Part shown: positions 1 to 33,816 of the stretch, one piece after another
Position numbering within the stretch: position 1 is the stretch's first letter
How the letters are laid out: each line of letters begins with the position of its first letter
Assembly (NCBI GenBank): GCA_947453935.1
Contig: CANGJU010000014.1
Location: 1-33,816, forward strand
Direction of reading: 5' to 3'
DNA length: 33,816 bases
Source: Bacteroidota bacterium
GTDB taxonomy: Bacteria > Bacteroidota > Bacteroidia > AKYH767-A > OLB10
Position numbers and translations under genes: made by a program
Notes under the pieces: generated by a model
The model's input: only the letters and a program-made list of their open reading frames with translations
Databases searched by the model: none
What the model was told of the DNA's origin: nothing

Positions 1-1
1 C

Positions 2-517
2 GCTGCTGTGACAATTCATAAATCAGGAAGAGGAACCATTACCGACTTTTATGGATTCTTTTCATTTGTTGCAAAGCGAGGTGACACTATTGATTTTCAT
101 TATATCGGATACAAACCAGTATTATTTATAATTCCTGATTCATTGAAAGAAGATCGTTATTCACTAATTCAAGTAATGAATCGTGATACCATCTTATTAA
201 AAGAGGCTGTTGTTTACCCTTGGCCATCCAAAGAAGAATTCAAGCGAGCTTTCCTAGAACTTAAAATTCCAGATGACGATTTAAAAAGAGCTGAAAAGAA
301 TTTACAGCTTGCTGAAATTAAAACGATACAGGAAACAGTGGCCTATGATGGAGCTATTAATTACCAGTATCAATTGCAACAACGACAATCTAAGCTTTAC
401 AGCGCAGGACAATATCCTCAAAACAATTTATTCAATCCTATTGCCTGGGCAGCCTTTATTAAAGCCTGGAAAGATGGAAGCTTGAAGAAGAAAGACGAAA
501 AAAAGATTGATGAATAA
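2..517 (+). CDS. Carboxypeptidase regulatory-like domain protein, 5' end cut off by window edge
   Basis: The reading frame is open from the first bases, so the true start and any signal peptide lie to the left. The visible N-terminal part (TDFYGFFSF followed by DTIDFHYIGYKP) has the pattern of the carboxypeptidase-regulatory beta-sandwich, which in Bacteroidota caps many surface proteins. It is followed by a charged, probably helical tail containing WPSKEEFKRAFLELKIPDDD and a lysine-rich C-terminus. There is no barrel or enzyme domain, so it looks like a stand-alone small periplasmic or surface protein. Its stop overlaps the start of the TonB-dependent receptor gene by 8 nt, so the two are probably co-translated. 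The specific function is unknown. Confidence 0.7.
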   Translation, partial: AAVTIHKSGRGTITDFYGFFSFVAKRGDTIDFHYIGYKPVLFIIPDSLKEDRYSLIQVMNRDTILLKEAVVYPWPSKEEFKRAFLELKIPDDDLKRAEKNLQLAEIKTIQETVAYDGAINYQYQLQQRQSKLYSAGQYPQNNLFNPIAWAAFIKAWKDGSLKKKDEKKIDE

Positions 518-3053
518 GAGAATGCTTCGCCGATTATCTTTTTTCAAAATACTATTCATTATCTCCCTACCATTTGTAGTTACGAATGTGATGGGGCAAG
601 ATGGTATTTTAAAAGGTATTGTTAACGATTCCTTGCGCAAACCAATTGAAGCATGTAATGTTTCTATTCAGGGGGAGTCGAATGGTACCATCACGGATAG
701 CCGAGGGCGTTATGAATTAAAAATTACACCTTACAAAGATTTTATTGTTGTTTACAGTTTTCTCGGATATGCCCCTCAGAAGTTCACCATTAAGCTAACC
801 CCTGGAGAATTAAAAGAGCTGAACGTTCAATTACAATCGACTGTTAAAATGCTTGGGCCTGTGAATGTATCAGGAGAGAAAAGCAGGGATTTATTAATGA
901 CGCCTATTCAACCGAAAACACTCGAACTTATGCCAAGTGTGAGTGGCAACTTTGAAGGTTCATTAAAAACCTTTCCTGGTGTTGTATCTAACAATGAATT
1001 ATCATCTACCTACTCGGTTCGTGGTGGCTCGTTTGACGAAAACCTAGTTTATGTAAATGATGTAGAAATTTATCGTCCATTTCTAACGCGCAGTGGACAA
1101 CAAGAAGGATTAAGTTTTATCAATTCTGATTTAATTGCAAACATCAATTTTAGCTCTGGAGGATTTAATGCTACTTATAGCGACAAGTTATCTTCTGTAC
1201 TTGATATCGAATATCGCAAGCCAGAAAGTTTTTCTGGTTCTGCTTACATGAGTTTTTTAGGAGCTGGATTTCATCTTGAAGGAATTTCAAAAAATGAAAA
1301 GTTCACCTGGCTTACAGGCTTCCGTCAGAAGTCGAACCAGTTTTTATTAAAGAATTTAGATACCCGCGGAGAATACAAACCTTCATTTACTGATTTACAA
1401 TCGTTGTTCAATTATAAATTCACTGATCGCACTTCACTTTCATTCTTAGGAAATTTATCCATCAATGATTACCGTGTTATTCCTACTACCCGCGAAACAG
1501 AGTTTGGCAATATCAATGAAGCATTGAAGTTCACTGTATATTTTGGCGGTCAGGAGCAGAACGCCTACTCTACTTCTCAAAGTGCTTTAACATTAAATCA
1601 TCGTGTCAATGACCATTTGAATTTAAAGTTTATCGGTGCAGGATTTATCACGAAGGAAAAAGAATTCTTTGATATTCTGGGCGAATATTTCATTGATGAA
1701 TTAGATAAAGACCTAGGCTCATCAAACTTTGGTAATGTAGCTTATAATCGTGGTATAGGTGCCTTTTTAGATCATGCAAGAAATGAATTACAAGCGAGTG
1801 TTACTAGCTTTGAGCACAAAGGAACCTTTGTTCAATCGAAGTATAACTTTAAATGGGGAGTTAAAGCACAACACGAAGAAATAGCTGATAATATTGATGA
1901 ATGGCAATATCGCGACTCTGCCGACTTCTCTATTGTTCATCCTCCTGATAATCCCGGCGATACCGTTAATCTTAATCAGCAGATTGTATTGAATAATGTA
2001 GTTAAAAACAACATCAATTTGAATTCTAATCGCTTTAGTGGCTTTTTAAATAGCACTTGGCAATTGGATAGCGCTTTCACTTTATTAGCTGGTGTACGCG
2101 CAACTTATTGGGATTTCAACAACGAATTAAATATTAGTCCACGTGCCTCAATAGAATATCGCCCGAAAGGAAATAAATATTTAAAATTACGTGCTGCAAC
2201 TGGTGTTTATTATCAACCTCCGTTTTACCGAGAACTAAGAGGTCTAGATGGAAAAATAAATCCCGATGTAAAAGCACAGCGGTCAATTCATTTCATTGTA
2301 GGTGGCGACTATCAATTTTTATCATGGGGAAGAGAGTTTAAGCTAACGGCCGAAGCTTATTACAAAAAAATGAGCAACCTTAATCCGTATAAACTTGATA
2401 ACACTCGCATACGCTACCTTGCCAAAAACAATGCCGACGGATATGCGACAGGGTTAGACTTACGCGTAAATGGAGAATTCGTAAGTGGTATTGAAAGCTG
2501 GGCATCGTTATCATTTTTAAAAACAGAAGAAGATTTAAAAGATGATGGCTATTACAAGTACTATAATTCAGAAGGCGACCTGATTGTTCCTGGCTATACA
2601 TTCAACAATACTGCAGTGGATAGTCAGTTTGTAACGCCGGGAAATATTCCTCGACCTACTGATCAGCGAGTAACGTTTAGTCTGTTCTTTCAGGATTACT
2701 TGCCTAAATCGCCTAGTGTTCGTATGCACATGACGTTAGTATTCGGAACAGGCTTACCTTTTGGCCCTCCAGGAAACGACCGTTATAAAGATATATTAAG
2801 AGCACCTACCTACCGACGAGTGGACATTGGATTCTCAAAAATTATTATAGATGAAGATAAGCCGAATACAAGTCGCTTAAAAGTAATCAGCAAATTAAAA
2901 TCACTTTCCTTAAGCTTAGAAGTTTTCAATTTATTACAAGTAAGTAATACTATTTCATACACATGGATTACCGATGTTACAGGTCGTCAGTATGGAATTC
3001 CGAACTACCTAACTTCACGATTGCTCAACTTAAAAGTGCAGGCTAAATTTTAA
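510..3053 (+). CDS. TonB-dependent outer-membrane receptor with N-terminal carboxypeptidase-regulatory domain
   Basis: This 847-residue protein has a signal peptide (about residues 1-30, ending near VMGQ), a carboxypeptidase-regulatory beta-sandwich at about 32-115 ([16 protein letters not shown], then [10 protein letters not shown]), a TonB plug domain at about 130-235 ([20 protein letters not shown]) and a C-terminal beta-barrel ending in aromatic-rich strands and a final phenylalanine. Such receptors bring a ligand across the outer membrane using TonB/ExbBD energy. No SusD-like partner follows, so it is not a classical SusCD glycan pair, and the ligand is unknown. The frame could begin at a TTG at 507, but the ATG at 510 is preferred. 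It overlaps the upstream gene by 8 nt and lies 5 nt before the SUI1 gene. Confidence 0.9.
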
Positions 3054-3058
3054 ATCGT

Positions 3059-3397
3059 ATGTCGAATAAGAACAAAGGCAAATCGGGTTTAGTTTACTCT
3101 ACAAATCCGAATTTTCAATACCAGGAAGAAGATAACAATCAGGAAACATTACCTCCCCAACAACAGTCGTTAAAGATCTGGCTAGAAAGAAAAGGTGGTG
3201 GTAAAATGGTAACTGCTGTAAAAGGATTTATTGGTAGCGATGATGATTTAGAAGCGTTAGGAAAAATGCTAAAGAGCAAATGTGGCGTTGGTGGAACTGC
3301 AAAAGATGGAGAGATTTTAATACAAGGAGATCATAGAGAAAAAGTGTTGACGTTACTCACACAAAGCGGTTATCAGGCAAAAAAAGCGGGTGGCTAA
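3059..3397 (+). CDS. SUI1/eIF1-like translation initiation factor (YciH type)
   Basis: A 112-residue protein whose C-terminal 70 residues match the SUI1/eIF1 fold: [34 protein letters not shown], and [19 protein letters not shown]. The first 35 residues are polar and probably disordered. Family members related to archaeal and eukaryotic eIF1 bind the small ribosomal subunit; in bacteria their role (E. coli YciH) is poorly defined. The gene starts 5 nt after the TonB receptor stop, so it is probably co-transcribed. Its stop codon directly abuts the stop of the convergent gene on the other strand, with no base in between. Identification of the family is secure; the cellular role is not. Confidence 0.88.
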
Positions 3398-4204
3398 TTA
3401 TTTAAGAATTACCTCGTAAAAGTTTTCTTGTTCTAGTCCATCAAAAAACTTTAAAGTCGAAAAACAAAACGACTTTTTAGATACCCATGCAAGACTTTCG
3501 ATTCGCTGTCTTTTTAAATTAGCAATTGCAAATAAGTTCAGGCAATATTTCTTATGCTTGTCTTCTACTTTAATTATTGAAACTTCTGCCTCCTCTTCTT
3601 CAAAAATCGAATTCGAATAACTAACGATATAGTCATTTGACTTGTTTGGTAAATATTCAATTGTCCCATTGTCAAATGAAGATAAATCCGGAATTATTTT
3701 TCCTGAATTAACATCAATTAAATTAGCAGTAGCAAAAGCATCATTTAAATCAACACAACTTATAATTACAATATTTAATTTAGGAATCATTCCCCAGTAA
3801 GCAGGCAATACGCCATAAACAACATCAGTATCTTTATTTATGATTTTATCATCATCATTTTCAAATTCGGAGGTGTACAAATAGTGAATATCATTTGCGT
3901 TTACAACTAACTGAGAATCGGAAATAAGATTTACAAATTGATTGTTAATTGTAGTATCTAAACAATATATTGCTGACTGCATCAAAGAAATATAACGCAG
4001 TGAATCGATGGATAAAATTATAAACGATTTATTATTCGCTTCAATTCGCTCGTCATGATCAATATCCAAATCGATTAAAATCGGGTCGTTATTAAATACA
4101 CAATTCGTATCGAGACTAAATGCAGAGCTATTACTACGCTGACCAATTGCAATTGAATTAATCAGTATTAAAATTAAAAAAGCAAAACTACTTTTTCGAA
4201 GCAT
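3398..4204 (-). CDS. Unknown secreted protein overlapping bshA
   Basis: I do not recognise this 268-residue protein. It begins with a clear signal peptide (MLRKSSFAFLILILINSIA, cleavage likely near IGQ), so it is exported to the periplasm or beyond; there is no lipobox cysteine and no further membrane segment. The mature part is rich in Asp, Asn, Ser and Ile, with an acidic run EEEEAE near residue 200. The repeated short strand-like segments suggest a beta-rich fold, but no catalytic motif is visible. The ATG at 4204 (preceded by an in-frame TTG at 4207) lies inside the end of bshA, an overlap of 17 nt, so translation is probably coupled to bshA. It ends against the SUI1 gene with no spacer. 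Confidence 0.65.
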   Translation of the reverse strand: MLRKSSFAFLILILINSIAIGQRSNSSAFSLDTNCVFNNDPILIDLDIDHDERIEANNKSFIILSIDSLRYISLMQSAIYCLDTTINNQFVNLISDSQLVVNANDIHYLYTSEFENDDDKIINKDTDVVYGVLPAYWGMIPKLNIVIISCVDLNDAFATANLIDVNSGKIIPDLSSFDNGTIEYLPNKSNDYIVSYSNSIFEEEEAEVSIIKVEDKHKKYCLNLFAIANLKRQRIESLAWVSKKSFCFSTLKFFDGLEQENFYEVILK

Positions 4205-5321
4205 CAATTATCTGCTGGTAATATTTTTCATAAACAGGCATGATGTGATGAATATCAAAAGCCTTTGCTTGTTTCAATGCAGCTTGTCGGAATTCAACTA
4301 ACTTTTTATCATCCGTTAAAATTGCAAGTGCATTCTTAGCCATATCATCCACATCACCTACATTACTCATAAATCCGGTAACACCATTAATGTTTAATTC
4401 AGGCATTCCTCCTGAATTCGATGAAATAACAGGCACCTGACAAGCCATTGCTTCCAAAGCTGCCAAACCAAAACTCTCCGTTTCAGAAGGCATCACAAAT
4501 AAATCAGCAATTGACAAAACTTCTTCTACCATTTCCTGTTTTCCTAAGAAACGTACTTCATTATAAAATCCTTTTTCACGAGTCATCTCTTCAATCTTAT
4601 GTCGCTCTGGTCCATCACCAATCATAATAAGCTTTGCAGGAATCTTTGCGCGAACTCGTTCAAATACTTCAACCACATCTTGCACCCTTTTTACTTTTCG
4701 AAAGTTAGAAGTATGCACAATCAACTTTTCGTTATCAGGTGTAATCGCTTTTCTGAAATGATCTTTTCTTGACTTAGCAAATCGTTTTAAGTCGATGAAG
4801 TTGGGGATCACCTCTATCTCCTTATTGATTTTAAAATTGGCGTAAGTATCTTTTTTGAGGCTCTCTGAAACAGCAGTCACTCCATCTGAATGATTAATTG
4901 CAAATGTTACTACGGGCTCATAACTTGAATCCTTTCCAACAAGTGTTATATCGGTACCATGTAACGTTGTAACAATTGGAAGATATAATCCATGTGTTTT
5001 TAAAATCTGTTGCGCCATATAAGCCACCGACGCATGCGGGATTGCATAATGCACATGAAGGATATCGAGCTTTTCATGCAATGCTACATCGACCAACTTA
5101 CTCGTAAGCGCTGATTCATAAGGTATATAATCGAAAAGTGCATAAGGCGTTGCAGTTACTTCGTGATAGAAAATATTTTCTTTAAATCCATCTAATCGAA
5201 CAGGCTGACTATACGTAATAAAATGAATCTGATGACCTTTTTCTGCGAGGGCCTTTCCCAATTCGGTAGCTACTACTCCACTACCCCCAAAAGTTGGATA
5301 ACAAACAATGCCTATATTCAT
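4188..5321 (-). CDS. bshA: N-acetyl-alpha-D-glucosaminyl L-malate synthase
   Basis: A 377-residue GT4-family GT-B glycosyltransferase that joins GlcNAc from UDP-GlcNAc to L-malate, the first step of bacillithiol synthesis, in the cytoplasm. Diagnostic features are the N-terminus MNIGIVCYPTFGGSGVVATE, the stretch LHVHYAIPHASVAYMA, TTLHGTDITLVG, and the C-terminal nucleotide-sugar site MPSETESFGLAALEAMAC with the E-x7-E motif. The length is normal for BshA. No other bsh gene (bshB, bshC) is in the window. A TAACTTTG -7 box lies only 4 nt upstream of the ATG at 5321. The downstream unknown secreted gene overlaps its end. Confidence 0.95.
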   Translation of the reverse strand: MNIGIVCYPTFGGSGVVATELGKALAEKGHQIHFITYSQPVRLDGFKENIFYHEVTATPYALFDYIPYESALTSKLVDVALHEKLDILHVHYAIPHASVAYMAQQILKTHGLYLPIVTTLHGTDITLVGKDSSYEPVVTFAINHSDGVTAVSESLKKDTYANFKINKEIEVIPNFIDLKRFAKSRKDHFRKAITPDNEKLIVHTSNFRKVKRVQDVVEVFERVRAKIPAKLIMIGDGPERHKIEEMTREKGFYNEVRFLGKQEMVEEVLSIADLFVMPSETESFGLAALEAMACQVPVISSNSGGMPELNINGVTGFMSNVGDVDDMAKNALAILTDDKKLVEFRQAALKQAKAFDIHHIMPVYEKYYQQIIDASKK

Positions 5322-5325
5322 AAAA

Positions 5326-5333
5326 CAAAGTTA
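5326..5333 (-). promoter_or_regulatory. Bacteroidota -7 box (TAACTTTG) 4 nt before bshA
   Basis: On the minus strand the sequence TAACTTTG matches the Bacteroidota -7 consensus TAnnTTTG, and TTTT then ATG follow immediately. No well-spaced TTG (-33) element is evident: the nearest TTG gives a spacer of 25. If used, transcription would begin at or next to the ATG, giving a leaderless bshA mRNA. The start codon is fixed by the conserved BshA N-terminus. Confidence 0.5.
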
Positions 5334-5384
5334 AGTATTTAAGTGAGAAAAATCGGAACAAAAAACAGGTCTTAAAGTTTACGA

Positions 5385-8321
5385 TTACTTCGCAAATGCT
5401 TTATAAAACAATTCCATGATATCGGTCCTGATATTCTTCTTTGCCAACATGGTGTTTTCAGCATCTGGATACACTCTGTTGGATAAAAACACAAATAAGA
5501 AGTTATTCTTCGGATCTGCCCATACACAGGTTCCTGTGAATCCTGTATGTCCAAAGGTAAGTTCAGAAGCGCTTTTTGCAGCAGGGCTCGACTTCTCTTT
5601 GTTCATTTCCGCTTTATCGAAAATTAATCCTCTGCGATTGCTGCTATTAGGCGCTGCCTGTGAAGTAAACAATTGAATGGTTTCTTTTTTCAGGTAACGC
5701 TTTCCATCATACGAACCACCATTCATTAACATTTTAAATATGATGGCTAATGATTCAGCATTCGAAAATAATCCAGCATGACCAGCTACACCACCCATCA
5801 TAGCAGCAGCAGGATCATGTACAGTACCTCTTACTACACATTTACGAAATGTTTTATCATCTTCGGTTGGTGCTATGGTATTGATATCCGTTTTATCGTA
5901 CGGATTAAACTGCATTTTCCATAAGCCCATTGGCTTGTAGAAATTATTCGTCACATACTCATCAATAGGTTGTCCGCTTATATGCTCGATTACTTTCTGT
6001 AATATAATCATACTTAAATCGGAGTACACCATGGTACCTGGTGTTTTTACTTCTGATTCGATTATCTGTTTCCAGATTTCGGATTTATAAGTATCACTGA
6101 TGAATAAACTATCCGCAACTTTACTAGAAAATCCTTCTGTCTTTTCTTTTTTGAATATGCAAGAGTCAAGACCATATTCCCTCTCTGTATTACGCCAAAA
6201 ACCTATGAAAGGCTGCAAACCTGCTTCATGCATCATTAACTGTCGGATGGTAATATCTTTCTTATTCGAATTTCGCAATTCTACGAGATACTTACTAGCT
6301 TTTGCATCAAGATCTAATTTGTTTTTTTCATACAAATGCATAGCGCATAAACTCGTTGATGCCACTTTGGTGATTGAAGCGATATCGTATAAGTCGCTAT
6401 TCGAAACAGCATGCGTACTATCATACGTAAAGTAACCGTACGATTTATCAAACACTACTTTATTACCTACTGCAAATAAAATCTGACAACCAGGAGTTAT
6501 CTTACTTTGTATTGCATTTGCAATGATAGAATCAACTGTATCAAATTTTGATGAGCTTACATTTATTGATTCTGGATAAGTATAACTATAAACGTCATTT
6601 AGTGTAGACTTAATCCCATCGCCAATACAAACATTATCAGCAATAGAAACAGATAGATGTCCTGTAAATGATGATGCTCCAAAAATCTTCTGTGCAGTTA
6701 ATCTTACCGGGTAATAAGTATCTTCAAAACCTTCAATAAGTACTTTTACATGATCAGTCTTTTTTAATTTAGATAACACATAGGCATTACCGAAAACACA
6801 TAAAATGGTATTATGCTGACTATTCAGTTTTTCAATTGCCTCTAGTACATCCGAAGATAAATTATAATTTTTAGGTGCATGAATAGTGGTATTATGCACA
6901 CTAACTATAACACGGTCATAATCTTTTAAATCGGTAATCAACTTATCTATGTCACGACTACTAACATCACGCTGAAAAGCAAAACAATCAACTTTTGCAT
7001 ACTTGTTTAATTCAATCTGAAACACATTATTAATGGTGTCATTAAAAACGATGGATGCAATTTTATCATTCTCATGAACCCTAATTGGAATAATGCGATT
7101 ATCATTTTTTAAAAGTGTTATTGCGTTATCATAAAGGGCAAAAGAGGTGTATTCTGAATTCGTATTATTTAAATCCTCAGTTAAATTATTAAGGTTTATA
7201 GGCGAATAATTATTTAATCCAACCCAATACTTAGCCATCAAAATTTTACGGACTCGATTGTTTAAATCAGCTTCGTCGATAGTACTATCTGCAACTGCCT
7301 TAATTATTCTTTCGATTCCTTTATCGATATTATCTGAATACAACAACACATCGTTGCCAGCCTGAAAGGCTTTTAATTCTAATTCACCAGGCTCGAAAAA
7401 ATCGGCTACACCTTTCATGTTCAGAGCATCGGTAAAAACTAATCCGTTAAAACCTTCCTTGCCTTTTAATAAACTATCTACGACTAATGGCGAAAGGCTG
7501 CACGCTTTCTTCCCGGTAGAATCTAATGCGGGTACATATAAGTGAGCGACCATTACAGAGGCTACACCTTTTCGAATAAGCTGACGGAATGGATAAAGCT
7601 CCACAGAATCTAACTGTAAAGAATCAGCAGTAACAACTGGCAATTCGTAATGAGAATCAGTACTTGTATTACCATGTCCTGGAAAATGCTTTGCGCAAGC
7701 GAGTACATGCTCAGACTGCATACCTAGCATGTATTCCATTCCGAATTGCGTGACCTCTTCGCGACGCTCACCAAAGGAACGATTACAAATAATAGGATTC
7801 GCTGGATTCGTGTTAATGTCGACAGCTGGTGCAAAGTTGATATGAATACCTAATCGCTTACAGTTTTGAGCAATTGCTTTGCCCATTACATTTGCTAAAT
7901 ATGGATTACCAGATGCAGCCAAGGTCATTTGACGCGGATATCTAACGGTACTGTCTAACCGCATTTGCAATCCCCACTCCCCATCAATACCAATCATGAG
8001 CGGTATTCTAGATTTAGCTTGAAGTTCGTTTGTCAGCAAAGCTTGGCCATACGGAGTTCCTTTAAAGAAAATGATTCCGCCTAATTTATACTTGCTTACT
8101 TTGTCTGTAATATCTTTTTCGTAGTAAGCTTCGCGATTTGAAAAAACATTAATCATGAAAAGCTGTCCTACTTTTTCATCAATGGACATTGTAGCGAGAA
8201 CAGAATCAGCCCAACTCGCACCATCAGCAGAATAGTAAGCAGGAGTATATTTTATATTTTGCGCATGAATGGTTTTAACTGAACCAATCAGAAAAAACAA
8301 AATAAAATAAAGAATCCTCAA
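5385..8321 (-). CDS. Secreted glycoside hydrolase family 3 / serine beta-lactamase-like fusion
   Basis: A 978-residue two-enzyme protein with a signal peptide (residues 1-20, cut before QNIKY). Residues about 35-370 are a GH3 TIM barrel of NagZ type: the flexible-loop His-Asp acid/base motif KHFPGHGNTSTDSH at 211-224 and nucleophile Asp298 in VFTDALNMKGV. Residues about 380-575 resemble the GH3 alpha/beta sandwich. Residues about 595-975 are a class C beta-lactamase/esterase-like domain with S649-I-T-K652, Y766-S-D768 and HTG at 925-927. The likely substrate is peptidoglycan or its fragments, but this is inferred. The start is TTG: it is the only usual start codon between the upstream in-frame TAG and the signal peptide. 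It is flanked by bshA downstream and a NYN gene upstream. Confidence 0.9.
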   Translation of the reverse strand: MRILYFILFFLIGSVKTIHAQNIKYTPAYYSADGASWADSVLATMSIDEKVGQLFMINVFSNREAYYEKDITDKVSKYKLGGIIFFKGTPYGQALLTNELQAKSRIPLMIGIDGEWGLQMRLDSTVRYPRQMTLAASGNPYLANVMGKAIAQNCKRLGIHINFAPAVDINTNPANPIICNRSFGERREEVTQFGMEYMLGMQSEHVLACAKHFPGHGNTSTDSHYELPVVTADSLQLDSVELYPFRQLIRKGVASVMVAHLYVPALDSTGKKACSLSPLVVDSLLKGKEGFNGLVFTDALNMKGVADFFEPGELELKAFQAGNDVLLYSDNIDKGIERIIKAVADSTIDEADLNNRVRKILMAKYWVGLNNYSPINLNNLTEDLNNTNSEYTSFALYDNAITLLKNDNRIIPIRVHENDKIASIVFNDTINNVFQIELNKYAKVDCFAFQRDVSSRDIDKLITDLKDYDRVIVSVHNTTIHAPKNYNLSSDVLEAIEKLNSQHNTILCVFGNAYVLSKLKKTDHVKVLIEGFEDTYYPVRLTAQKIFGASSFTGHLSVSIADNVCIGDGIKSTLNDVYSYTYPESINVSSSKFDTVDSIIANAIQSKITPGCQILFAVGNKVVFDKSYGYFTYDSTHAVSNSDLYDIASITKVASTSLCAMHLYEKNKLDLDAKASKYLVELRNSNKKDITIRQLMMHEAGLQPFIGFWRNTEREYGLDSCIFKKEKTEGFSSKVADSLFISDTYKSEIWKQIIESEVKTPGTMVYSDLSMIILQKVIEHISGQPIDEYVTNNFYKPMGLWKMQFNPYDKTDINTIAPTEDDKTFRKCVVRGTVHDPAAAMMGGVAGHAGLFSNAESLAIIFKMLMNGGSYDGKRYLKKETIQLFTSQAAPNSSNRRGLIFDKAEMNKEKSSPAAKSASELTFGHTGFTGTCVWADPKNNFLFVFLSNRVYPDAENTMLAKKNIRTDIMELFYKAFAK

Positions 8322-8374
8322 TTTAAGGTGTATTAACTATTAATAATTGAAAAGTAAACTTGTTTAGGTGAAAA

Positions 8375-9103
8375 TTATTGTTCTCCCTCTACTAATTGTT
8401 TCGATCGTAATTGCTTGTATTCTTCTCTGCAATTTTTACAATAAAACCAATCGCTGGTAAATGTTGTTGCTTCTTCGCATCCGCAACTATCACACTTACG
8501 CATAGATTCTGTTCGTTGGTAATTAAGTTTACTAATATGTTCATCGAGATGAATTGGAGCATAGTCAAAAAGATTGACTTCTTCCAACAAACGTGGATGA
8601 ACAGGATAAAATCCGTTGTTACCTTTTACGTTGACCAAAACAACACGCTTACCCATAGCACGAAGTTGTTTAATCAATGGTTGATAATCGATATCGCCAG
8701 CCAATATACAAGCTACATCAAACGATGAATTTTGATAGGCAATCGATAAGGCTGTTGTTGCAAGACCAACTTCTAAACAATTTTCTCTTCTCGCAGCTAC
8801 TTCCTTATTCTTAAAATCGTACTCGTAAATTTCGGTATTGTAATTACAACGCTTAGCAAGCATTTCATAAAACTGACGTTCGCGTAAGTTATCGTGACCT
8901 GGTTTATTAATCGCAATTGTTCCGAAGTAATAGGTTCGCACCAAATCAACCTGAACATCAGCAGCAAGCCCTAGTTGTTCCTTTACTAACTTTGGAAGTG
9001 CGCGATAATCTAATTCAAAATCGGTAGCCTCGCATAAACTTAAAAGGTATGGACGAACATGGTATAACCAACCTCCGTCAATAAATAAAATTGCTTTCAT
9101 CAT
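8375..9103 (-). CDS. NYN-domain (LabA/DUF88-like) putative RNase with C-terminal zinc ribbon
   Basis: A 242-residue cytoplasmic protein. The N-terminal 185 residues form a NYN (PIN-like) nuclease domain: FIDGGWLYH with Asp9 at the end of the first strand, and ACILAGDIDYQPLI carrying Asp137 and Asp139, followed by GKRVVLVNV. These acidic residues are those expected to bind metal in this fold. Residues 204-225 hold two cysteine pairs (CDSC and CKNC), a zinc-ribbon that may bind nucleic acid. Two adjacent ATGs (9103 and 9100) could start it. It lies 73 nt downstream of dapD on the same strand. RNase activity is a family inference; the target is unknown. Confidence 0.82.
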   Translation of the reverse strand: MMKAILFIDGGWLYHVRPYLLSLCEATDFELDYRALPKLVKEQLGLAADVQVDLVRTYYFGTIAINKPGHDNLRERQFYEMLAKRCNYNTEIYEYDFKNKEVAARRENCLEVGLATTALSIAYQNSSFDVACILAGDIDYQPLIKQLRAMGKRVVLVNVKGNNGFYPVHPRLLEEVNLFDYAPIHLDEHISKLNYQRTESMRKCDSCGCEEATTFTSDWFYCKNCREEYKQLRSKQLVEGEQ

Positions 9104-9176
9104 AAGTGTAAAAATAGAAACAGATTAAAAATAAAATTCAACAATTAACTGAGAATGATTAACAGGTTTTTAAACA

Positions 9177-9992
9177 TTAAACTGCTACCTGAAAGTCTCT
9201 CAAAGCATCATTCAGCGATGTTTTCTGATCAGTACTTTCTTTTCGTTTGCCTATGATCAATGCACATGGCACCTGATATTCTCCCGCTGGAAACTTTTTT
9301 GTATATGAACCAGGAATAACGACCGAGCGCGAAGGAACAACTCCTTTATATTCGATTGGTGATGGACCTGATACATCAATAATTTTTGTTGACATCGTAA
9401 GAACAACATTTGCACCCAGTACAGCCTCTTTCTCAACACGCACTCCTTCTACAACAATGGATCGTGAACCAAGAAAACATCCATCTTCAATAATTACAGG
9501 AGCTGCCTGCACGGGCTCTAACACCCCGCCTATACCAACACCACCACTAAGGTGAACATTCTTACCAATCTGTGCACAAGAACCAACAGTAGCCCACGTA
9601 TCTACCATGGTACCTGCATCTACATAAGCACCAATGTTTACATAAGAAGGCATCATGATTACTCCTGGAGACAAATAACTTCCGTATCGGGCAATGGCGT
9701 GAGGCACAACTCGTACTCCAAGCGCTGCATAATTATTTTTAAGAGGAATCTTATCGTAAAATTCAAACGGCCCTACTTCTATTGTTTCCATCTTCATGAT
9801 TGGAAAATACATGATAACGGCTTTCTTAATCCAATCATTAACCTGCCATCCATCCTGAACTGGCTCGGCCACACGTATTTTTCCATCATTTAAGAGAGCT
9901 ACCACATTTTTAACTGCATCTTTCGCATCTTGTTGTTGAAGCAGTTCACGGTTCTCCCATGTATTCTCAATTATCGCTTGTAAATCTTTCAT
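9177..9992 (-). CDS. dapD: 2,3,4,5-tetrahydropyridine-2,6-dicarboxylate N-succinyltransferase
   Basis: A 271-residue protein, near the 274 of E. coli DapD, that transfers succinyl from succinyl-CoA to tetrahydrodipicolinate in the lysine/diaminopimelate pathway. It has a helical N-terminus (LQAIIENTWENRELL), the active-site stretch RYGSYLSPGVIMMPSYVNIG, and a left-handed beta-helix of hexapeptide repeats (VDTWATVGSCAQIGKNVHLS, then GGVGIGGVLEPVQAAPVIIE), ending with the typical C-terminal extension SYTKKFPAGEYQVPCALI. It is the first gene of the leftward run and is divergent from ruvX, with its own -7 box upstream. Identification is secure. Confidence 0.96.
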   Translation of the reverse strand: MKDLQAIIENTWENRELLQQQDAKDAVKNVVALLNDGKIRVAEPVQDGWQVNDWIKKAVIMYFPIMKMETIEVGPFEFYDKIPLKNNYAALGVRVVPHAIARYGSYLSPGVIMMPSYVNIGAYVDAGTMVDTWATVGSCAQIGKNVHLSGGVGIGGVLEPVQAAPVIIEDGCFLGSRSIVVEGVRVEKEAVLGANVVLTMSTKIIDVSGPSPIEYKGVVPSRSVVIPGSYTKKFPAGEYQVPCALIIGKRKESTDQKTSLNDALRDFQVAV

Positions 9993-10015
9993 TTCTCTTG
10001 ATTAGTAAAGTGGCG

Positions 10016-10023
10016 CAAAGTTA
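10016..10023 (-). promoter_or_regulatory. Bacteroidota -7 box (TAACTTTG) upstream of dapD
   Basis: On the minus strand TAACTTTG matches TAnnTTTG perfectly and lies 23 nt upstream of the dapD ATG, leaving a normal short leader. No well-placed TTG -33 element is visible. It is back to back with the ruvX box at 10044-10051. Confidence 0.5.
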
Positions 10024-10043
10024 TAAATAAGAACAGAACTTAT

Positions 10044-10051
10044 TACCTTTG
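10044..10051 (+). promoter_or_regulatory. Bacteroidota -7 box (TACCTTTG) 4 nt before ruvX
   Basis: TACCTTTG matches TAnnTTTG and is followed by CAAC and the ruvX ATG. Transcription from it would begin at or next to the start codon, so the ruvX-def-aroK mRNA may be leaderless. A second in-frame ATG at 10068 would give a 12-nt longer leader, but the MGRI N-terminus is usual for the family. Confidence 0.5.
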
Positions 10052-10055
10052 CAAC

Positions 10056-10469
10056 ATGGGAAGAATTATGGCCATTGATTATGGAAGCAAGCGAACAGGA
10101 CTGGCTGTAACTGACCCCCTCAAAATTGTTGCTAGTCCGCTGGATACAATTGCCACGCATTTATTGGTCGACTTTCTAAAAAACTATATCGAAAAGGAAG
10201 AAGTTGACAGTATTGTAATTGGCGACCCACGCCGATTGAATGGAGAAATGTCGGAAACGACACACCTCACAAACCAGTTTGTCAATAAACTAAAAAAAGA
10301 AATTCCTGCCATTAAAATAGTTCGCATGGATGAACGCTTCACCTCTAAAATTGCAGAGAAAAGTGTATTAACAATGGGACTACCTAAAATGAAACGACGA
10401 GATAAGTCGTTGATTGATAAAGTCAGTGCCACGATTATTTTACAGGATTATTTAAATACAATAGCTTAA
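10056..10469 (+). CDS. ruvX: RuvX/YqgF family putative Holliday junction resolvase
   Basis: A 137-residue RNase H-fold protein. The N-terminal IMAIDYGSKRTGLAVTD carries the first catalytic Asp (residue 8); GDPRRLNGEMSE and RMDERFTSKIA are the central conserved motifs, and RRDKSLIDKVSATIILQDYL holds the C-terminal acidic residue and helix. The family is required for 16S rRNA 5' end maturation in E. coli and has been proposed as a Holliday junction resolvase, so the exact role is uncertain. It heads the ruvX-def-aroK run, with def starting 10 nt downstream. Confidence 0.93.
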   Translation: MGRIMAIDYGSKRTGLAVTDPLKIVASPLDTIATHLLVDFLKNYIEKEEVDSIVIGDPRRLNGEMSETTHLTNQFVNKLKKEIPAIKIVRMDERFTSKIAEKSVLTMGLPKMKRRDKSLIDKVSATIILQDYLNTIA

Positions 10470-10479
10470 TTATTCAATT

Positions 10480-11037
10480 ATGATTTACCCTATCGTTGCT
10501 TACGGAGACCCAATTTTAAGAAAAATGGCAGAGCCCATTTCAGCCGACTATCCGAATCTGAATGAGATTATTCAAAATATGTTTGACACGATGCATCGTA
10601 GTAACGGAATCGGTTTAGCAGCTCCTCAGGTAGGGCTTTCCATTCGACTTTTCGTGGTGGATGCTACACCCTACGAAAATGACGAGCGTGACTTAGACGG
10701 TTTTAAGCAGGTATTTATCAATGCTCAGATTTTAGAAGAAGATGGTAAAAAATGGAAATGTTCAGAAGGCTGTTTGAGTATCCCAGGTATTCGTGAAGAT
10801 GTAGATAGAAATCCGAACATAACGGTAAGGTATATGGATGAAAACTTTGTTGAGCATACTGAATCGTACACGGGCATGCGCGCAAGAATTATCCAGCATG
10901 AATATGATCACATTGAAGGTATCTTGATGACAGATCGTTTGACACCGATTAAAAAACAATTATTGAAAGGTCGTTTGAATGATATTATGAAAGGTCGTAC
11001 TGATGCTGACTATAAAATGCGTTTTTATAAGAAATAA
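10480..11037 (+). CDS. def: Peptide deformylase
   Basis: A 185-residue metalloenzyme that removes the formyl group from the N-terminal methionine of nascent proteins. All three family motifs are present: GIGLAAPQVG (motif 1), EGCLSIPG with the metal-binding Cys (motif 2), and QHEYDHIEG with the two metal-binding His and the catalytic Glu (motif 3). The length and motif spacing are typical of type I enzymes. It sits 10 nt after ruvX and 5 nt before aroK, consistent with one operon. Confidence 0.97.
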   Translation: MIYPIVAYGDPILRKMAEPISADYPNLNEIIQNMFDTMHRSNGIGLAAPQVGLSIRLFVVDATPYENDERDLDGFKQVFINAQILEEDGKKWKCSEGCLSIPGIREDVDRNPNITVRYMDENFVEHTESYTGMRARIIQHEYDHIEGILMTDRLTPIKKQLLKGRLNDIMKGRTDADYKMRFYKK

Positions 11038-11042
11038 GCATC

Positions 11043-11558
11043 ATGCAATCGTCGGTTATTTACTTAATAGGATTTTCTACCTCTGGAAAATCGACACTGG
11101 GAAAAATAATCGCAGATAAATTAAACTATCACTTTATTGACTTAGACGAAGCCATAACTCAACAGCAAGGCAAGTCGATTAATGCATTGTTTGATGAATT
11201 TGGCGAAGAAGGATTTCGAAAAATCGAACAACAGTTATTGGTCAATACAATTTTTCTAACAGAAACAGTTATCGCTTGCGGAGGCGGAACTCCTTGTTAT
11301 TCCGATAATATGGAATTCTTATTAAGAAACGGAACTGTTATCTATTTACAAGTTGATGAATCAGACCTTCTTGAACGCATGTTAAATAACACAGCTGAAA
11401 GACCTTTATTCAAAGGAAAATCAAATGAGGAAATAGCATCGCACATTAATAAGCTTCTAACTGCGAGAAAAGAGTTTTATGAAAGAGCCAATTATACGAT
11501 TAAGAATAATAGCAATGAAGAATCAGCTATAAGTAGTATTTTGAAAATTCTCGAATAA
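11043..11558 (+). CDS. aroK: Shikimate kinase
   Basis: A 171-residue P-loop kinase that phosphorylates shikimate in aromatic amino acid synthesis. Walker A is GFSTSGKST (residues 10-18), with Ser in place of the commoner Met/Gly before GKST. FIDLDEAI holds the shikimate-binding Asp, FGEEGFRKIE includes the conserved Arg-Glu pair, ACGGGTP is the substrate glycine loop, and TAERPLF is the lid. It follows def by 5 nt. Its TAA stop abuts the stop of the convergent batC gene with no intervening base. Confidence 0.95.
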   Translation: MQSSVIYLIGFSTSGKSTLGKIIADKLNYHFIDLDEAITQQQGKSINALFDEFGEEGFRKIEQQLLVNTIFLTETVIACGGGTPCYSDNMEFLLRNGTVIYLQVDESDLLERMLNNTAERPLFKGKSNEEIASHINKLLTARKEFYERANYTIKNNSNEESAISSILKILE

Positions 11559-12265
<707 letters not shown>

Positions 12266-12269
<4 letters not shown>

Positions 12270-13315
12270 GCGTCCTGATTTTTATTTTCACCAAACAAGT
12301 TCCAACTTGCAACCACCTTACTTTTATTCTCCCCGATTATAAAATCGATAATAAATAACAACAGAGCAATAGCAAGAAAGAACTGAAACTGGTTTTCAAA
12401 ACTTGTATACATTTTTGCTTTGAATTCTTTTTTATCCAAAGCACTTAATTCTTTTAACACGATTGACAAACCATCGTCGCTGTTAGTAGCATGAATAAAC
12501 TTACCCTTTCCCGCCTCAGCAATATCTTCGAGCATTACGCTGTTCAATTTGGTCATAATAGTTTGCCCTGAACGATCCTGACGATAACCTACTTTTGCAC
12601 CGTTGGAATAAACAGGAATTGGTGTCCCTTGTTCAGAACCCATTCCGATGGTATACACTTTCACTCCTTGTTCACTCGCAGATTTAGCTGCATCAATTGC
12701 ATCATCTTCGTGATTTTCTCCGTCGGTGATAATTACAATGGCGCTGTTCTTTTTGATGGTATCAGTGAAAGATGTAGTTGCCAAATCGATAGCAGCACCA
12801 ATAGCAGTACCTTGTTTAGGAACGATGTCTGTATTTATTTGTGTCAAAAATAATTTTGCAGCTGCGTAATCGGTTGTTATTGGTAACTGCGTATAAGCAT
12901 CGCCCGCAAATACAATTACACCTACGCGATCTCCTTCGAGTTTATCAACCAAACGACTAATTGCTTGCTTTGCACGCTCTAAACGATTAGGCATTAAGTC
13001 TTCAGCAAGCATACTATTCGACACATCGAGACAGATAATGATATCAGAACCTTTACGCTTTACTTCTTCGAGCTTTGAACCAATTAATGGTCCGCATAAA
13101 CCAATTATTAAACAAATAAACCCTACCCATCGTATCCAGAATTTCAATGTTGGTCGTGTTTGACTAACCTCCGGAAATAGTTGATTAATGATTTCCATTT
13201 TACCAAAACGAGTCAATGCTTTTTTCTTCCAACGAATGAATAGCCAAAACAACACTACTAACAGCAGTGCCGTAACGAAAAGGTAAATCATCTCAGGGTT
13301 TTGAAATCGAAACAT
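12266..13315 (-). CDS. batB: BatB, von Willebrand factor A membrane protein
   Basis: A 349-residue inner-membrane protein with two N-terminal membrane segments (about 8-27 and 58-78), a VWA domain and a last membrane segment near residues 310-328. The MIDAS metal site is intact: D97-x-S99-x-S101 in CLDVSNSMLAEDLMPN, the later Thr in KQGTAIGAA, and the Asp in IITDGENHEDDA. The domain is placed to work on the periplasmic side. Bat proteins were tied to aerotolerance in Bacteroides fragilis, though their molecular action is unsettled. It lies 2 nt after batA and overlaps batC by 4 nt. Confidence 0.92.
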
Positions 13316-13317
13316 GG

Positions 13318-14325
13318 CTATGGTAAACTTTTCAAGATGGTATAACGAAGCATTAATTCAAAGAAGATCAAGGCAAATGCAATTAAGGCATATGGCAAAT
13401 ACTCTTCGGTATAACGATTAAACTCTGTTACTTCTATTTTTGATTTTTCAAGACGATCAATTTCACGAAAAACACTTTCGAGTGCTTTGTTACCTGTCGC
13501 TCTAAAATATTTTCCATCCGTATTTTGTGCTACTTGACTCAATAACGCTTCATCAATTTGCACTTCCATATTTTGATACTGAATTCCGAATGGCGTTTTA
13601 AATGGATAAGGTGCCATGCCTTTTGTTCCTACTCCAATTGAGTATACTCTTACATCAAATGCTTTTGCAATCTCACCAGCTGTTGATGGAGGAATAGCAC
13701 CGGAATTATTTACACCATCGGTAATCAGCACCACTACTTTGCTTTTTGTTTTAGCATCCTTCACACGACTAATAGCAGTAGCTAAACCTTCTCCTATTGC
13801 AGTTCCATCAACCAACATTCCCGGCTGAACATCTTTCAATACATTTCGAAGTACAGAGTGATCAGAAGTAATTGGACATTGCGTAAAACTTTCACCAGAG
13901 AAAATTACTAATCCAATTAAATCATTTGGACGTCCATCAATAAATTGTTGTGCAACTTTTTTTGCTGACTCTATACGGTTAGGTTTAAAATCTTCCGCCA
14001 GCATACTCGCCGAAATATCCAATGCAATTACAATTGAAATTCCTTCGGTAGTAACATTTGAAGAGCTTGAAGTTGATTGCGGACGAGCTAAAGCAATTAT
14101 CAAAAACACAACAGCCAATAGTCTACAAAACAGAGGTACATTAATGATTCTACTTTTCCAAGTAGGCGGAATTCTTGAAAATGAATCCGTACTGCTGATT
14201 TGAATAGTCGGCGATTTAAAACGTTTAAACTTCAAAAAGTAAAATGCCAATACCGGAACTATCAATAATAACCAAAACCATTCAGGATTTTTAAATTGAT
14301 AAAAATGCTCTTGAAACCAGGTCAT
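13318..14325 (-). CDS. batA: BatA, von Willebrand factor A membrane protein
   Basis: A 335-residue inner-membrane VWA protein, paralogous to the following batB. It has N-terminal membrane segments at about 15-32 and 62-80, and a C-terminal one at about 310-330. The MIDAS residues are D103-x-S105-x-S107 in ALDISASMLAEDFKPN, the Thr of VDGTAIGEG and the Asp of LITDGVNNSG. The tandem batA-batB arrangement and co-occurrence with moxR and DUF58 define the Bat operon, where the MoxR ATPase is thought to act as a chaperone for VWA partners. Its ATG overlaps the stop of the upstream gene by 4 nt. Confidence 0.92.
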   Translation of the reverse strand: MTWFQEHFYQFKNPEWFWLLLIVPVLAFYFLKFKRFKSPTIQISSTDSFSRIPPTWKSRIINVPLFCRLLAVVFLIIALARPQSTSSSSNVTTEGISIVIALDISASMLAEDFKPNRIESAKKVAQQFIDGRPNDLIGLVIFSGESFTQCPITSDHSVLRNVLKDVQPGMLVDGTAIGEGLATAISRVKDAKTKSKVVVLITDGVNNSGAIPPSTAGEIAKAFDVRVYSIGVGTKGMAPYPFKTPFGIQYQNMEVQIDEALLSQVAQNTDGKYFRATGNKALESVFREIDRLEKSKIEVTEFNRYTEEYLPYALIAFALIFFELMLRYTILKSLP

Positions 14326-15287
14326 GCCTCCCCTCCTTTTTGATTGAGCATTTCTTTTTCAGATGCAGGAGTTGTAGCCTCAACAAACTTTATTGCGTTA
14401 GCAAAACTTAATTCATGCTCGGATACATGCGGAATAGCCTTTGCGAATTTTACTAAATCGGCTAGACGTAATAAGTAAACAAGCTTTTCATTTTCAGCTG
14501 CATCTATTTGTTTGATAAATGCATGTTCCAATATTTCATCAGAAGTAAATTCCAATGCAGGGATCATCCAGCGATTTTGAATATAGGCACGAACAATTTC
14601 CGTTAATTCTGAATAATATTTTTTTACATCACCTTGCTGCCAAATATCTTCTTTCTTTAATTGCTCGAAACTAATCATTGCAATTTCATAAGGCGATTGC
14701 TTCGGTGTAATTACAACTTTGTTAGCGTCATCGCGTTGCTTTGCTTTCTTCAGATAACGTACAACCAACCAAATGATAACAGCCAAGACTAAAACACCCA
14801 ACACTATCAATCCAATAAACAACCAGTCATATGGAACATCTTGAATTGGATGAATATCTTTTATAGCCTTAGTTGTATCAATCGGCATTAAAAAAACTTT
14901 CACAGATAACGGATCAGTATAAACTTTAGCATTGGTATTTCTGATTTTATAATCAATTGTAAATCCTGGAATAACAAACATCCCCGTATCGAAGGCCATC
15001 ATCGTTACTTTCTGCGTTCGCATTAGTATCGTATTATCTTCAACCGGAATTGTATCAAGCCCTTCATTCTTCACGACTTCTAACAATCCGATGCTATCTG
15101 AAATGTAAGGCCAGTCAATTTTAACATCCTTAGGTTGCGTAATTGAAAGTTCAAGTGTAAATGGCTGACCAACTACAACAATATTTGTATCTAGTTTTGC
15201 AGTAGCAACTACACCTTGCGCATGAATCTCATTGCAAAAGAACATCATACTAACAATCAAGAAAAATATTTTTATCAGGTGCTTCAT
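14322..15287 (-). CDS. Bat operon membrane protein with BatD-like outer domain and DUF4381-like inner part
   Basis: A 321-residue protein with a signal peptide (about 1-23, ending IHAQG) and a beta-rich extracytoplasmic domain at about 25-140 opening with AKLDTNIVVVGQPFTLELSI, a pattern like the repeated domains of BatD. IKDIHPIQDVPYDWL then precedes a single membrane helix (about 152-175). The cytoplasmic tail contains SPYEIAMISFEQLKKEDIW, VKKYYSELTEIVRAYIQNR and ALEFTSDEIL, resembling DUF4381 proteins that sit between DUF58 and VWA genes in proteobacterial moxR operons. Both resemblances are by eye. It overlaps DUF58 upstream and batA downstream by 4 nt each, so translation is tightly coupled. 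Confidence 0.7.
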   Translation of the reverse strand: MKHLIKIFFLIVSMMFFCNEIHAQGVVATAKLDTNIVVVGQPFTLELSITQPKDVKIDWPYISDSIGLLEVVKNEGLDTIPVEDNTILMRTQKVTMMAFDTGMFVIPGFTIDYKIRNTNAKVYTDPLSVKVFLMPIDTTKAIKDIHPIQDVPYDWLFIGLIVLGVLVLAVIIWLVVRYLKKAKQRDDANKVVITPKQSPYEIAMISFEQLKKEDIWQQGDVKKYYSELTEIVRAYIQNRWMIPALEFTSDEILEHAFIKQIDAAENEKLVYLLRLADLVKFAKAIPHVSEHELSFANAIKFVEATTPASEKEMLNQKGGEA

Positions 15288-16147
15288 CGCTGCTTAAATA
15301 AATTCATTAATGGTTTTACATACGACTGATCAGTACGGATTGCCACGTGATCAACGCCTGATTTATTTAACAATTCACTGGTTAATCGTGCTGACTGTTG
15401 AAAGAACAAACGATAATTATTTCTAACGTTTGCATCCGAAGTATCCATCACCGAAACAAAACCTGTTTCCGCATCTTTAAAACGGACTAACCCTACATCG
15501 GGCATTTCTTCTTCACGCGGATCAACAATACGAAGTGCTGCAAGGTCATGCTTTTTAGAAGCTACTTTAATAGCATCATCAAATCCTGAATCCATAAAAT
15601 CGGAAATCACAAAAGCAATACAACGCTTTTTAATCATGTTGTTCAGATATTTTAATGCAAGACTAATATCTGTTCCTTTTGATGCAGGCTTGAAATTAAT
15701 CAGCTCGCGAATTATTCTTAAAATATGCGACTTACCTTTTTTAGGAGGAATGTATAATTCTATTTTATCAGAGAAGAATATCACTCCTGCCTTATCATTA
15801 TTCTGAATAGCAGAAAAGGCTATGGTAGCAGTTAGTTCTGTAATTAATTCACGCTTCAACATAGAAGTGCTGCCAAACATTCCCGATTCACTAACATCCA
15901 CCAGCAACATAACAGTTAGCTCACGTTCTTCTTCAAACACCTTTACATAAGGATTTCCGAATCGAGCAGTTACATTCCAATCGATGTTTCGCACATCATC
16001 ACCTTCAACGTATTCGCGCACTTCACTAAACGCCATACCACGACCTTTAAACGCAGAGTGATACTCTCCAGAAAAAATCTGAGAGGACAACCCTTTGGTT
16101 TTAATTTCGATTTTACGAACGCGTTTTAAAAGCTCAGCTGAATCCAT
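15284..16147 (-). CDS. DUF58 / VWA-like protein of the MoxR-Bat operon
   Basis: A 287-residue cytoplasmic protein of the DUF58 family. It shows the family signature YVEGDDVRNIDWNVTARFG followed by VKVFEEERE, and then a VWA-type fold with LLVDVSESG preserving the D-x-S-x-S metal-site pattern. These proteins always travel with MoxR AAA+ ATPases and are believed to be their partners; no enzymatic activity is established. It begins 11 nt downstream of moxR and overlaps the next gene by 4 nt. Confidence 0.92.
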   Translation of the reverse strand: MDSAELLKRVRKIEIKTKGLSSQIFSGEYHSAFKGRGMAFSEVREYVEGDDVRNIDWNVTARFGNPYVKVFEEERELTVMLLVDVSESGMFGSTSMLKRELITELTATIAFSAIQNNDKAGVIFFSDKIELYIPPKKGKSHILRIIRELINFKPASKGTDISLALKYLNNMIKKRCIAFVISDFMDSGFDDAIKVASKKHDLAALRIVDPREEEMPDVGLVRFKDAETGFVSVMDTSDANVRNNYRLFFQQSARLTSELLNKSGVDHVAIRTDQSYVKPLMNLFKQR

Positions 16148-16158
16148 TGCTCAATTGA

Positions 16159-17142
16159 CTAAGGAACTTCAACAATATTTAACACTTCATTGATTACATC
16201 ATCTGTTGTGATATTTTCAGCCTCCGCTTCGTAGGTTAAACCGATACGGTGACGCATCACATCATGACAGATTGCACGAACATCTTCAGGAATTACATAA
16301 CCTCTACGCTTAATGAACGCATACGCTTTTGCAGCTAATGCCAAGTTAATACTCGCACGAGGAGAACCTCCATAACTAATCATGCTCTCTAACTTTCTCA
16401 AGTTACTTTCCTTCGGGAAACGCGTTGCGAAAACAATATCAAGGATATACTTTTCAATCTTTTCATCCATGTACACATCGCGAACTGCGCTACGTGCTTT
16501 CACAATTGTTTCAGCCTCTATAATTGGATTGATTTTCGGAAACTCCTGAGCGATATTCTGACGAATGATTAATTTCTCTTCTTCTTTTGTTGGATATTTT
16601 ATTACCACCTTTAACATAAAACGATCGAGCTGTGCTTCTGGCAATGGATAAGTTCCCTCTTGCTCAATCGGATTTTGCGTTGCTAGTACAAGGAAAGGCT
16701 CAGGTAATTTAAAAGTTTCATCACCAATGGTCACTTGTCGCTCTTGCATGGCCTCTAACAATGCACTTTGCACTTTAGCTGGAGCACGATTAATTTCATC
16801 GGCCAAAATAAAGTTAGCAAATAAAGGTCCTTTACGCACGGTAAATTGTTCTTGCTTTTGATTATAAATCATAGTCCCAACTAAATCGGCTGGTAACAAA
16901 TCAGGGGTGAATTGCAAACGACTAAACTTAGCATGAATCGCAGATGACAGTGATTTAATCGCTAATGTTTTTGCAAGACCAGGAACCCCTTCTAAGAGTA
17001 AATGTCCGTTAGAAAGCAATCCGATTAAAAGACGATCGAGCATATATTTTTGCCCTACAATTACTTTTCCTAACTCTAAATTCAGCAATTCGATGAATGC
17101 ACTCTCCTGTTGAATTTTTTCGTTTATCTCACGAATATCCAT
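16159..17142 (-). CDS. MoxR-family AAA+ ATPase
   Basis: A 327-residue AAA+ ATPase of the MoxR family, first gene of the Bat operon. Walker A is GVPGLAKT in LLLEGVPGLAKTLAIKSL, Walker B is LADEINRAPAKVQSALLEAM, sensor 1 is in VLATQNPIEQEGTYPLPEAQ, the arginine-finger region is LPEAQLDRFML, and the C-terminal lid contains SPRASINLALAAKAYAF. It probably uses ATP to remodel or load the VWA proteins encoded downstream, as proposed for the family. The start ATG at 17142 is supported by a potential -33/-7 promoter about 27 nt upstream. Confidence 0.95.
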   Translation of the reverse strand: MDIREINEKIQQESAFIELLNLELGKVIVGQKYMLDRLLIGLLSNGHLLLEGVPGLAKTLAIKSLSSAIHAKFSRLQFTPDLLPADLVGTMIYNQKQEQFTVRKGPLFANFILADEINRAPAKVQSALLEAMQERQVTIGDETFKLPEPFLVLATQNPIEQEGTYPLPEAQLDRFMLKVVIKYPTKEEEKLIIRQNIAQEFPKINPIIEAETIVKARSAVRDVYMDEKIEKYILDIVFATRFPKESNLRKLESMISYGGSPRASINLALAAKAYAFIKRRGYVIPEDVRAICHDVMRHRIGLTYEAEAENITTDDVINEVLNIVEVP

Positions 17143-17169
17143 AAATTTTTCAGTTAAAATTTCGAATCA

Positions 17170-17201
17170 CAATATTAACCCATTCTACTATGAAAAATCA
17201 A
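17170..17201 (-). promoter_or_regulatory. Probable promoter of the moxR-bat operon
   Basis: On the minus strand TTG is followed after 21 nt by TAATATTG, one mismatch from the Bacteroidota -7 consensus TAnnTTTG, and then 27 nt to the moxR ATG. The spacing fits the -33/-7 promoter type. It lies in the 104-nt gap after the permease gene, so it would serve moxR, DUF58, the BatD/DUF4381-like gene and batABC. Confidence 0.4.
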
Positions 17202-17246
17202 TAGTCAAAAACGAGTTATGCGTTAATTTGATGTTAAAAACTTTAA

Positions 17247-18323
17247 CTACTCTACCCGCACACGCGGATCTAAAAAAGCATAGAGTAAATCTACCATCCA
17301 ATTTATCAAAACAAAGAATACAGATACCATAATTACAGCTCCCATTACAACAGGGAAATCATAGTGTTCTAATGCATCAACAGTCACCTTACCTACTCCT
17401 TTCCATCCGAAAATATATTCAATAAATACTGCACCTGCGAGCAACGACCCGAACCATCCGGAGATAGCAGTAATAACAGGATTTAATGCATTTCGCAAAG
17501 CGTGTTTATATAATACTGTTTGATAGGATAATCCTTTGGCCTTTGCTGTTCGCACATAGTCGGTACTGATAGCATCAAGCATTGAACTCCTCGTCAGCTG
17601 AACGATAACAGCAAGTGGACGAATACCTAATGTAAAAGCTGGTAAGATGATGTTCTTTAGATTTAACACTTCGCCATTAAATGGGTCAATTTCATACATA
17701 CTGCCAGTCATACTTAATCCTGTCCAATCGCTGAGAACAAATCCAAAAAACCAGGCGATTAATATTCCAGCAAAAAAGGAAGGCACCGACATCCCTAAAA
17801 TACTAATCATTAAATTTAAATAGTCGGGCCATTGCTGGTATCTCGTAGCGGACCACACACCGAGTATTATACCAATACAAGCGGCAAGAAATAATGCTAC
17901 AACGGATAATACAATAGTACCCGGCAATGCATCCATCAAGATTACACTAACAAGTTCCTGCGATTGATAAGAACGATTTAAGTATGTTTTTTTTACAATT
18001 AACGACTTTTGTCCTAATGGCAATACTTTTACAAACTCACCATACTTCTCACGGTTGGCATATACCCTACTCGTAGAATCATTTAAATTATTAATGGAAA
18101 CGGGAGAAATATCATTCAAGTAAAGCAGGTATCGCTTAGACACAGGCAAATCTAGCCCTAGCTGTTTATTGATAGCTTCTAATGAAGCAACATCTGAACG
18201 TTGTCCCAGCATCAAACGACCTGGATCAGCGGGAAGAATATTAAACAAAAAGAAAACTACGGTTACTACTCCGAAAATAATCAGTAGTCCACTCGTAGTT
18301 CTCTTTAAAATTAATTTTATCAC
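17247..18323 (-). CDS. OppB/DppB-type ABC transporter permease, lone
   Basis: A 358-residue inner-membrane permease of the peptide/nickel ABC family. The N-terminus MIKLILKRTTSGLLIIFGVV and the LPADPGRLMLGQ stretch are typical, as are the EAA loop DYVRTAKAKGLSYQTVLYKH and the C-terminal DPRVRVE. About six membrane helices are visible. An extracytoplasmic segment (about 75-130) follows the first helix and is longer than in E. coli DppB. Transporters of this class need a second permease, ATPases and a binding protein; none is nearby. It follows the BT_3928-type gene by 6 nt, so it is probably the last gene of that operon. The substrate is unknown. Confidence 0.88.
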   Translation of the reverse strand: MIKLILKRTTSGLLIIFGVVTVVFFLFNILPADPGRLMLGQRSDVASLEAINKQLGLDLPVSKRYLLYLNDISPVSINNLNDSTSRVYANREKYGEFVKVLPLGQKSLIVKKTYLNRSYQSQELVSVILMDALPGTIVLSVVALFLAACIGIILGVWSATRYQQWPDYLNLMISILGMSVPSFFAGILIAWFFGFVLSDWTGLSMTGSMYEIDPFNGEVLNLKNIILPAFTLGIRPLAVIVQLTRSSMLDAISTDYVRTAKAKGLSYQTVLYKHALRNALNPVITAISGWFGSLLAGAVFIEYIFGWKGVGKVTVDALEHYDFPVVMGAVIMVSVFFVLINWMVDLLYAFLDPRVRVE

Positions 18324-18329
18324 GAAGTG

Positions 18330-19412
18330 TTATTTCTTGTTTAACACTTGAAGTAATTCTTTCTCTTTAAAAGCCTTCTCATCAATTCCCACCCAGTTCT
18401 TCACAATGTTTCCATTCCACATATAGAATACTCCAGGCGTTGAACCTCCATCACCTAATACCGTCCAGAATGTTGGAATATCTAAAACACGATATGGCAA
18501 CTGCGCTCCTGCAAATTGGAAGAATTCAGGAATCTTAAACGTTTCCTCATCCATAAAGAAGATATAAACCTTAGGGAATCCAGGACTCTTGGATAATTTA
18601 ACTAATGTTTTAGCTGTATTCTGACAATGATCGCAACCCGCAGCAAAAAAACAAATGATTTTCTTTCCATTATCAATATTAACTTTCTTATCGCCGAATA
18701 TTGCATAATCAATAAAGCGCGATTTAACTTTTGCCGGACCAGCATCTACTGATACGGAATCTTTTTTAGTTGTATCGATCACAGTTTTGCCTGAATCATT
18801 TGGCAAAGCTCCCAATACATCTTTTCCAGTTTCAGTAATTGAAGATGCGTCATCCATTGATTCTTCTACTTCCACTTGCGGTAGCGGAGCAGTTGTAGCT
18901 TTTGCACAAGGACAAAACGGAAATGCCACATACATTAGCAAGGTTGAAAACAACCAGATTATCAGCAATACACTAAAACGGTTTTTCGATTTATTATCTT
19001 CTAAAGAGTTCTTATAAACAAATAGTAACAAGATTATAGTTACAATATTTTTAACGAATGCTTCTAGCGGCGTCATCGGTAATAATTGTCCAAAGCAACC
19101 ACAATTACCACTCATAGCACCATGTTTCACCATTTCAATTGTAAGGTGCGTACAAAATACTACTAATAATCCGATAGTAGCTGGAATAACAACACGCTTT
19201 AAGTAGTGTGGCTGAATAATCATTATACCTAAGGCAAGTTCTAATGCGATTAGCGCTCTTGAAAAATAAGGAGCCATACACCAAGACATTAAACCAAGAT
19301 CCACCAATTGCTTTTCGAATGCCCATATAGGAAACATTTTAGCAACAGCAGAAAACACAAACAATACAAAAATTAAAAATCGAATGACAAGAGAAATGTT
19401 TTGCTTATTCAT
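18330..19412 (-). CDS. BT_3928-type membrane protein: MauE/DoxX-like domain fused to thioredoxin-like domain
   Basis: A 360-residue protein. The N-terminal 140 residues form a four-helix MauE/DoxX-like membrane domain with the cysteine pair C104-G-C106 in GNCGCFGQL, and a further helix at about 147-165 ends in a second pair, FCPCA (167, 169). After an acidic, low-complexity linker (about 180-230), a thioredoxin-like domain begins at about 240 with C260-DH-C263 in FFAAGCDHCQN. The layout suggests transfer of electrons or disulfide exchange across the inner membrane, with the CxxC domain facing the periplasm; this is inference. It lies 17 nt after DUF1599 and 6 nt before the permease. Confidence 0.82.
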   Translation of the reverse strand: MNKQNISLVIRFLIFVLFVFSAVAKMFPIWAFEKQLVDLGLMSWCMAPYFSRALIALELALGIMIIQPHYLKRVVIPATIGLLVVFCTHLTIEMVKHGAMSGNCGCFGQLLPMTPLEAFVKNIVTIILLLFVYKNSLEDNKSKNRFSVLLIIWLFSTLLMYVAFPFCPCAKATTAPLPQVEVEESMDDASSITETGKDVLGALPNDSGKTVIDTTKKDSVSVDAGPAKVKSRFIDYAIFGDKKVNIDNGKKIICFFAAGCDHCQNTAKTLVKLSKSPGFPKVYIFFMDEETFKIPEFFQFAGAQLPYRVLDIPTFWTVLGDGGSTPGVFYMWNGNIVKNWVGIDEKAFKEKELLQVLNKK

Positions 19413-19429
19413 AAGTATAAAATTTTAGC

Positions 19430-19975
19430 TTATTTAGATTCGTCAAGTTTAATCAATGCAAAAACGGCGTAGTTAATTATATCCTGATAGTTAGCATCAA
19501 CCCCTTCACTCATTAATGTGGCACCGTGATTATCTTCTATTTGCTTGATGCGTTTCAATTTCATCAGGATTAAATCTGTCATTGAACTCACACGCATTTC
19601 TCTCCAGGCCTCACCATAATCATGATTCTTATTCATCATTAAATCCTTCACCTCTCCAATCTTGGTGTCATATAAACTCACTGCCTTCTGATATTCCAAT
19701 TCAGTTGTATCATCAGAACCAAGTTCGATTTGAATCAATGCCATTAACGAATAATTGATAATTCCAATAAACTCACTATCGACACCCTCCATCACCTTTT
19801 GTTCTCCTTTTTGCTCGATACTTCTGATTCTGTTGGCCTTGATTTGAATCTGATCTGTTAATGAAGTAGGACGCAAAATTCTCCAGGCACTTCCATAGTC
19901 CTTCATTTTAGCAATATAAATATCTTTACAGCGAGAAATAGCTTTGTCGTATTGCAGGGATGTTAATTCAGACAT
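19430..19975 (-). CDS. DUF1599 protein, two tandem copies of the domain
   Basis: A 181-residue cytoplasmic protein made of an internal duplication. Copy 1 (about 9-84) has KMKDYGSAWRILRPTSLTDQ, KANRIRSIEQKG and EGVDSEFIGIINYSLMALI; copy 2 (about 102-176) has NHDYGEAWREMRVSSMTDLI, KLKRIKQIEDN and EGVDANYQDIINYAVFALI. DUF1599 has been linked to nucleotide modification (Nmad family), but its role here is unknown. It is divergent from folP across a 51-nt gap and leads an operon with the BT_3928-type gene and the permease. This pairing with folP is common in Bacteroidota. Confidence 0.88.
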   Translation of the reverse strand: MSELTSLQYDKAISRCKDIYIAKMKDYGSAWRILRPTSLTDQIQIKANRIRSIEQKGEQKVMEGVDSEFIGIINYSLMALIQIELGSDDTTELEYQKAVSLYDTKIGEVKDLMMNKNHDYGEAWREMRVSSMTDLILMKLKRIKQIEDNHGATLMSEGVDANYQDIINYAVFALIKLDESK

Positions 19976-20026
19976 AATTCTTTAATTGTATACAAATATC
20001 AATAATCAGTAGTTAAAATAAATCAC

Positions 20027-20878
20027 ATGAAGGGGAATCTTGCTAACAGCATTAACTGTGGAAACAAACTTATCAGTTTAGAGCATCCAATTGTGATGGG
20101 TATTCTGAATACTACACCTGATTCCTTCTATGATGGTGGCAAATTTAATGAAGAATTAGCCTTTATCAAACGGTTTGAACAAATGTTAGATGAAGGAGCA
20201 ATGATTATTGATATCGGTGGTGCATCATCACGACCCGGAGCATTGACGCTTACAACAAAAGAGGAAATAGCGAGGACAATTCCATTTATCAAGAGCGCGA
20301 TTAAACAATTTCCAGATTCAATTATATCAATAGACACCTACAATTCTGATGTAGCAAGAGAAGCTGTTTATGCAGGTGCTAGAATAATAAACGATATTTC
20401 AGGCGGCTCTCTCGATACTAAAATGTTTGATACAGTTGCTGAATTAAAAGTCCCTTACATTCTAATGCACATGAAGGGTAGTCCTGAAAACATGAAGGAC
20501 CTCGCGACCTACGATAATCTGATGCTAGAAATCTATCAGTATTTCCAAAGTAAAATAATTGCTTTGCAAAATCTCGGAGTTAAAGACATCATTCTTGATC
20601 CTGGATTTGGATTCGCAAAGAATATTGAGCAGAATTTTGTACTTTTAAAAAACTTAAACATTTTCAAAAATCTTCATTTACCTATACTAGCTGGACTATC
20701 CCGAAAATCGATGATTTACAAATCGCTTGGCATCACAGCAGAAGAATCATTAAACGGAACAACCGCTTTAAATATGATTAGCTTAATGAACGGAGCCAAC
20801 ATTTTAAGAGTGCACGATGTAAAAGAAGCAGTTCAATCAATTCAATTGTATAAAAGATATAATGGCATTACTTACTAA
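20027..20878 (+). CDS. folP: Dihydropteroate synthase
   Basis: A 283-residue TIM-barrel enzyme of folate synthesis that joins para-aminobenzoate to the hydroxymethylpterin diphosphate. The conserved blocks are all present in order: MGILNTTPDSFYDGG, IDIGGASSRPG, ISIDTYNSDVA, INDISGGSLD, LMHMKGSPENM, ILDPGFGFAKN, GLSRKSMI and RVHDVKEA. The length is typical. It is the target of sulfonamides in general. Its 3' end overlaps the next gene by 17 nt. No clear -7 box is seen in the 51-nt divergent gap with DUF1599. Confidence 0.96.
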   Translation: MKGNLANSINCGNKLISLEHPIVMGILNTTPDSFYDGGKFNEELAFIKRFEQMLDEGAMIIDIGGASSRPGALTLTTKEEIARTIPFIKSAIKQFPDSIISIDTYNSDVAREAVYAGARIINDISGGSLDTKMFDTVAELKVPYILMHMKGSPENMKDLATYDNLMLEIYQYFQSKIIALQNLGVKDIILDPGFGFAKNIEQNFVLLKNLNIFKNLHLPILAGLSRKSMIYKSLGITAEESLNGTTALNMISLMNGANILRVHDVKEAVQSIQLYKRYNGITY

Positions 20879-21572
20879 ATCAACTTTTTTAAAGGGGCAT
20901 CAATGTCATAAGTATATTTACCTCGATAAGTATTATAAAAAAGAAAAAGATCCGCTTACAGAAGAACAACGAATAAAATTCGAAGGCGGACATCTGGTTG
21001 GCGCAATGGCTCAACAACTTTTTAACGGCGGACTTGATGTCAGTGCAATTTCTAGAAGTCGTGATGTATTAGTACAAGAAACTAAAAAACTAATTGAACA
21101 AGGACATACAATACTCTATGAAGCAACATTTGAGTATAACAATGTACTTGTGATGGCTGATATTATTTTGAAAGAAGGTGATAAATGGAAGATTTACGAA
21201 ATCAAATCAAGTCAGAAAATTTCAGACACCAACCGTATTGACGCGGCTCTGCAATACTATGTGATGAAGGGAAGCGGACTGCCTATTAAAGAGTTTCATT
21301 TATCCTGCTTGAATTACCCAAGAGCTGAAGTAATTGAAATGAAAATGGAAGATGTACCTACAGATTTATTTCAGTTTGAAAATGTGACAACTTTTTGCGA
21401 AGAACAGTTAATAACTACCGAAGAAAAAATCAAAGCCTTAAAAACAACATTAGCATTACCGAGTATTCCAAACATTGCTACTGGAGAACATTGTAATTAT
21501 CCATACACCTGCGAGTTCAAAGGATTTTGCAATAAATCGCAAGAAGAAATTAACGAAGGATTGTTTTCATGA
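20862..21572 (+). CDS. Cas4-like PD-(D/E)XK nuclease-fold protein with putative Fe-S cluster
   Basis: A 236-residue protein with the layout of Cas4/DUF2779 N-terminal nucleases. An N-terminal Cys15 (GHQCHKYIYL) and three C-terminal cysteines 211, 217 and 223 (HCNYPYTCEFKGFC) could hold an iron-sulfur cluster. Between them lie His44, the acidic Asp100 (VLVMADII), Glu113-x-Lys115 in IYEIKSSQ and Gln131 (RIDAALQYYV), which together match the PD-(D/E)XK active site. No CRISPR array or cas gene is near, and the C-terminal half of longer DUF2779 proteins is absent. It overlaps folP by 17 nt and the next gene by 4 nt. The substrate and role are unknown. Confidence 0.75.
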   Translation: MALLTKSTFLKGHQCHKYIYLDKYYKKEKDPLTEEQRIKFEGGHLVGAMAQQLFNGGLDVSAISRSRDVLVQETKKLIEQGHTILYEATFEYNNVLVMADIILKEGDKWKIYEIKSSQKISDTNRIDAALQYYVMKGSGLPIKEFHLSCLNYPRAEVIEMKMEDVPTDLFQFENVTTFCEEQLITTEEKIKALKTTLALPSIPNIATGEHCNYPYTCEFKGFCNKSQEEINEGLFS

Positions 21573-23419
21573 AGAGATTGACATTGAAAAATATTTTCAA
21601 CTCCTACCCTGTTCGACTTATTCTTTTTCTCGAACTGATATTTATTGCATTTCGCTTATTGTTTATTGCACTTGTATTCTTGAAAAATAAATCAATTGAT
21701 GCGATTGAAATTCTGTATTTATTCATTCATGCGCTTCGTCTCGACCTAGCAGCTATAAGTTACATAGCAGCATTACCTATTTTAATCTGGATAATTTATC
21801 AATACACTAATTCAAGATTACTACTAAAAATCAAAAATGCATTTCTCGTATTTGTTTTACCTATCGTAGCAATCATTCTGTTTTCAAATTTGATTATCTA
21901 TTTTGCGTGGGGCACTATTATCAATGCACGAGCAGTTTCATTTTTAAGTAGTCCGAAGGAAGTAATTGCTTCACTTAGCACTATTCAGCTTATCATCTTC
22001 ATTGTATTAGTGATTGTGTTAAGCTTCATCATTATAACTAATTATCAAAGTAGAATCAAATCAAAATTTGAACAACAGTTAAATTTAAATAAACATTTAA
22101 TTCTTCTCTGGTTGATTGTTTTACCAATTAGCATTCGTGGTGGTGTTCAACAAATACCCATCAACGAAAGCGTTTGTATGTTTTCTAAAAATGAGAACAC
22201 AAATCTTGCAACAGTAAATCCGTTTTGGTATTTAATCAATAGTGTTTACAAAGCGCAAAACATCAATAGCAGCGCCTATCATTTTATAGATGATGCGGAA
22301 GCAAATAAAATTACTTCTCAATTATATTCAACAAAAAATGATAGTCTACTTCAAATAACAACGATTAATAAACCAAACATTGTCACCATCATTTTAGAAA
22401 GCTGGACAGCAGATGTTATTGAATCGATGGGAGGTGAAAAAGGAACGACTCCATTTTTTAATTCCTTAGAAAAAGAAGGTTTGTTATTTGAAAATATTTA
22501 TGCTGCAGGAAAGCGAACAGACTTAATGTTTCCTTCTTTGATTTCAGGGTTTCCAGCAATGCCGAATGTGAGTGTAATTAAATATTCTGATAAGTCCGCT
22601 CATCTTCCATTTATAACGCATGCGATAAAAAGCAAAGGCTATCAAACCTCATTTAATTATGGAGGCGAGGTTGAATTTGCTAATATGAAATCGTACTTAA
22701 CACAAGCGAAATTTGATGTGATAAAAGGAAAAGAATCATATCCAATTGAACAATGGACGAGCAAGTGGGGAGTTTACGATGAAGTATTATTTGAAAAATC
22801 GATTGCTACAATCAATTCACTTATGCCTCCGTTTTATTCAGCAATCTTGACTCAAAGCACGCATGAGCCGTTTGCAATTCCTATTCAACCCAAATTTTCA
22901 GGCAATATTGAATCTGTCAAGTTTAAGAATGCAGCTTATTATACCGATTATTGTTTGAAGAAATTCTTCGACAAAGTAAAGAAGGAAAAATGGTATAACA
23001 ACACGATTTTTATTTTAGTGGCTGACCACGGACATATACTTCCGCGCAACAATGATTATAGTTCGCCAGCAGCATTCAGAATTCCGTTATTGATTGTTGG
23101 TCCTGGATTGAATGCCGTATTTAAAAACAAACGAATCCGCAATATCGGCAACCAGCAGGATTATGCTGCTACGATTAAAAGTATTTTAAATCTTGATATA
23201 GACTTACCGTTCAGTAATAACCTACTTAATCTTAATAGAAACGATTTCTGTTATATGAATTACGATGATGGATTTGTGTGGAAAAATAATCAAGGAGCCT
23301 TAAAACTGAATTACAGTAATAAATCGGTTACTCCAATTGATGGACAGCCTGACAGCAGTAGCATTATACAAGGAAAATCATTTATTCAATCAGCCTACCA
23401 CTATTTTGTTAATCTTTAA
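21569..23419 (+). CDS. LtaS-type membrane sulfatase-fold phosphoglycerol transferase
   Basis: A 616-residue inner-membrane protein with about five N-terminal helices (within residues 15-195), then a periplasmic alkaline phosphatase/sulfatase-fold domain from about 270. Family residues are visible: the metal Glu in IVTIILESW, the catalytic Thr in YAAGKRTDLMFPSL, a conserved His in TQSTHEPF, and the metal Asp-His of VADHGH. In Gram-positive bacteria LtaS polymerises glycerol phosphate; in Gram-negatives relatives transfer phosphoglycerol or phosphoethanolamine to glycans or lipid A. The substrate here cannot be told from sequence. It overlaps the nuclease-like gene by 4 nt. The kdsC promoter begins inside its last codons. 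Confidence 0.85.
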   Translation: MKRLTLKNIFNSYPVRLILFLELIFIAFRLLFIALVFLKNKSIDAIEILYLFIHALRLDLAAISYIAALPILIWIIYQYTNSRLLLKIKNAFLVFVLPIVAIILFSNLIIYFAWGTIINARAVSFLSSPKEVIASLSTIQLIIFIVLVIVLSFIIITNYQSRIKSKFEQQLNLNKHLILLWLIVLPISIRGGVQQIPINESVCMFSKNENTNLATVNPFWYLINSVYKAQNINSSAYHFIDDAEANKITSQLYSTKNDSLLQITTINKPNIVTIILESWTADVIESMGGEKGTTPFFNSLEKEGLLFENIYAAGKRTDLMFPSLISGFPAMPNVSVIKYSDKSAHLPFITHAIKSKGYQTSFNYGGEVEFANMKSYLTQAKFDVIKGKESYPIEQWTSKWGVYDEVLFEKSIATINSLMPPFYSAILTQSTHEPFAIPIQPKFSGNIESVKFKNAAYYTDYCLKKFFDKVKKEKWYNNTIFILVADHGHILPRNNDYSSPAAFRIPLLIVGPGLNAVFKNKRIRNIGNQQDYAATIKSILNLDIDLPFSNNLLNLNRNDFCYMNYDDGFVWKNNQGALKLNYSNKSVTPIDGQPDSSSIIQGKSFIQSAYHYFVNL

Positions 23420-23437
23420 CCAAAATAAATATCTTTG
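23405..23437 (+). promoter_or_regulatory. Promoter of kdsC (TTTG-N21-TATCTTTG)
   Basis: TTTG at 23405-23408 (-33) is followed after 21 nt by TATCTTTG at 23430-23437 (-7), a full match to the Bacteroidota promoter TTTG-N19-21-TAnnTTTG. Only AAGC separates the -7 box from the kdsC ATG, so the transcript should start at or beside the start codon. The -33 element lies in the last codons of the LtaS-type gene. Confidence 0.7.
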
Positions 23438-23441
23438 AAGC

Positions 23442-23939
23442 ATGAATTTTAAAGAGCGATTACAAAAAGTAAAGTGTTTTGTTTTTGATATTGATGGCGT
23501 CTTAACAGATGGCCAGTTACACATTTTACAAGATGGCACTATGCTTCGTAATATGAACATCAAAGATGGCTATGCATTGCGTCAGGCATTTTTGAAAAAC
23601 TATCCCATCTTCGTTATAAGTGGCAGCAACGCGGAAGGCGTAAAACAGCGATTAAAGAATTTAGGAATAGAAGAAGTTTATTTGAACTGCAAAGACAAAC
23701 TAGATCAGTTATCAATGTTACTCGTTAAATACCATTTGACTTACGAGGATGTTTTATACATGGGTGATGACATTCCAGATTTAGAAGTGATGAAAAAATG
23801 TGGAGTAGCTACTTGTCCGAATGATGCAGTTCATCAAATAAAGAATATTTCCATTTACATATCCGATTATTGTGGTGGCAAAGGCGCTGTGAGAGACGTT
23901 ATTGAACAAACACTAAGATTACATGGCCACTTCGAATAA
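23442..23939 (+). CDS. kdsC: KdsC-type HAD phosphatase (KDO 8-phosphate phosphatase)
   Basis: A 165-residue HAD-family enzyme lacking a cap domain, as in KdsC. Motif I is FDIDGVLTDGQL with the nucleophile and acid Asp residues, motif II is VISGSNAEGVKQRLKNLG, the conserved Lys is in NCKDKLDQL, and motif IV is YMGDDIPDLEVM, followed by CPNDAVHQIKN and the C-terminal CGGKGAVRDVIE that reaches the neighbouring subunit in tetramers. It releases phosphate from KDO 8-phosphate in lipid A inner-core synthesis; close relatives act on other sugar acids. It overlaps the next gene by 17 nt and has its own strong promoter. Confidence 0.88.
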   Translation: MNFKERLQKVKCFVFDIDGVLTDGQLHILQDGTMLRNMNIKDGYALRQAFLKNYPIFVISGSNAEGVKQRLKNLGIEEVYLNCKDKLDQLSMLLVKYHLTYEDVLYMGDDIPDLEVMKKCGVATCPNDAVHQIKNISIYISDYCGGKGAVRDVIEQTLRLHGHFE

Positions 23940-24891
23940 TTTCACACTCACACATTTTTTAAAATTAGTGCGATGGCCTAATTTATTAATGTTATTCATC
24001 GTTCAATATGCGTTGCGATATTTCTATATTCTTCCGCGATTAGAAGCAGCTGATATGACCGTTGCTGTCAACCATTTTCAGTTTTTTCTGATTGCATTAT
24101 CAACTGTACTAATTGCAGCCGGTGGTTATATCATTAACGACATTGAAGATGTAGCAAGTGATAGCATCAATAAAAAAGAAAAGCGAATAGTTGGTGTATA
24201 CATGCATGAGAAGACTGCTAATAATTTATACACGCTTGTTACTTTTTTCGGTGTAATTATCGGATTCTTACTTACGATGTTGTACGATATACGATTGATT
24301 GGATTTATCAATGTATTTACAGCGGGATTGCTTTATTTTTATTCGAACACTTATAAATGTGTTGCTCTATTAGGTAATGTAGTAATCAGCATTTTGACAG
24401 GCATGACCATTATTGTATTGTTGATTATTGAACCTGCTGCACTAGCTAATAACGACATCAAGGTTTTCATTACAGGATATGCAGTGTTTGCTGCAGCCTT
24501 TACATTAATCAGAGAAATTATTAAAGACATTGAAGACATGAAGGGCGACTCTGTTGTTGGTTGTAAAACACTTCCAATTATGATTGGCAGCACGCCTACA
24601 AAATGGATTGTGGTTGTATTATCAGGATTTCTATTTTGTTTATTATTATTTGCCCAATACTCATGGTTCGAAACAATGAACTACCTATCGCAGGGAAATC
24701 TGAAAAACGGATTTTATATTGTGTTTAGCTACCTAATCATATTCATCACGATCCCCGTTGGATACTTAACCTACATATTGGTAAAAGCCGACGAAAAAAC
24801 ATCATTCACCTATTGCTCCAAATTGGCCAAATTAATTATGGCTGCAGGTATATTTTCCATTCTTGTATTTTATTGTTCTCAATTTATTTAA
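23923..24891 (+). CDS. UbiA-family prenyltransferase, geranylgeranylglycerol-phosphate type
   Basis: A 322-residue polytopic inner-membrane prenyltransferase with about eight to nine helices. The two Mg-diphosphate-binding acidic motifs are seen: NDIEDVASDSINKKEK in the first cytoplasmic loop and IKDIEDMKGDSVVGCKT in the second. It resembles the Bacteroidota proteins usually annotated as geranylgeranylglycerol-phosphate geranylgeranyltransferase, the second ether-bond step of archaeal lipids; whether this is the true reaction in bacteria is unclear, and a quinone-type acceptor is possible. Its start overlaps the kdsC end by 17 nt and maf begins 3 nt after it. Confidence 0.82.
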   Translation: MATSNNFTLTHFLKLVRWPNLLMLFIVQYALRYFYILPRLEAADMTVAVNHFQFFLIALSTVLIAAGGYIINDIEDVASDSINKKEKRIVGVYMHEKTANNLYTLVTFFGVIIGFLLTMLYDIRLIGFINVFTAGLLYFYSNTYKCVALLGNVVISILTGMTIIVLLIIEPAALANNDIKVFITGYAVFAAAFTLIREIIKDIEDMKGDSVVGCKTLPIMIGSTPTKWIVVVLSGFLFCLLLFAQYSWFETMNYLSQGNLKNGFYIVFSYLIIFITIPVGYLTYILVKADEKTSFTYCSKLAKLIMAAGIFSILVFYCSQFI

Positions 24892-24894
24892 AAA

Positions 24895-25482
24895 ATGAAT
24901 CCATTATCAGAAAAATTCAAAGGGTTAAAAGTAATTTTAGGTTCTAATTCTCCACGCAGAAAACAACTATTCTCAGAACTGGGAATCGACTTCGAAGTAA
25001 TTGTAAAAGATGTTGACGAAAACGTTAGCATGCCTATGCGTCCTGAGGACTTAGTGATGTTCCTTGCACGAAAAAAAGGAATGGCCTTTAAAAATGAAAC
25101 GAAAGATGGTTCTATTGTAATCACAGCAGACACCATTGTTGCTCTTAGCGACAAAGTCATCGGTAAGCCATCGTCGTTAGAAGAAGCAGCCGAAATGTTA
25201 AATTTATTATCGAGTAAAAAACATCAAGTAATAACAGGCGTTGCTATCATGTCCGATAAAAAAGCAGAATCGTTTTTTGTGAGAACAGAAGTATGTTTCA
25301 AACCACTGCGACCGGAAGAAATCGAATACTATACTCATCAATTCAAACCGCTCGATAAAGCAGGTGCTTATGGCATTCAAGAGTGGATTGGTATGATTGG
25401 TATTGAATATATTCAAGGATCTTATTACAATGTAATGGGACTTCCAGTAAAAGAACTTTACGAGCAACTGCTGAAGTTTTAA
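24895..25482 (+). CDS. maf: Maf-family nucleoside triphosphate pyrophosphatase
   Basis: A 195-residue cytoplasmic enzyme of the Maf/HAM1 fold that hydrolyses (often modified or dTTP/UTP) nucleotides to monophosphates. Conserved motifs are LGSNSPRRKQLFSELG (the family's S-x-R-R motif), ITADTIVAL with the catalytic Asp, QVITGVAIM, and DKAGAYGIQEWIGMIG. The length is typical of the YhdE-like branch. It sits in a tight run between the prenyltransferase (3 nt) and the EamA transporter (2 nt). Confidence 0.93.
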   Translation: MNPLSEKFKGLKVILGSNSPRRKQLFSELGIDFEVIVKDVDENVSMPMRPEDLVMFLARKKGMAFKNETKDGSIVITADTIVALSDKVIGKPSSLEEAAEMLNLLSSKKHQVITGVAIMSDKKAESFFVRTEVCFKPLRPEEIEYYTHQFKPLDKAGAYGIQEWIGMIGIEYIQGSYYNVMGLPVKELYEQLLKF

Positions 25483-25484
25483 GA

Positions 25485-26390
25485 ATGAGAAAAGCCTACC
25501 TGCAACTACAACTTGCTATTTTGCTTTGGGGCTTTACCGCAATACTCGGCAAATTAATTTTGTTAGATGAAGGCTTGCTTGTGTGGTACAGAATGGGCAT
25601 TAGCAGTATCTCTACCCTACTCTTTGTTTTGATTTCTAAATCATCTCTAAAGATTAACAAACAAGAAATTATTCGATTAGCAGGAATTAGTTTTTTAATA
25701 ACGCTTCATTGGATAACTTTTTACGGTGCAATTAAAGCATCTAATGTTTCTATTGCCATTAGTTGTTTTTCATCGATAGCATTGTTTACTGCATTGATTA
25801 ATCCGATTATCAATAAAGTAAAAATTAATAAAATTGAAATAATATTAGGATTAGGTGTTATTGCCGGAATAGGAATCATATTTACCATCCATCAGCTATA
25901 TTGGAAAGGAATACTTCTTGCCATTATCAGTGCTTTTTTAGGTGCGTTATTCACAGTATTGAACAAAAACATTTCTAACAAAATTGAACCAGCCACAATT
26001 ACGTTTTATGAGTTATTCTTCGGATTCATATTATTGACCATTGCCTTACCATTATGGTTTGGAATTAATAATTCAGGCCCTGAATTACCTTCTGAAAAAG
26101 ACTGGATTTACTTAATCATTCTTGCAGTAGTTTGTACAACTGTTCCATTCACATTGTCAATGCATGCCATTAAAAAGCTCGATGCATTTACGATGAACTT
26201 ATCACTTAACCTTGAACCTGTTTACAGTATTATTTTAGCCATCTTTTTATTTCACGAAAACGAAGCCGTGGGATATAGTTTTTATATCGGCACCGGCATT
26301 ATTCTCCTAACCGTGATGTGGCATGGTTATACAAAGTCGGTAGCTGCAATTGATAAAAAACTTGAGAAAGAAAAATACAATTACGAATAA
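25485..26390 (+). CDS. EamA/DMT-family transporter
   Basis: A 301-residue inner-membrane protein with about ten helices arranged as two EamA repeats: residues 1-135 (LAILLWGFTAILGKLILLDE, WYRMGISSIS) and 145-285 (AIISAFLGALFTVLNKN, then NLSLNLEPVYSIILAIFLFH). These proteins export small metabolites such as amino acids or purines, but the substrate cannot be predicted. It is the last gene of the kdsC run and is followed by a strong bidirectional terminator. Confidence 0.88.
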   Translation: MRKAYLQLQLAILLWGFTAILGKLILLDEGLLVWYRMGISSISTLLFVLISKSSLKINKQEIIRLAGISFLITLHWITFYGAIKASNVSIAISCFSSIALFTALINPIINKVKINKIEIILGLGVIAGIGIIFTIHQLYWKGILLAIISAFLGALFTVLNKNISNKIEPATITFYELFFGFILLTIALPLWFGINNSGPELPSEKDWIYLIILAVVCTTVPFTLSMHAIKKLDAFTMNLSLNLEPVYSIILAIFLFHENEAVGYSFYIGTGIILLTVMWHGYTKSVAAIDKKLEKEKYNYE

Positions 26391-26393
26391 AAA

Positions 26394-26415
26394 AAGGGTG
26401 TTTTGCAACACCCTT
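26394..26415. terminator. Bidirectional rho-independent terminator
   Basis: A perfect 9-bp stem (AAGGGTGTT / AACACCCTT) with a TTGC loop, followed by GATTTTTGATTTTT on the plus strand and by a T-run on the minus strand (the A-run before the stem). It lies in the 37-nt gap between the convergent EamA and lipoprotein genes and can serve both. Confidence 0.9.
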
Positions 26416-26427
26416 GATTTTTGATTT

Positions 26428-26961
26428 TTAGTTAACTCTTTTTCCTTTGGCCACTTTCTCTGTCTGTTGAATATCTTTTAATGATTTCTTTTTGAAGAGA
26501 AGAACAGCACCACTGCCTGAGTATAAATAGTATTCTTGGTTATTATAGCTGATTTTAAACCTGCCACCATCCTGTACACCAGCTAAACGATAGTAACCAT
26601 TTTTATCTCCTTTACTCATAAAAACAATTCCCTTATTCATTCCATCTTCAAAAGCTACTTTTACTGTTGTTAAATCAACAGTTTCATCAACAGTACCTGG
26701 AGTTTTTGATTTAATGACTACTAACTCGTCATTCTTGCTTGTCTTAATGATCAGCTTTCCATCTTCTACGGCTTTGTCCACTTCTGTTGGTGTTCCATTT
26801 TTCAATGTCACTTCATCAGAAATATAAAACTGCAATTTAGATAATTCCTGATTGGTCAATTTGTATTTTTCTCTGACTGCTTGCGTGAACGGAATTTTAG
26901 GAGAGCATGATGCAAGCAATACAACTGCTAATAATCCTAATTGAGCTTTGATGTTTTTCAT
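26428..26961 (-). CDS. Small putative lipoprotein of unknown function
   Basis: A 177-residue protein with a lipoprotein signal peptide: MKNIKAQLGLLAVVLLASC ends in a lipobox (LASC), with Cys19 the likely lipid-anchored residue, so it is expected in the periplasmic or outer membrane leaflet. The mature part begins SPKIPFTQAVREKYKL and contains LQFYISDEVTLKNG, then a beta-rich region ending NNQEYYLYSGSGAVLLFKKK. No catalytic residues or named domain are recognised. It is transcribed alone, with a shared terminator downstream and tRNA-Leu upstream on the same strand. Confidence 0.75.
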   Translation of the reverse strand: MKNIKAQLGLLAVVLLASCSPKIPFTQAVREKYKLTNQELSKLQFYISDEVTLKNGTPTEVDKAVEDGKLIIKTSKNDELVVIKSKTPGTVDETVDLTTVKVAFEDGMNKGIVFMSKGDKNGYYRLAGVQDGGRFKISYNNQEYYLYSGSGAVLLFKKKSLKDIQQTEKVAKGKRVN

Positions 26962-27036
26962 AGTGCTATTTTTTAAAGTCGCGCGCCGTTGGCAAATATT
27001 ATTCCAAAGAATAGATTAAAAATTTGATGATGTTAA

Positions 27037-27121
27037 TGGTGACCAGAACGAGATTCGAACTCGTACGCCTCGCAGCGCCACCCCCTCAAAGTGGTGCGTC
27101 TACCAATTTCGCCACCTGGCC
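27037..27121 (-). tRNA. tRNA-Leu (anticodon GAG), CCA encoded
   Basis: On the minus strand an 85-nt class II tRNA folds: acceptor GGCCAGG with TCTGGTC (two G-U pairs), D-stem GCG/CGC with GGTAGA in the loop, anticodon stem CCACT/GGTGG around loop TTGAGGG (anticodon GAG), a long variable arm CGCTGCGAGGCG, and T-arm ACGAG-TTCGAAT-CTCGT. The discriminator A is followed by an encoded CCA. Confidence 0.96.
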
Positions 27122-27141
27122 ATTAACTTTCTTAGGGACTG

Positions 27142-27172
27142 CAAATATATTGAGTTTGCAGGTACCACAAAA
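27142..27172 (-). promoter_or_regulatory. Promoter of tRNA-Leu (TTTTG-N18-TATATTTG)
   Basis: On the minus strand TTTTG (-33) is separated by 18 nt from TATATTTG (-7), and the tRNA 5' end follows 20 nt later, leaving a short 5' leader for RNase P. It fits the Bacteroidota consensus and fills the gap after the T9SS cargo gene. Confidence 0.65.
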
Positions 27173-27179
27173 TGTTCTT

Positions 27180-28280
27180 TTACTTTTTCAACCAATTCAA
27201 GGAAGCTGTTCCTAATTCTCCTCGAACATTAATTGTGTAATACCCTGAAGCCATTTCATTTAATTCATCCAATGCAATTCTTCCCTCAACTGAATTTTTT
27301 GTAATGTTCTTCAATAAGGTTCCATTAATGGCATAAACCCCTATTTCACATTGTCCGTTTTTTAAATTACTCAACTCAATTGTTACCGTACCACCGCTAG
27401 ATGGATTAGGGAATATACGGGCATCAATTGGCTGAGGATTATTAGCCAGACCAACAGTTAAATCACGATAAATATCTCTGTAACGTATCGAGGTAACCGT
27501 TTCATTTTGTCCGTTTACATTTACGTTAATTTGAAGGACTGGTATTTCACCATTTGTAGTAAGCCACTTATACTCTCGTGTTTTTGTTCTTGGAAATGAA
27601 AATCCAAATCCGAAATTGCTGATAAAAACAGAATCACTACCAGTCAATTCAGATACAACGCGCAAAGCATTAAATGTCCCAAAAGGAGTAATCACCGTTC
27701 CCCATCCATCAACATGATTTACACGATGCTGCTGTCCTTCTGCATATCCTTGACTAGGTATATTGATAGAATAATCAGAGTCGCTAGAATCTACATCCCC
27801 ATAATTGCAAGGGAAATTATAGATGATATCTTTATTCCCGTAAGGAACAGGAGTTGATACTCCCGAGATATTAGCTCCAAAGCCTATTTGCTTATAACTG
27901 GAAGTAGAGTTATAATAAAAATTGTAAACATCAGTAATTGGCACCATACCACCAGCAGCCGATAAATCTACACCGCGAGCAGCAATATTTGCTCTATTCG
28001 TATTAAATGGAAAGTTGGCAAAATAAATTGAATAGATTGCGCCTGTAGATGTCACCGATAAAAACGAATCTACATCCTGACTAGTAGGTACAAGTCCGCT
28101 ATAATCCCATAATGCATTTACTCCATTAGTTGAAAGACTTGTATTAGCAGGAGCAAAATTTGTCAAACTAACTCGTATTGTATCACCACCAGCTGCGAAA
28201 TCGCCTGTCCCAATAGATATCTGACTAAATGAATAAACCGAAGAGGTTAAGAATAAAACAAGCGTAATTATTTTTTTCAT
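27180..28280 (-). CDS. T9SS cargo protein with type A C-terminal sorting domain
   Basis: A 366-residue exported protein of unknown function. It has a signal peptide (MKKIITLVLFLTSSVYSFSQ), a beta-rich central region without recognised catalytic motif, and from about residue 290 a type A sorting domain: IFPNPSSGGTVTIELSN, CEIGVYAINGTLLKN, MASGYYTINVRGE and a final lysine pair. This domain directs secretion through the type IX system and cell-surface attachment. I take the ATG at 28280 as start; an in-frame TTG 18 nt upstream lies inside the probable -7 box and is unlikely. The tRNA-Leu promoter lies just downstream. Confidence 0.88.
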   Translation of the reverse strand: MKKIITLVLFLTSSVYSFSQISIGTGDFAAGGDTIRVSLTNFAPANTSLSTNGVNALWDYSGLVPTSQDVDSFLSVTSTGAIYSIYFANFPFNTNRANIAARGVDLSAAGGMVPITDVYNFYYNSTSSYKQIGFGANISGVSTPVPYGNKDIIYNFPCNYGDVDSSDSDYSINIPSQGYAEGQQHRVNHVDGWGTVITPFGTFNALRVVSELTGSDSVFISNFGFGFSFPRTKTREYKWLTTNGEIPVLQINVNVNGQNETVTSIRYRDIYRDLTVGLANNPQPIDARIFPNPSSGGTVTIELSNLKNGQCEIGVYAINGTLLKNITKNSVEGRIALDELNEMASGYYTINVRGELGTASLNWLKK

Positions 28281-28295
28281 GTGTGAAAGTTTTCT

Positions 28296-28303
28296 CAAAT
28301 ATA
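28296..28303 (-). promoter_or_regulatory. Bacteroidota -7 box (TATATTTG) of the T9SS cargo gene
   Basis: On the minus strand TATATTTG matches TAnnTTTG and lies 15 nt upstream of the ATG at 28280, right after the terminator of the preceding gene. It covers the TTG that would be the longer start, which argues for the ATG. No well-placed -33 TTG is seen. Confidence 0.5.
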
Positions 28304-28315
28304 AAAAACAATAAA

Positions 28316-28337
28316 AAAGGAGGGTCGCCCCTCCTTT
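28316..28337 (-). terminator. Rho-independent terminator after the peroxiredoxin gene
   Basis: A perfect 9-bp GC-rich stem (AAAGGAGGG / CCCTCCTTT) with a 4-nt loop lies 21 nt past the peroxiredoxin stop. On the minus strand it is followed by TTTTATTGTTTTTT. It separates the peroxiredoxin transcript from the T9SS cargo gene. Confidence 0.85.
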
Positions 28338-28358
28338 ACATTTATAGAATTATTTTTT

Positions 28359-28826
28359 TTAAAGTGCCTCAATAGCTTTTGCGATTGCCTCAAAATTAGG
28401 AATATCACCAGCGCTTTCTAATACTTCTGCATATTGAATAACGCCATCTTTATCAGCTAAAAATGCCGAACGACGAGCTGTACCTTTCATTCCTAATACA
28501 AAATCATCGTATTGTGATCCGAATGAAGCACATACTGTTTTATTATAATCAGATGCAAGCGTAAAATTAAGTCCTTGCTCCTCTTTATACTTTGCCAATG
28601 TAAATAGCGTATCTGTTGAAACACCAATTACATGTACCGAAGCATTGTTGTAACGAGCAATGTCGTCTCTAACTGAACAAAGCTCTTTTGTACATACGCC
28701 AGTAAAGGCTGCTGGAAAAAACAAAAACAAAGTTGCTTTTCCGCTGATTGTTTCATTCGTGATTTCCTGTTTGTCGGAATCAAACATTTTGAATTCCGGT
28801 AATTTTGATCCTACTGTTAATTGCAT
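28359..28826 (-). CDS. Peroxiredoxin (AhpC/TSA superfamily, AhpE/BCP-like)
   Basis: A 155-residue thioredoxin-fold peroxidase that reduces hydroperoxides. The peroxidatic site is FFPAAFTGVCTKELC: the first Cys sits in the usual P-x-x-F-T-x-x-C context, and a second Cys five residues later could be resolving. VHVIGVSTDTLFTLAKYKEE and GTARRSAFLADKDGVIQYAE (with the conserved Arg) are also present. It is cytoplasmic, with no signal peptide. The electron donor is unknown; bacillithiol systems are possible since bshA is in the window. It follows mazG by 49 nt and ends at a strong terminator. Confidence 0.92.
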   Translation of the reverse strand: MQLTVGSKLPEFKMFDSDKQEITNETISGKATLFLFFPAAFTGVCTKELCSVRDDIARYNNASVHVIGVSTDTLFTLAKYKEEQGLNFTLASDYNKTVCASFGSQYDDFVLGMKGTARRSAFLADKDGVIQYAEVLESAGDIPNFEAIAKAIEAL

Positions 28827-28875
28827 TTTATTTATAATTTTTGATTTGGTTTAAATGATTGATAAGTCAACAAAA

Positions 28876-29655
28876 CTAAAGACCCTTTTGTTTTGCCTCA
28901 TTCCAGAATACGTCCATCTCATCCAACGACAAATGATCAAAAGAAAGGCTGTTTTCTTTGATCTTCTCCTCCATGAATTGAAATCGTCGAATGAACTTTT
29001 TATTGGTTCGTTCTAATGCTTCTTCTGGATTTATATTTTTAAATCGAGCGTAATTGACAAGTGCAAATAATAAATCACCAAACTCGTCTTCCGCCTTTGT
29101 TTGCTCACCGTTCTCTACCTCAATTTTAAATTCTCGCAATTCTTCTTCTACTTTTTCAAATACCTGCTCTTCTTTTTCCCAATCGAAACCAACGGCACGA
29201 GCTTTTTCCTGAATACGCATCGACTTTATCAATGCAGGCAAGGATGTTGGAACACCTCCTAAAACAGATTTATTGCCTTCTTTTAATTTTAACTTCTCCC
29301 AATTCTGACTAACTTCTGCTGCATCTTGCACTTTAACATCGCCATAAATATGTGGGTGACGATGAATTAATTTTTCACAAATACCATTCAGCACATCTGC
29401 AATATCAAACTCGTTGGTTTCAGAAGCGATTTTCGCATAAAAGACCATATGCAAGATTATATCCCCTAATTCCTTTCTAACTTCCTGAACATCATTCTCC
29501 ATAATGGCGTCTGTCAGCTCGTAAACTTCTTCAATTGTCAAATGGCGAAGGGTCTGCATTGTCTGTTTCTTATCCCACGGGCACTGCGATCGGAGGTCAT
29601 CCATTATAGTTAACAACCTTTCAAAAGCCGCTTTTTTATCTTCCATTGTATGCAT
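28876..29655 (-). CDS. mazG: Nucleoside triphosphate pyrophosphohydrolase MazG
   Basis: A protein of about 260 residues with the tandem MazG layout. The N-terminal copy has CPWDKKQTMQTLRHLTIEEV, the E-x-x-E metal site in EEVYELTDAI, and RKELGDIILHMVFYAKIA. The C-terminal copy has FDWEKEEQVFEKVEEELREF and AEDEFGDLLFALVNYARF. It hydrolyses NTPs or dNTPs to monophosphates plus pyrophosphate. The frame is open up to an ATG at 29703, but the -7 box TACCTTTG at 29660-29667 lies inside that extension, so the ATG at 29655 (4 nt after the box) or 29646 (best by family alignment) is the likely start. Confidence 0.93.
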   Translation of the reverse strand: MHTMEDKKAAFERLLTIMDDLRSQCPWDKKQTMQTLRHLTIEEVYELTDAIMENDVQEVRKELGDIILHMVFYAKIASETNEFDIADVLNGICEKLIHRHPHIYGDVKVQDAAEVSQNWEKLKLKEGNKSVLGGVPTSLPALIKSMRIQEKARAVGFDWEKEEQVFEKVEEELREFKIEVENGEQTKAEDEFGDLLFALVNYARFKNINPEEALERTNKKFIRRFQFMEEKIKENSLSFDHLSLDEMDVFWNEAKQKGL

Positions 29656-29659
29656 CGGG

Positions 29660-29667
29660 CAAAGGTA
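29660..29667 (-). promoter_or_regulatory. Bacteroidota -7 box (TACCTTTG) of mazG
   Basis: On the minus strand TACCTTTG is followed by CCCG and an ATG (29655), and by a second in-frame ATG 9 nt later (29646). It rules against the ATG at 29703 as start. No clear -33 TTG is seen. Confidence 0.5.
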
Positions 29668-29706
29668 ATAATTAACTGAATAGTTGTAATTTCGTTTGCT
29701 CATTCC

Positions 29707-30783
29707 ATGAAACGATTTTTATTTTTTTTATTACTCATTGTTGTACCCTTTTGCAGCTTTGGCCAATCTATTAAAAACTGGTCGACTACTGCAAAACTAG
29801 GAGACGGATTTATTGTAGCCCATCGTCCGTCGGTGGTTCATATTTTACAAGATCATTGCCGTAGTATTGAGTTAGATTTTACCAAATCAACTATAAGGAG
29901 AGGTGAATGGGAAGAGCTTTATAATTTTCCAGAGATTGGTTTTGGATACCAGTATTTCAATTTGGGAAATCCACAAGAGCTAGGCACAGCGCAAGGTTTA
30001 TTTGGACTAATTAAATTCAAACTATTCAATCATAAAGCAAGCTACTTTAAAACACATTTAGGATTAGGCGTAGGCTATGTATCCAAAGTGTTTAACACTA
30101 CTGATAACTACAAAAATCTTTTGGTCGGCTCTAAGATCAACGCCACCATCACAACAGGAATTGAATATCAAGTCAAACTAAGCAAGAAAACAGAATTTAC
30201 TAGTGGCATTAATCTGACTCATTACAGTAACGGTGGAAGTAATGTTCCGAATATGGGGATTAATCTTGCTATGCTCAACATGGGTATAGTCTATCACCTT
30301 AGCGATATCCAACCAATTGTAAAAGACACAATAAAAACTGAAAGGTCAAAAGCTGTTGAAATTCTTTTAGCTGGAGGAATCAAGCAAATATACCCTCCTA
30401 ATAGTCCCAAGTACGGAGTAGGAATTTTAACAGCTGATTATCTATGGCCCTTGAAAAAGAAATCAGTTTTTACGCTAGGCACAGATGTATTTATTGATGG
30501 CTCACATCGGAAATTTTTATCGCAAGATTCAATAATTACTGATGGTATTGATGGATTTATGAGAGCTGGAATTCATGTTGGCTACGGATTAAAAGTAGGT
30601 CCTTGTACTGGCATTTTACAGACTGGCTATTACTTATACAATCCCTTTGATATTGACGTACGTATTTACTCTACGCTATCGTTCAGATATCATTTGGATG
30701 ATCATTGGTTTGTATGTTTTAATTTAAAATCGCATTATGCGCGAGCAGACTATTTTCAATATGGAATTGGGTATCATTTATAG
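29707..30783 (+). CDS. Outer-membrane acyloxyacyl hydrolase / PagL-like lipid A deacylase
   Basis: A 358-residue protein with a signal peptide (about 1-20, cut near CSFGQ) and two stretches of beta-barrel type. The first, to about residue 200, matches PagL: the catalytic H172-Y-S174-N-G motif in INLTHYSNGG sits in the same context as the PagL His/Ser pair, preceded by GLGVGYVSKVFN. PagL removes the 3-O-acyl chain from lipid A in the outer membrane. The C-terminal 150 residues continue as barrel strands beyond the short PagL length, as is usual in Bacteroidota homologues. It is divergent from mazG, and its end overlaps the next gene. Confidence 0.82.
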   Translation: MKRFLFFLLLIVVPFCSFGQSIKNWSTTAKLGDGFIVAHRPSVVHILQDHCRSIELDFTKSTIRRGEWEELYNFPEIGFGYQYFNLGNPQELGTAQGLFGLIKFKLFNHKASYFKTHLGLGVGYVSKVFNTTDNYKNLLVGSKINATITTGIEYQVKLSKKTEFTSGINLTHYSNGGSNVPNMGINLAMLNMGIVYHLSDIQPIVKDTIKTERSKAVEILLAGGIKQIYPPNSPKYGVGILTADYLWPLKKKSVFTLGTDVFIDGSHRKFLSQDSIITDGIDGFMRAGIHVGYGLKVGPCTGILQTGYYLYNPFDIDVRIYSTLSFRYHLDDHWFVCFNLKSHYARADYFQYGIGYHL

Positions 30784-31510
30784 TAAACGATTGTTATTAT
30801 TACTGCTTGTTGTATTATCATTAACAAGCTGTGAGAAAATTTGCGATTGTGCTAAAAGCACAGGTGAAATCACATCTGAATTCAGAACAACAGGAAACAT
30901 TCAGCAGATAGAACTTAATAATAACATAGATCTTGTCATTCACATCGACTCTACTCCTAAATTAAAAATCACAGCTGGGAAAAATTTGATATCAGAAATA
31001 ACAACCGACAACAATAACGGTGTTTTAAATATCAAGAATAAAAACAACTGCAATTGGGTAAGAGATTTTAATACAAGTATCATTGTAGAAGTTTGGACGC
31101 CATCTTTAAATTACCTTATTGCAAACGATGCAACAGGCGATATTTATTTTGTAGATAGTTTAGATTGCAATGGATTTTATTTTGACAGCTTCAGCAGTAC
31201 AGGTCAATTTCATTTTAAACTTAAAGGAACAGAGGCTCACTTAAATATCAATACAGGACCCGCAGATATTAAAGCGACTGGCGATGTAAACAACTTTTAT
31301 TTGTACGGTGCAGGATATGGCAGGTTAGATTGTGTAAATTTGCACTCCAATTATGTTTATGTTACAAACAAAGGTACCAACAATTGTTATATTAACGCTC
31401 AACAATTAATCGAAGCAAGCATATATGGAGCTGGAAATATTTATTACAAAGGAAGTCCAGCATTGATAGTTAAAAAGGAATTTGGAAAAGGAAAATTAAT
31501 CTCATTATAG
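30761..31510 (+). CDS. GIN-domain (DUF2807) lipoprotein
   Basis: A protein of about 249 residues with a lipoprotein signal: KRLLLLLLVVLSLTSCEKIC ends in the lipobox LTSC. The mature part is a GIN/DUF2807 beta-helix: FRTTGNIQQIELNNNIDLVI, then a DGxLxI-like NNGVLNIKNKNNCNW, and repeated short strands with GAGYGRLDC and IYGAGNIYYKG. These domains are common on Bacteroidota surfaces but have no proven activity. The ATG at 30761 is preferred to an in-frame ATG at 30737, because the shorter form gives a normal signal peptide. It overlaps the PagL-like gene by 23 nt and lies 4 nt before the ABC-F gene. Confidence 0.85.
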   Translation: MELGIIYSKRLLLLLLVVLSLTSCEKICDCAKSTGEITSEFRTTGNIQQIELNNNIDLVIHIDSTPKLKITAGKNLISEITTDNNNGVLNIKNKNNCNWVRDFNTSIIVEVWTPSLNYLIANDATGDIYFVDSLDCNGFYFDSFSSTGQFHFKLKGTEAHLNINTGPADIKATGDVNNFYLYGAGYGRLDCVNLHSNYVYVTNKGTNNCYINAQQLIEASIYGAGNIYYKGSPALIVKKEFGKGKLISL

Positions 31511-31514
31511 CAAA

Positions 31515-33434
31515 GTGTTAGTACTTCAAAATATTTTATTCGAATTTGGTTCACGCGTTTTATACAGCGATTTAAATTGGCATATTAAACCCAATGAAAA
31601 GATTGGACTTATCGGAGCAAACGGAACAGGTAAATCAACCCTATTACGTGTCATCAGTGGTGAATACAGTCCTTCAGGTGGGACTATCTCAAAAAGAAAT
31701 GATCTTATTCTTGGCTTTTTGAATCAGGATTTGTTAAGTTACCTATCAGAAAAATCAATTTTAGATGTTGCGATGGAAGCGTTTGAAAGAGCAAACGAAT
31801 TGCATCTTGAAATTGAAGAATGTTTGAAGGAACTAGAACACGATTACTCCGACTCCCTACTCGACCGCTTACATAAAGCACAAGTTGAATATGAAAATTT
31901 AGATGGCTACTCGCTGCAACATAAAGCTGAATCAATTTTAGAAGGATTAGGATTTTCTACAGCTGATTTATCAAGACCTTTAAAAGAGTTTTCAGGAGGA
32001 TGGAGAATGCGTGTGATGTTGGCGAAAACATTATTGAGAAAGCCCAACTTATTATTACTCGATGAGCCTACCAATCACCTCGACTTACCCTCTATACAAT
32101 GGCTCGAAGAATATTTAAAACAATATGAAGGTACAGTAGTAATTGTATCCCATGATCGCTATTTTCTGGATAAGATTGTTAATCGCATTGTAGAAATCGA
32201 GCATCAGAAAATAACTATTTACACAGGTGATTATACTAATTACCTTGAAGAAAAAGCCGAGAGACAAGAACTTCAAGCTAATCAGTTTAAAAACCAAGAA
32301 AAATACATTAAAGAACAAGAGCGATTTATCGAACGATTTAAAGCCAAAGCATCAAAAGCTAGTGCAGCTCAATCAAGAATGAAAGCCCTTGAAAAACTAG
32401 AAAGAGTTGAAGCTGTTGAAGGACCTGCTGCTGCTATCAGAGTCCGTTTTGCGGTAGATAAAAATCCAGGTAGAGTTCTGCAAAAACTCGAAATTGAAGA
32501 TAAACGCTATGGAAACCAAGTTATATTTCATCATGCACAAGCAGAAGTAACACGCGGAGATAAAATCGCATTTGTTGGTGCTAACGGAAAAGGGAAGTCA
32601 ACTTTGCTAAGAATGTTGTTTGGCTCCGAACAATTTGAAGGTAAATCAGAGCCAGGACATAACGTAGTGACTTCTTTTTATGCACAGCATCAATTAGAAT
32701 CGCTTAATAAAGAATCGTCTGCACTAGAGGAATTACAGATATTCGCTCCAGAAGAATCAGATACTTATTTAAGATCGTTATTAGGAGCATTCTTATTAAA
32801 GGGAGATGAAGTATTTAAGAAAATCAAAGTACTATCAGGAGGAGAAAGAGCACGAGTTGCATTGGCAAAAACAATTCTTGCAAAAGCTAATTTTTTATTG
32901 CTTGATGAGCCTACCAATCACCTTGACATGCAAAGTGTAAATGTATTGGTGGATGTACTTAACCGTTATGAAGGCTCCTACGTAGTAGTATCCCACGATC
33001 GTTACTTCCTATCTCGTATAGCAAATAAAATCTGGTATATCGAAGATCATTTACTGAAAGAATACCCAGGCTCCTATGTTGAATTTGATCAATACCTTGA
33101 ATTAAGAAAGGCAAAGGAAAAAGAAAACGAGAAGATTAAAAATGCTGCAAGCAAAGTTGAAAAAAAAGAAATTAAAGTAGAGCAACCTGCGGCAACATCC
33201 AACAAAAAAGAAAAACAGAAACTCGAACAAAAAGCTAAAAAAATTGAAGAGCAAATTACTTCTTTAAAACAAAAAATCGAGGAACTGAATTTACAAATGA
33301 GTCAACCCGATGTTTTAAAGAATGTTAATTCAGTTAAAGAATTACAAGGTAAAACAGGTCAAGTTGAGTACGAAATAAAATCATTAACAACTGAATGGGA
33401 ATCTATTTACGAGCAACTACTTTCAGAAGATTAA
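31515..33434 (+). CDS. ABC-F family ATPase with Uup-type C-terminal coiled coil
   Basis: A 639-residue soluble protein with two ABC nucleotide-binding domains and no membrane segment. Domain 1: Walker A GANGTGKST, signature FSGGWRMR, Walker B LLLLDEPTNHLD. Domain 2: GANGKGKST, LSGGERAR, LLLDEPTNHLD. The linker between them is a charged helical hairpin (about 240-300, ERFIERFKAKASKASAAQSR), typical of ABC-F proteins that act on ribosomes. The C-terminal 100 residues form a Lys/Glu-rich coiled coil as in Uup. The start is GTG, 4 nt after the upstream stop. Whether it serves translation rescue or antibiotic protection cannot be told. Confidence 0.92.
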   Translation: MLVLQNILFEFGSRVLYSDLNWHIKPNEKIGLIGANGTGKSTLLRVISGEYSPSGGTISKRNDLILGFLNQDLLSYLSEKSILDVAMEAFERANELHLEIEECLKELEHDYSDSLLDRLHKAQVEYENLDGYSLQHKAESILEGLGFSTADLSRPLKEFSGGWRMRVMLAKTLLRKPNLLLLDEPTNHLDLPSIQWLEEYLKQYEGTVVIVSHDRYFLDKIVNRIVEIEHQKITIYTGDYTNYLEEKAERQELQANQFKNQEKYIKEQERFIERFKAKASKASAAQSRMKALEKLERVEAVEGPAAAIRVRFAVDKNPGRVLQKLEIEDKRYGNQVIFHHAQAEVTRGDKIAFVGANGKGKSTLLRMLFGSEQFEGKSEPGHNVVTSFYAQHQLESLNKESSALEELQIFAPEESDTYLRSLLGAFLLKGDEVFKKIKVLSGGERARVALAKTILAKANFLLLDEPTNHLDMQSVNVLVDVLNRYEGSYVVVSHDRYFLSRIANKIWYIEDHLLKEYPGSYVEFDQYLELRKAKEKENEKIKNAASKVEKKEIKVEQPAATSNKKEKQKLEQKAKKIEEQITSLKQKIEELNLQMSQPDVLKNVNSVKELQGKTGQVEYEIKSLTTEWESIYEQLLSED

Positions 33435-33816
33435 ATTCATTTCTGTTTTTAGTTTTTCTACTTTGCAAAACATCGTTTGCACAAGTGGTAAATGCAGATT
33501 CTTTATTGTTTGAGAATAAAATTTTTGATGAATCCTTCAAGACCATCATCTTTTCAAAACTAAATAACAATTTAAGCGAAGCCGTATTAGCATTAAACTC
33601 GACAGAAAAATTAAAACTTCAGTTTGATGATTTAAGTGATGAAGCCAAAGATTTGAGCTTCACCTTTATTCATTACAATCGTGATGGACAAAAAAGTATA
33701 CTTACAGAAAGCGATTACATCAATGGATTCAACTTCGATCATATTGCAAATTACAGAAACTCTTTTAATACTAATCAAAACTATTTTCACTACGAACTAA
33801 CTTTTCCGAATGAAAA
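33395..33816 (+). CDS. T9SS Plug protein (DUF5103), 3' end cut off by window edge
   Basis: An open frame runs to the window edge from the ATG at 33395, which lies 40 nt inside the end of the ABC-F gene in another frame. It encodes MGIYLRATTFRRLNSFLFLV followed by FLLCKTSFAQ, a good signal peptide. The mature start matches the DUF5103 N-terminal domain: YKTVIF-like SFKTIIFSKLN, LSEAVLALNS, LKLQFDDLSDEAKDLSF, YINGFNFDHIANYRNSFNTN and YFHYELTFPNE. DUF5103 proteins plug the SprA translocon of the type IX secretion system on the periplasmic side. The match is by pattern to the family; about 140 residues are visible of the several hundred expected. Confidence 0.8.
   Translation, partial: MGIYLRATTFRRLNSFLFLVFLLCKTSFAQVVNADSLLFENKIFDESFKTIIFSKLNNNLSEAVLALNSTEKLKLQFDDLSDEAKDLSFTFIHYNRDGQKSILTESDYINGFNFDHIANYRNSFNTNQNYFHYELTFPNE

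Follow-up and report, generated by a model that had tools for sequence, protein, structure and literature searches.

Promoter boxes and genes in the window

The window analysed here, a stretch of 33,816 nt, corresponds to contig 14 of a 2.23-Mb assembly that comprises 203 contigs and is about 80% complete. Among named relatives, the closest are metagenome assemblies of Bacteroidota, several of which are labelled Chitinophagaceae or Chitinophaga. Four genes in the window, whose identities were confirmed by NCBIfam or Pfam profiles, have an ATG start codon that is preceded, at a distance of exactly 4 nt, by a perfect match to the -7 element TAnnTTTG. The first of them, kdsC (23442..23939, forward strand), is present in the list of open reading frames and encodes a KDO-8-phosphate phosphatase of the YrbI family (NCBIfam TIGR01670, 2.2e-38); its box lies at 23430..23437 on the same strand (TATCTTTG-aagc-ATG). 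On the reverse strand, bshA (4188..5321; NCBIfam TIGR03999, 2.6e-170) follows a box at 5326..5333 (TAACTTTG-tttt-ATG). The ruvX gene (10056..10469, forward strand; Pfam RuvX, 9e-36), which is divergent from dapD, is preceded by a box at 10044..10051 (TACCTTTG-caac-ATG), and mazG (28876..29655, reverse strand; NCBIfam NF007113, 2.5e-99), read from the ATG at 29655 and divergent from a PagL-like gene, by a box at 29660..29667 (TACCTTTG-cccg-ATG). All four boxes also fit the narrower motif TAHHTTTG, with G absent from both variable positions. The sequence-only reading had singled out these arrangements as signs of a leaderless gene set, and each of them was borne out. The contrast that it drew with dapD likewise holds, with the -7 box of this gene (TAACTTTG, 10016..10023, reverse strand) located 23 nt before the ATG, as appropriate for a leadered mRNA. 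Within the window, TAnnTTTG-N4-ATG occurs five times, compared with 1.1 matches expected, and at least five matches were obtained in 1 of 100 shuffles. The fifth match (25555-25569) was rejected as a member of the group, as it is internal to an EamA transporter gene and attributable to chance.

The short spacing could be an artefact if the start codons had been miscalled and the true ATGs were located further downstream, such that the boxes would leave leaders of normal length. Indeed, mazG and ruvX contain a second in-frame ATG at 13 nt and 16 nt from the box, respectively, and the mazG reading frame offers ATGs both upstream (29703) and downstream (29646) of the start at 29655. However, relatives favour the latter, since genomes G005 and G007 lack the ATG that lies 9 nt downstream, and the second ATG of ruvX is absent in many genomes, with the short spacing being retained in each case. 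Moreover, as previously claimed, the starts of bshA and kdsC are fixed by their N-termini: BshA aligns with its family model from residue 1, as does TrmD, the product of another gene with the 4-nt spacing, and kdsC keeps the sequence MN(F/L)KER. Similarly, ruvX retains a conserved M[GAP]RI start ahead of AIDYG. In addition, the genome-wide distances described below form a spike of a single nucleotide at 4 nt and are unoccupied above background at 0-3 nt, a pattern beyond what random miscalls could create. We thus regard miscalled start codons as an extremely unlikely explanation.

It is also conceivable that the boxes have little or no promoter activity and that upstream promoters or read-through provide the mRNAs with ordinary leaders. 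This notion finds some support in the positions of kdsC and bshA, which follow co-directional genes at distances of 22 nt (the upstream gene ending at 23419) and 63 nt, respectively, and both may additionally be carried on read-through transcripts from these neighbours. By contrast, ruvX and mazG are transcribed divergently from their neighbours and should therefore depend on their own boxes; the respective intergenic gaps measure 63 and 51 nt, and no further TAnnTTTG motif is found within 120 nt upstream of either gene. In the genome sample, 13 of 23 genes that have the 4-nt spacing are divergent from their upstream neighbour. Given that the spacing is, in addition, conserved to the base, we consider it very unlikely that the boxes are bypassed in this manner.

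A further feature ascribed to the kdsC promoter, a TTTG -33 box, is present upstream of the gene, but its position is not kept in all members of the genus. Upstream of the pooled boxes, no position was enriched for TTTG or TTG, so that the motif was set aside as support for the promoters and carries little weight in the case of kdsC. A weak -33 motif has been reported for F. johnsoniae as well (PMC6847099).

Box-to-ATG distances across the genome

The spacing was then determined in a 1.06-Mb sample of the same genome (about half of the assembly, taken as stretches), in which a simple codon-usage caller identified 782 genes. For every perfect box, we recorded how far downstream the next gene had its first in-frame ATG, and 29 permutations of the motif, treated in the same way, served as a control. 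The genome-wide excess of the 4-nt spacing implied by the sequence-only reading was clearly evident: 24 genes have a box at exactly this distance, whereas the permuted motifs averaged 0.6 and reached at most 2. With the stricter motif TAHHTTTG, 23 genes remain (Poisson p ~1e-28). Chance matches in an AT-rich genome do occur, as illustrated by the one at 25555 among the five in the window, but as an explanation of the class as a whole they are refuted by this excess at gene starts and by the conservation of the spacing, leaving them a negligible probability.

The distribution has a sharp edge between 3 and 4 nt. Distances of 0, 1, 2 and 3 nt are found for 1, 0, 1 and 1 genes, respectively, without any excess, while those of 5, 6, 7 and 8 nt (8, 6, 7 and 5 genes) lie above background. 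A second, broad mode follows at 17-20 nt (12, 14, 9 and 10 genes), and the leadered majority is set apart from the short-spacing genes in that most of its boxes stand at 17-20 nt or at larger distances. Between the two groups, at 9-13 nt, the counts dip, which could mean that leaders of about 5-9 nt are disfavoured.

The spike at 4 nt is specific to the box and biased with regard to the start codon. Most one-base changes in the motif abolish it, with the exception of TAnnTTTA, which keeps a smaller excess (7 genes at 4 nt and 7 at 5 nt), suggesting that this variant represents weaker leaderless promoters outside the present counts. At a distance of 4 nt, we found 24 ATG, 2 GTG and no TTG start codons in the own-genome sample, and all four genes of the window start with ATG. 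Extrapolation from the roughly 24 genes in 1.06 Mb puts the predicted leaderless class at about 50 genes in the 2.2-Mb assembly. Besides the four in the window, its members include ruvB, trmD, mnmH and the genes for a xerD-type recombinase, an L-2-hydroxyglutarate oxidase and a ComEB-like deaminase; no common pathway stands out among the genes with the 4-nt spacing in this genome.

Spacing among related genomes

Comparison of the upstream regions of orthologues in related genomes revealed that the spacing is conserved gene by gene. For mazG, the 4-nt spacing is found in 12 of 12 genomes from the genera g1, g2 and g7, despite differing flanks. For kdsC, it is retained in all seven genomes of the genus as well as in G059, a member of another family, whereas two g2 genomes have 5-6 nt instead. 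For ruvX, 23 of the 30 genomes from the order carry a perfect box 4-8 nt ahead of the conserved M[GAP]RI start, 11 of them with a spacing of exactly 4 nt, and a box at 4-8 nt recurs in five of nine further genomes of the class that belong to other families. The spacing upstream of bshA amounts to 4 nt in eight genomes, five of the genus and three of genus g2, to 16 nt in two other members of the genus and to 16-26 nt elsewhere. The two forms share the same TAACTTTG box, which is positioned at 16 nt in L265 and L268 (genomes G003 and G006) and at 4 nt in L261-L264, L266 and L267. Among the perfect boxes listed for bshA, none displays an intermediate spacing between 4 and 16 nt. This pattern suggests that genes may pass directly from one state to the other, leaderless or leadered, without going through a gradual series of leader lengths.

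The spike is not confined to a single genome. In the pooled samples of other genomes of the class, 32 genes have a box at 4 nt, compared with a total of four at 0-3 nt and a mean of 9.5 at 5-8 nt. Several of these samples are small, and G035, G038 and G076 contribute 0, 1 and 1 genes with this spacing, respectively. When only genes preceded by a perfect box at 4-60 nt are considered, 14% have it at exactly 4 nt and 27% at 4-8 nt in the genome of the window, and 20% and 48%, respectively, in G089 (sample of 196 genes), shares that overstate the proportion of all transcripts because leaders longer than about 56 nt and imperfect boxes are ignored. In the stretches sampled from G089 (L201-L213), boxes at 4-8 nt precede about 24% of all called genes. 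Raw counts in 100 whole genomes without gene calls gave 7167 matches for N4, 5243 for N3 and 3409 for N1, with N4 exceeding both controls in 69 of the 100 genomes and with G089 (317/130/90) and G093 (153/28/13) as outliers; these counts are rough, since the background varies with the reading frame and the majority of matches lie away from gene starts.

Predicted transcription start and known leaderless systems

The position of the box relative to the start site has been mapped in two Flavobacterium species. In F. johnsoniae, RNA-seq located the start 4 or 5 nt beyond the box, whose G occupies position -5 (PMC6847099), and in F. psychrophilum, the box spans positions -12 to -5 (PMC9723704). With this geometry, a 4-nt spacer would place the +1 site on the A of the ATG, and we infer this position for kdsC (23442), bshA (5321), ruvX (10056) and mazG (29655). 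The empty range of 0-3 nt independently points to the same start site, because a box any closer to the start codon would yield an mRNA devoid of a complete AUG. The base preceding the ATG is a C or T at 39 of 55 sites with the 4-nt spacing, as opposed to 98 of 186 leadered genes at the same offset from the box (p = 0.02).

On the strength of these sequence statistics and of the conservation among relatives, the proposed leaderless gene set is supported, and the four genes of the window very probably belong to a discrete class whose promoters are ordinary sigma-A promoters placed such that the mRNA begins on the A of the ATG. Being of the sigma-ABfr type, these promoters would have TAnnTTTG at -12 to -5 and start transcription on the first base of the start codon. 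The resulting mRNA would begin with 5'-AUG and be translated without a leader, with the terminal AUG presumably being recognized by a ribosome that already carries the initiator tRNA. Such recognition of 5'-terminal AUG codons is known from other bacteria.

A variant of this model is that transcription starts less than 4 nt after the box, giving rise to ultra-short leaders of 1-5 nt instead of strictly leaderless mRNAs. It could draw on the distances of 5-8 nt, which are above background as well (about six genes each in the own genome), on the start sites located 5 nt beyond the box in F. johnsoniae (PMC6847099) and on G089, in which three boxes and, in addition, that of bshA (L354; TATCTTTG-gca-ATG) lie at 3 nt. 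However, a +1 site closer than 4 nt would make spacings below 4 nt usable, and these should then be populated, whereas the counts in this range are at background. Ultra-short leaders thus appear rather unlikely, and their translation may differ little from that of leaderless mRNAs.

Leaderless mRNAs are already known in Bacteroidota, at a level of a few percent. They account for 5.5% of mRNAs in F. psychrophilum (PMC9723704), while 3.7% of the 5' untranslated regions in B. thetaiotaomicron are shorter than 10 nt (PMC7366714) and 13% of the leaders in F. johnsoniae are at most 10 nt long, with 87% being longer (PMC6847099). These species share with the present case the phylum, the -7 box, the distance from the box to the start site and the occurrence of a minority of leaderless mRNAs. 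As far as the consulted parts of these studies go, they provide percentages derived from RNA and stress the rarity of such transcripts. The low rates reported from start-site studies of other Bacteroidota count against our explanation, as does the raw whole-genome comparison, in which N4 surpassed both controls in only 69 of 100 genomes. We see about an even chance that leaderless initiation constitutes a regular second mode of expression in several lineages of the Bacteroidia, pinned by a promoter rule of one-nucleotide precision, that it involves a large share of sigma-A promoters in some of them, such as G089, and that the low rates in Flavobacterium and Bacteroides are untypical of the class. 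A leaderless share that depends on the lineage would be a possible surprise.

In an earlier genome survey by Zheng et al. (2011), only one of the 37 Bacteroidetes/Chlorobi genomes was reported to contain leaderless genes (PMC3160421). It similarly relied on boxes too near the start codon to leave room for a leader but, unlike our analysis, scanned for Pribnow-type signals instead of TAnnTTTG, and its authors cautioned that promoters of a non-Pribnow type would escape detection (PMC3160421). Scans of this type would thus overlook the leaderless genes predicted here. The leaderless genes of Actinobacteria and Deinococcus-Thermus likewise show a constant spacing between box and ATG in many genes, but they use the box of a different sigma factor and make up a far larger share, with averages of 19% and 39%, respectively (PMC3160421). 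The N4 rule, its gene-by-gene conservation across genera and the existence of richer lineages are not described in the consulted parts of the Flavobacterium and Bacteroides start-site studies, and our search of the open-access literature, with subscription papers mostly outside its scope, yielded no description of the rule or its conservation. What seems to be added to the known picture is the sharply defined spacing, the fact that it is conserved and the apparently high share in some lineages.

Shine-Dalgarno pairing is hardly used in Bacteroidota, and the predicted leaderless class bears on the question of how their ribosomes find the start codon. As TAnnTTTG-N4-ATG can be read directly from a genome, it delivers a defined set of genes to be set against those with A-rich leaders in ribosome profiling. 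The N4 spacing also offers a rule for the annotation of start codons in the phylum. Both types of promoter can be found side by side between dapD and ruvX, whose start codons are separated by only 63 nt (9993-10055) and whose divergent boxes form a pair composed of a leadered (23 nt) and a predicted leaderless (4 nt) promoter.
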